Part shown: piece after piece, positions 1 through 64,000 of the stretch | How positions within the stretch are numbered: position 1 is the stretch's first letter | How the letters are laid out: each line of letters opens with the position of its first letter | NCBI GenBank assembly: GCA_947626345.1 | Contig: CANQSF010000001.1 | Location: forward strand, 124,001 to 188,000 | Direction: 5' to 3' | Origin: an uncultured Oscillospiraceae bacterium | GTDB taxonomy: Bacteria > Bacillota > Clostridia > Oscillospirales > Oscillospiraceae | DNA: 64,000 nucleotides | The notes under the pieces: model-generated | Seen by the model: the letters and a program-made list of their open reading frames with translations, nothing else | Told to the model about the DNA's origin: nothing | The model's database searches: none | Made by a program: the position numbers and the translations under genes

Positions 1-383
1 GCGCCGTGGTGGATCTGAGCGAGCTGCGCCGGGCCAACGACGCTGTCCAGGCCCGGATGGACGCGGGGGAGGAGGGCCTTTCCAAGGCCACCTGGACCCA
101 GATCATCATGGGTATCACCAAGGCCTCCCTGGCCACCGAGAGCTTCCTGTCCGCCGCCTCCTTCCAGGAGACCACCCGGGTGCTCACCGACGCCGCCATC
201 AAGGGCAAGGTGGACCACCTGGTGGGCCTGAAGGAGAACGTGATCATCGGCAAGCTGATCCCCGCCGGCTCCGGACTGGAGATGTACCGGAACGTGGGGG
301 TGGAGACCGACGAGGAAAAGGCCGCCGAGGCGGAGGAGTATGTAGACCTGTCCGCCCTGGTGGGCCGCACCAACGCGCTGTAA
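1..383 (+). CDS. rpoC: DNA-directed RNA polymerase subunit beta' (3' end only)
   Basis: This is the C-terminal part of the RNA polymerase beta' subunit; the gene starts upstream of the window. The reading frame is open from base 3 and ends with TAA at 381-383. The segment [19 protein letters not shown], followed by [12 protein letters not shown] and [15 protein letters not shown], is the near-invariant C-terminal block of bacterial RpoC that helps close the enzyme and contacts omega. A hairpin with a T-run follows directly, so transcription of the rpoBC unit probably ends here. The identification is secure; only about 126 codons are visible. Confidence 0.97.
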
Positions 384-396
384 ACGATCCTATCGC

Positions 397-432
397 CATC
401 CGCTCTGGGAACCCGGGGCGGATGCGCTTTTT
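397..432 (+). terminator. Rho-independent terminator after rpoC
   Basis: A 7-bp stem (CATCCGC at 397-403 with GCGGATG at 418-424) has further inner G-C pairs. It is followed by GCGC and a run of five T. Confidence 0.7.
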
Positions 433-447
433 CAACGGGAGGAGAAT

Positions 448-1773
448 ATGGACGAGCACAAGCTGGACAACAAACGCACCGTGCTGGTGGGGCTGGCCTT
501 CCTGTCCATCAGCGCTTTCTGGCAGATGTACGACAACGTGATCCCCAAGCTGCTCACCGGCACCTTCCACATGGGGGAGTCCCTGGCCGGGGCGGTGATG
601 GCGGCGGACAACGTGCTGGCGCTGTTTTTGCTGCCCTTTTTCGGGGGGCTGTCCGACAGGACGAACACAAAGCTGGGCCGTCGCACCCCCTATATCCTGG
701 CGGGCACCGCCTTCGCGGTGATCCTGATGAACCTGCTGCCGGCGCTGGACAACAGCTACGCCGCGGAGGCGTCCCCCTTCAAATTCGCCTCCTTCGTGGT
801 GACGCTGGGGCTGCTGCTCATCGCCATGGGCTCCTACCGCTCGCCTGCGGTGGCCCTGATGCCCGATGTGACGCCCAAGCCCCTGCGCAGCAAGGCCAAC
901 GCCATCATCAACCTGATGGGCGCCATAGGCGGCGTGATCTACCTGGCGGTGGCGGCGGTGCTCTATCCCAACTCCAAGGTGGAGGGGCTGGCCCATGTGA
1001 ACTATCAGCCCCTGTTTCTGGTGGTGTCCGCCCTGATGGCGGCGGCGGTGATCGTGCTGCTCGTCACCATCCGGGAGCCGAAGCTGGCCGCTGCAAACCA
1101 GGCGCTGGAGCGGGAGCACCCGGAGTGGAACCTGGCGGAGGACGACGGCAGCGGCAAGGAGACGCTGCCGAAGCCCGTCAAGCGCAGCCTGGGCTTTTTG
1201 CTGGCCTCCATCGCCCTGTGGTTCGTGGGCTACAATGGCGTTACCACCTGGTTCACCACCTATGTGGGCCAGGTGATGGGCCAGGGGCTGGGAGGCGCGT
1301 CGCTGTGCCTGATGGTGGCCACCGGCGGCGCCATCGTCTCCTACATACCCATCGGCATCCTGGCCTCCAGGGTGGGACGGAAAAAGACCATCCTGGCGGG
1401 GGTGGCGCTGCTGGCCGGCTGCTTTCTGGCCGGATATCTGCTCACCGTCCGCTCCAGCGCCATCACCCCGGTGATGTATATCTGCTTCGCCCTGGTGGGC
1501 CTGGCCTGGGCGGCCATCAACGTCAACTCCCTGCCCATGGTGGTGGAGATGTGCCGGGGCTCCGACGTGGGAAAGTTCACTGGCTACTACTATACCGCCT
1601 CCATGGCGGCCCAGGTGGCGACGCCCATCGCGGCCGGGTGGCTGCTGCAGCACGTGGGATACTGGACGCTGTTCCCCTACGCGGCGCTGTTCGCCGCGGG
1701 CAGCTTCGTGACCATGCTGTTCGTCCGCCACGGCGACGTCAAGCCGGAGAGAAAGAATGGCCCGGCCGCGTAG
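448..1773 (+). CDS. MFS transporter, GPH/SLC45-like
   Basis: A 441-residue integral membrane protein with about twelve hydrophobic segments. The loop after helix 2 carries GGLSDRTNTKLGRRTPY at about residues 66-82, the signature loop of major facilitator proteins; this version is typical of sugar:cation (GPH) and SLC45-type carriers. It probably imports a sugar or glycoside, but the substrate cannot be read from the sequence. The start is ATG 448 behind GGGAGGAG. It is the first of two genes lying between rpoC and rpsL, and the next gene begins 28 bases downstream, so the two are probably co-transcribed. Confidence 0.85.
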   Translation: MDEHKLDNKRTVLVGLAFLSISAFWQMYDNVIPKLLTGTFHMGESLAGAVMAADNVLALFLLPFFGGLSDRTNTKLGRRTPYILAGTAFAVILMNLLPALDNSYAAEASPFKFASFVVTLGLLLIAMGSYRSPAVALMPDVTPKPLRSKANAIINLMGAIGGVIYLAVAAVLYPNSKVEGLAHVNYQPLFLVVSALMAAAVIVLLVTIREPKLAAANQALEREHPEWNLAEDDGSGKETLPKPVKRSLGFLLASIALWFVGYNGVTTWFTTYVGQVMGQGLGGASLCLMVATGGAIVSYIPIGILASRVGRKKTILAGVALLAGCFLAGYLLTVRSSAITPVMYICFALVGLAWAAINVNSLPMVVEMCRGSDVGKFTGYYYTASMAAQVATPIAAGWLLQHVGYWTLFPYAALFAAGSFVTMLFVRHGDVKPERKNGPAA

Positions 1774-1801
1774 CGGACACCGGGACCGGGGAGGCAAGGA
1801 C

Positions 1802-2671
1802 ATGGTATATTGGCTGATCGGCATCGCGGCGGCGCTGGTACTGGCGCTCGTGCTGTGGTGCCTGGCGATCAAGCCCCGGCGGGGACAGCCGGGGTGGGAG
1901 GCGCTGGACGGCGTCCGCTACGCCCACCGGGGGCTGCACGACGTGGACGCCGGGCGGCCGGAGAACTCCCGGAGCGCCTTCCGGGCGGCGGCGGAGGCCG
2001 GCTTCGGGGCGGAGCTGGACGTGCACCTGATGGCGGACGGGGCCCTGGCGGTGGTCCACGACAGCGACCTGAAACGGGTGTGCGGCAAGATCGCCCGGAT
2101 CGAGGACCTGCGCCGGGAGGATCTGGCGGATTATCCCCTGCTGGGCAGCGGGGAGAGCATCCCCCTGCTGGAGGACGTGCTGGCGGTCTTTCAGGACCGG
2201 GGCCCGCTCATCATCGAGCTGAAGGCGGCCCGGGGGAACGCCGCCGTCCTCACCGACGCCGTGATGGAGCGGCTGAAGGACTGGAAGGGGACATACTGCC
2301 TGGAGAGCTTCCATCCGGCGGTGCTGGTCCGGCTGCGGAAGGCCTGGCCGGCGGTGCTGCGGGGGCAGCTGAGCCAGCGGTTCGGCCCGGGGGACCGGAC
2401 CGGCATGGGCCGGCCGGCGGACTGGGCCATGACCCATCTGCTGGTGTGCGCCCTGGGGCGGCCGGACTTCGTGGCCTATGACCACAGGAATGCCGATGAG
2501 CCCTCCCTGCGCCTTGCCCGGCGGCTCTGGCATGTCCACGAGGTGTACTGGACGGTCCGGGACCGGCAGACCATGCTCCGGCTGGAGGAGCAGGGGGGCA
2601 CGGTGATCTTTGAGAGGTTCGTGCCGGAGGGGCCTGCGGCGGCCCGCCGGGAGGGGCGCAGGAGCGAATAA
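1802..2671 (+). CDS. Glycerophosphodiester phosphodiesterase, membrane-anchored
   Basis: A GDPD-family enzyme of 289 residues that would hydrolyse glycerophosphodiesters to glycerol-3-phosphate and an alcohol. An N-terminal transmembrane helix (about residues 3-20) suggests a membrane-anchored catalytic domain. The family motifs are present: AHRG near residue 41, ENS, ELDVH with VVHD near residues 72-88, and a later IELK. I chose ATG 1802 because GGGGAGG lies just upstream and the protein then begins with its membrane helix. An in-frame ATG at 1757 would overlap the end of the transporter gene and has no good ribosome site. Confidence 0.88.
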   Translation: MVYWLIGIAAALVLALVLWCLAIKPRRGQPGWEALDGVRYAHRGLHDVDAGRPENSRSAFRAAAEAGFGAELDVHLMADGALAVVHDSDLKRVCGKIARIEDLRREDLADYPLLGSGESIPLLEDVLAVFQDRGPLIIELKAARGNAAVLTDAVMERLKDWKGTYCLESFHPAVLVRLRKAWPAVLRGQLSQRFGPGDRTGMGRPADWAMTHLLVCALGRPDFVAYDHRNADEPSLRLARRLWHVHEVYWTVRDRQTMLRLEEQGGTVIFERFVPEGPAAARREGRRSE

Positions 2672-2695
2672 TTCCCGTAGTATGGGGATTTTTGC

Positions 2696-2724
2696 TTGAC
2701 ACGTCCGGAATTTTCTGTTAGAAT
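2696..2724 (+). promoter_or_regulatory. Promoter of the str operon
   Basis: TTGACA at 2696-2701 and TAGAAT at 2719-2724 are separated by 17 bp, with a TG extension before the -10. It lies about 50 bases before rpsL. Confidence 0.85.
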
Positions 2725-2771
2725 CCTATTTTGCGTGATAGCGTAAATTTTCGAGGAAAGGAGGATAAAAT

Positions 2772-3185
2772 ATGCCTACTTTTAACCAGCTGGTCCGCAA
2801 AGGGCGCGAAAAGGTGACCTACAAGTCCACGTCCCCCGCCATGCAGAAGGGCCTGAACACCCTGAAGAACCGGGAGACCGACCTGAGCTCCCCCCAGAAG
2901 CGCGGCGTGTGCACGGCGGTGCGTACTTCCACCCCGAAGAAGCCCAACTCCGCTCTGCGGAAGATCGCCCGTGTGCGCTTGACCAACGGCTATGAGGTGA
3001 CCGCCTATATCCCCGGCATCGGCCACAACCTGCAGGAGCACTCCGTGGTGATGATCCGCGGCGGCCGTGTCAGGGACCTGCCCGGCGTGCGTTACCACAT
3101 CATCCGCGGCTCTCTGGACACCCAGGGCGTGGACGGCCGCCGTCAGGGCCGCTCCAAGTATGGCGCCAAGCGCCCCAAGAAGTAA
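2772..3185 (+). CDS. rpsL: 30S ribosomal protein S12
   Basis: Ribosomal protein S12, part of the decoding centre on the small subunit. It is 137 residues long, with the extra loop near residues 18-40 typical of clostridial S12. The conserved [11 protein letters not shown] (53-63) and [12 protein letters not shown] (98-109) blocks are present. The streptomycin-associated Lys of the first block (K57, E. coli K43 region) is kept. Position 101, equivalent to E. coli K88, is Arg rather than the usual Lys. First gene of the str operon, with an AAGGAGG ribosome site. Confidence 0.98.
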
Positions 3186-3195
3186 AAGCAGATCC

Positions 3196-3220
3196 CCAAC
3201 AGCGTCCCTGTTGGTTTCTA
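3196..3220 (+). other. Hairpin between rpsL and rpsG
   Basis: CCAACAG (3196-3202) and CTGTTGG (3208-3214) form a perfect 7-bp stem with a 5-base loop, followed by TTTC. It could act as a weak attenuator or as an mRNA processing or stability element. No function is shown by the sequence. Confidence 0.4.
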
Positions 3221-3319
3221 TATGATTTCGGTTCGTATGGGAACGTCAGGGCGCAAACGGAAGTCGAAAGACACTTTCGAGTACCGGTGAATTCATTTTT
3301 ATGAAGGAGGGAAGTTAAA

Positions 3320-3790
3320 GTGCCCAGAAGAGGTAACGTTCCCAAAAGAGAGATCTTGCCGGATCCTGTGTATCATTCTGTTCTGGTGACCAAGCTGGTC
3401 AACCAGATTATGCTGGACGGCAAGAAGGGCGTGGCCCAGAAGGTCGTGTACTCCGCCTTTGACATCATCAAGGAAAAGAGCGGCAAGGACCCCATGGAGG
3501 CCTATACCGAAGCCCTGAACAACATCATGCCCAGCCTGGAAGTGAAGGCCCGCCGCGTGGGCGGCGCCACCTACCAGGTGCCTATCGAGGTGCGCCCCGT
3601 CCGGCGGCAGACCCTGGGTCTGCGCTGGCTGGTGGGTTATGCCCGCAAGCGCGGCGAGAAGACCATGAAGGAAAAGCTCGCCGGCGAGATCATGGACGCC
3701 GCCAACAACACCGGCGCCGCCGTGAAGAAGCGCGAGGATACCCACAAGATGGCCGAGTCCAACAAGGCCTTCGCGCACTTCCGGTATTAA
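3320..3790 (+). CDS. rpsG: 30S ribosomal protein S7
   Basis: Ribosomal protein S7 (156 residues), a primary 16S rRNA binder that nucleates assembly of the 30S head. The N-terminal [17 protein letters not shown], the central [20 protein letters not shown] and the C-terminal [13 protein letters not shown] are classic S7 blocks. The start is GTG 3320 behind GAAGGAGGG. It lies 134 bases after rpsL and 24 bases before fusA. Confidence 0.98.
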
Positions 3791-3814
3791 TTTTCCCAGA
3801 AGGATCTAGATCGC

Positions 3815-5893
3815 ATGCCGAGAGAATATTCCCTTGAAAAAACCCGAAATATCGGCATAATGGCCCACATCGACGCGGGCAAGACCACCACCACCGAGCG
3901 GATCCTGTTCTACACCGGCGTCAACTACAAGCTGGGCGAGGTCCATGAGGGCAACGCCACCATGGACTGGATGGAGCAGGAGCAGGAGCGGGGCATCACC
4001 ATCACCAGCGCCGCCACCACCTGCCACTGGCGGGAGCATCGGATCAACATCATCGATACCCCGGGCCACGTGGACTTCACCGTGGAGGTGGAGCGCTCCC
4101 TGCGCGTGCTGGACGGCAGCGTGACCGTGCTGTGCGCCAAGGGCGGCGTGGAGCCCCAGACCGAGACCGTGTGGCGTCAGGCGGACAACTACAACGTCCC
4201 CCGTCTCATCTATGTCAACAAGATGGATATCACGGGCGCGGACTTCTACAACGTGGTGGACATGGTGAGGGATCGGCTCAAGTGCAACGCCGTCCCCATC
4301 CAGCTGCCCATCGGCAAGGAGGCCGACTTCCGCGGCATCATCGACCTGGTGGAGATGAAGGCGGACGTGTACTACGACGACCTGGGCAAGGACATGAAGG
4401 TGGAGGACATCCCCGCCGATATGCTGGCCCAGGCCAAGGAGTACCGGGAGAAGCTGATCGACGCCGCCTCCATGTTCTCCGACGATATCGCCATGCTGTA
4501 CCTGGAGGGGGAAGAGGTCCCGGCCGACATGATCCGCGCGGCGCTGCGGGAGGGCACCATCAGCGGCAAGCTGGTGTGCGTCACCTGCGGCACCAGCTAC
4601 CGCAACAAGGGCGTACAGAAGCTGCTGGACGCCATTGTGGATTTTTTGCCCTCGCCTCTGGACGTGCCCCCGGTGAAGGGGACCGACCCCAAGACCGACA
4701 AAGAGATCACCCGTGAATGCTCCGACGAGGCGCCCTTCTCGGCGCTGGCGTTCAAGATCATGACCGACCCCTATGTGGGCAAGCTGACCTTCGCCCGTGT
4801 CTATTCCGGCACGGCCACCGCAGGCTCCACGGTCATGAACTCCTCCAAGGGCAAGCGGGAGCGGCTGGCCCGCGTGCTTCTCATGCACGCCAACCACCGC
4901 CAGGATCTGGACACCATCTATTCCGGCGACATCGTGGCCCTGGTGGGTCTGAAAAACACCACCACCGGCGACACCCTTTCCGACGACAAGCATCAGATCG
5001 TGCTGGAGAGCATGGAATTCCCCGAGCCGGTGATTCGCGTGGCCATCGAGCCCAAGACCAAGGCCGGCGAGGAGAAGATGACCATCGCCCTGGCCAAGCT
5101 GGCGGAGGAGGACCCCACCTTCAAGGCGTATACCGACGAGGAGACGGGCCAGACCATCATCGCCGGCATGGGCGAGCTGCATCTGGAGATCATCGTGGAC
5201 AGGCTGCTGCGCGAGTTCCGCGTGGAGGCCAACGTGGGCAAGCCCCAGGTGTCCTACAAGGAGACCATCACCCGCCCGGCCACGGTGGACGTGCGCTACG
5301 CCCGCCAGACCGGCGGCAAGGGCCAGTTCGCCCAGGTCAAGCTGATGATCGAGCCCAACGAGTCCGGCAAGGGCTACGAGTTCGTGAACGCCGTCACCGG
5401 CGGCGCCATCCCCGGCGAGTTCATCCCTGCCATCGACCAGGGCATCCAGGGCGCTATGCTCTCGGGCACCGTGGCCGGTTACCCGGTTGTGGACGTGAAG
5501 GCCACCGTCCTGGACGGCCAGTTCCACGAGGTGGACTCCTCCGAGATGGCCTTCAAGATCTGCGGCAGCATGGCCTTCAAGGAGGCCTGCGAGAAGGCCG
5601 GCCCCACGCTGCTGGAGCCCATCATGAAGGTGGTGGTCACCACCCCCGAGGAATATATGGGCGACGTGATCGGCGACATCAACTCCCGCCGCGGCCAGAT
5701 CCAGGGCCAGGAGTTCCGCAACGGCGCCGTCATCATCGAGTGCAGCGTGCCCCTGTCCAGCATGTTCGGCTACGCCACCGATCTGCGCAGCAGGACCCAG
5801 GGACGGGCCAACTACTCCATGGAGCCCAGCCACTATATCGAGCTGCCCCAGGCCCTGCGGGAGAAGCTTGTCGGCTCCCGGCACAGGTCGTAA
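3815..5893 (+). CDS. fusA: Elongation factor G
   Basis: The translocation GTPase EF-G, 692 residues (normal length). The G1 motif [15 protein letters not shown] is near residues 17-31, followed by [11 protein letters not shown] (switch I), DTPGHVDFT (G3) and VNKMD (G4). The domain IV-V region ends with the conserved [18 protein letters not shown]. Together with rpsG and tuf it forms the classic str operon order. A separate promoter follows before tuf. Confidence 0.98.
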
Positions 5894-5899
5894 AAAGGG

Positions 5900-5928
5900 T
5901 TGCAAATTTTCCCTGCATACTGTATAAT
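5900..5928 (+). promoter_or_regulatory. Promoter of tuf
   Basis: TTGCAA at 5900-5905 and TATAAT at 5923-5928 are separated by 17 bp. It starts just after the fusA stop, giving tuf its own transcription start inside the str operon. Confidence 0.75.
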
Positions 5929-5982
5929 CTCCTCAGACTTTGGACATCTATTATTTTCTACTATTTAGGAGGACAAAGCAAA

Positions 5983-7188
5983 ATGGCAAAGCAAATGTTC
6001 AACCGTACCAAGCCCCATGTGAACATCGGCACCATCGGCCACATCGACCACGGCAAGACCACCCTGACGGCGGCCATCACCAAGGTCCTGAACATGGCTG
6101 ACCCCACCGCTGCCGAATATACCGCTTACGATCAGATCGACAAGGCCCCCGAAGAGAAGGCCCGCGGCATCACGATCAACACCGCGCACGTCGAGTATCA
6201 GACCGAGGCCCGTCACTATGCCCACGTGGACTGCCCGGGCCACGCCGACTATATCAAGAACATGATCACCGGCGCTGCGCAGATGGACGGCGCTATCCTG
6301 GTCATCGCCGCCTCCGACGGCCCCATGGCTCAGACCCGTGAGCACCTGCTGCTGGCCCGCCAGGTGAACGTGCCCTACGTGCTGGTGTTCCTGAACAAGT
6401 GCGACCAGGTGGACGACCCCGAGCTGCTGGAGCTGGTCGAGATGGAAGTCCGCGAGCTGCTCAACGAGTACGGCTTCCCCGGCGACGACACCCCCATCAT
6501 CAAGGGCTCCGCTCTGGAGTGCCTGGTGAGCACCGAGACCGATCCTCACGCCCCCGTGTATGACTGCATCTGGGAGCTGATGAACGCTGTCGACACCTGG
6601 ATCAAGACCCCCGAGCGCGCCGCCGATAAGCCCTTCCTGATGCCCATCGAGGACGTGTTCACCATCTCCGGCCGCGGCACCGTCGTTACCGGCCGTGTGG
6701 AGCGTGGTCAGGTCAAGGTCGGCGACAAGGTGGAGATCGTCGGTATCCGCGAGACCCAGGAGACCGTCGTGACCGGCACCGAGATGTTCCACAAGACCCT
6801 GGAGTACGCCGAGGCCGGCGACAACGTGGGCTGCCTGCTGCGCGGCATCGACAAGAAGGCCGTCGTCCGCGGCCAGGTGCTGGCTGCTCCCAAGAGCATC
6901 CATCCCCACACCAAGTTCAAGGGCCAGGTCTACGTCCTCAGCAAGGATGAGGGCGGCCGTCACACCCCGTTCTTCAACAACTACCGTCCCCAGTTCTACT
7001 TCCGTACCACCGACGTGACCGGCGTCATCACCCTGCCCGAGGGCGTGGAGATGTGCATGCCCGGCGATAACGTGGACATGAACGTGGAACTGATCACCCC
7101 GATCGCCATCGAGGTCGGCCTGCGGTTCGCCATTCGTGAAGGCGGCCGTACCGTCGGCTCCGGCGTCGTCATCGAGGTCCAGGAGTAA
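5983..7188 (+). CDS. tuf: Elongation factor Tu
   Basis: EF-Tu, the GTPase that delivers aminoacyl-tRNA to the ribosome; 401 residues. GHIDHGKTT (19-27) is the P-loop. [24 protein letters not shown] and NKCD follow in order, and domains 2-3 carry [14 protein letters not shown] and [21 protein letters not shown]. The start is ATG 5983 after TAGGAGGACAAAGC. The open frame extends far upstream, but only because the region lacks stops in this frame inside fusA. It has its own promoter and ends in a strong terminator. Confidence 0.98.
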
Positions 7189-7200
7189 TCCGGAACGCCA

Positions 7201-7232
7201 AACTCCCGCGGCTGCTGCCGCGGGAGTTTTTT
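7201..7232 (+). terminator. Terminator of the str operon
   Basis: A perfect G-C rich stem (ACTCCCGCGGC with GCCGCGGGAGT) around TGCT is followed by TTTTTT. It lies between tuf and the convergent DUF4830 gene. Confidence 0.9.
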
Positions 7233-7254
7233 CGATTCTCACCTCTTGCGATGT

Positions 7255-7701
7255 TCATTTCAGCCCTACCATAAAGCCGTTCATGTTGGTGGAGTGGATG
7301 TCCCCGCCGATGACCCTGCTCTTGAAGACGTACAGCTCCGCCAGAACGGTCTGCTCCTTGTCCGGGTAGTTGGTCACCGGGTAGGTGTAAAGCTCGCAGC
7401 TGCGGCCGGCGTATTCCGCCAGGTCGTAGCCCTGCTGGCGCTGCAGGCGGTTGTAGCTGTCGAAGACGTCGTTGAACTGCTCCGGGATCAGGATCTGCTG
7501 GCACTGCTCGCCGGCAAGATCCACCTCCCAGCCGCACTCCCGGAGGAAGTCGGCGCGCTTTTCCGCGGTGGAGACGTTCTCCCGGCTCAGCAGCTTCACC
7601 CCGCCCACGGAGCTGCCCACCGCCAGCAGCACCGCCAGCAGGGCCAGCGCGCTCAGGGCCACCAGGAATGTCTTCGTCTTTTGTGTCAAACACTTTTTCA
7701 T
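7255..7701 (-). CDS. DUF4830 domain protein, membrane-anchored
   Basis: A 148-residue protein with one N-terminal membrane helix or signal anchor (about residues 11-29) and an extracytoplasmic domain. The C-terminal half, with YNRLQRQQGYDLAEY, YTYPVTNYP and LYVFKSRVIGGDIHS, matches what I know of DUF4830, a small Clostridia family of unknown function. The gene converges on tuf. It is divergent from the pseudouridine synthase gene, with only 34 bases between their starts. The ribosome site is weak. Confidence 0.75.
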   Translation of the reverse strand: MKKCLTQKTKTFLVALSALALLAVLLAVGSSVGGVKLLSRENVSTAEKRADFLRECGWEVDLAGEQCQQILIPEQFNDVFDSYNRLQRQQGYDLAEYAGRSCELYTYPVTNYPDKEQTVLAELYVFKSRVIGGDIHSTNMNGFMVGLK

Positions 7702-7735
7702 GGTACAGCCTATTCGGAAGGGAGGCGGGGTATGT

Positions 7736-8455
7736 ATGGAACTTGAGCGCCTGGACAGGATCCTGGCCGGCAGCGGCCGATATACCCGCTCTCAGGCCAG
7801 GGCGGTCATCGCCGCCGGGGCCGTTACCGTGGACGGCGTGCCGGTGCGCCGGCCGGAGGCGAAGGTGAGCCGCGCCTCGGCGGTGCAGGCGGAGGGCCGG
7901 GACGTGGATACGGACCGGTTCGTATATTATATGATGAACAAGCCCGCCGGGTATCTGTCCTCCACCGAGGACGGAGCGTATCCCGCCGTCACCGGGCTGC
8001 TGCCGCCGGAGCTGCGGGCCCGGGGCCTGTTTCCCGTGGGACGGCTGGACGCGGACGTGACGGGTCTGCTGCTGCTCACCGACGATGGCACCTTGGCCCA
8101 CCGGATCGCCGCGCCCCGCTCGGCGGTGCCCAAGACCTATGAGGTGCTGGCGGATGGCCCCATGACGGCGGAGCACGCCGCGCTTTTGGCGGCGGGCGTG
8201 ACCATGCCGGACGGCACGGCATACCGCCCGGCGGTGCTGGAGACAGACGACGCCGACCCCTGCCGCTGCCGCGTGACGGTCACGGAGGGGCGCTTTCACG
8301 AGGTGAAAAACCTCATCGCAGCCTGCGGCCGGCGGGTGACGGCCATGAGCCGCCGCTCCGTGGGCGCCCTGGTATTGGACAAAATGCTGATGCCCGGCGG
8401 CATCAAAAAGCTCACGGAAGAGGAGATCAGCCGGGTTTTTCGTGATTTTATATAA
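7736..8455 (+). CDS. RsuA/RluB-family pseudouridine synthase
   Basis: A 239-residue rRNA pseudouridine synthase. An N-terminal S4-type RNA-binding region (LDRILAGSGRYTRSQARAVI, residues 4-23) is followed by the catalytic domain with GRLDADVTGLLLLT, which contains the active-site Asp. The C-terminal GRFHEVKNLI and SVGALVLD are typical of the RsuA group, which modifies 16S U516 in E. coli; the exact target here is not certain. ATG 7736 follows GGAAGGGAGG. The longer open frame upstream overlaps the divergent gene and is not used. Confidence 0.9.
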   Translation: MELERLDRILAGSGRYTRSQARAVIAAGAVTVDGVPVRRPEAKVSRASAVQAEGRDVDTDRFVYYMMNKPAGYLSSTEDGAYPAVTGLLPPELRARGLFPVGRLDADVTGLLLLTDDGTLAHRIAAPRSAVPKTYEVLADGPMTAEHAALLAAGVTMPDGTAYRPAVLETDDADPCRCRVTVTEGRFHEVKNLIAACGRRVTAMSRRSVGALVLDKMLMPGGIKKLTEEEISRVFRDFI

Positions 8456-8537
8456 GGAATTTGATAATAATTGTGCATCCTGGGGAATATTTGTGACAAA
8501 GCGGTAAAAAAGTTTACAAAAAAAGCGCTGTTTTCTG

Positions 8538-8566
8538 TTGCAATATGACGGCAAATGTTATACAAT
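8538..8566 (+). promoter_or_regulatory. Promoter of the PucR-type regulator gene
   Basis: TTGCAA at 8538-8543 and TACAAT at 8561-8566 are separated by 17 bp, in an AT-rich stretch about 30 bases before the start codon. Confidence 0.6.
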
Positions 8567-8597
8567 AGGCGCACGTATAATGTGGGGGTAAGAGCAT

Positions 8598-9686
8598 ATG
8601 TCGAGCCGAATTTTTCAAAGTGTGATCCAGCAGATGAAGGACGCCACCAAGCGCTGCTTCGGCGTGGTGGATGAGCAGGGCAATGTGATCGCATCCAGCG
8701 ACCTGAGCCTGATGGGATTCTCCATCGGGGACGTGCGGGCGGCCGCCCAGGAGGCCGGAACGGAGCTGTTCGTGGCGGCGGGGCGCACCTGCCGTGTGAT
8801 CGGCGCCAGCGGCAGGGGACTGTACGTGGCCTTCGTGGACGGGCAGGACGAGGTGGCGCGCAGCATCTGCATCCTGGTCTCCGTGGCGATGTCCGAGGCC
8901 AAGAACAGCTATGACGACAAGCACGACACCACGACCTTTGTCAAGAACATCATCTCCGACAACATCCTGCCCGGGGACGTGTATGTCCGGGCCAAGGAGC
9001 TGGGCTTCAACGCCGAGATGCCCCGGGGCGTGTTCGTGGTGCGGCAGAACGCCGGCGCGGAGATGGCGGTGCTGGAGTATCTGCAGGGACTGTTCCCCGC
9101 CCGGGACAGGGACTTCGTGCTGAGCATGAACGAGCGGGACATCGTCATCATCCGGGAGCTGCAGCCGGGCTTTGACGCGGCGGAGCTGGAACGCACGGCC
9201 CAGCAGATCCAGCGCAGCCTGGAGCAGGAGATGGGCATCCACTGCGTGGTGGGCATCGGCTCGCCGGTGCTGCACCTGCGGGAGCTGGCCGACCGCTACA
9301 AGGAGGCCGAGACTGCCATCGAGGTGGGCAAGGTCTTTGAGAACGACCAGACCGTCATCAGCTACGAGAGCCTGGGCATCGGGCGCATCATCTATCAGCT
9401 GCCCACCACCCTGTGCGAGATGTTCCTCAACGAGGTGTTCAAAAAGAGCCCCATCGAGAGCCTGGACCAGGAGACGCTCTACACCATCAACAAGTTCTTC
9501 GAGAACAATCTGAACGTGTCGGAGACCAGCCGGAAGCTGTTCGTGCACCGGAACACCCTGGTGTACCGGCTGGAGAAGATCAAGAAGCTCACGGGCCTTG
9601 ATCTGCGGGAATTCGACCACGCCATCGTGTTCAAGGTGGCGCTGATGGTCAAGCAGTATCTGGATTCCCAGAACACGCGGTTCTGA
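8598..9686 (+). CDS. PucR/CdaR-type transcriptional regulator
   Basis: A 362-residue regulator. The C-terminal 65 residues (KFFENNLNVSETSRKLFVHR, then NTLVYRLEKIKKLTGLDLRE) are a PucR-type helix-turn-helix. The middle resembles the degenerate GGDEF-like domain of CdaR proteins. The N-terminal 100 residues look like a small-molecule sensor domain (FGVVDEQGNVIASSDLSLMG). No signal peptide or membrane helix is visible. It directly precedes ftsE by 22 bases, so it may be co-transcribed with the division genes, but its ligand is unknown. Confidence 0.82.
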   Translation: MSSRIFQSVIQQMKDATKRCFGVVDEQGNVIASSDLSLMGFSIGDVRAAAQEAGTELFVAAGRTCRVIGASGRGLYVAFVDGQDEVARSICILVSVAMSEAKNSYDDKHDTTTFVKNIISDNILPGDVYVRAKELGFNAEMPRGVFVVRQNAGAEMAVLEYLQGLFPARDRDFVLSMNERDIVIIRELQPGFDAAELERTAQQIQRSLEQEMGIHCVVGIGSPVLHLRELADRYKEAETAIEVGKVFENDQTVISYESLGIGRIIYQLPTTLCEMFLNEVFKKSPIESLDQETLYTINKFFENNLNVSETSRKLFVHRNTLVYRLEKIKKLTGLDLREFDHAIVFKVALMVKQYLDSQNTRF

Positions 9687-9708
9687 TTTGGCGGAGGAAC
9701 CTGATCCC

Positions 9709-10407
9709 ATGGTCTTATTTGAGAACGTATCCATGACATACCCCGGCGGGGAGGCCAGAGCCATCAACGACATGACCTTCGCCATCGAGGACGGGGAATT
9801 CGTCTTCCTGGTGGGGCCCTCCGGCTCTGGCAAGACGTCCATCATCAAGCTCATCACCGGCGAGGTCACGGCGGACAGCGGCACGCTGAACGTCAACGGC
9901 TTCGATCTGCGGCACATCCGGCGGCGGAAGCTGCCCCTGATGCGCCGCACCATCGGCGTGATCTTCCAGGATTTCCGCCTGATCGAGGACATGACCGTCT
10001 ACGACAACGTGGCCTTCGCCATGCACATCGTGGGAGCCACCAACCGCCAGATCCACCAGAGAGTGCCCTATGTGCTGGAGCTGGTGGGCCTCTCCGGCCG
10101 GGAGAAGCGCTATCCCCGGGAGGTCTCCGGCGGCGAGCAGCAGAGGGTGGCGGTGGCCCGGGCCATCGTCAACAGCCCCCAGCTCCTCATCGCCGACGAG
10201 CCCACCGGCAACCTGGACCCCGCCATGAGCCTGGAGCTGATGCTGCTGATGGATCGGATCAATGACAACGAAATGGGCACCACCGTGCTGGTGGTGACCC
10301 ACGAGAAGGAGCTGGTCAACTCCTTCTCCAAGCGTGTCATCGCCATCGAGGACGGCCGGGTCATCTCCGACGGAATGGACGGGTATTACAGCTATGAAAT
10401 CAAGTAA
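9709..10407 (+). CDS. ftsE: Cell division ATP-binding protein FtsE
   Basis: The ATPase subunit of the FtsEX complex, 232 residues. The Walker A motif GPSGSGKTS is at about residues 37-45. The Q-loop FQDFRLIEDMTVYDNVAFA, the signature VSGGEQQRVAVARAIV and Walker B LLIADEPTGNLD follow. FtsEX transmits ATP hydrolysis to periplasmic or extracellular murein hydrolases at the septum. ATG 9709 is preceded by GGAGG about 11 bases away; a TTG 7 codons upstream is less likely. It overlaps ftsX by 14 bases. Confidence 0.96.
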   Translation: MVLFENVSMTYPGGEARAINDMTFAIEDGEFVFLVGPSGSGKTSIIKLITGEVTADSGTLNVNGFDLRHIRRRKLPLMRRTIGVIFQDFRLIEDMTVYDNVAFAMHIVGATNRQIHQRVPYVLELVGLSGREKRYPREVSGGEQQRVAVARAIVNSPQLLIADEPTGNLDPAMSLELMLLMDRINDNEMGTTVLVVTHEKELVNSFSKRVIAIEDGRVISDGMDGYYSYEIK

Positions 10408-11278
10408 GATCGGTTATCTCATCAAAGAGGGCCTGAAGAGCATCGTCACCCACGGGTTCATGTCCTTCGCCTCCGTGACCATCATCGTGGCGTGCCTGGT
10501 GATCATGGGCAGTTTCACCCTCATCGCGGTGAACATCGACGCCATGCTGGACGACCTGGAGGCCGACAACGTGATGGTGGCCTACGTGGAGGAGACCTTC
10601 CCCGAGGAGGAGGCCCGGGCCCTGCAGCCCCAGATCGAGTATCTGGCCAACGTGCGCTCCTGTGAATTCGAGACCAGGGCGGAGGCCTACGAGGAGTTCG
10701 TCTCCCAGCACGAGGGCCAGTCCGCCTTCCAGTCCCTGCCCGTGGAGGTGCTGCGGGACCGGTACATCATCTATCTGGAGGACATCTCCATGATGGAGCA
10801 GACCGAGGAGCAGGTCAGGCAGATCGTGGGCATCGCCCGGGTCCGGGCAGACACCAAGGTGGCCCAGGGCTTCATGAACGTGCGCAACGTGGTCAGCGCC
10901 GTGAGCCTGATCCTGGTGGTGGTGCTGGTGGTGGTGAGCGTGTTCATCATGTCCAACACCGTGAAGCTGGCCACCGTCAGCCGCAAGGACGAGATCGCCA
11001 TTATGAAAATGGTGGGCGCGTCCAACTGGTTCATCCGATTCCCCTTCGTGGTGGAGGGGCTGGTGCTGGGCCTGTTCGGCGGGCTGCTGGCCTTTTTGCT
11101 GGAGTGGGCCGTCTATGACATCATGACCGGGCAGATCCTGAGCCTGCTGGGAAATCTGCTGACGGTGATCCCCTTCGCCTCCATCAGCGCCGTAGTGCTG
11201 CTGGTGTATCTGGGCGTGGGCCTGGTGGTGGGCGCGTTCGGCAGCTCCATCGCCATCCGCAACTATCTGCAGGTCTGA
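10394..11278 (+). CDS. ftsX: Cell division permease-like protein FtsX
   Basis: The membrane subunit of FtsEX, 294 residues, with four predicted membrane helices. Helix 1 (about residues 22-44) is followed by an extracellular loop of about 130 residues (YVEETFPEEEARAL...), the part known to contact the hydrolase. Three C-terminal helices follow with the KDEIAIMKMVGASNWFIRFPF motif typical of FtsX. ATG 10394 lies inside the end of ftsE. The next two genes encode coiled-coil M23 hydrolases, the expected partners. Confidence 0.95.
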   Translation: MKSSKIGYLIKEGLKSIVTHGFMSFASVTIIVACLVIMGSFTLIAVNIDAMLDDLEADNVMVAYVEETFPEEEARALQPQIEYLANVRSCEFETRAEAYEEFVSQHEGQSAFQSLPVEVLRDRYIIYLEDISMMEQTEEQVRQIVGIARVRADTKVAQGFMNVRNVVSAVSLILVVVLVVVSVFIMSNTVKLATVSRKDEIAIMKMVGASNWFIRFPFVVEGLVLGLFGGLLAFLLEWAVYDIMTGQILSLLGNLLTVIPFASISAVVLLVYLGVGLVVGAFGSSIAIRNYLQV

Positions 11279-11303
11279 GCGAGATCATCTCGGGGAGATA
11301 CAT

Positions 11304-12512
11304 ATGTTCGAGCACAGAGCCCCGCGGGCCATCCTGGCGGCGGTGCTGGCGCTGGTCCTGCTGACGGCCGGGGCGCCGGCGTTCGCCGCGACCAGCGGCG
11401 AGATCCAGGACGAGCTGGACGAGCTGAACGGCCAGAAGAGTAGCATCCAGAGCGAGATGGGCGACATCCAGTCCCGGATCGACTCGCTGGAATACGAACA
11501 GGCCAACACCCTGGAAAAGAAGCAGATGCTGGACGAGAAGATCCTTCTCGCCCAGGAGGAGCTGGACGTGCTGGCCGAGCAGATCGCCATCGAGGACGGA
11601 TACCTCACCGCCCTGCAGGAGGATCTGGACGAGGCCCGGGAGAACGAGCAGGACCAGCGCCAGCGCTGGCAGGAGCGGGTCCGGGCCATGGAGGAGAGCT
11701 CCGACGTAGGCTATATCCAGGTGCTGTTTGAGTCCACCAGCTTTTCCGATCTGCTGACCCGGCTGGACCTGATCAACGAGGTCGCTGCCTACGACGAGCA
11801 GCTGGAGGAGGAATACACGGCCGCCCGGGAGTCGGTGCAGGAGCTGGAGAGCCGGGCGGAGGCCGTCCGGGAGGAGAACGAGCAGCGCCGGGAGGAGTGG
11901 AAGGAAAAGCAGTCCATCCTGGAGACGGACGTGGCCACCGCCAACCAGCTCATGGCCGGTCTGGAGGACAATCTGGAGGAATACCAGCAGATGATGGATC
12001 AGGCCGCCGCCTGGGAGGCGGAGGTAGAGGCACTCATCGCGGAGAAAAAGAAGGAGCTGCTGGACGCCCAGCTGCTGGAGCAGCGGGGCAGCCAGGCGGG
12101 CGTGGTCAATCAGGCCGGATTCATCTGGCCCAGCTACACCAAGCAGCTCAGCTCCTATTTCGGCAACCGCAAGCATCCTATCAGCGGCATATGGACCGGC
12201 CACAAAGGCGTGGACATCCTCGCCAACTACGGCACCTCCGTCTGGAGCGCCGCCGCCGGGACGGTCATCAATGCCAGCATCGGATGGAACGGCGGCTTCG
12301 GCAACGTAGTCATGGTGATGCACCCCAGCGGATACACCACCATTTACGCCCACCTGTCCTCCATCGCCGTGGTGACGGGCCAGTCGGTGGCCCAGGGCCA
12401 GGTGGTGGGCTATGTGGGCTCCACCGGCAATTCCACCGGCTCCCACCTGCACTTTGAGGTCCATGACATGTATGGAACGCCCGTGGACCCGCTGGCCTTC
12501 AGTTATCCCTGA
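11304..12512 (+). CDS. Coiled-coil M23 murein hydrolase (EnvC/PcsB-like role), copy 1
   Basis: A secreted 402-residue protein. A signal peptide (about residues 1-30, ending APAFA) is followed by a long coiled coil (about residues 33-260) and a C-terminal M23 peptidase domain. The zinc ligands of an active enzyme are present: HKGVD near residue 306 and HLHFE near residue 384. The position directly after ftsEX suggests that FtsX activates it at the septum, as in E. coli EnvC or pneumococcal PcsB. The next gene is a paralogue with the same layout. Confidence 0.9.
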   Translation: MFEHRAPRAILAAVLALVLLTAGAPAFAATSGEIQDELDELNGQKSSIQSEMGDIQSRIDSLEYEQANTLEKKQMLDEKILLAQEELDVLAEQIAIEDGYLTALQEDLDEARENEQDQRQRWQERVRAMEESSDVGYIQVLFESTSFSDLLTRLDLINEVAAYDEQLEEEYTAARESVQELESRAEAVREENEQRREEWKEKQSILETDVATANQLMAGLEDNLEEYQQMMDQAAAWEAEVEALIAEKKKELLDAQLLEQRGSQAGVVNQAGFIWPSYTKQLSSYFGNRKHPISGIWTGHKGVDILANYGTSVWSAAAGTVINASIGWNGGFGNVVMVMHPSGYTTIYAHLSSIAVVTGQSVAQGQVVGYVGSTGNSTGSHLHFEVHDMYGTPVDPLAFSYP

Positions 12513-12550
12513 CAGCTCATCCCCGGCCTGCGCCGGACAAAGGAGTACCC

Positions 12551-13831
12551 ATGAAAAAACGCAAAGCATTCATATCCGCCGTATGCATCATCCTGGTGGT
12601 GCTGATGCTGCTGTCCATCACGGTGATGGTCTTCGGGCCGGCGCTCACCGCCGATGCGGCCAGCAGCAGCGAGATCCAGGATGAGATCGACGATCTGAAC
12701 AGCCAGAAGAGCGAGATCCAGGGCCGGATCGACGCCATCCAGGATGAGATCGACTCGCTGGACTACGAGAAGTCCAACGCCCTGGAAAAGAAGCTGATCC
12801 TGGACCAGAAAAACGAGCTGGCCCGCCAGGAGATCCAGGTCATCGATGAGCAGATCGCCATCATCGACGGGCTCATCTCCAACATGCAGGAGGACCTGGC
12901 CGAGGCCCGGGAGAACGAGCAGTTCCAGCGCCAGCGCTGGGAGGAGCGGGTCCGGGCCATGGAGGAGAGCTCCGACGTGGACTATATCCAAGTGCTGTTT
13001 GAATCCACCAGCTTTTCCGACCTGCTGACCCGGCTGGACCTGGTCAACGAGATCATGGCCTACGACGAGCAGCTGGAGGCGGAGTATGTGGCCGCCCGGG
13101 AGCGGGTGGAGGTGCTGGAGGCCGAGGCGGAGGTCATGTTCGCCGAGAACGAGACCCGCCGGGAGGAGCAGGAGACCAAGCGGGCACAGCTCCAGGCGGA
13201 TATCGACGCGGCCTGCGCCCTCATCGCCTCCATGGACACCAGCATCGACGAGTACGGGGAGATCATGGAGCAGGAGGCCGAGACCCAGGCCCAGATCCAG
13301 GCCCTGATCGTGGAGAAGAACCAGGAGCTGATGGAGGCCAAGGCGGCCGAGGAGGCGGAGCGCCAGCGCCAGTTGGCGGCCCAGCAGGCAGCTCAGGGCG
13401 GCGGCGCGGTGCCCCAGGTCAGCGGTACCGCCTGGATGATGTGGCCCAGCTACACCCATCTGCTCACCTCCTATTACGGCATGCGTACCGACCCGGTCAG
13501 CGGCGTGATCTACCGGCTGCACGCAGGCGTGGACGTGGGCAGCTCCTACGGCACCCAGATCTGGGCGGCCGCCGGCGGCACGGTGATCTTGGCCGGATGG
13601 AACGGCGGCTACGGCAACTGCGTGATGGTGAACCACGGCAACGGGTATACTACCCTCTACGGCCATATGTCCTCCATCGCCGTCAGCGTGGGGCAGTACG
13701 TATCCATGGGCTCGGTGCTGGGCTATGTGGGCTCCACCGGCAACTCCACCGGACCGCACCTGCACTTCGAGGTGCGCGCCAGCGCCACCGGCTCGTCCAT
13801 CAACCCGCTGGCGTTCAACTATCTGACGTGA
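12551..13831 (+). CDS. Coiled-coil M23 murein hydrolase, copy 2
   Basis: A 426-residue secreted paralogue of the preceding protein. It has a signal anchor or signal peptide (about residues 10-37), a coiled coil (about 40-285) and an M23 domain with HAGVD near residue 325 and HLHFEV near residue 404. The block EERVRAMEESSDV.YIQVLF, then ESTSFSDLLTRLDL, is nearly identical in both copies, showing recent tandem duplication. The linker before the M23 domain is Ala/Gln rich (AAQQAAQGGG). ATG 12551 follows AAAGGAG. A terminator follows the gene. Confidence 0.9.
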   Translation: MKKRKAFISAVCIILVVLMLLSITVMVFGPALTADAASSSEIQDEIDDLNSQKSEIQGRIDAIQDEIDSLDYEKSNALEKKLILDQKNELARQEIQVIDEQIAIIDGLISNMQEDLAEARENEQFQRQRWEERVRAMEESSDVDYIQVLFESTSFSDLLTRLDLVNEIMAYDEQLEAEYVAARERVEVLEAEAEVMFAENETRREEQETKRAQLQADIDAACALIASMDTSIDEYGEIMEQEAETQAQIQALIVEKNQELMEAKAAEEAERQRQLAAQQAAQGGGAVPQVSGTAWMMWPSYTHLLTSYYGMRTDPVSGVIYRLHAGVDVGSSYGTQIWAAAGGTVILAGWNGGYGNCVMVNHGNGYTTLYGHMSSIAVSVGQYVSMGSVLGYVGSTGNSTGPHLHFEVRASATGSSINPLAFNYLT

Positions 13832-13850
13832 GGCTCTGACATACAGACCG

Positions 13851-13882
13851 GACCGGGCGACCGATGCGTCGCCCGGTCTTTT
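13851..13882 (+). terminator. Terminator after the ftsEX/M23 unit
   Basis: A perfect 10-bp stem GACCGGGCGA (13851-13860) with TCGCCCGGTC (13869-13878) and an 8-base loop is followed by TTTT. The loop contains an ATG in frame with the next gene. Confidence 0.85.
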
Positions 13883-13893
13883 GGGAGGCGGAC

Positions 13894-15075
13894 GTGAAAC
13901 ATTTTTCCTTCGACAGGCGGCTGATCCGGGGGGCGCTGTGCGTGCTGTGCGGCGCGCTGGCGGCCCTGGTGGTGGTGATCGTGGGCTTCGGCGGGCTCAA
14001 AAACTTCGGCCGGGCCGCCAAGTTCGCCGCAGTGCTGCGCACGATCCGCACCCATTTCGTGGGGGAGGCGGACCTGGACCAGGTGACTGACGGGGCGCTG
14101 GACGGGGCCATCGCCAGCCTGGACGACAACTGGAGCTATTATATGGACCCGGCGGAGTACGACGCCTATCTGGACACCTCCGCCAACCGCTATCAGGGCA
14201 TCGGCGTCACCATCACCCAGGACGAGGCCACCGGCGGCTTTCTGGTGGTGTCCGTCACCAAGGACGGCCCCGCCCAGCTGGCGGGCATCCTGCCGGAGGA
14301 GATCATCACGGCGGTGGACGGCGTGTCCGTGCTGGGGGGCACCACCGACCAGCTGCGGGCCCTAATCCAGGCGGACTACGGCCGCGAGGCCCAGGTCACC
14401 GTCCTGGACGCCGGCGGCAGCGAGCGGACCGTGGCCGTGTCCTGCCGGGCCATCTATACCAGCCCCGTCGCCTATGAGATGCTGGACGGCAATGTGGGAT
14501 ACGTGGACATCGCCAACTTCCGCCAGGGCATGGCCGACGAGGCCATCGCCGCGGTGGACGATCTGATCGCCCAGGGGGCCGAGGGCCTGGTGTTCGACGT
14601 GCGGTCCGACCCGGGCGGGCTGGTCAGCGAGCTGGTGAAGCTGCTGGACCATCTGCTGCCGGAGGGGGACCTGTTCATCGAGACGGACAAAAACGGCCGG
14701 GAGGACGTGATGACCTCCGACGCTGCCTGCGTGGAGATGCCCATGGCGGTGATCGTGAACGCCGAGAGCTACTCCGCCGCGGAATTTTTCGCCGCGGCCC
14801 TGCACGAGTACGGCTGGGCGGTGACGGTGGGCCAGCCCACCACAGGCAAGGCCCGCAGCCAGGTGACCTATCCGCTGCTGGACGGCAGCGCCATCCACAT
14901 CTCCACCTACCAGTATCTGACCCCCCAGCGGGCGGACCTCTACGAGGCCGGGGGGATCGTGCCGGACATAGCGGCGGAGCTGACGGAGGAGCAGGCGGCG
15001 CTTTTCGCCACCGGGTGGCTGACACCGGCGGAGGACCCCCAGGTCCAGGCCGCCGCCGCGGCGCTTATCCCTTGA
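13894..15075 (+). CDS. S41-family carboxyl-terminal processing protease
   Basis: A membrane-anchored C-terminal processing protease of 393 residues. An N-terminal membrane helix (about 14-34) is followed by a PDZ domain (about 95-180) and the S41 domain. The catalytic Ser is in ESYSAAEFF (Ser294) and the Lys in TTGKARSQ (Lys319). I start it at GTG 13894 because GGGAGG lies 5 bases upstream. The in-frame ATG at 13864 sits in the loop of the preceding terminator and has no ribosome site. It may process envelope proteins or the adjacent hydrolases; that is inference from position. Confidence 0.9.
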   Translation: MKHFSFDRRLIRGALCVLCGALAALVVVIVGFGGLKNFGRAAKFAAVLRTIRTHFVGEADLDQVTDGALDGAIASLDDNWSYYMDPAEYDAYLDTSANRYQGIGVTITQDEATGGFLVVSVTKDGPAQLAGILPEEIITAVDGVSVLGGTTDQLRALIQADYGREAQVTVLDAGGSERTVAVSCRAIYTSPVAYEMLDGNVGYVDIANFRQGMADEAIAAVDDLIAQGAEGLVFDVRSDPGGLVSELVKLLDHLLPEGDLFIETDKNGREDVMTSDAACVEMPMAVIVNAESYSAAEFFAAALHEYGWAVTVGQPTTGKARSQVTYPLLDGSAIHISTYQYLTPQRADLYEAGGIVPDIAAELTEEQAALFATGWLTPAEDPQVQAAAAALIP

Positions 15076-15100
15076 CAGAACCCCCTCCGCTCACTATAAT
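15072..15100 (+). promoter_or_regulatory. Consensus promoter of greA
   Basis: TTGACA at 15072-15077, a 17-bp spacer and TATAAT at 15095-15100 make a perfect consensus. The -35 overlaps the stop codon of the S41 gene. Confidence 0.92.
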
Positions 15101-15150
15101 GAGTTGTTCGGAGGCTGGACCTGTAAATCACACCACAGGAGGAAATAAAC

Positions 15151-15624
15151 ATGGCGGACAATAAATTCAAAATGAGCCGGGAGCGGTTCGAGGAGCTCCA
15201 GCAGGAGCTGGATTACCTGCAGACCGTCCGGGAAAAAGAGGTCTCGGAGCTGATCAAGGAGGCCCGCAGCTACGGCGACCTGAGCGAGAACAGCGAATAC
15301 GACGAGGCCAAGACCGAGCAGGGCAAGCTCTACTCCAAGATCGCCGAGCTGAAGAACCTCCTGGAGAACGCCGAGATCGTGGAGCACACCACCCGCGCCG
15401 GCGTCATCGGCATCGGCAGCAAGGTCACCGTGCTGGACCTGGAGGAGAACGAGCGCTGCGAGTACCAGATCGTGGGCAGCCAGGAGGCCAACCCCATGGC
15501 CGGCCGCATCTCCGACGACTCCCCCTTCGGCAAGGGCCTGATCGGCCACAAGGTGGGCGAGACCGTCGCCGTGGAGGCCCCCGCCGGGGAGCTTCGCTTT
15601 GAGATCCTGAACGTCACATACTGA
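15151..15624 (+). CDS. greA: Transcription elongation factor GreA
   Basis: A 157-residue transcript cleavage factor that rescues backtracked RNA polymerase. The N-terminal coiled coil holds the acidic tip motif GDLSENSEYDEAK (about residues 47-59). The C-terminal FKBP-like domain contains NPMAGRISDDSPFGKGLIGH. Length and motifs are normal. It has its own consensus promoter and AGGAGG. lysS follows after 18 bases, and the pair probably forms one transcript. Confidence 0.97.
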   Translation: MADNKFKMSRERFEELQQELDYLQTVREKEVSELIKEARSYGDLSENSEYDEAKTEQGKLYSKIAELKNLLENAEIVEHTTRAGVIGIGSKVTVLDLEENERCEYQIVGSQEANPMAGRISDDSPFGKGLIGHKVGETVAVEAPAGELRFEILNVTY

Positions 15625-15642
15625 TCCAAGGAGAGACAGATT

Positions 15643-17142
15643 ATGTTTCAATACGCGCCGGGGTACCGGACGGAGCCGGAGGGCCTGTCCGACGAGATGC
15701 GTGTGCGCCGGGAGAAGCTTTTCAAGCTCCAGGACGCCGGACACGACCCCTATCAGATCACAAAGTTCACCCGCACCCACTTCTCCAGCCAGATCCACGA
15801 GGATTATGACGCGCTGGAGGAGCAGACCGTCACCGTGGCGGGCCGCATCATGGCCAAACGGGTCCAGGGCAAGGCCGGTTTCATGGACCTGCAGGACGAC
15901 CGGGGCCGCATCCAGCTGTACGTAAGCGTCAACGAGCTGGGGCCGGAGCTGCTGGCGGAGCTGAAGACCTGGGACGTGGGCGACATCGTGGGGGCCACCG
16001 GCTTCGTGTTCAAGACCCGCACCGGCGCGGTGAGCGTGCATGTGCAGACCATCGGCCTGCTTGCCAAGAGCCTGCGGCCCCTGCCGGAGAAGTACCACGG
16101 CCTGACCGACACCGACCAGCGCTATCGCCGGCGGTATCTGGACCTGATCATGAACCCGGAGTCCCGGCGGGTGTTCGAGCTGCGGACCCGGTTCATCAGC
16201 CACGTGCGCCGGTATCTGGACCAGCGGGGCTATCTGGAAGTGGAGACCCCGGTGCTGGGCACCATCCAGGGCGGCGCGGCGGCACGGCCCTTCGTCACCC
16301 ACCACAACACCCTGGACCTGGACATGTACATGCGCATCGCCACGGAGCTGAACCTGAAGCGGCTCATCGTGGGCGGCATGGAGCGGGTCTATGAGATCGG
16401 CCGCATCTTCCGCAACGAGGGCATGGACACCAAGCACAACCCGGAGTTCACCACCCTGGAGATGTACGAGAGCTATGCCAACTACGAGACCATGATGGAC
16501 TACGTGGAGGGCATCCTGTCCAGCGCCGCCATGGAGCTGCGGGGGACCTATGCCCTCACCTGGGGCGGCAACGAGATCGATATGTCCCCCGGCTGGCGGC
16601 GTCTGACCATGATCGAGGCGGTGAAGGAATACGCCGGGGTGGACTTCGGCGCCATCTCCGACGACGCGGCCGCCGTGGCCGCCGCCAAGGCCGCCGGCGT
16701 GGACATGGACGGAAAGGAGCCCACCTGGGGCCATGCCCTCTATGAGACATTCGACCAGAAGGTGGAGGAGAAGCTGATCCAGCCCACCTTCATCACCATG
16801 TACCCGGTGGAGGTGTCCCCGCTGGCCAAGCGCAGCCCCGCCGACGGCCGGCTCACCGAGCGGTTCGAGGCGTTCATCAACGCCTGCGAGATGGGCAACG
16901 CCTTCTCAGAACTGAACGACCCCCTGGACCAGCGCCTGCGCTTCCAGGCCCAGATGGCCCTGAAGGCCAAGGGGGACGAGGAGGCCAGCGACATGGACGT
17001 GGACTTCTGCGAGGCCATGGAGTACGGCATGCCGCCCACCGGCGGCCTGGGCATCGGCATCGACCGGGCGGTGATGCTCCTGGCGGGGGTGGACACCATC
17101 CGGGACGTGATCCTGTTTCCGACGATGAAGCCCACGGACTGA
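15643..17142 (+). CDS. lysS: Lysyl-tRNA synthetase, class II
   Basis: A 499-residue class II lysyl-tRNA synthetase. The N-terminal OB-fold anticodon-binding domain (about 60-165, VAGRIMAKRVQGKAGFMDLQ) is followed by the catalytic core. Motif 2 is FRNEGMDTKHNPEFTTLE and motif 3 is GGLGIGIDRAVMLL. The C-terminal region is slightly shorter than in many bacteria, but all catalytic motifs are present. Downstream of greA, a common Gram-positive arrangement. Confidence 0.97.
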   Translation: MFQYAPGYRTEPEGLSDEMRVRREKLFKLQDAGHDPYQITKFTRTHFSSQIHEDYDALEEQTVTVAGRIMAKRVQGKAGFMDLQDDRGRIQLYVSVNELGPELLAELKTWDVGDIVGATGFVFKTRTGAVSVHVQTIGLLAKSLRPLPEKYHGLTDTDQRYRRRYLDLIMNPESRRVFELRTRFISHVRRYLDQRGYLEVETPVLGTIQGGAAARPFVTHHNTLDLDMYMRIATELNLKRLIVGGMERVYEIGRIFRNEGMDTKHNPEFTTLEMYESYANYETMMDYVEGILSSAAMELRGTYALTWGGNEIDMSPGWRRLTMIEAVKEYAGVDFGAISDDAAAVAAAKAAGVDMDGKEPTWGHALYETFDQKVEEKLIQPTFITMYPVEVSPLAKRSPADGRLTERFEAFINACEMGNAFSELNDPLDQRLRFQAQMALKAKGDEEASDMDVDFCEAMEYGMPPTGGLGIGIDRAVMLLAGVDTIRDVILFPTMKPTD

Positions 17143-17157
17143 ACGGAGAGACAGAGA

Positions 17158-17817
17158 ATGAAAAAAATGAAAAGACAGGCCGTCTGTATTTTGGCGGTGC
17201 TGGCCCTGATATTCACATTGGCCGGCTGCAGCGCCTCCGGCAGTGACAAAAAAGCGTTTTTGGGGACATGGAAGGTCACTGTCGATCTGACCGATCTCAT
17301 CAATGAGGACTTACAGAAGGGCTATGCAGGGGTCGATGAGGAATGGGTCGACCATTTCCAGTTCAGTGATGTTGACGTGACGCTCGTTTATACGTTCAAC
17401 AAGGATGATACCTATTCCATCCGCCTGGATCAGGACGTTCTGAATGCTACGGTCGATCATATGAAGGATGAATTCAAGGATGTCGCCGTGATGATCATTG
17501 AGAGTTCGATCGCGAAGTCCGGGCGTGATATGACCGTGGAGGAGCTGCTGGAATCCCAGGGGCTCGACCTGGACGGATTCATCGACAGATCAGTCGATTT
17601 TGATTCTACCATCACCAAGTCCATTGTGGACACCTTCAACGGCAACGGACAGTGGAAAGCCGAGAACGGGGAGCTGTATCTATCCAAAAGCGTCGTGAGA
17701 GAAGCGGAAGATCTGAGCGCGCTCTATGAGATCACTTCTGACGGGATCCGGCTGACCCTGCCGGAGGGCTCCGCGGATGAGATGGGAATTTACCCGCTGC
17801 TTCTGAAAAAGGCGTGA
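17158..17817 (+). CDS. Predicted lipoprotein of unknown function
   Basis: A 219-residue protein starting with Lys residues and a hydrophobic segment that ends in the lipobox LAGC (Cys about residue 23), so it is probably a lipid-anchored surface protein. The mature part is acidic and soluble, with WKVTVDLTDLINEDLQ and a C-terminal DGIRLTLPEGSADEMGIYPL that resembles lipocalin-like stress or sensor domains seen in other Clostridia lipoproteins, though I cannot name the family. Base composition is visibly lower in G+C than lysS, hinting at transfer. It begins 15 bases after lysS behind GGAGAGACAG. Confidence 0.7.
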   Translation: MKKMKRQAVCILAVLALIFTLAGCSASGSDKKAFLGTWKVTVDLTDLINEDLQKGYAGVDEEWVDHFQFSDVDVTLVYTFNKDDTYSIRLDQDVLNATVDHMKDEFKDVAVMIIESSIAKSGRDMTVEELLESQGLDLDGFIDRSVDFDSTITKSIVDTFNGNGQWKAENGELYLSKSVVREAEDLSALYEITSDGIRLTLPEGSADEMGIYPLLLKKA

Positions 17818-17952
17818 CATGCGCCGGGGAATCCAGCTTTATGCTGCTGTTCGGATGAGGCGAAGAAGCCCGCGGACTGAAAATTTTATGGCCAGACACA
17901 AAATTCAGCGGCTGTCGGGAGCGATCCCGGCAGCCGTTTCGTGATTTACCCC

Positions 17953-17980
17953 TTGCAATTCCCGTAGGAATTGGTATAAT
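17953..17980 (+). promoter_or_regulatory. Extended -10 promoter of the structured RNA
   Basis: TTGCAA at 17953-17958 and TATAAT at 17975-17980 are separated by 16 bp, with TGG directly before the -10. The predicted start is near 17987. Confidence 0.8.
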
Positions 17981-17987
17981 TGTATGC

Positions 17988-18190
17988 GTACAAGACGATA
18001 GAGGCAGGCTACGGGGTGTTGCGACCACCCCGCAGCCCTATGCAGGAGGACATGCTCCTACACAGCGTATTACGCACCCAAGCCCTATTATACCTGTTTG
18101 TCCCGCTTTTAGCAAGGGCAACAGATATTAGGTTACGTGTGTTGTGTCTGCGGTGTGGGGTTTTGCCCTGCACCGCTTTTGTCGTCTTGG
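17988..18190 (+). ncRNA. Candidate structured non-coding RNA of about 200 nt
   Basis: No credible gene lies between 17818 and 18284 (467 bases). This part has a strong promoter at its 5' end and folds well by hand. A 12-bp closing helix pairs 17991-18002 with 18178-18189. Inside it are a 4+7 bp hairpin (18007-18037), a 5-bp hairpin (18044-18059), and an 8-bp helix with one bulge (18060-18068 with 18135-18142) enclosing a stem-loop at about 18094-18124. A 6-bp G-C hairpin (18150-18176) is followed by TTTT. It could be a free regulatory RNA or the leader of the OmpA-domain gene at 18285. The branched form does not fit 6S, SRP, tmRNA or RNase P RNA. Size and shape loosely recall the raiA motif, which I cannot verify. 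Confidence 0.6.
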
Positions 18191-18284
18191 CGGGAAGGCC
18201 CCGGGGTCCAGCGCCGTCTGCTCCCCGTGGGCTGCCCTGTCAAAAACGACACGCACAGAAATATAAGGAAAGGAACGAAACAAC

Positions 18285-19835
18285 ATGAAAAAGCGCGTAT
18301 TGTCTCTGATCCTGGCGGCATTGACCCTGCTCGCTTTTTGCGCGCCGGCTTTTGCCGCGGAGGAGGCCGAGCCAGATGAAGAGGTCGGGCTCACGCCCAC
18401 CGCCAACCCCTTTGCCGCGTCTATCGTCACGGACGACAGCCTGTCCCAGACCGAGGACGCCTCGGGCATCCGGGGCGGCACCAATCAGAACGACGCAGTG
18501 CTCCTGCCCATGAACGCAAATCTCTATGGCACCGCCATGGAGGACCCGGTGTGGTATGCGTTCACAACGCTGTCGGACCCCGACATCACCTACACGTTCG
18601 TTGCAGTCAATCTGGAGGTCGACGCCGGTCAAGTGCGCTACACCCTTTATGATGCGGCGGGCGCTAAAATAGCGGGCAACTATGATGAAGGCTACTATCT
18701 TGAGGAGCGAGTAGATGACAGTGGCCGGGCGGATTCTTTCGTTCCCAAGCAGTTGGCCCCTGATACGGTCTATTATATCAACCTATGGGCGACCGAAGGC
18801 AGCATCGACTACCGGCTGAGCATCATACCCCAGGGCGTCGCCATCGAGGGCTACGCCACCACGGACAACGTGCTGGACGCCCGGGGGAGCGCCAGCGCCG
18901 CAGAGGGCCTCATCGCGCCAGGTACCAATATGGACGATGCTGGGTATCTCCCCCTGAACGCCAAGATCACCGCCTCAATCAACGATTATCACGAGCTTTG
19001 GTTCGCTTTCACCACTAACGGGGCGGAGGGAGACTACTCCATTTCCATGGTCAATGAGACTACCGGGTCAGAAAAAATAGGTATGCGGGTCGTGGATGTG
19101 TACGGCAGTACCGTCAAGGCTAACAACTACACCGATGGGTATTATGCTTACAGCAAGATAGAAAACGACGGCCGCACCGTCACGACGACTTTCAGCGGCC
19201 TGGAACTGGATACCACATACTATATCGAGCTCTGGACAGATTCCGACTCGCAAGTCCAGTACACCATGACCATCAACGCCCCGGTGCCGCCGGCCACCCC
19301 GGCGCCTGTCACGGTGGAGCCACTTATCTTCGAGACCCCCTTTGAGTTGAACGAGACCAGGGTCATGTTCGTGGGGGACAAGGCTATCTTCGTCGACGAG
19401 GAGGCCGCTAACGAGGCCTGCGCCCCGGTGGCGGAGGTCATCCTGGCCCACCCGGACCACAAAGTGCTGCTGGTAGGCACTACCGCCTCCAACGGATCGG
19501 ACGGGTATTGTCTGGATCTGTCCAGCCGTCGGGCTGCGGCGGTGAAGGACCTACTGGTGAGCGCCTATGGAGTGCCTGAGGAGCAACTGCTCACCGTGGG
19601 CCTTGGCTATAAGCTGGACCCCTTTGCCCGTGCCAATGACCTGGACGCCAACGGCAGACTCATTGAGAGTGAGGCATGTAAGAACCGGCGGGTCATCGTG
19701 TTGGACGCGGAAGACCCTATCGCCTTGGAGATACTGGGGGAGAACGCTCCGGAGGACGAGGCCGTGCCCGTGGAGAGTGAGGCCCCGGAGGGCGAAGCGG
19801 CTCCCGAAACAAGCGAAGAGGCCCCGAAGGAATAA
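18285..19835 (+). CDS. Secreted protein with OmpA-like C-terminal domain
   Basis: A 516-residue secreted protein with a signal peptide ending APAFA (about residue 24). Two related beta-rich segments follow (about 40-185 and 190-330), each with a VWYAF/LWFAF motif and a D.YYI.LW motif; they resemble pre-peptidase C-terminal (PPC) domains. After a Pro-rich linker comes an OmpA/MotB-like peptidoglycan-binding domain (about 345-485) with SSRRAAAVKDLLVSAYGVPE and ACKNRRVIVLD. An acidic Glu/Pro tail ends the protein. It probably binds the cell wall. The ribosome site is AAGGAAAGGAA, and the structured RNA candidate lies directly upstream. Confidence 0.78.
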   Translation: MKKRVLSLILAALTLLAFCAPAFAAEEAEPDEEVGLTPTANPFAASIVTDDSLSQTEDASGIRGGTNQNDAVLLPMNANLYGTAMEDPVWYAFTTLSDPDITYTFVAVNLEVDAGQVRYTLYDAAGAKIAGNYDEGYYLEERVDDSGRADSFVPKQLAPDTVYYINLWATEGSIDYRLSIIPQGVAIEGYATTDNVLDARGSASAAEGLIAPGTNMDDAGYLPLNAKITASINDYHELWFAFTTNGAEGDYSISMVNETTGSEKIGMRVVDVYGSTVKANNYTDGYYAYSKIENDGRTVTTTFSGLELDTTYYIELWTDSDSQVQYTMTINAPVPPATPAPVTVEPLIFETPFELNETRVMFVGDKAIFVDEEAANEACAPVAEVILAHPDHKVLLVGTTASNGSDGYCLDLSSRRAAAVKDLLVSAYGVPEEQLLTVGLGYKLDPFARANDLDANGRLIESEACKNRRVIVLDAEDPIALEILGENAPEDEAVPVESEAPEGEAAPETSEEAPKE

Positions 19836-19851
19836 CGCCCAGATAGCAGCA

Positions 19852-19884
19852 CAGCCGCCCGGAAGCGCCGGGCGGCTGGTTTTA
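19852..19884 (+). terminator. Terminator after the OmpA-domain gene
   Basis: A perfect 11-bp stem CAGCCGCCCGG (19852-19862) with CCGGGCGGCTG (19868-19878) is followed by GTTTT. Confidence 0.9.
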
Positions 19885-19893
19885 TAATATTTT

Positions 19894-19944
19894 ATAAAGG
19901 CACCTTGACAAATGGGGAACGGCGTGGTATTATAAAGGTACCTC
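19894..19944. promoter_or_regulatory. Paired operator-like repeats around the marR promoter
   Basis: ATAAAGGCACCTT (19894-19906) and ATAAAGGTACCTC (19932-19944) are near-identical and partly palindromic (AAGGnACCTT). Their centres are 38 bp apart. One runs into the -35 and the other follows the -10, the layout expected for autorepression by the MarR protein. The binding itself is inferred. Confidence 0.5.
19905..19933 (+). promoter_or_regulatory. Promoter of the MarR-type gene
   Basis: TTGACA at 19905-19910 and TATTAT at 19928-19933 are separated by 17 bp. Confidence 0.8.
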
Positions 19945-19973
19945 AAAAAATTACGACGGAAGGAGCGATCCCA

Positions 19974-20696
19974 ATGATGGACGATATGCGCGATATCCGC
20001 CCCGGCGCCATGCCGGAGGCCCACGGCCCTCACGGCGAGGATCACCCCCGGCCGCCTCACGGCCCCCACGGCGAGGATCACCCCCGGCCGCCTCACGGCC
20101 CTCACGGGGAGGATCACCCCCGGCCGCCTCACGGTCCTCATGGGGAGGATCACCCCCGGCCGCCCCACGGTCCCCACGGCGCGCCGCCCCCGCCGCCCCA
20201 CATCGACTGGGAGATGTATCCCTGTCTGAATACCGACGGAAAGCTCCTGGCGATGATCCGGGCCCTGGGCCACGCCAGCCGCGGCCTCTTCGACGGCCGG
20301 GGCGGGCAGGACCGGGCGCTGCGGACGCTGCCAGACGACGGCGCCATGACCCAGCGGGAGCTGACGGAGCGGCTGGGCATCCAGCCGGGTTCCGCCAGCG
20401 AGCTGGTGGGAAAGCTGGAGCGGGCGGGCCTCGTCACCCGCTGTCCCAGCGAGACGGACCGGCGCACCGCCGACATCCGGCTGACGGAGCAGGGACTTGC
20501 ACGGCGGCAGGAGCGGGCCGGCCGGGAGCAGAACGAGACGGCGGAGCTGTTCAAGGCCCTGGATGAACAGGAAAAGCAGACGCTCCTCGCCCTGATGGAG
20601 AAGCTGCACGCCTCCTGGAGCGCCCCGGCCCGCCGGAGCCGCCCCCATCCGGAGGCGGGGCCGGCAGACGGCCCCGCGGCAGAAAAAGAAGATTGA
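19974..20696 (+). CDS. MarR-family regulator with His/Pro repeat N-terminus
   Basis: A 240-residue protein. The C-terminal part (about residues 80-215) is a MarR winged helix with MTQRELTERLGIQPGSASEL, then VGKLERAGLVTRCPSETDRR and LTEQGLARR. The N-terminal part carries four tandem copies of a 12-residue unit GPHGEDHPRPPH, then a partial copy and a Pro run. This His-rich arm could bind Ni, Zn or Cu, so a metal-responsive repressor is plausible but unproven. ATG 19974 (with another ATG at 19977) follows GGAAGGAG. No obvious target gene is linked apart from its own promoter. Confidence 0.85.
   Translation: MMDDMRDIRPGAMPEAHGPHGEDHPRPPHGPHGEDHPRPPHGPHGEDHPRPPHGPHGEDHPRPPHGPHGAPPPPPHIDWEMYPCLNTDGKLLAMIRALGHASRGLFDGRGGQDRALRTLPDDGAMTQRELTERLGIQPGSASELVGKLERAGLVTRCPSETDRRTADIRLTEQGLARRQERAGREQNETAELFKALDEQEKQTLLALMEKLHASWSAPARRSRPHPEAGPADGPAAEKED
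20025..20168 (+). repeat. Four tandem 36-bp coding repeats in the marR-type gene
   Basis: Copies start at 20025, 20061, 20097 and 20133 and differ at only a few third positions. Each encodes GPHGEDHPRPPH. Confidence 0.95.
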
Positions 20697-20704
20697 CCGA
20701 GCCC

Positions 20705-20735
20705 AGCGCCCCGGCGGAAACTCCGCCGGGGCGCT
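20705..20735 (+). terminator. Strong hairpin after the marR-type gene
   Basis: A perfect 14-bp G-C rich stem (20705-20718 with 20722-20735) closes a 3-base loop. No clear T-run follows, so termination strength is uncertain. Confidence 0.55.
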
Positions 20736-20767
20736 CTGTCCGCGTCCGGCGGACATGAAATAAGCCG

Positions 20768-20796
20768 TTGACAGGAAAGTGCCGGGGAAATATAAT
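20768..20796 (+). promoter_or_regulatory. Consensus promoter of the wall-binding repeat protein gene
   Basis: TTGACA at 20768-20773, a 17-bp spacer and TATAAT at 20791-20796. Confidence 0.92.
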
Positions 20797-20855
20797 GGTT
20801 CTAATGACAGACGAGCGGCAGGACACCGGCGGTATAGAAAAATGGAGGCTTATCT

Positions 20856-22022
20856 ATGCGCAAGCGTTTATTGGCTCTGATACTGGCTTTGCTGACGATC
20901 TTCGCGCTGCCCACGGCGGCGTTCGCATCTCCCCGGTCCGTGGACGAGCCCCAGACCGCAGCGACGCTGCCCACGGAGGAGGAGGTCTATGAGCGCCTGA
21001 TGGCCATGCAGGAGCTCTACCCGGAGGGGTCCCACTGGGACAGCAGCTCCTATTACATCGACCGCAACGGCTGGAAGGAGGGCGGCTGCTTCGGCTTCGC
21101 CATCATGCTCCAGGAGGCCGCGTTCCCCGACAACACCATGCTGGTGCGGAAAAACGCCCCCATCTCGATCGGGGACGTGCACGCCGGCGATATCCTGTCC
21201 TACGGCATCACCGGCGGCTCCGGCGGCCACTCCGTCATCGTGGTGGAGGTCCGGGAGGACTGCGTGGTCGTGGCGGAGGGCAACGTGGGCAACGGCGTCA
21301 GCTGGGACCGCACCATGTCCGCCGCGGAGGTGAGCGGCGTGCAGTACCGCTGGACCTATTACAACAGCTACGAGTCCATGAAAAACGGCTGGTATGAGGA
21401 GGACGGCGCGTGGTATTACTATGAATACAACTGGCGCGTCACCAACGCCTGGCGGGAATCCGGCGGCCAGCGGTATTACCTGGGCTCCGACGGAAAGATG
21501 GCCGTGGGCTGGGGGAAGGTGAACGGCCAGTGGTATTACTTCAACGACGAGCACGACGGCACCTACGGCTGCGTGCTCAAAAACCGCTGGCTGGACGACG
21601 GCGGCGACCGGTACTATCTGGGCCCCGACGGCGTGATGGCCGTGGGCTGGCGGCAGCTGGACGGGAAGTGGTACTACTTCAACAGCAAGCGCAACGGCAC
21701 CGGCGGCCGGATGCTGGAAAACGAGTGGCTGAACGACGGCGGCAAGTGGTACTATCTGGGCCTGGACGGCGAGATGGCCATGGGCCTGTACTGGGTGACG
21801 GAGGGCGGCAGCGAGGGGCTGTATTACTTCAACGAGAAGCACGACGGCTCTTGCGGCAGGATGCTCTCCGGCTGGCAGGACGTGGCCGGCAGCAGGTACT
21901 ACTTTGAGACCCGGCACAACGGCCTGTTCGGCCAGGGCTATGTGGACGGCACGTATACCATCGGCGGCGGTCGGTACGACTTTGACGCCGACGGAAGAAT
22001 GATCGGATACAGCGGGACGTAG
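20856..22022 (+). CDS. Secreted Cys/His-domain protein with cell-wall-binding repeats
   Basis: A 388-residue secreted protein with a signal peptide ending AAFA (about residue 23). The domain at about 45-165 has GGCFGFAIML with a Cys and GGHSVIVVEV with a His, arranged like the active site of CHAP or NlpC/P60 amidases; it may be a peptidoglycan hydrolase. From about residue 175 come five to six aromatic repeats of the choline-binding/CW type (WYYYEYNW, RYYLGSDGKMAVGW, WYYFND and so on). ATG 20856 follows ATGGAGG. It has its own consensus promoter. Confidence 0.78.
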   Translation: MRKRLLALILALLTIFALPTAAFASPRSVDEPQTAATLPTEEEVYERLMAMQELYPEGSHWDSSSYYIDRNGWKEGGCFGFAIMLQEAAFPDNTMLVRKNAPISIGDVHAGDILSYGITGGSGGHSVIVVEVREDCVVVAEGNVGNGVSWDRTMSAAEVSGVQYRWTYYNSYESMKNGWYEEDGAWYYYEYNWRVTNAWRESGGQRYYLGSDGKMAVGWGKVNGQWYYFNDEHDGTYGCVLKNRWLDDGGDRYYLGPDGVMAVGWRQLDGKWYYFNSKRNGTGGRMLENEWLNDGGKWYYLGLDGEMAMGLYWVTEGGSEGLYYFNEKHDGSCGRMLSGWQDVAGSRYYFETRHNGLFGQGYVDGTYTIGGGRYDFDADGRMIGYSGT

Positions 22023-22075
22023 AGCCGGGAAAGGACCGCATCCGACACGACTTATCACATCACAGGGGGAGCCGA

Positions 22076-23323
22076 ATGATGACACTGCAGGAAATGATCC
22101 AAGACACCCTCCGTGCCGGAGGACATGACGAGGTGGCCGGCTTTATCCGCCGGGAGGAGGAGCGCCAGCACGGCGCTATCGAGCTGATCGCCTCGGAGAA
22201 CTTCCCCAGCGACGCCGTGAAGGCGGCGGCCGCCAGCGATTTTGTGGCGAAGTACACCGAGGGCTATCCGAAGGAGCGGGCCAGCGGCAACCGGGGCCGC
22301 TATTACGGCGGCTGCGAGAACGCCGACCAGCTGGAGGAATACTGCTGCCGGAAGTGGAAGCAGGTGTTCTCCACCGACTATCACGTGAACGTCCAGCCCC
22401 ACTCCGGGTCCTCGGCCAATCTGGCGGCGTTTTTGTCCGTGCTGCAGCCCGGGGACACGGTGCTGGCCATGAGCCTGGAAAACGGCGGCCACCTGACCCA
22501 CGGCAGCCCCGTGAACTTCAGCGGACGGCTGTTCGACTTCCACTTTTACGACGTGGACGACACCGGCCGCATCCGCTATGAGGCCATCGGGGAGCTGCTG
22601 GAGGAATACCGGCCCAAGCTGGTGCTGGCCGGCGCCAGCGCCTACTCCAGGGAGATCGATTTCGCCCGGATCGGCGCCATCATCGACCGCTATGCCGCCG
22701 CCGGCGGCCAGCGGCCCTGGTTCATGGTGGACATGGCCCACATCGCCGGCCTCATCGCCGCCGGGGTCCATCAGTCCCCCTTCGGCGTCGCCGACATCAT
22801 CACCACCACCACCCACAAGACCCTCCGGGGCACCCGGGGCGGGCTCATCTTCTGCCGGCCGGAGCTGGCGAAAAAGGTGGACAGCGCCGTGTTCCCCGGC
22901 TCCCAGGGCGGCCCGCTGCAGCACATCATCGCCGCCAAGGCCGTGACGGCGGACGAGGACTGCACCGAGGAATACCGGGCCTATATCCGCCGGGTGGTGG
23001 CCAACACCAAGGCCATGTGCGACGAGTTCGTCCGTATGGGCTACGACGTGGTCACCGGCGGGACGGACAACCACCTGTTTTTGGTGGACTTCTCCCGGAC
23101 CCACCCCCAGCTCACGGGCAAGGCGGCCCAGAACATGCTGGACGAGGCGGGCATCACCCTCAACAAAAACTGCGTGCCCAACGAAAAGCGCAGTCCTGTG
23201 GAGACCAGCGGCGTGCGCATCGGCTGCGCAGCCATGACCACCAAGGGCTACGGCGAGGAGGACTTCCGCGCCGTCGCCAGACGGATCGACCAGCTCATCC
23301 GGGACTATTGCGCCCGGCTGTGA
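22076..23323 (+). CDS. glyA: Serine hydroxymethyltransferase
   Basis: A 415-residue PLP enzyme that interconverts serine and glycine and feeds one-carbon units to folate. The PLP lysine is in TTTTHKTLRG (Lys248). The substrate-binding ELIASENF (about 38-45), YPKERASGNRGRYYGG, VQPHSGSSAN and GSQGGPLQH are all conserved. The start is ATG 22076, with an alternative ATG at 22079, behind CAGGGGGAG. A hairpin follows the gene. Confidence 0.97.
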   Translation: MMTLQEMIQDTLRAGGHDEVAGFIRREEERQHGAIELIASENFPSDAVKAAAASDFVAKYTEGYPKERASGNRGRYYGGCENADQLEEYCCRKWKQVFSTDYHVNVQPHSGSSANLAAFLSVLQPGDTVLAMSLENGGHLTHGSPVNFSGRLFDFHFYDVDDTGRIRYEAIGELLEEYRPKLVLAGASAYSREIDFARIGAIIDRYAAAGGQRPWFMVDMAHIAGLIAAGVHQSPFGVADIITTTTHKTLRGTRGGLIFCRPELAKKVDSAVFPGSQGGPLQHIIAAKAVTADEDCTEEYRAYIRRVVANTKAMCDEFVRMGYDVVTGGTDNHLFLVDFSRTHPQLTGKAAQNMLDEAGITLNKNCVPNEKRSPVETSGVRIGCAAMTTKGYGEEDFRAVARRIDQLIRDYCARL

Positions 23324-23344
23324 GCCCCAGAGCTACGAGAAACG

Positions 23345-23371
23345 ACGCCCGGCAGGAAGCTGCCGGGCGTT
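23345..23371 (+). terminator. Hairpin after glyA
   Basis: A perfect 10-bp stem ACGCCCGGCA with TGCCGGGCGT encloses a 6-base loop. It abuts the -35 of the next promoter and has only a short T stretch. Confidence 0.6.
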
Positions 23372-23398
23372 GACATTGTCCGGGGCGGATGGTATGAT
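23370..23398 (+). promoter_or_regulatory. Promoter of the MATE transporter gene
   Basis: TTGACA at 23370-23375, a 17-bp spacer and TATGAT at 23393-23398. Confidence 0.85.
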
Positions 23399-23440
23399 GT
23401 TGCGTCAGACAGACGATCGGCAGGACAGGAGGGAGAGCGG

Positions 23441-24865
23441 ATGAGCGACGGCCAGATCACAGCCGGGCGGGAGCGGTTCCCGTGGCGGCGCTTTCTTACC
23501 AGGCTGGCGGCCATCGCCATCCCGGTGGCGCTGCAGAATCTGCTGACCACAACCGCCAGCATGGTGGACACCATGATGGTGGCGCCCCTGGGGGAGCTGA
23601 GCGTGGGGGCGCTGGGGCTGTGCGCCCAGTTCTCCTCGCTGATGTTCTCCGGCTACTGGGGGTTCGTAGGCGGGGGGACGCTGTTTTTCGCCCAGTACTA
23701 CGGCGCCCATGACGACGGGGGCATCCGGCGCTCCTACGGCATGACCTGGACGTGCATGATGACCGTGGCGGTCACCTTCGCCGCCCTGGCCGTCTTCGCC
23801 CCGGGAGCGGTCATGCGCCTGTATACGGACAAGCAGGCCATCCAGCAGATCGGCGTGCAGTATCTGCGCATCGTGGGCTTTGCCTACATCATGCAGGTGT
23901 GGTCCATGGCCATGAGCAGCCTGCTGCGGGCCACGGAGCGGGTGCGCATCCCCATGGCCGCCTCCGTCGCGTCGGTGGGGACGAACATCTTCCTCAACTG
24001 GGTGTTCATCTACGGCCACCTGGGCGCGCCCGCCATGGGCATCCGGGGCGCGGCGCTGGCCACCACCGTGGCCGGGGCGGTGAACGTGGCGGCCATCTAT
24101 CTGATGGCCCGGGCCGGGAGATACCCCCATCTGTTCCGGGTGCGGGAGCACTTTCGCTGGGACGGGACGCACTTGCGCCTATTTTTCAAAAAATGCTTTC
24201 CCATCCTCTGCAACGAGGTGCTCATCGGCGTGGGCAATATGCTCATCAACGTGACCCTGGGCCGGCAGCCGGAGCACGTGATCGCGGCACTGGCGGTGTT
24301 CCGGACGCTGGAGGGATTGGTCATCGGCTTCTTCGCGGGCTTTTCCAGCGCCTCCTCGGTGCTGGTGGGCGCCTGCGTGGGGGCGGGCGAGCTGGACAAG
24401 GCCTATGAGCGGGCCCGGCGGCTGATCTATATGTGCAGCGGCTTCATCCTGCTGGTGGCGGCGGCGCTGCTGGGGCTGCGGCGGCCCATCCTGACCGCCA
24501 TGAGCCTCAGCGGCCCGTCCTACGAGGCGGGGGTGCGCATCCTGGCGATCTATGTGGCGGTGGCGGTGATCCGCATGGGCAACTGGATCCAGAATGACAC
24601 CTTCCGGGCCAGCGGCGACGCGGTCACGGGCACGGTGCTGGAGATCGTGTTCATGTACGCGCTGGTGCTGCCCTGCGTGCTGGGCGGGGCGTTCTGGCTG
24701 AAGCTGCCCTACTGGGCGGTGTTCCTGTGCTGCTATGTGGACGAGCCCATCCGGTACCTGCTCATGCAGCGGCACTTTTACTCCGGAAGATGGATACGCC
24801 CGGTCACGGATCAGGGTCTGGCGGCGCTGCCGGCGTTCATGGCCGCGCGGGGGAAGGCGGGATAA
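23441..24865 (+). CDS. MATE-family efflux transporter
   Basis: A 474-residue membrane protein with about twelve hydrophobic helices in two halves. The N-terminal helix has ALQNLLTTTASMVDTMMVAP (about residues 28-47) and the GALGLCAQFSSLMF segment; both are typical of MATE exporters that use Na+ or H+ gradients. The likely role is export of organic cations or drugs; the substrate is unknown. ATG 23441 follows AGGAGGGAG. It stands alone with its own promoter and a downstream hairpin. Confidence 0.9.
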   Translation: MSDGQITAGRERFPWRRFLTRLAAIAIPVALQNLLTTTASMVDTMMVAPLGELSVGALGLCAQFSSLMFSGYWGFVGGGTLFFAQYYGAHDDGGIRRSYGMTWTCMMTVAVTFAALAVFAPGAVMRLYTDKQAIQQIGVQYLRIVGFAYIMQVWSMAMSSLLRATERVRIPMAASVASVGTNIFLNWVFIYGHLGAPAMGIRGAALATTVAGAVNVAAIYLMARAGRYPHLFRVREHFRWDGTHLRLFFKKCFPILCNEVLIGVGNMLINVTLGRQPEHVIAALAVFRTLEGLVIGFFAGFSSASSVLVGACVGAGELDKAYERARRLIYMCSGFILLVAAALLGLRRPILTAMSLSGPSYEAGVRILAIYVAVAVIRMGNWIQNDTFRASGDAVTGTVLEIVFMYALVLPCVLGGAFWLKLPYWAVFLCCYVDEPIRYLLMQRHFYSGRWIRPVTDQGLAALPAFMAARGKAG

Positions 24866-24911
24866 CCGCCGGGCGCTTCGCGCGCCTCCGGCGACGGACC
24901 GTGACGCTTTC

Positions 24912-24945
24912 AGGGCGGGAGCATCCTGACCGATGCTCCCGCCCT
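24912..24945 (+). terminator. Hairpin after the MATE gene
   Basis: A perfect 13-bp stem AGGGCGGGAGCAT (24912-24924) with ATGCTCCCGCCCT (24933-24945), followed by GTTC. In the opposite direction it could also end the minus-strand transcript of the XRE islet. Confidence 0.65.
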
Positions 24946-24946
24946 G

Positions 24947-25134
24947 TTCAACTTCTCAACAAACGGGGATTTATTTCTCTGATTTTTCCAAAACGAACGA
25001 AAAACTGCCATCGTTGCATTTACCGTCTGATAATGTAAAACACAATACCAATGTTACCACTGCAATGATCACACTTGCTATTTTTTTCATAATACACTTC
25101 TTTCTAAAGGGTTTTCAACTTCTCGAAAAACGGG
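24947..25134. repeat. Direct repeat pair of about 21 bp flanking a small ORF
   Basis: 24947-24967 and 25114-25134 share TTCAACTTCTC and AAACGGG, differing at two central positions. They lie 167 bp apart on either side of the 39-residue ORF on the minus strand. Confidence 0.7.
24971..25090 (-). CDS. Small secreted or membrane peptide, 39 residues
   Basis: A short open frame in an AT-rich stretch with no other gene. It starts with ATG at 25088-25090, preceded on the minus strand by AGAAAG, and ends with TAA at 24971-24973. The peptide begins MKKIASVIIAVVTLVLCFTL, a typical signal peptide or membrane helix, followed by a polar tail of about 19 residues containing two Lys-Cys/Asp-rich stretches. 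It lies 50 bases downstream of the XRE gene on the same strand and is probably in its operon. The function is unknown; a signal peptide this good in a non-GC-rich context argues against chance. Confidence 0.5.
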   Translation of the reverse strand: MKKIASVIIAVVTLVLCFTLSDGKCNDGSFSFVLEKSEK

Positions 25135-25140
25135 AAGCTG

Positions 25141-25647
25141 TCACTGCCTTTTAAGCAAACGCTGTTTGAAAGCTTTTATCCTTTGCCCATAACGGCTTAT
25201 AAAGACAATGCCGCATAAGATCATCCCGATCGCGGCACCTTCGGCAAAGTCTGAGACTGCATTTAAAACGGCATTGTTGTTTAGTTCCGTGTGTCTGATC
25301 AAACTTGCCACGATCCAGAAGATCGCCCCGGTCAGCAGAAGTAAGTGTACACGCTTCGTATATTGCCTTGTTCCCATATTCATGTACTCTGCCGCTTTTA
25401 ATACGGTTTCTATCGTTTCTTTATCCATATCCCCGTTCTTCCTTTCTCCATCGATGAGTTCCCGAATGTCTACCTCATAGAAATCTGCAAGCCCAATGAG
25501 AACATCCACATCCGGCATGTTGTTTCCGTTTTCCCATCGTGAGACGGTTCGGGGAGAAACATAGAAACGCTCTGCCAGCTGCTCTTGCGTCAACCCTTTG
25601 TCCTTGCGAAGGGTTTTAAGAAATGCGCCTGTTTTTTGCTGATCCAT
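25141..25647 (-). CDS. XRE-family regulator with C-terminal membrane helices
   Basis: A 168-residue protein. The N-terminal HTH (about residues 9-62: TLRKDKGLTQEQLAERFYVS followed by PRTVSRWENGNNMPDVDVL) is a Cro/C1-type DNA-binding domain. A polar linker follows, then two hydrophobic helices (about 100-118 and 132-152), suggesting a membrane-tethered regulator. I start it at ATG 25645-25647 behind AAAGGAAG; the longer open frame upstream is G+C-rich readthrough. The gene is clearly lower in G+C than its neighbours and sits with a small peptide gene, so it may be horizontally acquired. Confidence 0.85.
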   Translation of the reverse strand: MDQQKTGAFLKTLRKDKGLTQEQLAERFYVSPRTVSRWENGNNMPDVDVLIGLADFYEVDIRELIDGERKNGDMDKETIETVLKAAEYMNMGTRQYTKRVHLLLLTGAIFWIVASLIRHTELNNNAVLNAVSDFAEGAAIGMILCGIVFISRYGQRIKAFKQRLLKRQ

Positions 25648-25788
25648 CTGAGATCTTCCTTTCGCAAAGATCCTAACAGAGCTTTGTGATAAACACCACG
25701 ACACGAAGCGAGAGTTGCCACAATGAAGGGCAGACATCTCCTGTCTACCGAAATGGAATTGGCGCCTCCCGACCTGTCGTGCAGCCCC

Positions 25789-25817
25789 ATTATATCCCGG
25801 CGCCGACGAAAGCGCAA
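25789..25817 (-). promoter_or_regulatory. Promoter of the XRE gene
   Basis: On the minus strand, TTGCGC (25812-25817) and TATAAT (25789-25794) are separated by 17 bp. Confidence 0.65.
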
Positions 25818-25908
25818 GGGATGGACAGGCTGCCACGGAGTTGTGGGGCACGGGGAGAGAAATAGGCCAAACCGTCCACAACTGCGGACGGACATCTCTT
25901 GCGCCAAA

Positions 25909-25937
25909 TTGACAAGCGGGCGGGGACGGGCTATACT
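25909..25937 (+). promoter_or_regulatory. Promoter of the TrmH-family methylase gene
   Basis: TTGACA at 25909-25914, a 17-bp spacer and TATACT at 25932-25937. Confidence 0.88.
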
Positions 25938-25972
25938 GATATGATATCAGATGCTGGAAAGCGAGGCAGGCC

Positions 25973-26707
25973 ATGGAACCGATACGGTCCCGGCAGAACG
26001 AGCTGGTGAAAAGGTTCATCGCCCTGGGCGCGGACGCCAAGGCGCGGCAGGAGGCGGGGGAGTACATCGGCGCGGGCCGGACGCTGCTAGACGAGGCGCT
26101 GGCGGCCGGTGCGGAGGTGACGTGCGTGCTGGCGGCGGAGGACATCCCCGGCCTGCCGGTGCGGACGGTGACGCCGGAGGTGCTCCGGGCGGTATCGCCC
26201 CTGCAGAACAGCCCCGGACCGGTGTTCACGGTGCGGATGCGGCCGATCCCGCCGGCCCGCGGGCTGCGGCGCGTCATCGTGCTGGAGAACGTCCAGGACC
26301 CGGGCAACGTGGGAACCGTGCTGCGCACGGCGGCGGCCTTCGGCATGGACCTGACGGTGCTGTGCGGCTCCTGTGCGGACCCCTACAACCCCAAGACCGT
26401 CCGGGCATCCATGGGCGCGATATTCCGCCAGAGCGTGGTCCGGACGGAGCTGGACGGCCTGGACGAGGCGCTGCAGGGCCTGCCCCTGTATGGCGCGGCC
26501 CTGGCCCCCGGCGGGCTGGATGCGCGCTCCCTGCCGGCGGGGCCGTTGGCAGTGGCCGTGGGCAACGAGGGCAAGGGCCTGACAGCGGAGCTTCTGGCTA
26601 AGTGCCAGGGCACGGTGCGCATCCCCATGCGCCCGGGCACCGAGAGCCTGAACGCCGCGGTGGCCGCGGCGGTGCTGATGTGGGAGATGGAGAGAGATCA
26701 CCTGTAA
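25973..26707 (+). CDS. TrmH/SpoU-family RNA 2'-O-methyltransferase
   Basis: A 244-residue RNA methyltransferase with the SPOUT knot. The N-terminal substrate-binding region begins IRSRQNELVKRFIAL (residues 3-17). The catalytic part carries motif 1 VQDPGNVGTVLRTAAAFG (about 106-123), motif 2 VAVGNEGKGL and motif 3 IPMRPGTESLNAAVAAAV. It most resembles the 23S rRNA enzymes (RlmB/TsnR-like), but the exact nucleotide target is unknown. Twenty-one bases separate it from dprA and the two may be co-transcribed. Confidence 0.92.
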   Translation: MEPIRSRQNELVKRFIALGADAKARQEAGEYIGAGRTLLDEALAAGAEVTCVLAAEDIPGLPVRTVTPEVLRAVSPLQNSPGPVFTVRMRPIPPARGLRRVIVLENVQDPGNVGTVLRTAAAFGMDLTVLCGSCADPYNPKTVRASMGAIFRQSVVRTELDGLDEALQGLPLYGAALAPGGLDARSLPAGPLAVAVGNEGKGLTAELLAKCQGTVRIPMRPGTESLNAAVAAAVLMWEMERDHL

Positions 26708-26728
26708 CAGGATTTGCGGAGGGGAGAT

Positions 26729-27880
26729 ATGGCCAGACTGAGATATTGGGTGTGGCTCAGCTGCGTGACGGGCGTGCGCCCGCTCATCAAATACCGGCTG
26801 GCCCAGACCATGGGCGGACCGGAGCGGATCTTCTTCGCCAAGCGGGAGGAGCTGCTGGCCGCCGAGCCGCTGCTCCAGACCGCCGAGGCGGACAAGCTGG
26901 CGGACAAGAGCATGGAGCGGGCGGATAAGGCCCTGCGCGCCTGCGAGGAGCGGGGCATCGGCGTGCTCACCGTCCAGGACGCGGCCTATCCGGAGCGGCT
27001 GCGGCATATCCCGGACCCGCCGGCGGTGCTGTATGTGTGGGGCAAGCTGCCGCCGGTGGACGAGGCGGTGCTCCTGGCGGTGGTGGGCACGCGCAAGGCC
27101 ACCCCTTACGGCATCAAAATGGCCGGAAAGCTGGGCCGGGAGCTGGCCCAGGGCGGCGCGGTGGTGGTGTCCGGCCTGGCGGAGGGCTGCGACAGCGCGG
27201 CCATGGAGGCGGCGCTGCGGGCCGGCGGGGTGACGGTGGGCGTGTTGGGCACGGCCATCGACCAGATCTACCCGGCGAAGAACCGGCCGCTCTTTGAGGA
27301 GACGAGGGCCCGGGGCGCCCTGGTCAGCGAGTATCCGCCGGGGGCGCGGACCTTCCCCTCGGATTTCAAGACCCGAAACCGGATCATCACGGGCCTGAGC
27401 CTGGGGGTGGTGGTCGTGGAGGCGCCGCTGCGCTCCGGCACCCGCTCTACCGCCGACCACGCCCTGGAGCAGGGGCGGGACGTGTTCGCCGTGCCCGGCG
27501 CCGTGGACGCCGCTTCCAGCGCCGGCTGCAACGAGCTCATCGCCCAGGGGGCGGCCCCGGCGGTCAGCGGAGAGGCCGTTTTGCGCGCTTACAGCGGCCG
27601 GATCGACCTCGTGCGCCAGGAACCGACAGAGATACCTATTAAAAAAGAGATTGACAAGCCAGAGGACATAGTTTATATTGACCTCACGGAGAAGCTGGAA
27701 AGCCTTCCGCCGGTCCAGCGGCAGGTGCTCACGGCCATGACCCGGCCGGACATGCTGGCGGATGAGATCATCGAGGCGTCCGGTCTGACGGCCCGGGAGA
27801 CCCTGGCCGCCCTGACTATGCTGCAGGTGACGGGCTATGTGGCCCAGGGGACCGGAAAACGGTATACGCGAAAACTTTGA
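26729..27880 (+). CDS. dprA: DNA processing protein DprA
   Basis: A 383-residue DprA/Smf protein that loads RecA on incoming single-stranded DNA during transformation. The Rossmann domain has VVGTRKATPYG (about 112-122), VVSGLAEGCDSAAMEAAL, the KNRPLFEE stretch and EYPPG. A C-terminal winged-helix domain (about 320-383) ends the protein. ATG 26729 follows GGAGGGGAG; a TTG five codons upstream lies inside that ribosome site. It precedes topA by 17 bases, the common Gram-positive dprA-topA order. Confidence 0.95.
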   Translation: MARLRYWVWLSCVTGVRPLIKYRLAQTMGGPERIFFAKREELLAAEPLLQTAEADKLADKSMERADKALRACEERGIGVLTVQDAAYPERLRHIPDPPAVLYVWGKLPPVDEAVLLAVVGTRKATPYGIKMAGKLGRELAQGGAVVVSGLAEGCDSAAMEAALRAGGVTVGVLGTAIDQIYPAKNRPLFEETRARGALVSEYPPGARTFPSDFKTRNRIITGLSLGVVVVEAPLRSGTRSTADHALEQGRDVFAVPGAVDAASSAGCNELIAQGAAPAVSGEAVLRAYSGRIDLVRQEPTEIPIKKEIDKPEDIVYIDLTEKLESLPPVQRQVLTAMTRPDMLADEIIEASGLTARETLAALTMLQVTGYVAQGTGKRYTRKL

Positions 27881-27897
27881 ATGGACGAGGAAAACGT

Positions 27898-30129
27898 ATG
27901 GCAGCAGCAAAGACAGATCTTGTGATCGTGGAGTCGCCGGCAAAGGCGAAGACCATCGAGCGCTACCTGGGCGGCGGGTACAAGGTAGTGGCGTCCATGG
28001 GCCATTTGCGGGACCTGCCCAAGAGCACGATGGGCGTGGACATCGAACACGGCTTTATCCCGGACTATCAGCCGGTGAAGGGCCGGGAGGACGTGATCGA
28101 CAAGCTCCAGAAGGCCGCCAAACGGGCGGACACCGTCTATCTGGCGACGGACCCGGACCGGGAGGGCGAGGCCATCTCCTGGCATCTGAAGGAGCTTTTG
28201 GATATCCCCGACGAGAAGGCCCGGCGGGTGACCTTCAACGAGATCACCAAGAACGTGGTCCGGGACGGCATCGCTCACCCCCGGGACATCGACCAGGACC
28301 TGGTGGACGCCCAGCAGGCCCGGCGCATCCTGGACCGGATCGTGGGCTATAAGCTCAGTCCCCTTCTGTGGCGGAAGATCCGCAAGGGCCTGTCCGCCGG
28401 ACGGGTCCAGTCCGTGGCCACCCGGATGGTGCTGGACAGGGAGCGGGAGATCTGGGATTTCAAGCCGGAGGAGTACTGGCACCTGACCGCCATCCTCCGC
28501 ACCGAGAAGGACCAGACCTTCCCGGCGCTGTATCACGGCACGGAGAAGAAAAAGCAGGACCTGCACAGCCAGGCGGAGGTCCAGGCGGTGATGGACGCGG
28601 TGAAGGGCAAGCCCTTCGTCGTCGCGGATCTGGCCCACGGCACCAAAAAGCGCAGTCCCTCGCCCCCCTTCATCACCTCCACCCTTCAGCAGGAGGCCAG
28701 CCGCCGGCTGGGCATGACCCCCCGGCGGACCATGTCCATCGCCCAGCAGCTGTATGAGGGCGTGGACGTGGAGGGAGAGGGCACCATCGGCCTGATCACC
28801 TATATGCGTACCGACTCGCTGCGCCTTTCGGAGGACGCGCTGGCCGCGGCGGGCTCCTTCATCCGCCAGCATTACGGCGAGGAGTATTATTACGGCAAGC
28901 CCCGGCGCTATAAGGCCGGCTCCAACGCCCAGGACGCCCACGAGGCCATCCGCCCCAGCGTCCCCAGCCTGACCCCGGAGATGGTGAAAAAGAGCCTGAC
29001 CGGCGAGCAGTACCGGCTGTACCGGCTGATCTGGGGCCGCTTCACCGCCAGCCAGATGGCCAACGCCGTCTACGACAACATCACCGTGGACGCCGTCTGC
29101 GCCGGTCACATCTTCCGGGCCTATCACTCCCGGATCGCCTTCCCCGGCTATACCGCCGTCTGTGACGACAACCGGGAGGAGGACGAGGAGGAGCAGGAGG
29201 GGAAAAAGCCCCTTCCGGAGCTGGTCCAGGGCCAGAGCGTGGCGCTGGAAAAGCTGGACCCGGAGCAGCATTTCACCGCCCCGCCCTCCCGGTATTCCGA
29301 GGCCACCCTCATCCGGGCCATGGAGGAGAAGGGCATCGGCCGGCCCAGCACCTACGCCCCCACCATCACCACCATCACCGCCCGGGAATACGTGGTCAAG
29401 GAGGGCAAGTACCTCAAGCCCACGCCCCTGGGGGAGACGGTGACGGAGCTTATGGAGGAGCGGTTCCCCGACATCGTGGACGTGAAGTTCACCGCCCGCA
29501 TGGAGGGCGACCTGGACAAGGTGGAGGAGGGCAAGACCGACTGGAAGGGCGTGCTCAGCCAGTTCTATGACGGCTTTGCCAAGGACCTGGAGCAGGCGGA
29601 GACGGCTCTGTCCGGCACCCGCATCAAGGTCCCCGACGAGGTCTCCGGGGAGATCTGCCCCAACTGCGGGCGGAACCTGGTGGTCAAATCCGGCCGGTTC
29701 GGCCGGTTCCTGGCCTGCCCGGGCTATCCGGAGTGCAGCTTCACCATGCCCCTGGTGGTGGAGATGCCCGGCAAGTGCCCCAAGTGCGGCGGCCGCATCT
29801 TCAAGCGCACCAGCAAGAAGGGCTACACCTACTACGCCTGCGAAAAGGGCGCGGCCTGCGGCTTCATGAGCTGGGACGTGCCCACCAAGGAGGTCTGCCC
29901 CGTGTGCGGGAAGACCATGTTCAAGCTGTCGGGCAAGGGACAGCGCAAGCCCTTCTGCATCAACGAGGAGTGCTCCAACTTCCTGCCGGAGGACAAGCGG
30001 GGCTACCGGCGCCGCAGCGCCTCCTCTGGCAGCGGCGAGGCGGCCGGGAAGACGGACGCTGAAAAGAAGCCGGCCGGGAAAAAGACCGCCGGGACGAGGA
30101 AGGCCGCCGCCAAAAAGGAGCAGGCCTGA
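27898..30129 (+). CDS. topA: DNA topoisomerase I
   Basis: A type IA topoisomerase of 743 residues that relaxes negative supercoils. The Toprim domain starts VIVESPAKAKTIERYL (about 8-23) and has ATDPDREGEAISWHL. The active-site Tyr is in GLITYMRTDSLRLS (about residue 302). The C-terminal third holds zinc-ribbon motifs CPNCGRN, CPKCGGR and CPVCGKT with later Cys pairs. The tail is Lys/Ala rich. ATG 27898 (MAAAKTDLVIVES) fits the family start. Its stop overlaps the trmFO start by one base. Confidence 0.97.
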   Translation: MAAAKTDLVIVESPAKAKTIERYLGGGYKVVASMGHLRDLPKSTMGVDIEHGFIPDYQPVKGREDVIDKLQKAAKRADTVYLATDPDREGEAISWHLKELLDIPDEKARRVTFNEITKNVVRDGIAHPRDIDQDLVDAQQARRILDRIVGYKLSPLLWRKIRKGLSAGRVQSVATRMVLDREREIWDFKPEEYWHLTAILRTEKDQTFPALYHGTEKKKQDLHSQAEVQAVMDAVKGKPFVVADLAHGTKKRSPSPPFITSTLQQEASRRLGMTPRRTMSIAQQLYEGVDVEGEGTIGLITYMRTDSLRLSEDALAAAGSFIRQHYGEEYYYGKPRRYKAGSNAQDAHEAIRPSVPSLTPEMVKKSLTGEQYRLYRLIWGRFTASQMANAVYDNITVDAVCAGHIFRAYHSRIAFPGYTAVCDDNREEDEEEQEGKKPLPELVQGQSVALEKLDPEQHFTAPPSRYSEATLIRAMEEKGIGRPSTYAPTITTITAREYVVKEGKYLKPTPLGETVTELMEERFPDIVDVKFTARMEGDLDKVEEGKTDWKGVLSQFYDGFAKDLEQAETALSGTRIKVPDEVSGEICPNCGRNLVVKSGRFGRFLACPGYPECSFTMPLVVEMPGKCPKCGGRIFKRTSKKGYTYYACEKGAACGFMSWDVPTKEVCPVCGKTMFKLSGKGQRKPFCINEECSNFLPEDKRGYRRRSASSGSGEAAGKTDAEKKPAGKKTAGTRKAAAKKEQA

Positions 30130-31448
30130 TGGCGGACGTGTCCGTGATCGGCGCGGGCCTGGCCGGCAGTGAGGCCGCCTGGCAGCTGGCGAAGCGGGGC
30201 TTTTCCGTGCGGCTTTACGAGATGAAGCCGGAGAAGATGTCCCCGGCCCACACCTCGCCGCTCTTCTCGGAGCTGGTGTGCTCCAACTCCCTGCGGGGGG
30301 ACGGGCTGACCAACGCGGTGGGCCTCTTGAAGGAGGAACTGCGCCGGCTGGACAGCCTGATGATGATGAGCGCGGAAAAGCATCGGGTCCCCGCGGGCGG
30401 GGCCCTGGCGGTGGACCGGGAGGCCTTTGCCCGGACCATCACCGACGCCATCCGCTCCCATCCCAACATCCAGGTCGTGGAGGGAGAGGTCACCGACTTT
30501 CCCGAAGGGGAGGTCATCGTGGCCACCGGGCCGCTGACCAGCGACGGGCTCATCCCTGCCATCGCCCGGGCCTGCGGCCAGGCGGATTTTCTCCACTTCT
30601 TCGACGCGGCCGCGCCGCTGATCGCCGCCGACAGCGTGGATATGACCAAGGCCTGGTTCGGCTCTCGCTACGGCAAGGGCACCGCCGACTATATCAACTG
30701 CCCCATGGACAGGGAGCAGTACGACGCCTTCGTGACCGAGCTGGCCGCCGCTAAGGAGGCTCCGGTCCACGGCTTCGAGGACGCGGGGGTGTTCGAGGGC
30801 TGCATGCCGGTGGAGGTCATGGCCCGGCGGGGCCGCGGCACCTTGCGCTACGGGCCCCTGAAGCCGGTGGGGCTGAGAAACCCCGACACGGGGGAGAGCT
30901 ATCACGCCGTGGTGCAGCTGCGGCGGGACAACGACGAGGGCAGCGTCTATAACCTGGTGGGCTTTCAGACCCACCTGACCTTCCCGGAGCAGCGGCGGGT
31001 GTTCGGCATGATCCCGGCGCTGGCGAACGCGGAGTATCTGCGCTACGGGAAGATGCACCGCAACACGTTTTTGAACGGTCCAGCCCTGCTGGACCGGTAT
31101 TACCGGCTGAGAGAGGAGCCCCGCATCACCTTTGCCGGCCAGATCACCGGCGTGGAGGGCTATGTGGAGAGCTGCGCCAGCGGCATGCTGGCGGCGCTGG
31201 AGCTGGCCCGCAGGCTGCAGGGCCTGCCGGCCCTGGACTTTCCCCGGACCACGGCCATCGGCGCGCTGGCGCTGTACGTGTCCGGCGGGGCGGCCAGCGG
31301 TGATTTCCAGCCCATGAACGTGAATTTCGGCATCATCGAAAAGCTGGACGAGCGCGTCCGGGGCAAGCAGGAGCGGTACATGAAGGTATCCCAGCGGGCC
31401 CTGGAGGCGTTGGAGCCGATCATCGAAAGAGAGAGGGCGGGCATATGA
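30129..31448 (+). CDS. trmFO: Methylenetetrahydrofolate-tRNA-(uracil-5-)-methyltransferase
   Basis: A 439-residue flavoenzyme that makes m5U54 in tRNA using methylene-THF. The FAD-binding GAGLAGSEAAWQLAKRG (8-24) is followed by YEMKPEKMSPAHTS and CSNSLRGD, all TrmFO hallmarks. The C-terminal ARRLQG and SGDFQPMNVNFG are also conserved. It overlaps topA at 30129 and plsX by four bases, so topA-trmFO-plsX-acpP-rnc look like one transcript. Confidence 0.97.
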   Translation: MADVSVIGAGLAGSEAAWQLAKRGFSVRLYEMKPEKMSPAHTSPLFSELVCSNSLRGDGLTNAVGLLKEELRRLDSLMMMSAEKHRVPAGGALAVDREAFARTITDAIRSHPNIQVVEGEVTDFPEGEVIVATGPLTSDGLIPAIARACGQADFLHFFDAAAPLIAADSVDMTKAWFGSRYGKGTADYINCPMDREQYDAFVTELAAAKEAPVHGFEDAGVFEGCMPVEVMARRGRGTLRYGPLKPVGLRNPDTGESYHAVVQLRRDNDEGSVYNLVGFQTHLTFPEQRRVFGMIPALANAEYLRYGKMHRNTFLNGPALLDRYYRLREEPRITFAGQITGVEGYVESCASGMLAALELARRLQGLPALDFPRTTAIGALALYVSGGAASGDFQPMNVNFGIIEKLDERVRGKQERYMKVSQRALEALEPIIERERAGI

Positions 31449-32458
31449 GGATCATTTTGGACGCCATGGGCGGCGACAACGCCCCCCAGGCCATCGTCGC
31501 CGGCGGGGTGAAGGCCGCCCGGGAGTTGAACACGGATATCCTGCTGGTGGGCCGGGAGGACGAGGTGCGCGCCGCCCTTGCTGCCTGCGGCGGCGAGGGC
31601 GAGGAGCGCATCCAGGTGGTCCACGCCCCGGACGTGATCACCATGGAGGACGAGCCGGGCATGGCCTGCTACAGCAAGCGCCGCTCCTCCATGACCGTGG
31701 CCCTCACCCTCCTGAAGGACGGCGAGGGCGACGCCGTGGTCTCCGCCGGCAGCACCGGCGCGCTGCTGGCCGGGGCGACCCAATTCGTCAAACGGGTGAG
31801 AGGCATCCGGCGGGCGGCGCTGGGCCCGGTGATCCCCCACGGGGACAAGGGCGTGCTGCTCATCGACTGCGGGGCCAACGTGGACTCCACGCCGGAGTAT
31901 CTGCTGCAATTCGCCTATATGGGCGCGTTTTACGCCCAGCGGATGATGGGCATCGAGAGGCCCCGGGTGGCCCAGCTGAACGTGGGCACGGAGGACACCA
32001 AGGGCGGCGAGCTGCAAAAGCAGGCCTTCGCGCTGCTGCAGGCGGCCTCTGAGGCCGGGCGGATCGATTTTGTGGGCAACGCCGAGGGCAGCGAGCTGTT
32101 CACCGGCCGGTTCGACGTGCTGGTCACCGACGGCCTGGCGGGCAACGTGATGCTCAAGACCGTGGAGGGCGCGGCCAAGTTCCTCTTCAAGCAGCTCAAG
32201 GGCGTGATGTACAAGAGCGCCCCCAACAAGCTGGCCGCCCTGGTGATCAAAAAGGACCTTTACGGCCTGCGGTCCATGCTGGACGCCTCGGAGGTGGGCG
32301 GCACGGCCCTCATCGGCATCTCCAAGCCGGTGATCAAGGCCCATGGCAGCTCCGACGAGCGGGCCATCTTCAACGCTGTGCGGCAGGCCATCGCCTGCGC
32401 AAAGGCCGACGTGGCGGGAGCCATCGAGGCGAATATCGAGTTTATGAAAATCAAGTGA
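31445..32458 (+). CDS. plsX: Phosphate acyltransferase PlsX
   Basis: A 337-residue enzyme that makes acyl-phosphate from acyl-ACP for phospholipid synthesis. It starts with the family motif ILDAMGGDNAP and contains VVSAGSTGALLAGA, IDCGANVD and DGLAGNVMLKTVEG. The acyl carrier protein gene follows after 16 bases, a typical plsX neighbourhood. Confidence 0.97.
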   Translation: MRIILDAMGGDNAPQAIVAGGVKAARELNTDILLVGREDEVRAALAACGGEGEERIQVVHAPDVITMEDEPGMACYSKRRSSMTVALTLLKDGEGDAVVSAGSTGALLAGATQFVKRVRGIRRAALGPVIPHGDKGVLLIDCGANVDSTPEYLLQFAYMGAFYAQRMMGIERPRVAQLNVGTEDTKGGELQKQAFALLQAASEAGRIDFVGNAEGSELFTGRFDVLVTDGLAGNVMLKTVEGAAKFLFKQLKGVMYKSAPNKLAALVIKKDLYGLRSMLDASEVGGTALIGISKPVIKAHGSSDERAIFNAVRQAIACAKADVAGAIEANIEFMKIK

Positions 32459-32474
32459 GAAAAGGAGAGCCAAA

Positions 32475-32711
32475 ATGATTTACGAAGAGATCGTCGCCAT
32501 GATTTCCAAGACCTTCGACATCCCGGAGCAGGACCTGAACGAGAACACCAACCTCATCAACGACATCGGCATCGACTCCGTGGACGTGGTGGAGCTGGTG
32601 GTGGAGCTGGAAAACGAGTTCGGCCTGGACGAGATCCCCGAGGAGGAGCTGCGGAAGATGGCCACCATCGGCGATCTGGCGGCCTACGTCTCCGCCCACA
32701 GCGCCCAGTGA
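32475..32711 (+). CDS. acpP: Acyl carrier protein
   Basis: A 78-residue acidic acyl carrier protein. The phosphopantetheine Ser is Ser35 in GIDSVDVVELV; the usual DSL is DSV here, a conservative change. Fatty acid synthesis uses it as carrier, and PlsX upstream takes the acyl chains. The ribosome site is AAAGGAG, and rnc starts one base after its stop. Confidence 0.96.
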   Translation: MIYEEIVAMISKTFDIPEQDLNENTNLINDIGIDSVDVVELVVELENEFGLDEIPEEELRKMATIGDLAAYVSAHSAQ

Positions 32712-32712
32712 T

Positions 32713-33387
32713 ATGGAGCAGCTGGAAAGGCGGCTGGGATATACCTTCACCGACCGTTCCTGGCTGGAGACAGCGCTGACCCACAGCTCTTACGCCAATG
32801 AGAGCCCCCACACGAGGCACAGCAACGAGCGCCTGGAATTTCTGGGCGACGCGGTGCTGGGCTTCTGCGCGGCCAAGACCATATGCCGGCTGTATCCGGA
32901 CATGCCGGAGGGAGAGCTGACCCGGCTGCGGGCGGAGCTGGTGTGCGAGGCCAGCCTCCACCAGGTGGCGCTCGCTCTGGGCTTGGGGGACTATATCCAC
33001 CTGGGCAAGAACGAGCAGTGCAACGGCGGCCGCCGGCGGCCCTCCATCCTGGCGGACTGCGTGGAGGCCATCATCGCGGCCATCTATCAGGACGGGGGAC
33101 TGGAGCCGGCGGAGGCATTCATCGCCGGGCACATCCTGCAGGACGTGCAGGCGGGGCGCCGCCCGGCCCGGACGGACTATAAGACCCAGCTGCAGGAGCT
33201 GCTGCAGCGCTTCGGCGGGGCCGCCCCGGTGTATACCATCGTGGGCGAGACCGGGCCGGATCACGACAAGACCTTCACCGCCAGTGTGGCCCTCCATGAC
33301 GGGGCCAGCGCCCGGGGGGAGGGCAAGAGCAAAAAGGAAGCGGAACAGGCGGCCGCCAGGGCCGCGCTGGAAGCGCTGGAACACTGA
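32713..33387 (+). CDS. rnc: Ribonuclease III
   Basis: A 224-residue double-strand RNase that matures rRNA and regulates mRNAs. The signature ERLEFLGDAVLGF (about 37-49) holds the catalytic acidic residues, with DCVEAIIAAIYQDGG later. A C-terminal dsRNA-binding domain (about 155-222) has DYKTQLQELLQRF and GEGKSKKEAEQAAARAALE. It overlaps the next gene by one base. Confidence 0.96.
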   Translation: MEQLERRLGYTFTDRSWLETALTHSSYANESPHTRHSNERLEFLGDAVLGFCAAKTICRLYPDMPEGELTRLRAELVCEASLHQVALALGLGDYIHLGKNEQCNGGRRRPSILADCVEAIIAAIYQDGGLEPAEAFIAGHILQDVQAGRRPARTDYKTQLQELLQRFGGAAPVYTIVGETGPDHDKTFTASVALHDGASARGEGKSKKEAEQAAARAALEALEH

Positions 33388-34394
33388 TGGCACGGGCGAG
33401 GATCATCCCGGTCTTCGTGCCGCATCTGGGCTGCCCGAACGAGTGCGTCTTCTGCGACCAGAAGCGCATCTCCGGCAGCCCTTCGCCTGCGTCCGGCCGG
33501 GACGTGGACGCGGCGCTGATGCAGGCGCGGGAGCGGGGCCAGACCGGCGGGGAGCTGGCCTTTTACGGCGGCAGCTTCACCGCGGTGGGCTCGGCGCTGC
33601 AGGAGGAGCTGCTGGCGGCGGCCCAGCCCTATCGCGACGACGGGACCATCTGCTCTATCCGTCTGTCCACCCGGCCCGACGCGGTGGACGAAAGGACGCT
33701 GGAGAGGCTCCGGCGGTACGGCGTGAGGACCGTGGAGCTGGGGGCCCAGTCCATGTTCGACGACGTGCTGGCCGCCAACCGCCGGGGCCACACCGCCGCT
33801 GATACGGCCCGCGCCGCGGCGCTGGTGAAGGCCGCAGGGCTGAAGCTGGTGCTGCAGATGATGACGGGCCTTCCCGGCTCGGACCGGGACAGGGACGTAC
33901 AGACCGCCCGGCGCATCATCGCCCTCGCCCCGGACGGGGCGAGGATCTATCCCACGGTGATCGTGAAGGGCACGGCCCTGGAGGAGATGTGGCGGGCCGG
34001 GACGTACAAAGAGCACACGGTCTCTGACGCGGTGGCGGTGTGCGCGGACATCCTGCCGCTTTTCGAGGCGGCGGGCATCCCGGTGATCCGCCTGGGGCTC
34101 AATCCCACGGAGGAGCTGTCCGCCGGCGGGGCGGTGGCCGGGGCCTATCACCCGGCGCTGGGACAGCTGGTGCGCTCGGAGATCCTGCGCCGCCAGGCGG
34201 CGGGACTGCTGCGGGACGTGCCAGCCGGCGCCGCCGTCAGCCTGGGGGTGCGGCCGGAGCGGCTGGCCGACATGACGGGGCAGCATCGGAGCAACATCGC
34301 CGCGCTCACGGCGGAGTTCTCCCTGGGGAGCCTGGCGATAGTGCCGGTGGAAACGGCGGGAAACGGCCCGGTCCTGGTTGACGTGCGGGTGTGA
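33387..34394 (+). CDS. Radical SAM protein, Elp3-like
   Basis: A 335-residue radical SAM enzyme. The cluster motif CPNECVFC (residues 13-20) is in the HLGCPNECVFCDQKRISG segment. Further motifs are FYGGSFTAVG, STRPDAVDE and TVELGAQSMFDDVL. It belongs to the clostridial group related to the Elp3 catalytic domain that lies between rnc and smc in many genomes. No acetyltransferase domain follows, so tRNA wobble modification is possible but unproven. The smc promoter starts inside its 3' end. Confidence 0.88.
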   Translation: MARARIIPVFVPHLGCPNECVFCDQKRISGSPSPASGRDVDAALMQARERGQTGGELAFYGGSFTAVGSALQEELLAAAQPYRDDGTICSIRLSTRPDAVDERTLERLRRYGVRTVELGAQSMFDDVLAANRRGHTAADTARAAALVKAAGLKLVLQMMTGLPGSDRDRDVQTARRIIALAPDGARIYPTVIVKGTALEEMWRAGTYKEHTVSDAVAVCADILPLFEAAGIPVIRLGLNPTEELSAGGAVAGAYHPALGQLVRSEILRRQAAGLLRDVPAGAAVSLGVRPERLADMTGQHRSNIAALTAEFSLGSLAIVPVETAGNGPVLVDVRV

Positions 34395-34406
34395 TTTTGG
34401 TATACT
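34378..34406 (+). promoter_or_regulatory. Extended -10 promoter of smc
   Basis: TTGACG at 34378-34383 and TATACT at 34401-34406 are separated by 17 bp, with TGG before the -10. The -35 lies within the last codons of the radical SAM gene. Confidence 0.75.
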
Positions 34407-34454
34407 ACATCTTGTGTTTTCGCATACAGAGAATCGGCATCGAGGTATAAGATT

Positions 34455-37400
34455 TTGTATTTAAAGGCGCTGGAGATCCAGGGATTCAAGTCCTTTCCGG
34501 ATAAGACGACCATACTGTTTGACAAGGACGTGACCATGATCGTCGGGCCCAACGGGTCCGGCAAGTCCAACATATCCGACGCCGTGCTGTGGGTGATGGG
34601 CGAGCAGCGGACCCGGGCCCTCCGGGGCGGGAAGATGGAGGACGTGATCTTCGGCGGCACGGAAAAGCGGGGCAAGCTGGGCTTTGCCCAGGTGACCCTG
34701 GTGCTGGATAACTCCGCCCGCATCTTTCCCGTGGACAGCGACGAGCTGGCCATCTCCCGGCGGTATTACCGCAGCGGGGAGAGCGAGTACACCATCAACA
34801 GGGAGTCCGTCCGGCTCCGGGACGTGAGCGAGCTGCTCATGGACACGGGCCTGGGCCGGGACGGCTATTCCATCATCGGCCAGGGGCGCATCAGCGAGAT
34901 CGTCTCCGCCAAGAGCACCGACCGCCGGGAAATCTTCGAGCAGGCGGCGGGCATCTCCCGCTACCGCTTCCGCAAGGAGGAGGCGGAGAGGAAGCTTTCA
35001 GCCACGGACGACGCCCTTTTGCGGGTGGGCGACAAGATCGACGAGTTGCAGCTGCAGCTGGAGCCGCTGCGCCGGCAGGCGGAGGTGGCGGAGAAGTATC
35101 TGGCCCTGAAGGAGGAGCTGAAGGGGCTGGAGGTGTCCGCCTGGATGGAGACGCTGGACAAGCTCTCCGGCCGGACCGAGGCCATCCGGGCCAGCCATGA
35201 CGCCGCGAAGGCCGACCTTGAGCGGATGCGGGCGGAGGTCACGGAGAATTACCGCCGCACCGAGGACATCTCCCAGCGCATGCGGGAGAAGGACCTGGAG
35301 ATGGAGGCGGTCCGCCAGCGCCTGACCGACAAGGAAAACGACATCGGCGAGGCCCGCCGGGCCGCGGCGGTGCTGGAGACGGACAAAAAGGGCAATCTGG
35401 ACAGCATGGAGCGCCTGCGGGGCGACATGCAGGAGGACGCCGGCCGCATCGGCGCCCTGGACGAGCAGATCGCCCAGCTCACCCAGCGGGTGACGGAGGC
35501 CCAGGCGGAGCTGGACGGCCTGGCGGGCCGTATCGCCCAGCTGACCAACGTGGTCAACGGTCACCGGATGCGCATGTCCGGCCGGGAGAGCCGGGTCAAC
35601 GCCCTGCGGGACGAGGTGACCCGCCTGACGGTGGACGGGCGGAGCATGGACGGGCGCATCATCATGCTCACGGAGATGGAGAAGGACTACGAGGGCTTCA
35701 GCCGGGCGGTGAAGACGGTGATGCAGGCCAGCGCCCGGGGCAATCTCCGGGGTGTGCACGGGCCGGTGGCCAACCTGGTCCGGGCCCAGGACCGGTATAC
35801 CCTGGCCATCGAGACGGCGCTGGGCGCGGCGGCCCAGAACATCGTGGTGGACACTCAGGCGGACGGCAAGGCCGCCATCGAGCTGCTCAAGCGCATGGAC
35901 AGCGGCCGGGGCACGTTCCTGCCCCTGGACGCCATCCGGGGCGGCGTGCTGCGCCAGCGGCCGGAGGGCGAGGAGGGCTATCTGGGCCTGGCGCTGGATC
36001 TGGTGTCCTTCGACGGGAAATATCAGAACATATTCGACAGCCTCCTGGGCCGGACGGTGGTGGCGGAGACCCTGTCCGACGCGGTGGCCATCGCCCGGCG
36101 GCATAAAAACGAGTTCCGCATCGTGTCCCTGGACGGGCAGATGATCCACGCCGGCGGTTCCATGACCGGCGGCAGCGCCGCCAAGGGCACCGGCGCGCTC
36201 AGCCGGGCCAACGAGCTGGAAAAGCTGAAAAAACAGCGGGACGGGCTCAAGTCCAGGCTGGAGGAGCGGTCCGCCGCGCTGGAGAGCGCGGAGCGGGAGC
36301 TGGCCGCGGCCCGGTACGACATGGACGTGGCCGGTCAGGAGCTGGCCCAGGTCCAGGCGGAGGCGGCGTCGCTGCAGGCGGAGCGGGACGCCAAGGCGGC
36401 CAGCGCGCGCCAGCTGGAGGATGTGAAGCAGGCCATGGCGGCCGGCGGTCAGCAGCGGCAGGCGCTGCTGGCGGACTACGAGAAAAAGAACGGGCGCATC
36501 GACGAGGCCCTGGCGCGCAGCGCCGAAAAGCAGAGAGAGCTGGCCGAAGAGGCGGAGGGCATGCGGGCCGAGCTGCGGACCATCACCGCCCAGAAGCTGG
36601 AGCTGGAGGGCAAGCGTACCCAGGCGGACAAGGACGCCCAGCGCCAGAACGAGGCCCTCATCGAGCAGGAACGGCTGGTGGCATCCATCGAGCGGCAGAC
36701 CCTGTCCGCCGAGATGGAGGAAAAGCAGCTCATCGACCGGCTGTGGGACACCTACGAGCTGACCCGCACGGCGGCTCAGGCCCAGCGCCGGGCCATCGAG
36801 AGCCTGACCGCCGCCAACCGGCGCATCGCGGAGCTGCGCCGCCAGATCAAGGATCTGGGCACCCCCAACCTGGGGGCCATCGAGGAGAGCAAACGGGTGG
36901 GGGAGCGGTACGGCTACCTCACCGAGCAGCGGGACGACATCGCCCGGGCCAAGGGAGAACTGCTTGGCATCATCGCGGACATCACCCGCCAGATGGAGGA
37001 GATTTTCACCCGGGAATTCGCCGCCATCGCGGACAGCTTCCGGTCCACGTTCCTGGAGCTGTTCGGCGGCGGCCGGGCCAGTCTGCGCCTGGAGGACGAG
37101 GACGACGTGCTCAACTGCGGCATCGAGATCAAGGTCCAGCCCCCCGGCAAGGCGGTGAGCAACATCAGCCTTCTCTCCGGCGGGGAAAAGGCATTCGTGG
37201 CCATCGCGCTGTACTTCTCCATTTTGAAGATCAAGCCCACGCCCTTCTGCGTCATGGACGAGATCGAGGCGGCCCTGGACGAGGAGAACGTGCTGCGCTT
37301 TGCCGAGTATCTGCACCGTCTGACGAAGACCCAGTTCATCGTCATCACCCACCGGCGGGGCACCATGGAGAAGGCGGACGTGCTGCTGGGCGTCACCATG

Positions 37401-37469
37401 CAGGAGAAGGGCGTGTCTCGGGTCATCGAGCTGGATCTGGCCGAGGCCCAAAAAACGGCGGAAAACTGA
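34455..37469 (+). CDS. smc: Chromosome segregation protein SMC, short-armed
   Basis: A bacterial condensin SMC of 1004 residues; about 1150-1190 is usual. The N-terminal head has IVGPNGSGKSNISDAVLWV (about 29-47). The hinge spans about 410-565 (ALGAAAQNIVVDTQADGKAA, then RGTFLPLDAI, then GSMTGGS). The C-terminal head has LLSGGEKAFVAIALYF (about 903-918) and CVMDEIEAALDEENV. Both coiled-coil arms are about 90 residues shorter than in B. subtilis, symmetrically, so the protein is complete rather than truncated. The start is TTG 34455 (GAGG 10 bases upstream), giving the family N-terminus MYLKALEIQGFKSF. Confidence 0.95.
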   Translation: MYLKALEIQGFKSFPDKTTILFDKDVTMIVGPNGSGKSNISDAVLWVMGEQRTRALRGGKMEDVIFGGTEKRGKLGFAQVTLVLDNSARIFPVDSDELAISRRYYRSGESEYTINRESVRLRDVSELLMDTGLGRDGYSIIGQGRISEIVSAKSTDRREIFEQAAGISRYRFRKEEAERKLSATDDALLRVGDKIDELQLQLEPLRRQAEVAEKYLALKEELKGLEVSAWMETLDKLSGRTEAIRASHDAAKADLERMRAEVTENYRRTEDISQRMREKDLEMEAVRQRLTDKENDIGEARRAAAVLETDKKGNLDSMERLRGDMQEDAGRIGALDEQIAQLTQRVTEAQAELDGLAGRIAQLTNVVNGHRMRMSGRESRVNALRDEVTRLTVDGRSMDGRIIMLTEMEKDYEGFSRAVKTVMQASARGNLRGVHGPVANLVRAQDRYTLAIETALGAAAQNIVVDTQADGKAAIELLKRMDSGRGTFLPLDAIRGGVLRQRPEGEEGYLGLALDLVSFDGKYQNIFDSLLGRTVVAETLSDAVAIARRHKNEFRIVSLDGQMIHAGGSMTGGSAAKGTGALSRANELEKLKKQRDGLKSRLEERSAALESAERELAAARYDMDVAGQELAQVQAEAASLQAERDAKAASARQLEDVKQAMAAGGQQRQALLADYEKKNGRIDEALARSAEKQRELAEEAEGMRAELRTITAQKLELEGKRTQADKDAQRQNEALIEQERLVASIERQTLSAEMEEKQLIDRLWDTYELTRTAAQAQRRAIESLTAANRRIAELRRQIKDLGTPNLGAIEESKRVGERYGYLTEQRDDIARAKGELLGIIADITRQMEEIFTREFAAIADSFRSTFLELFGGGRASLRLEDEDDVLNCGIEIKVQPPGKAVSNISLLSGGEKAFVAIALYFSILKIKPTPFCVMDEIEAALDEENVLRFAEYLHRLTKTQFIVITHRRGTMEKADVLLGVTMQEKGVSRVIELDLAEAQKTAEN

Positions 37470-37536
37470 GCCGTTATCGGATGCAAGCACGGGGCCTCCG
37501 GGCCCTGGCAAAAACTGGCGAAGGGAGAACGAACGC

Positions 37537-37575
37537 ATGAAGAAATTGAACAGTGGAAGGGTGGCTGTGGCATAG
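37537..37575 (+). CDS. Candidate 12-residue leader peptide before the RNHCP gene
   Basis: ATG 37537 to TAG 37575 encodes MKKLNSGRVAVA, with GAAGGGAG 8-14 bases upstream as a good ribosome site. The ORF ends two bases before an 11-bp hairpin and 71 bases before the RNHCP start codon. A short translated ORF followed by a hairpin is the layout of ribosome-mediated attenuators. It could also be chance. Confidence 0.4.
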   Translation: MKKLNSGRVAVA

Positions 37576-37577
37576 CC

Positions 37578-37609
37578 GGGAGGTTTGCCACTGCTCACGC
37601 AAGCCTCCC
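37578..37609 (+). promoter_or_regulatory. Hairpin in the RNHCP leader, possible attenuator
   Basis: GGGAGGTTTGC (37578-37588) pairs with GCAAGCCTCCC (37599-37609), with one G-U pair. The CCTCC of the 3' arm could instead pair with the AGGAGG ribosome site at 37633-37638, so two exclusive structures are possible. Confidence 0.5.
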
Positions 37610-37646
37610 AAAAGGTTTATGATTTTACTTTTAGGAGGAGTTTCCC

Positions 37647-38063
37647 GTGGACTGGGAGAAAAGGAGAAAATCATCGAAAACCGGTCATGGACCGTCGCGC
37701 CCGGGGGAAGAGAGTTTTGTCTGCCGCGTCTGCGGCAGGTCGGTGACCCCGGCGGGCGCGGGAAGCGAACACAGAAACCACTGTCCGTACTGCCTGGCCA
37801 GCCTGCACCTGGATGTGACGCCGGGGGACCGGGCGGCGGACTGCGGCGGCGTGATGGAGCCCATCGCCGTGTGGGTGAGAAGAGACGGCGAGTGGGCGCT
37901 CATCCATCGCTGCAAGGTGTGCGGTACGCTCCGCTCCAACCGCATCGCGGCGGACGACGATCCTATGAAGCTGCTGTCGCTGGCTGTGAGGCCCGTCGCC
38001 TCGCCGCCGTTCCCACTGGAACAGCTGGAGGAGATGACGGGACAGCGGGACGGCAGCGAATGA
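37647..38063 (+). CDS. RNHCP-domain zinc ribbon protein
   Basis: A 138-residue protein with an RNHCP domain, named for the motif EHRNHCPYCLASLHLD (about residues 47-62). Four Cys pairs (FVCRVCG at 24-30, HCPYC at 51-55, DCGG, HRCKVCGTLRSNR) suggest zinc binding. The function of the family is unknown; a translation-related role has been suggested by its distribution, which is inference. The start is GTG 37647 behind a perfect AGGAGG 8 bases upstream. A tiny leader ORF and a hairpin precede it. Confidence 0.82.
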   Translation: MDWEKRRKSSKTGHGPSRPGEESFVCRVCGRSVTPAGAGSEHRNHCPYCLASLHLDVTPGDRAADCGGVMEPIAVWVRRDGEWALIHRCKVCGTLRSNRIAADDDPMKLLSLAVRPVASPPFPLEQLEEMTGQRDGSE

Positions 38064-38082
38064 AACGGTGATCTGACATCGG

Positions 38083-38117
38083 AGAGCCGATACAGTTTCC
38101 ACTTGTATCGGCTCTTT
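38083..38117 (+). terminator. Terminator between the RNHCP gene and ftsY
   Basis: A perfect 12-bp stem AGAGCCGATACA (38083-38094) with TGTATCGGCTCT (38104-38115), followed by TT. The T-run is short, so readthrough into ftsY is possible. Confidence 0.65.
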
Positions 38118-38135
38118 CCAAAAGGAGTTACCAAG

Positions 38136-39005
38136 ATGGCGTTATTCAAGGAAAAGAAAAAGGGCCTGCTGGGCGGGCTGTTTTCCGCGTTTTCGCGTGT
38201 GGACGAGGACTTTTTGGACGAGCTGGAGGAGCGGCTCATCCTGGCGGACACGGGGGTGGAGACGGCGGAGCTGGCCGTGGACGCCCTGCGCCAGGAGAAG
38301 AAGCTGAAAGGACAGGAGGTCCAGGAGAAGCTGGTGGACATCCTCACGGAGGAGATGGAAAAGGCCGGCTCCCCCGAGCTGCACCTGACCACGAAGCCCG
38401 CCGTGGTGCTCATGGTGGGCGTCAACGGCGTGGGCAAGACCACCACCATCGGAAAGCTGGCCAAGCGCTTTGCTGCGGAGGGGAAGAAGGTGCTGCTGTG
38501 CGCGGCGGACACCTTCCGCGCCGCGGCGGCGGAGCAGCTGGGCATCTGGGCCCAGCGCACCGGCGCGGACATCGTCCGCCACGGCGAGGGAGGCGACCCC
38601 GGCGCGGTGGTGTTCGACGCCTGCTCTGCCGCCAAGGCCCGGGGCAGCGATATCATCATCGTGGACACCGCCGGGCGGCTGCACAACAAGCAGAACCTGA
38701 TGAACGAGCTGACGAAGCTGACCCGCATCATCGGCCGGGAGCTGCCTGACGCCGACTGCGAGATACTGCTGGTGCTGGACGCCACCACCGGCCAGAACGG
38801 CCTGATCCAGGCCGAGCAGTTCGCCAAGGCCGCTGGGGTGACCGGCATCGTGCTCACCAAGCTGGACGGCACGGCCAAGGGCGGGGTGGTGTTCTCCATC
38901 GCCCAGCGGCTGGGCGTGCCGGTGAAGTTCGCCGGCGTGGGCGAGGGCGTGGACGATCTGCAGGTATTCAGCGCCCGGGAGTTCGCCGAGGCCATGCTGC
39001 AATGA
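38136..39005 (+). CDS. ftsY: Signal recognition particle receptor FtsY
   Basis: A 289-residue SRP-receptor GTPase that docks ribosome-nascent chains at the membrane. After a short basic N-terminus (MALFKEKKKGLLGGLFSAFS) comes the N domain, then G1 GVNGVGKTTTIGKLA (about 97-111), DTFRAAAAEQL, VDTAGRLHNKQNLM and TKLDGTAKGG. The acidic A domain of E. coli FtsY is absent, as in other Gram-positives. ATG 38136 follows AAAGGAG. It overlaps rdgB by four bases. Confidence 0.96.
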   Translation: MALFKEKKKGLLGGLFSAFSRVDEDFLDELEERLILADTGVETAELAVDALRQEKKLKGQEVQEKLVDILTEEMEKAGSPELHLTTKPAVVLMVGVNGVGKTTTIGKLAKRFAAEGKKVLLCAADTFRAAAAEQLGIWAQRTGADIVRHGEGGDPGAVVFDACSAAKARGSDIIIVDTAGRLHNKQNLMNELTKLTRIIGRELPDADCEILLVLDATTGQNGLIQAEQFAKAAGVTGIVLTKLDGTAKGGVVFSIAQRLGVPVKFAGVGEGVDDLQVFSAREFAEAMLQ

Positions 39006-39598
39006 AGCACGCGAGATTCATCCTTGCCTCCGGCAACCGGGGCAAGCTCCGGGAGTTCCGGGAGATATTGGAGCCCATGGGCGTCGAGATCGTCTCCCAG
39101 GCCGAGGCGGGCTTTGACATCGACGTGGCCGAGACCGGCGAGACCTTCGAGGAGAACGCATACCTGAAGGCCTCCGCCGTCTGTGCCGCGGCCGGCCTGC
39201 CCGCGGTGGCGGACGACTCCGGGCTGTGCGTCAAGGCCCTGGACTGGGGCCCCGGGGTGCATTCGGCCCGGTTCGGCGGCGGCAAGGCCTGGACGGACGA
39301 GCAGAAGTACATGTATCTGCTGGAAAAGCTCTCCGGCGTCGCCGACCGGGAGGCAAAGTTCGTCAGCTGCATCTGCTGCGTGTTCCCGGACGGGAGCGTG
39401 CTCCGGGCCAGGGGGGAGTGCCCCGGCCGCATCCTGGAGGCCCCCGTGGGGACCGGCGGGTTCGGCTACGACCCGGTGTTCTGCCCGGAGGGCCGCGAGG
39501 GGTCCTTCGCCAGTCTGGGCGAGGACGTGAAGAACCGGATATCCCACCGGGCCAGGGCGCTGGCCGCGTTTGCAAAGGAGTTGGAGAAAATATGCTGA
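39002..39598 (+). CDS. rdgB: XTP/dITP diphosphatase, RdgB/HAM1 family
   Basis: A 198-residue nucleotide house-cleaning enzyme that removes ITP, dITP and XTP. The N-terminal ILASGNRGKLREF, then FEENAYLKA, VADDSGLCVKALDW, GTGGFGYDPVF and KNRISHRARAL are all family motifs. It overlaps ftsY by four bases and yhbY by seven. Confidence 0.95.
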   Translation: MKHARFILASGNRGKLREFREILEPMGVEIVSQAEAGFDIDVAETGETFEENAYLKASAVCAAAGLPAVADDSGLCVKALDWGPGVHSARFGGGKAWTDEQKYMYLLEKLSGVADREAKFVSCICCVFPDGSVLRARGECPGRILEAPVGTGGFGYDPVFCPEGREGSFASLGEDVKNRISHRARALAAFAKELEKIC

Positions 39599-39888
39599 CA
39601 GGGAAACAGCGGGCGTACCTGCGCTCTCTGGCCCAGAAGGAGGAGGCCATCCTCCACGTGGGCAAGGCCGGCGTCACCGAGCCAGTGATCGCCCAGGCCC
39701 GGGAGGCTCTGGCCGCCCGGGAGCTGGTGAAGGGCAAGGTGCTGGAAAACTGCATGTACACCGCCGCCGAGGCCCAGCAGGCCCTGTGCCAGGCGTGCTC
39801 CGCCGAGGGCGTGCAGGTGATCGGCAAGGTGTTCGTGCTGTATAAAAAGCGGCCGGACGGGGCGAAAATAGTCTTGCCCAAGGGCTGA
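39592..39888 (+). CDS. yhbY: YhbY-type RNA-binding protein
   Basis: A 98-residue CRM-domain protein involved in 50S ribosome assembly. MLTGKQRAYLRSLAQ (1-15) and VGKAGVT, then ELVKGKVLENC and IGKVFVLYKKRPDG are the CRS1-YhbY blocks. ATG 39592 lies inside the end of rdgB. The long open frame upstream in this register is only a shadow of rdgB. Confidence 0.93.
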   Translation: MLTGKQRAYLRSLAQKEEAILHVGKAGVTEPVIAQAREALAARELVKGKVLENCMYTAAEAQQALCQACSAEGVQVIGKVFVLYKKRPDGAKIVLPKG

Positions 39889-39891
39889 GGG

Positions 39892-41097
39892 ATGCGCATT
39901 CTCATTTACGGCGGCAGCTTCAACCCGCCCCACCTGGGCCACATCCGCTCGGTGCAGACCGCCGCGGCGGCGCTGCGGCCGGACCTGACGCTGCTCATCC
40001 CGGCGGCCATCCCGCCCCACAAGCACCTGGCCGAGGGAACGCCGGAAGCCGGACACCGCCTGGCGATGACGGCGCTGGCGGCGGGGGAGATCCCCGGCTG
40101 TGAGGCGTCGGACATGGAGCTTGCCCGGACCGGACCAAGCTATACGTCGGACACGCTCCGCATCCTGCATGAGCGGTATCCCGGCGCGGAGCTCATTTTC
40201 CTCATGGGCACGGATATGCTGCTCACCATCGAGACCTGGCACGAGCCGGAGGTCATCATGGCCTTGGCCAGCTTGGCCGTATTCGCCCGGGAGGAGGGCC
40301 ACGAGGATGAGATCGCCGCCCAGGCGGAGCATCTGCGGGAGAGATACGGCGCGGTGGTGTATGTGTTGGCCGGCGAGCCGGTGAAAGTGTCCTCCACCCA
40401 GGTCCGGGCGCTGCTGCCTCAGCGGCTGGGCCGGGGATACCTCACCGGGGACGTGTATGGATACATCATCCGCCACCGGCTCTACGGGGCGAAGCCGGAG
40501 CTCGCCTGGCTGCGGGAGAGGGCATACGCCTGCCTCAAGCCCACCCGGGTGGAGCATGTCGAGGGCACGGAGGCCATGGCCCGGGCCCTGGCGGAGCGCT
40601 GGGGGGCCGATCCCGACGACGCGGCGGAGGCCGCCATCCTGCACGACTGCACGAAAAAAGCCGACCGGGACGGGCAGTTGCGCATATGCGAAAAGTATGG
40701 TATCATACCCGATAAGTGGGAGCTGGAAAACGGGGAGCTTCTCCATGCCAAGACCGGAGCCGCCTTCGCGGCGGCGGAGTTCGGCGCGCCGGGGCCCATC
40801 GCGGACGCCATCCGCTGGCACACCACCGGCCGGCCGGACATGACGCTTTTGGAGCAGATCGTGTTTTTGGCCGACGCCATCGAGGAGAACCGCCGGCCCT
40901 ATCCCGCCCTGGAGGCCATCCGCAAGGCCGCCTTCCGGGACCTGGACGCGGCCACGGAGCTGTGCGCCCGGCGGACGCTGGCGTATGTGCGGGAGCGGGA
41001 TCTGCCGCTGCACCCGGACACCGCCCGGACGAGAGAGTATTATTTGAAAAAACTGGAAGACCGCGGCGCCGTTCCCATCCCGTGGGACGGGCCCTGA
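39892..41097 (+). CDS. nadD: NadD-YqeK fusion: nicotinate-nucleotide adenylyltransferase plus HD phosphohydrolase
   Basis: A 401-residue two-domain enzyme. The N-terminal half (1-195) is NadD, with IYGGSFNPPHLGHIRSVQTA (5-24) and VSSTQVRALL, which makes NaAD in NAD synthesis. The C-terminal half (about 200-385) is a YqeK-type HD domain, with H.EGTEAMARALAERWG, AILHDCTKKAD and LHAKTGAAFA; such enzymes cleave diadenosine tetraphosphate. In B. subtilis nadD and yqeK are adjacent separate genes. It starts three bases after yhbY. Confidence 0.93.
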   Translation: MRILIYGGSFNPPHLGHIRSVQTAAAALRPDLTLLIPAAIPPHKHLAEGTPEAGHRLAMTALAAGEIPGCEASDMELARTGPSYTSDTLRILHERYPGAELIFLMGTDMLLTIETWHEPEVIMALASLAVFAREEGHEDEIAAQAEHLRERYGAVVYVLAGEPVKVSSTQVRALLPQRLGRGYLTGDVYGYIIRHRLYGAKPELAWLRERAYACLKPTRVEHVEGTEAMARALAERWGADPDDAAEAAILHDCTKKADRDGQLRICEKYGIIPDKWELENGELLHAKTGAAFAAAEFGAPGPIADAIRWHTTGRPDMTLLEQIVFLADAIEENRRPYPALEAIRKAAFRDLDAATELCARRTLAYVRERDLPLHPDTARTREYYLKKLEDRGAVPIPWDGP

Positions 41098-41122
41098 AAC
41101 CATAATAGCAGGAGAGAAAGAT

Positions 41123-41479
41123 ATGGAACCTTTTGAAGCGGCAAAGCTGGCAGTGAAGGCCCTGGCCGATAAGCAGGCCACGGATATCCGCCTTCTGAAG
41201 ACCACGGACCTGACGGTGCTGGCGGATTATTTCTGCATCTGCACGGCCAATTCCACGCCCCACGTGCGCACCCTGTACGACGAGGTGGACAAAAAGCTCT
41301 CGGAGGCGGGCATGCCCCCGCTGCGCCGGGAGGGCAGCCGCAACAGCACCTGGCTGCTGCTGGACTTCGGGTGCCTGGTGGTGCACATCTTCCAGAAGGA
41401 AGCCCGGGAATTCTACAGCCTGGAGCGGCTTTGGAACGACGCTCTGGACGTGGACATCAAGGAGATTGTAGAGGCGTAA
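41123..41479 (+). CDS. rsfS: Ribosomal silencing factor RsfS
   Basis: A 118-residue protein that binds uL14 and blocks subunit joining during starvation. [19 protein letters not shown] (about 25-43) and [28 protein letters not shown] are the family blocks. It follows nadD/yqeK, the standard order in Bacillota, and precedes leuS by four bases. Confidence 0.95.
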
Positions 41480-41483
41480 AGAC

Positions 41484-43895
41484 ATGGCATACGATTTTGA
41501 CCGCATCGAGAAAAAATGGCAGGGCATCTGGGAGCAGGAGAAGCCCTACGCCGCCGTGACCGGCGATCCCCGGCCCAAGTGGTACGGGCTCATAGAGTTC
41601 CCCTATCCCTCCGGCCAGGGCCTGCACGTGGGCCATCCCCGGCCCTATACCGCCATGGACATCGTGGCCCGCAAGCGCCGCATGCAGGGGTATAACGTGC
41701 TGTTCCCCATCGGCTACGACGCCTTCGGCCTGCCCACGGAGAACTATGCCATCAAAAACCACATGCACCCCCACGACGTGACCCGCCGGAATGTGGCCAA
41801 CTTCACGGCGCAGCTGAAAATGCTGGGCTTTGGGTTCGACTGGGACCGGATGGTGGATACCACGGATCCTACATACTATAAGTGGACCCAGTGGATCTTC
41901 CTGCAGCTGTGGAAAAAGGGCCTGGCCTACAAGGCCACCATGCCCGTGAACTGGTGCACCTCCTGCAAGTGCGTGCTGGCCAACGAGGAGGTAGTGGAGG
42001 GCGTGTGCGAGCGGTGCGGCTCGCCGGTCATCCAGAAGGAGAAGAGCCAGTGGATGCTGCGCATCACCGCCTACGCCCAGCGGCTCATCGACGACCTGGA
42101 CGAGGTGGATTACATCGAGCGGGTCAAAATACAGCAGCGCAACTGGATCGGCCGCAGCGAGGGCGCGGAGGTGGACTTCGACACCACCGCCGGGGACAAG
42201 ATGCGCATCTTCACCACCCGGTGCGACACCCTCTTCGGCGTGACCTACATGGTCATGAGCCCGGAGCACGCGCTGCTGGAAAAGTGGATGCCCCTTCTCA
42301 AGAATGCCGACGCGGTCCGGGCCTACCAGGACGCGGCGGCCCACAAGTCCGAGCTGGAGCGGACGGAGCTCTCCAAGGAGAAGACCGGCGTGCGCCTGGA
42401 GGGCGTGGCGGCCGTCAATCCCGTGAACGGCGAGCAGATCCCCATCTTCATCTCCGACTACGTGCTGGCCACCTACGGCACCGGCGCCATCATGGCCGTG
42501 CCCGGCCACGACAGCCGGGACTGGGATTTCGCCAAGGCCTTCGATCTGCCCATCATCGAGGTGGTGGCCGGCGGCGACGTGGAAAAGGCCGCTTACACCG
42601 ACTGCGAGACTGGCATGCTTGTCAACTCCGGCTTCATCACCGGCCTGCCCGTTGAGGAGGCCAAGGAGAAGATGATCGCCTGGCTGGAGGAGAAGGGCGT
42701 GGGCCAGCGGAAGGTGAACTATAAGCTCCGGGACTGGGTGTTCTCCCGCCAGCGGTACTGGGGCGAGCCCATCCCCATGGTGAACTGCCCCAAGTGCGGG
42801 TGGGTGCCCGTGCCGGAGGAGGAGCTGCCCATCCTGCTGCCGGAGGTGGAAAGCTACGAGCCCACCGACACCGGCGAGAGCCCCCTTTCCAAGATGCGGG
42901 ACTGGGTGGAGTGCAAGTGCCCTCAGTGCGGCGGCCCCGCCGAGCGGGAGACCGACACCATGCCCCAGTGGGCCGGCTCCAGCTGGTACTTCCTGCGGTA
43001 TATGGACCCCCATAACCCCGACGCGTTGGCGAGCAAAGAGGCGCTGGAGTACTGGTCCCCGGTGGATTGGTACAACGGCGGCATGGAGCACACCACGCTG
43101 CATCTTTTGTACAGCCGGTTCTGGCACAAGTTCCTCTACGACATCGGCGTGGTGCCCACCAAGGAGCCCTACGCCAAGCGCACCAGCCACGGCATGATCC
43201 TGGGCGAGGGCGGCGTGAAGATGTCCAAGAGCCGGGGCAACGTGGTCAACCCCAACGACGTGGTGGCCAAATACGGCGCGGACACCCTGCGGCTTTACAC
43301 CATGTTCATCGGCGACTTTGAGAAGGCCGCCGCCTGGTCCGATGAGGCTGTGAAGGGCTGCAAGAAGTTTTTGGACCGCGTCTGGGCCCTGGCCGAGGCC
43401 GGACCCGCCGGCGACGAAGTGAGCGAGGCCAACGAGGCCATCCTGCACCGGACCATCAAGAAGGTGTCCGACGACATCGAGGAGATGAAGTTCAACACCG
43501 CCATCGCCGCCATGATGACGCTGGTGAACGAGTTTTATAAGTCCAAGCCCTCCAAGGGGGACATGAAGATCCTGCTGGAGCTGCTCAGCCCCTTCGCGCC
43601 CCATGTGTGCGAGGAGATGTGGCAGATGCTGGGCTTTGATGGCCGGGCCATGAGCCAGAGCTGGCCTGCCTACGACGAGGCCAAGATGGTGGAGCACACC
43701 AAGGAGCTGGCCGTGCAGGTCAACGGCAAGCTGAAGAGCACCGTCTCTGTCCCCGCGGACGCCCCCGACGAGGCCGTGGTGGAGGCCGCCAAGGCCGATC
43801 CCAAGGTGGCCCGGGCCATGGAGGGCATGGAGATCGTCAAGACCATCGTGGTGAAGAACCGGCTGGTCAACCTCATTTTGCGGCCGAAAAAGTAA
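41484..43895 (+). CDS. leuS: Leucyl-tRNA synthetase
   Basis: An 803-residue class I synthetase. The HIGH motif appears as GLHVGHP in [20 protein letters not shown] (about 39-58). The editing domain (about 220-400) has [19 protein letters not shown]. The KMSKS loop is [13 protein letters not shown] (about 576-588). A zinc-type CPKCG and [11 protein letters not shown] lie in the catalytic insert. The ribosome site is in the end of rsfS. Confidence 0.97.
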
Positions 43896-43902
43896 GAATT
43901 TC

Positions 43903-43931
43903 TTGACAAGAACGCGGAAAACCTTTATAAT
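43903..43931 (+). promoter_or_regulatory. Consensus promoter of rpsU
   Basis: TTGACA at 43903-43908, a 17-bp spacer and TATAAT at 43926-43931. Confidence 0.92.
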
Positions 43932-43989
43932 ATCCAAGGTCCGTAGGAGAAAGCACATATGAGGCGTATTCGGAGGGAGGGAAAACAGA

Positions 43990-44175
43990 ATGTCGGAAAT
44001 CTACGTCAAGGAGAACGAATCTCTCGATAACGCGCTCAAGCGGTTCAAGCGCAGCTGCGCCAAGGCTGGCGTCATGAACGATCTCCGCCGCAAGGAGTAT
44101 TATCAGAGCCCCAGCGTCAAGCGCCGGAAAAAGTCCGAGGCGGCTCGCAAGAACAAACATAAGAGATATTATTGA
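43990..44175 (+). CDS. rpsU: 30S ribosomal protein S21
   Basis: A 61-residue basic protein with the S21 sequence [20 protein letters not shown] and a Lys-rich C-terminus ending KNKHKRYY. It binds near the anti-Shine-Dalgarno end of 16S rRNA. It has its own promoter, GGAGGGAGG and a terminator, so it is a single-gene transcript. Confidence 0.97.
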
Positions 44176-44180
44176 TGTGC

Positions 44181-44217
44181 AAAAAAGCCCTTCCAGCTTG
44201 CTGGAAGGCGCTTTTTT
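44181..44217 (+). terminator. Terminator after rpsU
   Basis: An A-run, a stem CCTTCCAG with CTGGAAGG extended by GC pairs around a one-base bulge, a CTTG loop and TTTTTT. Confidence 0.92.
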
Positions 44218-44258
44218 ACATGGGCGCGGGCCTGATCTTGCCGAAGGAGGAGCTTTGC

Positions 44259-44696
44259 ATGGAACAGGGACTCATGACGCCCCTGCGGGCGCTGTATGAG
44301 AGCTATATCGCCAAGGGGATACAGCTGGAGCGGGACAAGAAGCCCGGCGCGGGCCTGCTGGGCCTGACCGCCGGACCCAAGGACGACCCCTGCCACAGGA
44401 AATTCCTGGACGATCTGCAGGAGCTGCTGGCCGGCGCCCAGGCGGCGGCGCTCCCCTCCGGCGAGGTGTGCCAGGCGCTGGCTTACATCTACCGGGCGCC
44501 TCTGGAGCACAAAGAGCCCTTGAGCGTGTATTGGGTGCTCCAGGCGGCCCATGGCGCCACGCTGGGCCTGATCGGCCTGCTGGAGCCGGCGGACGCCCGG
44601 ACGCTCCGGGACGATTTCGCAAGGATGTACCGCCGCTGGGAGCGGCTGCCCGCCCAGAAAAAAGTCCTGGAGGCGCTGGAAAAGGCCGCCGAGTGA
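44259..44696 (+). CDS. Conserved-looking hypothetical protein, 145 residues
   Basis: I do not recognise this protein. It is soluble, has no signal peptide, and is predicted mainly helical. Visible features are YESYIAKGIQLERDKKPGAG (about 14-33), CHRKFLDDLQELL (about 47-59) and an alanine-rich centre with LAYIYRAPLEHKEPLSVYWV. Codon use fits the host. ATG 44259 follows GAAGGAGGAG. It lies alone between the rpsU terminator and its own terminator, which has overrun the end of an XRE gene remnant. Confidence 0.65.
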   Translation: MEQGLMTPLRALYESYIAKGIQLERDKKPGAGLLGLTAGPKDDPCHRKFLDDLQELLAGAQAAALPSGEVCQALAYIYRAPLEHKEPLSVYWVLQAAHGATLGLIGLLEPADARTLRDDFARMYRRWERLPAQKKVLEALEKAAE

Positions 44697-44708
44697 TCGA
44701 TAGCGAAG

Positions 44709-44748
44709 GATCCCCCGCCGCAGACGATGCAGCGGGGGATCTTCTTTC
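44709..44748 (+). terminator. Terminator after the hypothetical gene
   Basis: GATCCCCCGC (44709-44718) pairs with GCGGGGGATC (44732-44741), followed by TTCTTTCC. Its right arm overlaps the truncated XRE frame on the other strand. Confidence 0.75.
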
Positions 44749-44870
44749 CTGTTTCGATAGAGCTGATCGTATTCCGGGACACACCGACCATTTCGGCCAG
44801 CTGGCTCTGCGATGTTTTCAGTTCTGTCCTTGCCTCCTTAAGACGGTTTTAATATAAGTTTGTCACCCAT
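44735..44870 (-). pseudogene. Remnant of a small XRE-family regulator
   Basis: On the minus strand, ATG 44868-44870 begins MGDKLILK and then reaches TAA two codons later. With two bases missing in the A-run near 44848, the frame continues RLKEARTELKTSQSQLAEMV and GVSRNTISSIETG, an unmistakable HTH of the short XRE proteins that partner small membrane proteins. After SSIETGKK the homology stops and runs into the neighbouring terminator hairpin. So the gene is both frameshifted and 3' truncated. Confidence 0.75.
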
Positions 44871-44883
44871 ATCATCCACCGCC

Positions 44884-45219
44884 TCACAGGATCGTAGATG
44901 ATGCGATCAAATTATAAATATGGTATCCGGACATTACTGCCACGATCAAAGTATATAACAAAGCCGCTAAGAGTTCCCCTCTGAGGCGGAGTTTTATATA
45001 TTTGACCCAATGATCGATCATGTCTGCGCTGAAAACAAGCGCCCACATTCCAAAGTTCAATCCGCCGCCGGTAATTATCTGCACGACGAAAAATATGCCG
45101 GCAATAACCATCATTACAACAGTCGTGATCGAACCTGCAAGCTTCGAGATATCGATGCCGTAAAGGTCTTTGTTTTTGTTCTCGGCCCGGCTTCTTGCTA
45201 AGATCTCTTCCTTGTTCAT
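44884..45219 (-). CDS. DUF6442-like small membrane protein
   Basis: A 111-residue protein with a polar, charged N-terminus (MNKEEILARSRAENKNKDLY) and three hydrophobic helices (about 36-55, 58-75 and 89-108). This resembles DUF6442 proteins, which are usually encoded next to a short XRE regulator and have no assigned function. I use ATG 45217-45219 behind GGAGG rather than the ATG five codons upstream. The XRE remnant follows 14 bases downstream, so the original operon was membrane protein then regulator. The control region carries three palindromes. Confidence 0.78.
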   Translation of the reverse strand: MNKEEILARSRAENKNKDLYGIDISKLAGSITTVVMMVIAGIFFVVQIITGGGLNFGMWALVFSADMIDHWVKYIKLRLRGELLAALLYTLIVAVMSGYHIYNLIASSTIL

Positions 45220-45242
45220 AATGGAGACCTCCAACTTGTACT

Positions 45243-45319
45243 GCCAAGTTTTATTGGCGTGTCTTGATTATAACGCCGCCAAGTTTTCTTGTCAATACAT
45301 ATTGCCAAGTTTTCTTGGA
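45243..45319. promoter_or_regulatory. Three operator-like palindromes over the DUF6442 promoter
   Basis: GCCAAGTTTTATTGGC (45243-45258), GCCAAGTTTTCTTGTC (45278-45293) and GCCAAGTTTTCTTGGA (45304-45319) share CCAAG-N4-CTTGG. The middle copy covers the -35 and part of the spacer; the others lie on each side. This is a classic repressor array for the XRE protein whose gene is now broken. Confidence 0.72.
45267..45295 (-). promoter_or_regulatory. Consensus promoter of the DUF6442 gene
   Basis: On the minus strand, TTGACA (45290-45295), a 17-bp spacer and TATAAT (45267-45272). Confidence 0.9.
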
Positions 45320-45411
45320 CTTTCGTTATTGACCGTATATGAAAGTCCGCAAGGAGGTGGTAATGCTCTGCGGCGATCGCAGAAACGCAGCGGGGCGGCG
45401 CCCTGTGCCCG

Positions 45412-46632
45412 TTACCGGTCCGCGAAGGAGCATTTTTCCCGGGGCATGTCCTCGGAGCGGGTGGCACCCAGGTAGCGGATGCTCTCCCGGCCGTATTTTT
45501 CCCGGATGGCGTCCACCGCCGCGTCGATGCGCCGCAGGCCGTCCAGCCGGGCATAGTCGGTGAAGAGATCCGTCTGCTCCGGCTCGGCGGCGGGGCGCAG
45601 GCGGCCCGCCCGCAGGCCGATGCCCCGCAGGGCCCTGGGCCAGGCGTGCAGCGCCCGGAACAGGGCCAGGGCGGTCCGATAGAGCTCCCGGGTGACGTCG
45701 GTGGGCCGCTCCAGCACCGCCTGGTGGCTGGTCCAGTCCAGGGTGTCCGCGTCCCGGGCAGACACCTCGATGAGTCCCGCCTTCACCTGACCGGCCCGGA
45801 GCCGGCCGCCCACCTCCTCCGCCAGGGCCAGCAGCACCGCCCGCACGTCGTCCTCGCACGTCAGGTCCCGGGGCGGGGTGGTGGAGCAGCCCATGCTCTT
45901 CTGGGGCGGCGGGCAGTCGAAGCGGCGCACGGGGCTGTCGTCCCAGCCGTTGGCGTAGCGGTACAGCGTCAGGCCGCTCTTGCCCAGCCGGGCCCGCAGA
46001 CAGTCCGGGTCGGCCTGGGCCAGCTGGCCGACGGTGCGCACGCCCATGCCCGCCAGGGCACGGGTGGAGGCGGGGCCCGCAAACAGCAGCGCGCTCACCG
46101 GCAGCGGCCATATCCGCTGGCGGAAGTTGTCCCGGCCGAACACCGTCACCGCGTCCGGCTTGCGGTAGTCGGAGCCCAGCTTGGCGAAGGCCTTGTTCCA
46201 GCTCACCCCCACGCTCACCGTCAGGCCCAGCTCAGCCCGTATCCGCCGGCGGATCTCCTGGGCGGCCAGGTATCCGTCCTTCCAGGTGTGGCAGCCGGTG
46301 ATGTCCAGCCAGCTCTCGTCCAGGCCGAAGGGCTCCTGCCGGTCGGTGAAATCGGCGTAGATGGCCCGGGCGGCCCGGGAAAAGCGCTCGTATTTCTCGT
46401 AGTGGGGCCTGAGGACGGTCAGCTCCGGGCACAGCTGCCGGGCCTGCCAGAGGACCATGCCCGTCTTCACCCCGCAGCGCTTGGCCTCGTCGCTTTTGGC
46501 GAGAATGATCCCGTGGCGGGCCTCCACGTCCCCGCCCACCGCCACCGGCCTTCCCCGCAGCTCCGGCCGGTCTAAAAGCTCGATGCTCACGTAGCAGGCG
46601 TTGATATCCGAATGTAAGATCGTCCGTTCCAT
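45412..46632 (-). CDS. dinB: DNA polymerase IV, Y family
   Basis: A 406-residue translesion polymerase. The N-terminal ILHSDINACYVSIELLDRPE (5-24) holds the first catalytic Asp. GRPVAVGGDVEARHGIILAK follows, then GLDESWLDIT with the catalytic Asp-Glu pair, and SVGVSWNKAFAKLGSDYRKP. The C-terminal little-finger domain ends with YLGATRSEDM. I start it at ATG 46632 because the predicted promoter places transcription initiation at that base and there is no ribosome site. An ATG three codons upstream lies inside the -10. It is divergent from an S24 regulator. Confidence 0.92.
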   Translation of the reverse strand: MERTILHSDINACYVSIELLDRPELRGRPVAVGGDVEARHGIILAKSDEAKRCGVKTGMVLWQARQLCPELTVLRPHYEKYERFSRAARAIYADFTDRQEPFGLDESWLDITGCHTWKDGYLAAQEIRRRIRAELGLTVSVGVSWNKAFAKLGSDYRKPDAVTVFGRDNFRQRIWPLPVSALLFAGPASTRALAGMGVRTVGQLAQADPDCLRARLGKSGLTLYRYANGWDDSPVRRFDCPPPQKSMGCSTTPPRDLTCEDDVRAVLLALAEEVGGRLRAGQVKAGLIEVSARDADTLDWTSHQAVLERPTDVTRELYRTALALFRALHAWPRALRGIGLRAGRLRPAAEPEQTDLFTDYARLDGLRRIDAAVDAIREKYGRESIRYLGATRSEDMPREKCSFADR

Positions 46633-46639
46633 GGAGATC

Positions 46640-46668
46640 ATTATAAATCTCTTAGCTGGAGAAGTAAA
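46640..46668 (-). promoter_or_regulatory. Promoter of dinB, predicted leaderless
   Basis: On the minus strand, TTTACT (46663-46668), a 17-bp spacer and TATAAT (46640-46645). Seven bases separate the -10 from the ATG, so the transcript would begin at the start codon. Confidence 0.6.
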
Positions 46669-46686
46669 GAGTAAAATTCTCCCAAT

Positions 46687-46700
46687 AAGAGATAACTCTT
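46687..46700. promoter_or_regulatory. Palindrome between dinB and the S24 regulator, likely operator
   Basis: AAGAGATAACTCTT has perfect AAGAG and CTCTT arms. It touches the -35 of the S24 gene. Further AAGAG or CTCTT half-sites lie at 46649-46653 and 46667-46671 near the dinB promoter. Confidence 0.55.
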
Positions 46701-46727
46701 GCAAACAGCCGCCAGGCACGGTATACT
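46699..46727 (+). promoter_or_regulatory. Promoter of the S24 regulator gene
   Basis: TTGCAA at 46699-46704, a 17-bp spacer and TATACT at 46722-46727. Confidence 0.7.
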
Positions 46728-46751
46728 GTATCCAAAAGGAGGGCATACGCT

Positions 46752-47426
46752 ATGGTGGACGATATCGGCGGCAAAATGGCCGCTCTGCGGCGGCAGGCGG
46801 GGCTCTCTCAGAAGGAGCTGGCCCAGCGGCTGACGGCGCTGGGGGAGCCGGTGAGCGACAAGGCGCTCTCCAAATGGGAGAAAAATGCCACCCAGCCCTC
46901 GGCGCGGCAGTTTTTGCTGCTGTGCCGGGCGCTGGAGGTATCCGATATATCGGGGGAGTTTTTGGGCGCGGGACTGGCCCGGGGGCTGGACGGCGCGGGC
47001 CGGCGGAAGCTGGCGGAGTACGCGGAGCTGCTGCGGCGAAGCGGGCTGTATGAGCCCAAGCCGGAGCGGGGCAGGGCCATCCGCCTCTACACCCTGGCGG
47101 CCAGCGCGGGCCCCGGACAGTTTTTGGACGACGGGGACTTTACGTGGATCGACGCCGCCGGGGCGCCGGAGGGCGCGGACTTCGCCGTGCGGGTGGCCGG
47201 GGACAGCATGGAGCCCCGGTACCGGGACGGCCAGACCGTATACGTGCACCAGTGCCTCGCGGTGGAGGACGGCCAGGTCGGGCTGTTTGCCTGGCAGGGC
47301 AGCGGCTACGTCAAGGTGCTGCATGACCGGCCGGAGGGCGTGTGTCTGCACAGCCTGAACCCGGCCTATGCCGACATCTCCATCCCGGAGCCCGGCCAGC
47401 TGCGGGTGTTCGGAAGAGTACTGTAA
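46752..47426 (+). CDS. LexA-like XRE regulator with S24 peptidase domain
   Basis: A 224-residue regulator. The N-terminal Cro/C1 HTH (about 8-60, LSQKELAQRLTALGEPVSDK) is followed by a C-terminal S24 domain. Its catalytic Ser152 lies in VAGDSMEPRYRDGQ and Lys188 in GYVKVL. A possible self-cleavage Ala-Gly is at 119-120 (LAASAGPG). Such proteins work like LexA or phage repressors: RecA-ssDNA triggers cleavage and derepression. Divergent placement from dinB suggests it controls that gene. ATG 46752 follows AAAAGGAGG. Confidence 0.85.
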   Translation: MVDDIGGKMAALRRQAGLSQKELAQRLTALGEPVSDKALSKWEKNATQPSARQFLLLCRALEVSDISGEFLGAGLARGLDGAGRRKLAEYAELLRRSGLYEPKPERGRAIRLYTLAASAGPGQFLDDGDFTWIDAAGAPEGADFAVRVAGDSMEPRYRDGQTVYVHQCLAVEDGQVGLFAWQGSGYVKVLHDRPEGVCLHSLNPAYADISIPEPGQLRVFGRVL

Positions 47427-47438
47427 GGAGCGAAGGAT

Positions 47439-48533
47439 ATGAAACTGGACTGGAAGACCTGCCGGCGGGCGGGCGTCGCGGCGTTTTTGCTGTATCTGGC
47501 GATCTACTACTGGGAGACCGTGTCGGGGCTGCTGAGCCTGCTGCTGGGGGCGTGCGTGCCTCTGGTGCTGGGCGGGGCCATCGCCTATCTGATCAATATC
47601 CTGATGACCTTTTATGAGCGCCACTGGTTCCCGAAGAGCAAGGCGAAGGCCGCCGCGGTCTCCCGCCGGCCGGTGTGCATGCTGGCGGCGCTGCTGACGG
47701 TGGTGCTGGTGCTGGTCCTGGTGGTACAGATGGTGGTGCCGGAGTTCATCTCCTGCGTCAACGCCCTGATCCGGCAGGCACCGGCGGCGATGAACGAGCT
47801 GCTGGGCAACGAGGCCATCGAAAGGCTCATCCCGGCGGACATCGAGCAGCGCCTGGCCGCCATCGACTGGAACGCGCTGGTGAGCAGCATCGGAAAGATC
47901 CTGCTGGGCGGCTTCACCGGAGCGGTCAACGCCGTCGGCTCCATCTTCTCCGGTACGGTGACGGCGCTGTTCGCGCTGATCTTCGCGGTGTATATCCTGC
48001 TGGGCAAGGACACCCTGCGCCGGCAGTGTGAACGGCTGATGGACGGCTACCTGCCGGAGAAGTGGCGGGGCCGGGTGCGCTACGCCCTGGGAGTGCTCAA
48101 CCGCAGCTTCCGCAGCTACGTGGTGGGCCAGTGCACCGAGGCGGTGATCCTGGGCGGACTGTGCATGGCGGGCATGAGCCTGCTGGGCTTCCCCTACGCC
48201 GCCATGATCGGCGCGCTGGTGGGCGTGACGGCCCTGATCCCCGTGGCGGGGGCCTACATCGGCGCGGGGGTGGGCGCGTTCATGATCCTGTCCGTGTCCG
48301 CGGAGAAGGCCCTGTGGTTTTTGGTGTACATCGTGGTGCTGCAGCAGCTGGAGGGCAACCTGATCTATCCGCGGGTGGTGGGCTCCTCCATCGGCCTGCC
48401 GGGCATCTTCGTGCTGGCGGCGGTGACCGTGGGCGGCGCCATGTTCGGCGTGCTGGGGATGCTGCTGGGCGTGCCGCTGGTGGCGGCGCTGTATCAGGCG
48501 CTGCGGGACGACCTGGACCGCCGGGGCGCTTGA
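47439..48533 (+). CDS. AI-2E family transporter
   Basis: A 364-residue membrane protein of the AI-2E (UPF0118) family with about seven to eight hydrophobic helices. The C-terminal EGNLIYPRVVGSSIGLPGIF (about 309-328) is the family signature. Members export small molecules or act as Na+/H+ antiporters; the substrate here is unknown. It starts 12 bases after the S24 regulator gene and may be co-transcribed with it. A strong bidirectional terminator follows. Confidence 0.9.
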   Translation: MKLDWKTCRRAGVAAFLLYLAIYYWETVSGLLSLLLGACVPLVLGGAIAYLINILMTFYERHWFPKSKAKAAAVSRRPVCMLAALLTVVLVLVLVVQMVVPEFISCVNALIRQAPAAMNELLGNEAIERLIPADIEQRLAAIDWNALVSSIGKILLGGFTGAVNAVGSIFSGTVTALFALIFAVYILLGKDTLRRQCERLMDGYLPEKWRGRVRYALGVLNRSFRSYVVGQCTEAVILGGLCMAGMSLLGFPYAAMIGALVGVTALIPVAGAYIGAGVGAFMILSVSAEKALWFLVYIVVLQQLEGNLIYPRVVGSSIGLPGIFVLAAVTVGGAMFGVLGMLLGVPLVAALYQALRDDLDRRGA

Positions 48534-48561
48534 GAAACGCCGGCTGAAAAGAGGATAAAAC

Positions 48562-48602
48562 GGACGCCCTGTCCCGAGAGGACAGGGCGTCCCATATGTT
48601 TT
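48562..48602. terminator. Terminator between the AI-2E gene and the COG0523 pair
   Basis: A perfect 13-bp stem GGACGCCCTGTCC (48562-48574) with GGACAGGGCGTCC (48580-48592), followed by CATATGTTTTTT on the right and a shorter T stretch on the left strand. It can serve both convergent genes. Confidence 0.85.
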
Positions 48603-48612
48603 TTACGGCCGC

Positions 48613-49557
48613 TCAGTAGAAGGTCGCCACAGGCTGGGCGGGGGGCGCGGCGGTCTCCAGATCGATGACCGTCAGCACCGGGCCGCGCTTGCCGTAGCCC
48701 TTGTGCCACTTCAGCTCCACCGTGGCGGTGACGGTGATCCACTGGCCCTTTTGGAGCCGGGCCGCGTCGGGCCAGCGGCATATCAGGCCGGTGAACTGGA
48801 TGTCGTTGGCGCAGCAGGTCATCAGCTGCCGGCCGAAGACGAAGCTGTCGGAGGACAGGCGGGGGCTCTTGGCCACCAGGCCCTTGTAGCGCAGGGTCTT
48901 GCCGTCGTATTTTTCAAAGTCCTCGGACAGGTCCGCGTAAAACAGCGCGTAGTCCTCGTCCTTGATCTCCACCACCGGCGCGTTCAGGTCGAAGGGCAGG
49001 GGGTCCTCGATCTCGTCGTACTCCACCTTGCCGTCAGGGGCCTCGTAGGCGATGTCGCACCGGCGGTTGGCCGCGCGGACGATCTTGTGCAGCTCCATGC
49101 GGTCGGCGGTGGGCTTGCAGCGGTTGAACACCACCAGCTCGCAGCTTTTCAGCTTGTCGTACACCAGCTGGCGCATGTTGGCGTTGTAGCTGGGGAAGGT
49201 GTTGGCGTCGCAGAACAAAAACTCCTGCGCCACCACCCAGGCCTCCGGCATGCGCTGATAGAGGCTGTCCAGCATCCACATGCCGTTATACTCCACCAGC
49301 ACCCGCTCGGCCTTATGCTTTTTCAGCAGGGCCTCCAGAGGGGCGGGCTGAAGGTCCTCTTCGCTCTCTACGGTCTCGATGAACACGTTCCTGCCGGAGA
49401 AGCTGTCCGGCTCGTATTCCTCCACGCCCTCCTCGCACAGCAGCAGCAGCGTCCGCTCACCCTGGTTGAAGCGGGGGTCCTCCAGGGTCTCCTGGATGAA
49501 CTTCGTCTTGCCGGCTTCCAGAAAGCCGGTGAAGAGATAGACCGGTACCTGCCTCAC
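48613..49557 (-). CDS. COG0523-like GTPase fused to a DUF1980-like domain
   Basis: A 314-residue protein. The N-terminal half is a CobW-type GTPase with Walker A GFLEAGKTKF (11-20) and the variant GTPase segment ELVVFNRCKPTADRMELH. The C-terminal half, with DFEKYDGKTLRYKGLVAKSP, then FVFGRQLMTCCANDIQFTGL and GQWITVTATVELK, matches the DUF1980 domain of YcgQ-type proteins that partner the UPF0718 permeases. The start is GTG 49555-49557, overlapping the stop of the upstream GTPase gene by four bases. The two probably act in one metal-handling pathway. Confidence 0.75.
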   Translation of the reverse strand: MRQVPVYLFTGFLEAGKTKFIQETLEDPRFNQGERTLLLLCEEGVEEYEPDSFSGRNVFIETVESEEDLQPAPLEALLKKHKAERVLVEYNGMWMLDSLYQRMPEAWVVAQEFLFCDANTFPSYNANMRQLVYDKLKSCELVVFNRCKPTADRMELHKIVRAANRRCDIAYEAPDGKVEYDEIEDPLPFDLNAPVVEIKDEDYALFYADLSEDFEKYDGKTLRYKGLVAKSPRLSSDSFVFGRQLMTCCANDIQFTGLICRWPDAARLQKGQWITVTATVELKWHKGYGKRGPVLTVIDLETAAPPAQPVATFY

Positions 49558-50726
49558 AGCCCGAACAGCTCCTTCACGGCGGCCTCGTTGAGCTGAGCGC
49601 CGATGACGCACACCCGGCCGGCCACGTTGGCGGGGCCGGTGCGGACGTTCTTCTCGCCGGGGGTGTAGTCAAAGTGGACCCAGGTGCCGTCCGGCGCGGA
49701 CACATAGCCCTTGGCCCGGATGATCAGGCCGTAGGCGTTCTCGTCGTCCAGCCGGTCCAGGATGGCGTCGATGTCCGCGGCGGTATACTGCTTGCCGGTC
49801 TCCGCGCCCCAGCTCTGGAACACCTCGTCCGCGTCGTGGCCGTGATGGTGATGATGGTGGTGGTGATGATGGCACTCGTGATCGCCGTGGTCATGATCGT
49901 CGTGGTCGTCATCGTCATGGTCATGGTGGTGATGGCAGCACTCGTGATCGTGATCATCGTCATCATCGTCGTCGTCATGATGGTGATGATGGCAGCACTC
50001 ATGGTCGTGGTCATCGTCATCATCGTCATGATGGTGATGATGGTGGCAGCCGCACTCGTCATCGTCCTCGTCGTCCTCTTCCGCTTCCTCCCGGTAATGC
50101 TCCTCCAGCAGGGCGGCCAGCTCGGCGGAGATGGAGTTGCGCTTGTCGATGGCGTCCAGGATCTGCTGGCCGGTGAGGGCGTCCCAGTCGGTGGTGATGA
50201 TGACCGCGTCGGGGTTCTTCTCCCGCAGCAGGGCCTCGGCCTGGGCCAGCTTCTCCTGGCTCATGCCGGCGGTGCGGCTGAGGACGATGCAGTTGGCGGA
50301 CTGGACCTGGTTGTTGAAGAACTCGCCGAAGTTCTTCATGTACATCTTCGCCTTGGTGGCGTCCACCACGGTGGTGAGCCCGCCCAGGACGAACTGATCC
50401 CCGGCGGACTGGACGGCCGCCACGATCTCGGACAGCTTGCCCACGCCGGAGGGCTCGATGAGGATGCGGTCGGGCTGGTACTGCTCCGCCACCATCTTCA
50501 GCGCCTTGCGGAAGTCGCCGGTGAGGCTGCAGCAGATGCAGCCGGACTCCAGTTCGTTGACGATGACGCCGGCGTCCTTCAAAAAGCCGCCGTCCACGCC
50601 GATCTCGCCGAACTCGTTTTCGATCAGCACCAGCTTCTGGCCGTTGTAGCCGTCGGCCAGGAGCTTTTTGATGAGTGTGGTCTTTCCGGCGCCCAAGAAG
50701 CCGGAGAAGATATCGATCCGTGTCAT
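49554..50726 (-). CDS. COG0523 GTPase with long His/Asp/Cys metal-binding stretch
   Basis: A 390-residue CobW-family metal chaperone GTPase. Walker A is GFLGAGKTTLIK (9-20), ENEFGEIGVD follows, and the CxCC metal motif is GCICCS (62-67). Between about residues 215 and 298 lies an extreme low-complexity stretch of His, Asp and Cys, including several ECC and ECHH units. The C-terminal CobW domain (about 300-390) has RLDDENAYGLIIRAKGYV. COG0523 proteins move Zn, Co or Ni into client enzymes; this one probably buffers Zn. ATG 50724-50726 follows AAAGGCG. Confidence 0.88.
   Translation of the reverse strand: MTRIDIFSGFLGAGKTTLIKKLLADGYNGQKLVLIENEFGEIGVDGGFLKDAGVIVNELESGCICCSLTGDFRKALKMVAEQYQPDRILIEPSGVGKLSEIVAAVQSAGDQFVLGGLTTVVDATKAKMYMKNFGEFFNNQVQSANCIVLSRTAGMSQEKLAQAEALLREKNPDAVIITTDWDALTGQQILDAIDKRNSISAELAALLEEHYREEAEEDDEDDDECGCHHHHHHDDDDDDHDHECCHHHHHDDDDDDDDHDHECCHHHHDHDDDDHDDHDHGDHECHHHHHHHHHHGHDADEVFQSWGAETGKQYTAADIDAILDRLDDENAYGLIIRAKGYVSAPDGTWVHFDYTPGEKNVRTGPANVAGRVCVIGAQLNEAAVKELFGL
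49835..50070 (-). repeat. Low-complexity coding repeat (His/Asp/Cys)
   Basis: A run of ATG/GTG/GTC-type triplets on the plus strand is the coding strand complement of the His, Asp and Cys codons in the COG0523 gene. It is repetitive enough to vary in length between strains. Confidence 0.9.
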
Positions 50727-50734
50727 AGATGTTC

Positions 50735-50796
50735 GCCTTTCTGGTATTGAAAATGGAATATAATAAACTGTTAACAACTTTCAGCGGCAGAAAGGC
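50735..50796 (-). promoter_or_regulatory. Inverted repeat covering the ribosome site of the COG0523 gene
   Basis: GCCTTTCTG (50735-50743) and CAGAAAGGC (50788-50796) form a 9-bp inverted repeat 44 bp apart. In the minus-strand mRNA the downstream arm contains the Shine-Dalgarno sequence, so folding would hide it. No Zur-type operator was recognised. Confidence 0.4.
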
Positions 50797-51016
50797 TATA
50801 ATGTCTTCCTGCGAAATACGTGAGATCGTGTACAAAGCACTTTGACTATTATAGCACGGTTTTCCTATAAAGAAAAGAAAAAACCGCAAGATATCCCGCC
50901 GCGGGGCCGGATTGTCGATTGTGACTATGGCATAATCCGTCCGCGTGTGGTATACTAAGCAAATGATCGTGACAAATCCTATCCCGCGGGATGGGAGCCA
51001 ATGGAGAATGGAACTT

Positions 51017-53221
51017 ATGAAGCGCCGCACTGCACTGATCTTGATATTCGTCTGCGCGCTGTTTGCCGTGCTCGCCTCCTGCATCAACCGCAGCACCGCG
51101 GAGAAGCAGATCGTTCAGGAGGGGAACTATCACACCGTCACCTTCTATAACGGCAGCCTTATCCTGAGCCAGGAGCCGGTCCTGGACGGCGGGAGCATCC
51201 AGAACGTGCCCCAGGGCTATGACGCATGGCGGGACGCCTACGGCGCTTCCGTGGACCCGGCCGTGATCGCGGTCTGGGCGGATATGGACCTGTATGTCCA
51301 GGAGCCGGTGACGCTGGCCGAAGGACATGTGCGCTATCTGACCGGCGCCAACCGGCTGTTCCGGCCGGAGGGCACGGTGAGCCGGGGCCAGGCGGCCGGC
51401 ATCCTGCGCATGCTGACGGACACCGCTGATATGATCGCCCCCCAGGCGGGCAGGACCTTTTCCGACGTGGCGGAGGATGAGCCCTATTATGCCGACATCC
51501 AGGCCGTTGCCGGGCTGGGGCTGATGAGCGGCTACCCGGACGGCACCTTCCGGCCGGAGGAGCCCATCACCCGGGCGGAGCTGCTGGCGGCGCTGTGCCG
51601 GCTGGCCGGCGTGAAGGGCATCCAGGCCAGCGCCTTCCCGGACGTGACGGCGGAGCACTGGTCCCTGGACGTGGTGGCGGCCGCCACCACCGAGGGCTGG
51701 ATCACCGGCTATGAGGACGGTGGCTTCCGCCCCGATCTGCCCGTGACCCGGGCGGAGACGGCGGCGCTGGTGAACCGCGTCCGCGGCCGGACGCCCAACA
51801 AGAACGCCATCGACCTGGCCTGCGAGACCAGTCCCTATATCGACGTGCCCAAGGACCACTGGGCCTTCTATGACATCGTGGATGTGGCCTACTCCAGCGA
51901 CCTGATGGCCTACATCCTGGGCGAGGTGGAGGACGCCCAGCCGGGCTTCGTCATCCTGGGCGACGACATGGTCCACGTGAACGCGGACAAGCGTCTGGAT
52001 TACTTCCAGAAGGGCTTCCACACCATCCAGGACGGCCTGGAGAGCGACGGGGTCTATTTCGTGCCGGAGGACGGCTACTTCGTCCAGCGCAATATGCCCG
52101 GGCTGCAGGAGCTGGACGGGTCCATGTTCTATGTGGAGAAGGCGGACGGGCCCTACAAGTCGGACTTCGATCTGGGCTATCTCCATTTTGGCGAGAACGG
52201 CCGCTATACCTCCGGGGATGAGGTGCTGGACACCTATGTGGACGCGATGCTCCAGAGCATCATCCAGGGAAAGACGGAGAACCTCCTCAACGAGCAGGCG
52301 CTCCGGCAGGCCTTCGACGCCATCTCCAAGACCGACGATTTCGATTATCTGATCCGCAGCACCGGCTGGATCCGCGGCAGCACCAGCTGGGCGCTGGAGT
52401 GCGGCCGGGTGATGTATGAGACCCGGCGGGGCACGTGCTTCTACTGGGCGGCGGCGTTCCTGTACGCGGCCCGGCGGCTGGGCTATCAGGCCTATCCCGT
52501 CTGCGGCGGCGTGGGCACCAACAACCAGCTGCACGCCTGGGTGATGATCGAAGAAGACGGCATCGAATATATCTACGACGTGGAGCTGGACTGGGCATAC
52601 CGCACCGGCGCTCACGGCCGCACCCACATCCGCTACGGGATGGATCTGTTCAAGATGGAGCGGGGCAATGCCAGCGTGTTCTATATCTTCCCCGGGGATA
52701 CATACACTGTGCCCCCGAACGATACGCAGGGCATCCTGGGCGAGGACCCCACGATCATCTGGCCCACGGAGTACGGCTCCTCCGCCATAGTGGTGGTGGA
52801 CGGGGAGAGCATCCCCCTGGATACGACCTGGTCGGAGATGGTGGATGAAAACGGCATCATCACAGGCTATGTCGTGACCGTCACCTATGAGGGCGTGACC
52901 TACTCCAACTTCGTGCCGCTGCCTGCGCCGCCGGTGGAGGAGACGCCCCCGGTGGAGGAGACGCCGCCCGTGGACGTGACGCCCACGCCGCCGGCTGACG
53001 TGACGCCCACGCCCCCGGTAGAGGTGACGCCCACGCCCCCGGCTGACGTGACGGCCACGCCCCCCGTGGAGGCGACGCCGCCGGTGGACCCGACGCCCAC
53101 GCAGCCTCCGGAGCAGACCCAGCAGCCCGCCGAGCCGGTGACGCCCACCACGCCGGTGGACCCCCAGCCAGGGGGATCGGACACCGGGGAAACGGGATCG
53201 ACAGAGGGAGCGGACAACTAA
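51017..53221 (+). CDS. SLH and transglutaminase domain surface protein
   Basis: A 734-residue exported protein. The N-terminus (MKRRTALILIFVCALFAVLASC) ends in the lipobox LASC, so a lipid anchor is possible. Three SLH modules (about 110-300) include FSDVAEDEPYYADIQAVAGL and VSRGQAAGILRML. A transglutaminase-like domain (about 430-570) has a triad of Cys in RGTCFYWAAAF, His in LHAWVMIE and Asp in YDVELDW. The C-terminus has many PPVEETPP/TPTPPADV repeats that could span the wall. I use ATG 51017 behind GGAGA; ATG 51008 is an alternative. Confidence 0.82.
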   Translation: MKRRTALILIFVCALFAVLASCINRSTAEKQIVQEGNYHTVTFYNGSLILSQEPVLDGGSIQNVPQGYDAWRDAYGASVDPAVIAVWADMDLYVQEPVTLAEGHVRYLTGANRLFRPEGTVSRGQAAGILRMLTDTADMIAPQAGRTFSDVAEDEPYYADIQAVAGLGLMSGYPDGTFRPEEPITRAELLAALCRLAGVKGIQASAFPDVTAEHWSLDVVAAATTEGWITGYEDGGFRPDLPVTRAETAALVNRVRGRTPNKNAIDLACETSPYIDVPKDHWAFYDIVDVAYSSDLMAYILGEVEDAQPGFVILGDDMVHVNADKRLDYFQKGFHTIQDGLESDGVYFVPEDGYFVQRNMPGLQELDGSMFYVEKADGPYKSDFDLGYLHFGENGRYTSGDEVLDTYVDAMLQSIIQGKTENLLNEQALRQAFDAISKTDDFDYLIRSTGWIRGSTSWALECGRVMYETRRGTCFYWAAAFLYAARRLGYQAYPVCGGVGTNNQLHAWVMIEEDGIEYIYDVELDWAYRTGAHGRTHIRYGMDLFKMERGNASVFYIFPGDTYTVPPNDTQGILGEDPTIIWPTEYGSSAIVVVDGESIPLDTTWSEMVDENGIITGYVVTVTYEGVTYSNFVPLPAPPVEETPPVEETPPVDVTPTPPADVTPTPPVEVTPTPPADVTATPPVEATPPVDPTPTQPPEQTQQPAEPVTPTTPVDPQPGGSDTGETGSTEGADN

Positions 53222-53227
53222 ATATGC

Positions 53228-53260
53228 ACGCCCGCGGAAAGCCTTGCTCTCCGCGGGCGT
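53228..53260. terminator. Convergent terminator after the SLH gene
   Basis: A perfect 11-bp stem ACGCCCGCGGA (53228-53238) with TCCGCGGGCGT (53250-53260) lies between two convergent genes. Confidence 0.7.
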
Positions 53261-53269
53261 TGGTCCCGT

Positions 53270-53815
53270 TTATGATCCGGCGGCCTGTTCCAGCCAGTCC
53301 AGCAGCGCGTCCGGCTCGTCGAACACGCCCAGGCTCTCCAGGATCCCCGGCAGGAAAAAATCCTCCTGTCGGAGCTTTTGGAGAAAGGCCAGCAGCCCGT
53401 CAAAAAAGCCTGCCGCGTTGTACAGCGCCACCGGGGCGCTGTGCTGGTCCAGGGAGACGAGGGTGACGGCCTCGAACAGCTCGTCCAGCGTCCCCACGCC
53501 CCCCGGCGCGGCGATGAAGGCGTCCGCCCGGGCCACCATGGCCTGCTTGCGCTGGGACATGGTGGCGGTGATGATCTCCTCGTCAGCGTAGGGCACCAGC
53601 ACCCCGGGCCGCTGGAAGAAATCCGGCGCCACGGTGACGATCTTCCCGCCCAGCTCGTGGACGCCCCGGGCGGCGGCGCCCATCATGCCGCTGGCCCCGC
53701 CGCCGAAGACGAGCCCGTGCCCCCGCCGGGCCATGGCCCGGCCCAGCTTTTCCGTCTCCGTGATGTATATGGCCGGCACCGTGTCCCGGGCCGAGCCGAA
53801 CAGACAGATGTCCAT
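53270..53815 (-). CDS. LOG-family protein (TIGR00730-type Rossmann fold)
   Basis: A 181-residue protein with MDICLFGSARD at the start, LVFGGGASGMMGAAARG (about 36-52) and the signature PGGVGTLDELFEA (about 105-117). The family includes cytokinin-5'-monophosphate phosphoribohydrolases; in bacteria like this it may cleave nucleoside monophosphates to base and ribose-5-phosphate. The assay substrate is unknown. It is transcribed away from the M20 peptidase gene. Confidence 0.9.
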   Translation of the reverse strand: MDICLFGSARDTVPAIYITETEKLGRAMARRGHGLVFGGGASGMMGAAARGVHELGGKIVTVAPDFFQRPGVLVPYADEEIITATMSQRKQAMVARADAFIAAPGGVGTLDELFEAVTLVSLDQHSAPVALYNAAGFFDGLLAFLQKLRQEDFFLPGILESLGVFDEPDALLDWLEQAAGS

Positions 53816-53924
53816 GGCGATACCTCGCGACGCTCGTGAAGGATGAGAAAATTATACCAGAGGTAGAAATCTTTTGCAAATGCTGATACAATGAAGGAAA
53901 ACACTGTGTCCGAAAGGAGAACAC

Positions 53925-55337
53925 ATGGAAAAGGATATCCGCATCAGTCAATGGATAGACGACCACCGGGAGGAGCTCATCGAGGATCTGAAGACCCTGT
54001 GCCGTATAGACAGTATGTCCGGCCCGGCCCAGGAGGACGCGCCCTACGGCCCCGGGCCGAAGAGGGCGCTGGACGCGGCGATAGACATGTGCGCCGGCTA
54101 CGGCTTCGCGGTGGCCAACCGGGGCGACCGGGTGATGACCGCGGACATGGGGCCGGAGACGCCGCTGCTGGACATGCTGGCCCATCTGGACGTGGTGGGT
54201 CCCGGCGACGGCTGGGACACCGACCCCTTCCAGCCGGTGGTGAAGCCGGACGGGTATATCTACGGCCGGGGCGTGGCGGACGACAAGGGCGGCGCGATAG
54301 CGGCGCTGTACGCCATGCGGTGCGTGCAGGCGCTGGGACTGCCCCTGAAGGGCCGGTGCCGGCTCATCCTGGGCACCGACGAGGAGAACGGCTCCAGCGA
54401 CGTGGCCTGGTACTACAGCGTGATCAAGCCCGCGCCCCACACCTTCACCCCCGACTCGGACTTCCCCGTGTGCAACGCGGAGAAGGGCTTTTACCGCCTC
54501 AGCTTCAAAAAGACCTGGGCGGCGGAGACGGCCCTGCCCCGGGTGGCGAAGCTGTCCGGCGGGTTCCGGGTGAACGTGGTGCCCGGCCAGGCATACGCGG
54601 TGATCGCGGGGATGGAGGAGAGCGGCCTGCTGGCGGCCGCCGCGCCTCTGGCGGCGGCGCTGGGCGCGTCGGTCCAGACGGAGCGGACGGAGGAGGGCGT
54701 GAAGCTGACCGTCGTCGCCAAGGGCTGCCACGCGGCCATGCCCGAGGGCGGGATCAACGCCAACACGGCCCTGATCCGGGTGCTGTGCGGCCTGCCCCTG
54801 GCGGACTGCGAGAGCACCAGGGCCCTGCACGCGCTGGATGGGCTGCTGCCCCACGGGGACTATGCAGGCAAGGCCCTGGGCATCGCCCAGGCCGACGACG
54901 TGACCGGGCCGCTGACCTGCTCCTTCACCATGATCGAGTTTGCCCCTGACGGGCTGTCGGGGCTGTGCGACTGCCGGGTGCCGGTGTGCGCCACGGAGGC
55001 CAACTGCAAGGCCGTGGCGGACGCGGCCATGACCGCGGCGGGCTTCGTCCCGGCGGGCGAGATGATCCCGCCCCACTACACCCCCGCCGAGGGGGACTTC
55101 ATCAGGATCCTCAACGACAGCTATGAGGCCTACTCCGGCAACAAGGGCGGCTGCTACGCCATGGGCGGCGGCACCTATGTGCACGACGTGCCCGGGGGCG
55201 TGGCCTTCGGCGTGGTCATGCCCGGGGAGGACGTGCGCATGCACGGGGCCAACGAGCGCATCAAGGTGGAGGATCTGCTCACCGCGGCGAAGATATTCGC
55301 CCAGGCGGTGGCGGACCTGTGTGCCTGTGCGGAGTGA
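53925..55337 (+). CDS. M20-family dipeptidase (Sapep/PepV-like)
   Basis: A 470-residue metallopeptidase. The metal ligand His is in LAHLDVVGPGDGWDTDPF (about 86-103), with GRGVADDKGG (about 114-123) and the catalytic/ligand TDEENGSSD (about 150-158). Length and motifs match the PepV group, which splits dipeptides with broad specificity. No signal peptide, so cytoplasmic. ATG 53925 follows AAAGGAG. A clear terminator follows. Confidence 0.93.
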   Translation: MEKDIRISQWIDDHREELIEDLKTLCRIDSMSGPAQEDAPYGPGPKRALDAAIDMCAGYGFAVANRGDRVMTADMGPETPLLDMLAHLDVVGPGDGWDTDPFQPVVKPDGYIYGRGVADDKGGAIAALYAMRCVQALGLPLKGRCRLILGTDEENGSSDVAWYYSVIKPAPHTFTPDSDFPVCNAEKGFYRLSFKKTWAAETALPRVAKLSGGFRVNVVPGQAYAVIAGMEESGLLAAAAPLAAALGASVQTERTEEGVKLTVVAKGCHAAMPEGGINANTALIRVLCGLPLADCESTRALHALDGLLPHGDYAGKALGIAQADDVTGPLTCSFTMIEFAPDGLSGLCDCRVPVCATEANCKAVADAAMTAAGFVPAGEMIPPHYTPAEGDFIRILNDSYEAYSGNKGGCYAMGGGTYVHDVPGGVAFGVVMPGEDVRMHGANERIKVEDLLTAAKIFAQAVADLCACAE

Positions 55338-55380
55338 CTGCACCGGCAAGCAAAGCGAACTGAAAAAGACAACGGAAAAA

Positions 55381-55409
55381 CGGCGTGACCAAAATGGTCA
55401 CGCCGCTTT
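55381..55409 (+). terminator. Terminator after the M20 peptidase gene
   Basis: A perfect 11-bp stem CGGCGTGACCA (55381-55391) with TGGTCACGCCG (55395-55405) around AAA, followed by CTTT. Confidence 0.75.
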
Positions 55410-55441
55410 CAGCATGATATGAAGCGCTTGCCGGGCCGGGG

Positions 55442-55690
55442 CTATTTCTGCAGATACGAGGAGACCAGCTCCTGGAGCAGGTCGTCCCGGTCCAGGCGGG
55501 TGATCAGGGCCCGGGCGTTGTTGTAGTTGGTGATGTAGGTGGGATCTTCAGAGAGGATATAGCCCACGATCTGGTTGATGGGGTTATAGCCCTTCACCAA
55601 AAGAGCGCTGTAAACGCTGGACATGATCTCCCGTATCTCGGCGCTGTGGTCCAGGACCTTGAATTTGCGGGTGGATTCCTCCAATTTCAT
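55442..55690 (-). CDS. ireB: IreB-family regulatory phosphoprotein
   Basis: An 82-residue UPF0297 protein. KGYNPINQIVGYILSEDPTY (33-52) and ITNYNNARALITRLDRDDLL are family-defining. In Enterococcus, IreB is a substrate of the Ser/Thr kinase IreK and affects cephalosporin resistance. The usual neighbours ruvX and alaS are not present here. The start is ATG 55690 behind AGGAGGGG. Confidence 0.95.
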   Translation of the reverse strand: MKLEESTRKFKVLDHSAEIREIMSSVYSALLVKGYNPINQIVGYILSEDPTYITNYNNARALITRLDRDDLLQELVSSYLQK

Positions 55691-55781
55691 CCCCTCCTAT
55701 CTTGTGTGTCATCGTTCCGCAACTTCAGTATAGCACATTTGTGCCAGAGAAGATATTACAAAAGTATTAAGATTTTTATCG

Positions 55782-58160
55782 TCAGCGGATGGACGCGCCG
55801 TGCTCCGCCGCCAGGGCCGCCAGGATGGCGTTCATGGTCTCGGCGGTGTGCTCCTCGGTGAGGGTCTGGTCCGCGGCCCGCAGGGTCAGGGAGAAGGCCA
55901 CGCTCTTGCACCCGTCGGGGATGGGGGTGCCGGTGTACACGTCGAACAGCTCCACCTTCTCCAGATAGGGCTTGCCGGCGGCCTGGATGGTGGCCACCAG
56001 GGCGGCCACGGGGATGTCCCGGCGGCAGACCAGGGCGATATCCCGGCTGACGGCGGGAAACCGGGGCAGGGCGGTGAAGGTCCGCTCCGGGCCCTGGTGG
56101 GCAGCCATGGCCTCCATGCTCAGCTGGGCGTAGAAGCTGCCGTGGTCCAGACCGTAGCTGTCGCACACGGTGGGGTGGACCTGGCCGATGATGCCGATGG
56201 CCTCGCCGCCGGCAGTGATCTTCGCGCAGCGGCCGGGGTGGAAGGCGGCCTCGCCGGTCTCGGCGGTGAAGGAGACGTCCTGCACCCGCATATCCCGCAA
56301 GATGGCCTCCACACAGCCCTTCAGCTGGAAGAAGCCGGCATCGCCGCCGTATTCGCCCAGCGTAAGCCACGTCTTCTCGTCGGCCAGCGGGCTGTCGGCC
56401 AGGGGGTGGAACACCTTGGCCCGCTCGTACAGCCGCACGGAGGCGTTGCGCCGGGCGGCGTTGGTGGCCATCACCTCCAGCATGGAGGGCATGGCCGTGG
56501 TGCGCATCACGCTCCGGTCCTCGCCCAGGGGATTCTGGATGATGAGGGCCTGGCGCAGGGGGGAGTCCGCCGGCAGGCGGATCTTGTCCCAGGCGCTCTT
56601 GCTGCCGAAGGAGTAGGTGAGGATCTCGTTGAAGCCCATGGCCTGGCACAGGCTGTTGAGCCGGTTGGTGAGCTTCTGCTTTTCGTTCCAGCCGCCCTGG
56701 GCGGTCTTGCCCCGGATCATGGTGGACTCCACGGTGTCATAGCCGTAGAACCGGGCCACCTCCTCGGCGATGTCGGAGTAGTGCTCGATGTCGCTGCGCC
56801 AGGAGGGGACGTGGATGGTGTCGCCGGTGACGGTGAAGTCCAGCTTCTCCAGCACCTTGACCATATGATCCCGGCTGATGTCCGTGCCCAGCAGGGCGTT
56901 GACCTTGGCCGGCTCCAGCTTCACGGTCTTCTCCACATATGGCTTGGCCACCACGTCGATCATGCCGTCGATCACCTCGCCGGCGCCCAGCAGCTCCACC
57001 AGCTGGCAGGCCCGCTCCACGGCGGGGATGGTCCCCTCCGGGTCCAGGCCCTTTTCAAACTTGCCGGAGGCGTCGGTGCGCATGCCCAGGGCGATGGCGG
57101 TCTTGCGCACGGAGGTGCCGTTGAAGTTGGCCGACTCGAACACGATGGTGCGGGTGTCGTCCACGATCTCAGAGTTGCCGCCGCCCATGACGCCGGCCAC
57201 GGCGATGGGCTTGGTCTCGTCGGCGATGACGAGCATGTTGGGCGTGAGATGGCGGTCGTTGCCGTCCAGGGTGGTGAGGGTCTCCCCGGGGGCGGCCCGG
57301 CGGACGATGATCTCGTTGCCGCCCACGCAGCTGTAGTCGAAGGCGTGCATGGGCTGGCCGTATTCCTGCATCACGTAGTTGGTGATGTCCACGATATTGT
57401 TGATGGGCCGGATGCCGCTGGCCCGCAGCCGCCGGCGCAGCCAGGCGGGGGAGGGCTCGATCCGGACGTTCTTCACCATCCGGGCGGTGTAGCGGGGGCA
57501 CAGCTCCGGCTCGTCGATGCGGATGGAGAGGTACCGGGCGATGTCGTCGCCGGAGCCCTTCACCTGGGGCTGGGGGATGGTGAGCGGTGCGCCGAAAGTG
57601 GCGGCCGCCTCCCGGGCCAGGCCGATGACGCTCAGGCAGTCGGGCCGGTTGTTGGTGATCTCGAACTCCACCACGCTGTCGCCCAGGCCCAGGACCTTCA
57701 GGATGTCGTCCCCGGGCGCGCAGGGCTCCTGCATGATGAAAATGCCGTTCTCGATGGCGTAGGGGTAGTCGTGGGTGTCCAGGCCCAGCTCCGCCAGGGA
57801 GCAGAGCATGCCCTCGCTCATCACGCCCCGGAGCTTGCTGGTGCGGATCTCCACGCCGCCGGGCAGCTTGGCCCCGTCCAGGGCCACGGGCACCATGTCG
57901 CCCACGGACACGTTCTGTGCGCCGGTGACGATGGTGAGGATGTGGTCCTGGCCCGCGTCCACCTGGCAGACGAACATGTGGTCGGAGTCGGGGTGCCGCT
58001 CCATGGCGGTGACGCGCCCGGCCACCACATTCTCGATGCCTGCGCCGGTGACGGTGAGGCCCTCCACCTTGGACCCGGACATGGTCATGCCGTCGCAGAA
58101 TTCCTTATCGGAGACGGTGATCTTGGTATAATCATTCAGCCATTCTCTGGAAAGATCCAT
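55782..58160 (-). CDS. pheT: Phenylalanyl-tRNA synthetase beta subunit
   Basis: A 792-residue beta subunit with tRNA-binding OB fold (about 40-150, VVAGRVTAMERHPDSDHMFV), the B3/B4 editing domain (about 205-390), the B5 domain and the C-terminal anticodon-binding fold. FELTNNRPDC appears as FEITNNRPDC. It follows pheS by 15 bases on the same strand. The ribosome site AGGAGGG lies just upstream. Confidence 0.97.
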   Translation of the reverse strand: MDLSREWLNDYTKITVSDKEFCDGMTMSGSKVEGLTVTGAGIENVVAGRVTAMERHPDSDHMFVCQVDAGQDHILTIVTGAQNVSVGDMVPVALDGAKLPGGVEIRTSKLRGVMSEGMLCSLAELGLDTHDYPYAIENGIFIMQEPCAPGDDILKVLGLGDSVVEFEITNNRPDCLSVIGLAREAAATFGAPLTIPQPQVKGSGDDIARYLSIRIDEPELCPRYTARMVKNVRIEPSPAWLRRRLRASGIRPINNIVDITNYVMQEYGQPMHAFDYSCVGGNEIIVRRAAPGETLTTLDGNDRHLTPNMLVIADETKPIAVAGVMGGGNSEIVDDTRTIVFESANFNGTSVRKTAIALGMRTDASGKFEKGLDPEGTIPAVERACQLVELLGAGEVIDGMIDVVAKPYVEKTVKLEPAKVNALLGTDISRDHMVKVLEKLDFTVTGDTIHVPSWRSDIEHYSDIAEEVARFYGYDTVESTMIRGKTAQGGWNEKQKLTNRLNSLCQAMGFNEILTYSFGSKSAWDKIRLPADSPLRQALIIQNPLGEDRSVMRTTAMPSMLEVMATNAARRNASVRLYERAKVFHPLADSPLADEKTWLTLGEYGGDAGFFQLKGCVEAILRDMRVQDVSFTAETGEAAFHPGRCAKITAGGEAIGIIGQVHPTVCDSYGLDHGSFYAQLSMEAMAAHQGPERTFTALPRFPAVSRDIALVCRRDIPVAALVATIQAAGKPYLEKVELFDVYTGTPIPDGCKSVAFSLTLRAADQTLTEEHTAETMNAILAALAAEHGASIR

Positions 58161-58175
58161 TTTCCTGCCCTCCTA

Positions 58176-59201
58176 TCAGAACTGCTCCAGGAACCGGACG
58201 TCGTTCTCGAAGAGCAGACGCAGGTCGCTGATGTTGAAGCGGAACATGGCCAGCCGGTCGGAGCCGAAGCCGAAGGCGAAGCCGGAGTATTTGTCGGTGT
58301 CGATGCCGCAGCCTTCCAGCACCTTGGGGTGGACCATGCCGCCGCCGAGAAGCTCCACCCAGCCCTCGCCCTTGCAGACGGGGCAGCCCGCGCCGTGGCA
58401 CTTGAAGCACTCCACGTCCATCTCGCAGCTGGGCTCGGTGAAGGGGAAGTGATGGGGGCGGAAGCGGGTGCGCAGGTCATTGCCGTACAGCCGGTGCACC
58501 AGCTCGTTCAGGGTGCCCTTCAGATCGCCGAAGGTGATGCCCTCGTCCACTACAAGACCCTCGATCTGGTGGAACATGGGGCTGTGGGTGGCGTCCACCT
58601 CGTCCTTGCGGTATACCCGGCCCGGGGCGATGATGCGGATGGGCAGGGGGTGGGTCTCCATCACGTGGATCTGGACAGGGCTGGTCTGTGTGCGCAGCAG
58701 CACCTGATCGTCGTCGTCAAAATAGAAGGTGTCCTGCCGGTCCCGGGCGGGGTGGCCCTCGGCGGTGTTCAGCTTGTCGAAGTTGTAGCTGGCTAGCTCC
58801 ACCTCCGGCCCCTCGGCGATGGTGAAGCCCATGCCGATGGCGATCTCGGAAAATTCGTCGATGACTCGGTTCAGGGGGTGAGGCCGGCCCAGCGCCACGG
58901 GGGTTCCGGGGATGGTCACATCCTCCTGCTCGGCGGCCAGACGGGCCTGCAGCGCCTTCTCGCTCAGGGCGCTGCGCCCCTCCTCCAGGGCGGCTGTCAG
59001 TTCCTCCCGGATGGAGTTGGCCAGCTGGCCCATACGGGGCCGCTCCTCGGCGGAGAGCCCGCCCATCTGCTTGAGGACGGCGGTCAGCTCGCCCTTCTTG
59101 CCCAGATACTTCACACGCACGGCATCCAGATCCTCCAGGGTGCCGGCGTCGCGGATGGCCTGCAGGGACTGTTCCCGCAGCTGCCGCAGCTTTTGTTCCA
59201 T
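58176..59201 (-). CDS. pheS: Phenylalanyl-tRNA synthetase alpha subunit
   Basis: A 341-residue catalytic subunit. An N-terminal coiled coil (1-85, with KYLGKKGELTAVLKQMGGL) is followed by the class II core with HPLNRVIDEFSEIAIGMGF, motif 2 GRVYRKDEVDATHSPMFHQ and motif 3 GFAFGFGSDRLAMF. The F.CHGAGCPVCKGEG segment is the usual cysteine-rich loop. The leader is only about 50 bases, so there is no room for a T-box. Confidence 0.97.
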   Translation of the reverse strand: MEQKLRQLREQSLQAIRDAGTLEDLDAVRVKYLGKKGELTAVLKQMGGLSAEERPRMGQLANSIREELTAALEEGRSALSEKALQARLAAEQEDVTIPGTPVALGRPHPLNRVIDEFSEIAIGMGFTIAEGPEVELASYNFDKLNTAEGHPARDRQDTFYFDDDDQVLLRTQTSPVQIHVMETHPLPIRIIAPGRVYRKDEVDATHSPMFHQIEGLVVDEGITFGDLKGTLNELVHRLYGNDLRTRFRPHHFPFTEPSCEMDVECFKCHGAGCPVCKGEGWVELLGGGMVHPKVLEGCGIDTDKYSGFAFGFGSDRLAMFRFNISDLRLLFENDVRFLEQF

Positions 59202-59260
59202 AGGTGTCCCGCTCCTTGCTCATGTGATGATACGAAAGAAAAAATCAACGCTAAACTTAT

Positions 59261-59289
59261 TTTATAACACAATATTCCATATTTAGCAA
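59261..59289 (-). promoter_or_regulatory. Promoter of pheST
   Basis: On the minus strand, TTGCTA (59284-59289), a 17-bp spacer and TATAAA (59261-59266). Confidence 0.65.
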
Positions 59290-59295
59290 CTATAA

Positions 59296-59324
59296 TTGAA
59301 ATCGACGGGGTTTTCCCGTATAAT
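59296..59324 (+). promoter_or_regulatory. Promoter of nnr
   Basis: TTGAAA at 59296-59301, a 17-bp spacer and TATAAT at 59319-59324, back to back with the pheST promoter. Confidence 0.8.
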
Positions 59325-59346
59325 GTACGTAGGAAGGGTGATGACC

Positions 59347-60870
59347 ATGGAGCTTTCCAACAGCGCGAACATGGCGCTGGCGGATCGGACCGCCATCGAA
59401 GAGCATGGGATCGGGTCCCTGGACCTGATGGAGAGAGCGGCCGCGGCGCTGGCGGATGCGGCGGAGGAGCTGGCGGGCCGGGAGCGGTCTGCGGCGGTGT
59501 TCTGCGGCGCCGGCAACAACGGCGGCGACGGCGTGGCCGCGGCCCGTATCCTGCTGGAGCAGGGCTTTTCCGTGCGGGCGTTTTTGGTGGGCCGCCGGGA
59601 GAAAATGACCGCCGACGCGCGTGCCATGGAGGAGAAGCTCCAGGCCGCCGGCGGCGCGCTGGAGGATTTCCACCCGGAGGACGACGCCGTCCGCGCCTGG
59701 ACGGAGCGGGCCGGCGTGGTGGTGGACGCGCTGTTCGGCGTGGGACTGTCCCGGCCGCTGGCGGGCGATGCGCTGGCGGCGGTGACGCTCATCAACGGCA
59801 GCCGGCGGCCCGTGGCGGCGGCGGATATCCCCAGCGGCGTGGCCGCCGACACCGGCGCGATCCTGGGCGGCGCTGTCCGGGCGGACGTGACCGTCACCTT
59901 CTCCATGGCCAAGCCCGGCCACTTCATCGAGCCCGGGTGCGTGATGACGGGCGCGCTGCGGGTGGCGGATATCGGCATCCCGGCGGCGCTGCTGGCGGAG
60001 GCGGGCTGCGGGATCTACGCCATCCACGGGGAGGACCTGGCTCTGCCCAAGCGGAAGGCCCTGTCCCACAAGGGCGATTACGGAAAGCTCCTCATCCTGG
60101 CGGGCAGCGTGGGCTATACCGGGGCGGCGGCCCTCAGCGCGGCGGCGGCCGTGCGGGCCGGCGCGGGACTGGTCTATCTGGGCGTGCCGGCGGATATATA
60201 TGAGATAGAGGCGGTCAAGGCGACGGAGGCCATGGCCTTCCCCCTGCGGTGCAACGACCGGGGCCGTCTGGCGAAGGGCGCGCTGCCGGTGATCCGGGAG
60301 CGGCTCAACGCCTGCGGCGTGACGGTGCTGGGCCCCGGCCTGGGCCGGGACCGGGACACGGCGGCGGTGACGGCGGAGGTGCTGCGCCGGGCCAGGGGGC
60401 CAGTGGTGCTGGACGCGGGCGCCCTGTGGGCCGTGGGGAGGGATCTGGCGCTGCTGGACCGGTGCGCCGGGCCGGTGGTGCTCACCCCACACGAGGGGGA
60501 GTTCGCCCGGCTGCTGGGCCGGCCAGTGGAGGACCGGCTGCTGGACAGCCTCAGCTTCGCCCGGGCCTATGACTGCGCCGTGGTGCTCAAGGGCCACCGG
60601 ACCATCTGTGCCTTCCCTGACGGCAAGGCGTACATCATCGACGCCGGGAACCCCGGCATGGCCTCCGGCGGCACGGGGGACGTGCTGGCGGGCGTGATCG
60701 GCGCGCTGCTGGGGCAGCTGAAGCCCCGGCGGGCGGTGGTGACGGCCTGCTGGATCCACGCCCGGGCCGGGGATCTGGCGGCGGAGAGATACGGCGAATA
60801 CGCCCTGCGGGCCGGCGACATCATCGAGAGACTGCCCCAGGCGGAGATGGAGATCACCCGGGAGCGATAA
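59347..60870 (+). CDS. nnr: Bifunctional NAD(P)H-hydrate repair enzyme
   Basis: A 507-residue fusion of NAD(P)HX epimerase (about 1-205, with VFCGAGNNGGDGVAAARIL and DALFGVGLSRPLAG) and ADP/ATP-dependent NAD(P)HX dehydratase (about 215-500, with KGDYGKLLILAGSVGYTGAA and AGNPGMASGGTGDVLAGVIG). It repairs hydrated nicotinamide cofactors. ATG 59347 sits 4 bases after GGTGAT, matching the 16S tail; an ATG two codons earlier overlaps that site. It has its own promoter. Confidence 0.94.
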   Translation: MELSNSANMALADRTAIEEHGIGSLDLMERAAAALADAAEELAGRERSAAVFCGAGNNGGDGVAAARILLEQGFSVRAFLVGRREKMTADARAMEEKLQAAGGALEDFHPEDDAVRAWTERAGVVVDALFGVGLSRPLAGDALAAVTLINGSRRPVAAADIPSGVAADTGAILGGAVRADVTVTFSMAKPGHFIEPGCVMTGALRVADIGIPAALLAEAGCGIYAIHGEDLALPKRKALSHKGDYGKLLILAGSVGYTGAAALSAAAAVRAGAGLVYLGVPADIYEIEAVKATEAMAFPLRCNDRGRLAKGALPVIRERLNACGVTVLGPGLGRDRDTAAVTAEVLRRARGPVVLDAGALWAVGRDLALLDRCAGPVVLTPHEGEFARLLGRPVEDRLLDSLSFARAYDCAVVLKGHRTICAFPDGKAYIIDAGNPGMASGGTGDVLAGVIGALLGQLKPRRAVVTACWIHARAGDLAAERYGEYALRAGDIIERLPQAEMEITRER

Positions 60871-60874
60871 AAAA

Positions 60875-60900
60875 GGACCGCCCGGAGGCGGTCCGATGGA
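60875..60900 (-). terminator. Terminator of the minus-strand lipoprotein gene
   Basis: GGACCGCC (60875-60882) pairs with GGCGGTCC (60887-60894). On the minus strand it is followed by TTTTTT. Confidence 0.8.
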
Positions 60901-60916
60901 GAGGGAGCCCTGCGCT

Positions 60917-61699
60917 TCAGGCCGGCCCCCAGTTGCCGGTGCCGCCGCACAGGTCGCACACGCCGCTGCCGTCGCATACGACGCACGTCTCGTAATTGCT
61001 CAGATCGTATTTTATCTGGCCCAGCCCGTGGCAGTAGGGGCAGACGCCGTCGCCGCCGCACTGGGTGCAGATGATCAGCCCATCCACCACAACGGGGTCC
61101 TCTGAACCGGCCGTGTAGCTGCCGTTCTGGAAGCTGCCGCCGGTGACGCCGCCGGAGACGTAGCTGTCATTCTGGAAGCTGCCGGAGGAAGAGCTGGGAC
61201 TGAAGGGCATGCCCTCCGGGACATAGAGCGTCCAGGTGGCCTTGCCGGCGGCGGTGGCCCGGGTCACCGTGAGAGTGGCGGTGCCGGCCTCGCCGTGGAT
61301 GAGATAGTAGCTGAGGTCGTCGTCCGGCTCCAGCTCCTCCATGGTGAAACCGCTCTGCTTCAGCAGGGACTCATAGAAGGTCCGCTGGATGGAGCTGATA
61401 CCGTTTGTGATGTCGAAGTCGTATTCGTAGACGTGAAAGACGGCGCCGTTGACGGTCTGGTCGGCCAGCTGTACGGCGGATGTGTCCAACAGCCCGCCCG
61501 GATCGGGCAGAGCGCCGTCAGCGTCGTCGCCGCCGTCATCGTTTCGCAGGGCATCCACAAGGGCGGAGGCGGCGTCTTCATCCGTGGCTGTCTGCACGTT
61601 TTCCGAGGCGGTCTCCGGCTGCCGGACGTCGTCCTTTTCGCCGCAGGCGGTCATGCACAGCAGACACAGAGCCAGCAGCAGTATCATGAGCTTTTTCAT
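60917..61699 (-). CDS. Lipoprotein with DnaJ-like CxxCxGxG zinc motifs
   Basis: A 260-residue exported protein with a lipobox MTAC (Cys about residue 19). A low-complexity Asp-rich linker (to about 75) leads to a central domain with FHVYEYDFDITNGISSIQRT (about 94-113). Ser/Gly/Asn repeats follow, two copies of GSFQN near 190-205. The C-terminal 50 residues hold CTQCGGDGVCPYCHGLGQ and CVVCDGSGVCDLCGGTG, matching the DnaJ cysteine-rich zinc domain. Such motifs outside the cytoplasm are unusual. ATG 61697-61699 follows AAAGGAG. Confidence 0.75.
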   Translation of the reverse strand: MKKLMILLLALCLLCMTACGEKDDVRQPETASENVQTATDEDAASALVDALRNDDGGDDADGALPDPGGLLDTSAVQLADQTVNGAVFHVYEYDFDITNGISSIQRTFYESLLKQSGFTMEELEPDDDLSYYLIHGEAGTATLTVTRATAAGKATWTLYVPEGMPFSPSSSSGSFQNDSYVSGGVTGGSFQNGSYTAGSEDPVVVDGLIICTQCGGDGVCPYCHGLGQIKYDLSNYETCVVCDGSGVCDLCGGTGNWGPA

Positions 61700-61741
61700 G
61701 GCGGTCTCCTTTTTTTTGAGAGATAGGATCATCTGCGATCA

Positions 61742-61769
61742 AGTATAATCCGTCCGCGGTTTTTGTCAA
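61742..61769 (-). promoter_or_regulatory. Promoter of the CxxCxGxG lipoprotein gene
   Basis: On the minus strand, TTGACA (61764-61769), a 16-bp spacer and TATACT (61742-61747). Confidence 0.75.
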
Positions 61770-61809
61770 TGCCTTTGGGCGTTTCGCGGACGAGCGAGGA
61801 GCGCGACAT

Positions 61810-62370
61810 ATGCGGAGAGCCATCGCTTCCGCACTGATGATAGCCCTCCTGCTCCTGCCGGGCTGCGGGGAGCGGGAGGAGAGACTGGAGGAGGGCTTCG
61901 ACGCCCTGCGCGGCGCGGTCACCCGGGCGGAGAGCATCCGCTTTCAGGCGGAGATCACCGCCGACCGGGAGCAGACGGTGGAGACCTACACGCTGGCGGT
62001 GGACTATGACGGCCAGCGGACGGAGGTGGAGATCCTGGCCCCTGAGATCCTGGCGGGGGTGCGGGCCGGCGTGTCCCGGGGCGAGACGCAGCTGCTCTAC
62101 GAGGGGATCATCCTGGGCGCGGGGCCGCTGGACGAGGAGGGGCTCACGCCCATGAGCGCCATGCCCATGATGCTGGACACCCTGGCGAACGGCTATGTGG
62201 AGCTGCTGTGGTGGGAGGATGAGCGCATCGCGGCGCGGCTGTTCGCGGGGGAGACGTCGGCGCTGACGGTGTGGCTGGACAGCGAGAGCCTGGCGCCCCA
62301 GGCGGCGGAATTCGCCCGGGAGGGCAAGACCTTGATCACCTGCCGGATCACCGGATGGGAGATAAGCTGA
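61810..62370 (+). CDS. Predicted lipoprotein, 186 residues
   Basis: A small exported protein with a lipobox LPGC (Cys about residue 19). The mature part begins with a helical stretch (REERLEEGFDALRGAVTRAE) and continues with beta strands (SIRFQAEITADREQTVETYT, LAVDYDGQRTEVEILAP), a pattern like outer-membrane-carrier (LolA-type) lipoprotein folds in Gram-positives. The function is unknown. It starts after a weak AGGAG and is 34 bases ahead of alr; the two may be co-transcribed. Confidence 0.7.
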   Translation: MRRAIASALMIALLLLPGCGEREERLEEGFDALRGAVTRAESIRFQAEITADREQTVETYTLAVDYDGQRTEVEILAPEILAGVRAGVSRGETQLLYEGIILGAGPLDEEGLTPMSAMPMMLDTLANGYVELLWWEDERIAARLFAGETSALTVWLDSESLAPQAAEFAREGKTLITCRITGWEIS

Positions 62371-62404
62371 ACGGATATACAAAGGCTGCAAAGGAGAGAA
62401 AGAT

Positions 62405-63526
62405 ATGGACGATCGGATGAAGAGGACATGGGCGGAGATCAGCCTGGGGGCCATCGAGCACAATTACCGGGCCATGCGGGCGAGGCTGGCCCCGGGCTGC
62501 CGGTTTTTGGGCGTGGTGAAGGCCGACGCCTACGGCCATGGGGCCGTGCGGGTGTCCCGGCTGCTGGAGCAGCTGGGCTGCGAGTATCTGGCGGTGGCCT
62601 GTCTGGATGAGGCTCTCGCCCTGCGCCGGGAGGGGATCGGGCTGCCCATCCTGATCCTGGGCTATACGCCGCCGGCCTATGCCCCGGTGCTGGCGGAGAA
62701 CGCTGTCACCCAGGCGGTGGGGAGCCTGGAGATGGCCCGGGCGCTGAGCGACGCCCTGGCCGGAACGGACCTGACGCTGAAGGTGCATCTGAAGCTGGAG
62801 ACCGGCATGGGCCGGACCGGCTTCCGGGTCTACGGCGGCGGGGACCTGGCCGCGCCCGCCGCGGCCATGGCGCTGCCCCATCTGGAGCCGGAGGGGGTGT
62901 TCACCCACTTCTGCGTCTCCGACGGGGAGCCGGGCGTGCGGGACTTCACCCTGGAGCAGCTGGAGCGGTTCAAGGCCGGCTTCACCGCCATCGAGGCGCA
63001 GGCGGGGCGGCGGTTCGCCATCCACCACTGCACCAACTCCGGGGCGATGCTGGCCTTCCCCCAGACCTATATGGACATGGTGCGGCCCGGCGTGGCCCTG
63101 TACGGCATGATCCCCGGGCCGGAGACGGGCGGACTGGAGCTGATCCCGGCCATGCGCCTGAAGACGCGCGTCGCCTGCGTGGAGCGTCACCAGCCCGGCG
63201 ACACCATCAGCTACGGCCGCACCTTCACCGTGGACAGGCCCAGCGACATCGCCGTGCTGCCCATCGGCTATGCCGACGGACTGCACAGGGCGCTGTCCAA
63301 CAAGCTGGAGCCGTTCATCCACGGCCAGCGGGTGCGCCAGGTGGGCCGCATCTGCATGGACATGTGCATGGCGGATGTGACGGGCCTGGGCGTCAGGCCC
63401 GGGGATGAGGCGGAGATCTTCGGGCTGCACGTCAACGCCGGGGAGCTTGCGGACCTGGCCGGCACCATCCACTACGAGCTGCTGTGCGCCGTCAGCCCCC
63501 GGGTGCCCAGGATCTACGTGGACTGA
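62405..63526 (+). CDS. alr: Alanine racemase
   Basis: A 373-residue PLP enzyme that makes D-alanine for peptidoglycan. The PLP Lys39 is in [11 protein letters not shown]. The catalytic Tyr lies in TISYGRTF near residue 270, and the N-terminal [14 protein letters not shown] is typical. ATG 62405 follows AAAGGAGAG. A mazF gene follows, the same order as in B. subtilis, but with no antitoxin gene between them. Confidence 0.97.
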
Positions 63527-63579
63527 GCGCTTTTGCGCCGGCAGGTATAAAATCCACCCTTCCGTGGGACAATCAGAGT

Positions 63580-63633
63580 ATGTCCGTACATACAATGTAC
63601 CGGGCGACTCTTTCACGGAAGGTGCTCACATGA
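63580..63633 (+). CDS. Candidate 17-residue ORF translationally coupled to mazF
   Basis: ATG 63580 to TGA 63633 encodes a basic peptide [17 protein letters not shown]. Its stop overlaps the mazF start as ATGA. It has no strong ribosome site. It is far too short for an EndoAI/MazE antitoxin, but it could couple or control mazF translation. It may equally be chance. Confidence 0.3.
63585..63600. promoter_or_regulatory. Palindrome upstream of mazF containing UACAU
   Basis: GTACAT (63586-63591) and ATGTAC (63595-63600) flank ACA. The RNA would contain UACAU, the site cut by Bacillus-type MazF. It may serve as operator or self-cleavage site. Confidence 0.4.
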
Positions 63634-63992
63634 CGAATCCGGTTCGACGCGGAGATATCTACTATGCCGACCTGAGCCCCGTTGTGGGCTCGGAGCAGGG
63701 CGGGCTGCGGCCGGTGCTCATCATTCAGAACGACACCGGCAACCGCCACAGCCCCACGGTGATCGCGGCGGCCATCACGTCCCAGGTGGGGAAGGCGCGC
63801 CTGCCCACCCACATCGAGATCCACGCCCCGGACAGCGGCCTGACCCGGGACAGCGTGATCCTGCTGGAGCAGATCCGCACCCTGGACAAATCCCGTCTGC
63901 GGGAGCGGATGGGAAAGCTTTCCGGCGACGCCATGACCCGGGTGGACGACGCCATCGCCGTCAGCTTCGGCCTGAACCAATCTCTGTCGTAA
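63630..63992 (+). CDS. MazF/PemK-family endoribonuclease
   Basis: A 120-residue mRNA interferase. [20 protein letters not shown] (about 5-24), [23 protein letters not shown] and [13 protein letters not shown] are the family blocks, closest to Bacillus EndoA (NdoA). The Arg of the GLRPVL loop and Thr-Ser of the AITSQ strand are the expected active residues. It lies downstream of alr, as in Bacillus, but no antitoxin ORF precedes it. ATG 63630 follows GAAGGTG. The window ends 8 bases later. Confidence 0.9.
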
Positions 63993-64000
63993 ACCATGGC

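Follow-up and report, generated by a model that had tools for sequence, protein, structure and literature searches.

Attenuation by antisense RNA has been described for plasmid copy control and for a handful of single genes. Structured 5′ UTRs are also found ahead of genes for abundant secreted proteins, as in the slpA-type surface-layer genes of Lactobacillus, and in this respect they resemble the leader described here; we know of no antisense partner or terminator for surface-layer gene leaders such as that of slpA. In the published account, the repC attenuator of plasmid pT181 makes use of an 87-nt countertranscript (RNAI), its leader carries a terminator-like stem-loop, and a pre-emptor competes for the 5′ arm of the terminator (PMC5703833). 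The locus examined in the current study resembles both this system and RNAIII/repR of pIP501 in that an antisense RNA is set against a 5′ leader that carries a terminator-like stem-loop and a pre-emptor (PMC5703833). However, pT181 and pIP501 control plasmid replication genes, whereas the present element is chromosomal, occurs in multiple copies, and is located ahead of genes for secreted proteins. Given that no replication gene was seen downstream, and that there was no plasmid match by blastn, we have not placed the element in the plasmid attenuator family.

Two other systems merit comparison. RnaG of the Shigella virulence plasmid is an antisense RNA made from inside icsA that causes Rho-independent termination via kissing hairpins, according to the accessible part of its description (PMC5394118). 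The likeness is that of an antisense RNA terminating the mRNA of a surface or invasion protein, but RnaG serves a single gene with an antisense RNA of 450 nt, and the same portion of that source describes no family of paralogs with diversified loops (PMC5394118). The prgQ/anti-Q system of Enterococcus pCF10 provides an example of antisense attenuation in conjugation (PMC6540685). It differs from our element in being a plasmid conjugation switch with a peptide-binding repressor.

We consider it probable that the leader described below, which is structured on both strands, is an antisense-RNA-controlled transcription attenuator for a secreted-protein gene. Our best reading is that the element would work like the copy control of pT181, with each copy carrying its own address loop.

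Anatomy of the locus

The window analysed here is a stretch of 64,000 nucleotides from an uncultured Oscillospiraceae bacterium (contig CANQSF010000001.1, positions 124,001 to 188,000). Its ORF map places an intergenic gap of 467 bases (17818–18284) between two genes, and this gap contains, in order, a sense promoter-like sequence (17953–17980), a structured region (17991–18194), and an extra hairpin reaching to 18243. A preliminary description of the locus had reported a gap of this size with its own extended −10 promoter, G+C-rich hairpins, and a leader position ahead of a secreted OmpA-domain gene, and all of these features were recovered. The promoter is evident as a promoter-like sequence on the forward strand with 10 of 12 consensus matches (TTGCAA, a 16-base spacer, and TATAAT preceded by TG), the hairpins are A (18007–18037), B (18041–18066) and E (18150–18176, with TTTT after it), and the forward-strand gene at 18285–19835 encodes a signal peptide and an OmpA domain. 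The closing helix (pairing element P1) is also present, but it measures 13 bp (17991–18003 with 18177–18189) rather than the 12 originally given. The 5′ strand of P1 marks the predicted 5′ end of the RNA, its 3′ strand is formed by the U-rich tail of E plus the next bases, and both are supported by covariation. Where upstream sequence of the family members described below could be scored, a sense promoter-like match of at least 9 of 12 was found in 124 of 152 copies, and the −10 lies 7–8 nt from P1 in 101 of the 152 (10 nt in the window copy).

Hairpins A and B are assigned to the reverse strand. Hairpin A is predicted to be stable as antisense RNA and is followed there by a U-rich tail, making it a candidate antisense terminator, and its loop (18019–18025) is variable. 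Hairpin B has near-invariant arms, with the antisense form UGUGURGGAG..CUCCUGCA, which enclose a hypervariable loop (18049–18054). On the sense strand, the 3′ arm of B (18055–18066) is a candidate for pre-empting E. An antisense promoter-like sequence occupies 18115–18087 of the reverse strand, with a −35 of TTGCTA (18115–18110), a 17-base spacer and a −10 of TATAAT (18092–18087). Hairpin E together with its TTTT (18150–18180, forward strand) is the predicted intrinsic terminator of the leader, and hairpin F (18187–18243, forward strand) would form only in RNA that extends beyond E. The 5′ arm of F shares bases with the end of P1, and a long hairpin closes at this position in most of the 26 copies sampled. 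Elsewhere in the window, an ORF at 19905–20696 carries a tandem PHGPHGEDHPRP repeat and then a MarR-family domain.

The impression of strong structure is justified by folding of positions 17984–18192, which yields −93.9 kcal/mol compared with −68.8 (sd 4.4) for dinucleotide shuffles (z −5.7; 0 of 200 shuffles as low). Covariation among relatives is present as well. In an alignment of 96 copies (A5), 38 of the 41 pairs of P1, A, B and E exhibit changes on both sides, a count that is biased towards the family because this alignment, like alignment A7, was fitted with a covariance model built from the same RNA family, whose copies are related and non-independent. The covariation score over these 96 copies is 0.362. 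Shuffles give 0.171, with none of 500 matching the observed score, and sliding the partner by 1–3 columns gives 0.05–0.07. On each of five covariation measures the observed value was reached by none of 500 shuffles.

A search of the whole window with Rfam 15 (all 4227 families, riboswitches and 6S included) gave no match at the gathering score, in keeping with the earlier view of the RNA as unassigned, and there were likewise no matches in 20 diverse loci of the family. At a loose limit, positions 17600–18500 returned three sub-threshold matches with E values of 0.25 to 2.1. The element is a covarying RNA family absent from Rfam 15. No description of it was recognised in the literature at the level of titles and the openings of abstracts, a body of text that lies mostly outside subscription journals.

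Distribution and genomic context of the family

The element is a dispersed multicopy family and not a single gene. By blastn it occurs in 24 of 60 related genomes, all of which are among the 35 genomes of the same genus. Family scans with a covariance model built from 30 copies (R1) identified it in 26 of these 35 genomes, with up to 16 matches in each. Of 150 genomes sampled across the taxonomic family, 48 gave R1 matches, representing 39 of 106 genera. Matches were obtained in 30 of 197 genomes sampled from the order and in 7 of 291 from the class, with sporadic occurrence in other Clostridia; the family, order and class samples overlap, and the genome of the window is counted in each. That genome contains four strong copies and a weak fifth, and its sixth R1 match is a reverse-strand fragment. 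A motif scan of named genomes uncovered at least 119 stretches, of which 80 are listed. Among the matches listed, carriers are mostly Oscillospiraceae metagenome bins, many of the Lapin series, and they include the cultured Flintibacter muris DSM 110149 and Flavonifractor sp. An82.

After identical cores were merged, 153 distinct copies were assembled from 174 matches (40 of 56, 61 of 80 and 73 of 81 in three sets). Left out were 16 reverse-strand or fragment matches from the first set, 19 second loci of the same copy from the second, and 7 cut or short matches at locus ends plus 1 reverse-strand match from the third. One copy without an E segment (L164) was excluded from the promoter-distance, U-run, strand-folding and B:E tests. 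A held-out set comprises 16 copies from the order and class scans, 13 of them from other families, that are at most 83% like any aligned copy; a 17th candidate (L243) was removed because it is 97% like an aligned copy. Five held-out copies (L254–L256, L259 and L260) are close to one another, and their E segment was cut imperfectly. These distant representatives come from another family of the class and retain hairpins A and B along with the antisense promoter-like sequence. Copies of the L254 type precede a short ORF (98 aa in L254) without a significant Pfam family.

Genes downstream of the element commonly encode secreted proteins. The start of a signal peptide was recognised within 330 bases in 109 of the 139 copies with enough sequence. 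In the controls (12–16%) it was recognised for 68 of 439 genes located elsewhere and at 368 of 3000 positions chosen at random. The script used was crude, and its rule was the same for the random positions and had a stricter start requirement for the gene control. The remaining 30 copies lack a recognised signal-peptide gene. For 76 of the 137 downstream proteins, considered over their first 420 residues at most, the most frequent Pfam families are BspA-type LRR_5 (17), SLH (11) and LRR_8 (8), with copper-amine-oxidase N-terminal domains (5) and RHS repeats (4) next; choline-binding repeats occur too. Among the exceptions are a 60-residue ORF in genome G178, an AMP-binding enzyme and an acyltransferase. 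A check for type I toxin–antitoxin character gave mostly long secreted products, and the short ORFs, judged by eye alone, are not hydrophobic-looking.

Several loci deserve separate mention. Genome G178 carries 16 copies (L087, L088, L100–L113). Fifteen of these copies are nearly identical, and many lie at the end of a contig. Of the eight G178 copies with enough downstream sequence, six precede a small ORF that begins MVDYKKMYL or MADYKKMYL; it is 38 aa long in one and is cut by the contig end in two, and it matched no significant family in Pfam or NCBIfam. A repeated palindromic sequence (GGCTCCCCTGAAAGGGGAGC...) is located upstream of many of these copies. Behind three other copies (L004, L005 and L153) are short ORFs with a leader of the Gly-Gly type (LDDAVLEAVSGG or similar), which we take to resemble exported peptide precursors, and a comparison of the L004 ORF with Pfam and NCBIfam again yielded no significant family. 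The weak fifth copy in the genome of the window (L064:2392–2623, minus strand, E 3.7e-7; genome G000) lies 23 nt ahead of a helix-turn-helix gene (HTH_17, excisionase-like), which is followed by a phage-type integrase gene, and this context hints at a possible origin or use in mobile elements. The window element has no blastn match among 72,556 plasmid records or 50,697 phage records. The motif was seen in two IMG/VR contigs; judged by eye, a nearby ORF resembles a tyrosine recombinase in one (L250), and the nearby ORFs look chromosomal in the other (L251).

Structure on two strands

Drift to G.U within an RNA base pair reads as A.C on the opposite strand, and counts of such cells over the 96 aligned copies separate the helices of this element into two groups. 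P1 (182 G.U versus 28 A.C) and E (178 versus 5) are of the sense type, with 360 G.U and 33 A.C cells together. Hairpin A (12 G.U versus 133 A.C), hairpin B (0 versus 64) and the extension of B (0 versus 97) are of the antisense type and jointly contribute 294 A.C and 12 G.U cells. Contrary to the rest of A, the three pairs at its base are of the sense type (23 G.U versus 3 A.C).

Folding of each segment on both strands gives a similar division. The antisense form is more stable for A in 88 and for B in 94 of 95 copies, and the sense form is the stabler one in 93 of 95 copies for E, in 76 of 92 for F and in 85 of 95 for P1; a middle hairpin, C, leans less clearly towards sense (66 of 95). The strand difference for A, B and E is 5.2–6.5 kcal/mol, compared with 1.4–1.6 kcal/mol in the same direction for shuffled segments, and the energy gap is therefore due in part to base composition. 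In the held-out set, all 16 copies favour the antisense strand for B and 14 of 16 the sense strand for E, with A antisense-favoured in just 10 of 16.

The antisense promoter-like sequence is well conserved. An exact TATAAT is present in 135 of 153 copies, the spacer is 17 bases in 143, and the −35 begins with TTG in 149. A score of at least 10 of 12 was attained by 133 of the 153 copies, compared with 8 of 765 shuffles, and TATAAT with a TTG-type −35 was found in all 16 held-out copies. The match is weak or displaced in 7 of the 153. Thus, as in pT181, a promoter-like sequence lies within the leader and is convergent with the sense one, as judged from its sequence and conservation. In two copies of one genome (L078:2472–2655 and L079:4502–4684, both G012), each ahead of a very long secreted protein, the middle part of the element is shortened, and the promoter scan found no antisense match in its usual place.

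From this sequence we predict an antisense RNA of about 90 nt (17991–18080, reverse strand), whose start is placed 7 nt past the −10 and whose end is placed at the U-rich tail. Read from about 18080 to 17991, it folds with −47.0 kcal/mol (z −5.5), and like the pT181 countertranscript it is a short predicted RNA with stem-loops facing the complementary loops of the leader. Following A on the antisense strand, at least 5 T occur in some stretch of 8 bases in 81 of 95 copies, and fewer than 5 T are found in any 8 bases in the other 14. Given that 3–4 bases separate the stem from the beginning of the U-run, we regard this candidate antisense terminator as weaker than E.

The preliminary description had viewed the element as one compact multibranched RNA, a view that fits poorly with hairpins A and B being more stable, and varying by G.U, on the opposite strand, and with a promoter-like sequence inside the structure. 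Because of this antisense preference and the internal promoter-like sequence, we judge two overlapping RNAs that run in opposite directions to be a more likely product of the locus than one folded RNA. The antisense promoter-like sequence at 18115–18087, hairpin F at 18187–18243, the multicopy occurrence and the strand-specific structure were not part of that description.

Putative attenuation and competing explanations

Hairpin E is followed by a mean of 7.1 T in 10 bases, such that by sequence the leader has a predicted intrinsic terminator (E plus U-run) ahead of the gene, as do pT181-like attenuators. Hairpin B in its antisense form and hairpin E in its sense form share the motif GUGURGGR..YCCUGCA, and therefore the arms of B can pair with the arms of E. 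In transcripts cut at the end of the 5′ arm of E, pairing of the 3′ arm of B with this arm (B3′:E5′) is present in 81 of 95 minimum free energy (MFE) folds, compared with 31, 41 and 35 when B is shuffled. If E is penalised, the best fold contains B3′:E5′ in 92 of 95 copies and B5′:E3′ in 90 of 95. Its cost relative to the MFE is 4.1 kcal/mol, compared with 8.2–9.3 with B shuffled. The finished leader favours E (88 of 95 MFE folds), and for this reason its default state may be OFF. These folds predict that hairpin B could keep terminator E from forming while the RNA is still being made.

We also considered B3′:E5′ as a conserved helix and rejected this proposal, since covariation does not support it (permuted partners at least as good in 1998 of 2000). 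A C-A mismatch occurs at one position in 59 copies, and the wobbles are of the antisense type (23 G.U, 74 A.C). Among 12 copies with changed B arms, the copy’s own B3′:E5′ clearly beats foreign partners only in L094, L117, L097 and L115. For B5′:E3′, the arms of one copy pair slightly better with each other than with permuted partners (1 of 2000), though these arms are almost invariant. In sum, pairing of a pre-emptor with the 5′ arm of the terminator, a further feature of pT181-like control, is favoured by energies relative to shuffles and not by covariation, and because covariation is absent we retain B3′:E5′ as a transient or kinetic pre-emptor suggested by the energies.

Loop B is almost random at 1.79 bits, compared with 0.19 and 0.24 bits for the B arms. 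Among 80 of the loci this invariance of the arms is partly due to selection, because the pattern that found them fixes the B arms and leaves the loops free. There are 94 different B loops among 96 copies. Even in the 15 copies from G178 that average 89% identity, all 15 B loops differ, and loop B identity over 46 same-length pairs is 0.39. Four copies in genomes G086 and G143 (L089, L091, L114 and L118) have a longer B loop that holds GTTAAGGC or GTTAAGCC. In loop A, U is the second base of 48 of the 58 loops that are seven bases long, a feature reminiscent of the U-turn loops of plasmid antisense systems. Kissing between loops A and B of the same copy was rejected, as permuted loops are the more complementary ones: counting Watson–Crick and G.U pairs, 297 of 300 permutations reach or exceed the observed value.

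From these features we infer the following course of events. The sense promoter would start a leader RNA with its 5′ end inside P1. Once the 5′ arm of E has just been made, the 3′ arm of B, as pre-emptor, would likely pair with it and block E, and RNA polymerase would then read past hairpin F and into the gene. The RNA of about 90 nt, made from the internal antisense promoter, would bear the stable hairpins rcB and rcA; with their loops it would recognise the matching loops of the leader as this emerges, and would sequester B. With B sequestered, E would fold with its U-run and cause transcription to stop early. Given that loop A, and above all loop B, vary between copies, an antisense RNA is expected to act solely on the gene of its own copy, and such self-specific RNAs would therefore amount to up to 16 separate switches per genome.

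The alternative that survives best, although we consider it unlikely, is that the leader is sensed by a protein or small ligand and that the antisense transcript is secondary. The arms of B and E are near-invariant (entropy 0.19–0.41 bits), which is more than pairing by itself demands, and the motif shared by E and rcB (GUGURGG..CCUGCA) could be a binding site for one factor that binds both; the complementarity of B and E would then be a by-product. However, a near-random loop B and a well-kept antisense promoter-like sequence are not expected of a ligand pocket, and neither the window nor the 20 diverse loci matched an Rfam riboswitch.

A quite unlikely explanation holds that the RNA from the antisense strand is a trans-acting small RNA that works through its variable loops, the sense leader being a sponge or by-product. 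It would agree with the antisense preference of A and B and with a loop B that is distinct in nearly every copy, as for separate targets, but it is at odds with the sense preference of P1, E and F, and it leaves the siting ahead of signal-peptide genes unexplained. Nor does loop B find a ready target nearby, since its complementarity to its own flanks or gene is not above that of permuted loops in six regions; its identity to the upstream 300 bases is slightly raised (6 of 100 permutations as high). Under antisense control of the leader, a loop has to match nothing other than its own antisense.

We likewise judge it improbable that the element serves as a 5′ UTR that stabilises or insulates abundant mRNAs for surface proteins, with a 5′ end locked by P1 and hairpin F near the ribosome-binding site. 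P1 does start near the predicted start site, and F is sense-favoured and kept in most sampled copies, but this would leave the antisense promoter unexplained, along with the hairpins that favour the antisense strand, the hypervariable loops and the U-run after E. Finally, up to 16 copies per genome, the near-identical G178 copies with many at contig ends, and the weak copy ahead of helix-turn-helix and phage-type integrase genes might point to a dispersed DNA element (MITE-like or a recombination site) whose hairpins work as DNA, a reading we find highly implausible in view of the promoter-plus-terminator anatomy on both strands, the position 5′ of genes, the opposite wobble preferences of neighbouring hairpins, and the lack of blastn matches among the plasmid and phage records.

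We therefore return to antisense-controlled attenuation and its wider consequences. More tentatively, and with doubt outweighing confidence, we propose that gut Clostridia possess genome-wide sets of orthogonal, self-addressed antisense switches, wherein one circuit has been copied before many surface-protein genes and the loops used for recognition have been driven to differ, so that each gene has independent and possibly bistable control. A chromosomal family with up to 16 members per genome, near-invariant machinery and random-looking loops would amount to a naturally occurring collection of orthogonal RNA switches, and it opens the question of how antisense specificity diversifies following duplication. 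The asymmetry between G.U and A.C also suggests that such counts may expose two overlapping RNA genes where a search of a single strand calls one. If our reading is true, the cell surface would be varied at the level of RNA with the DNA left unrearranged, and the family would offer gut bacteria a simple means to vary their surface.
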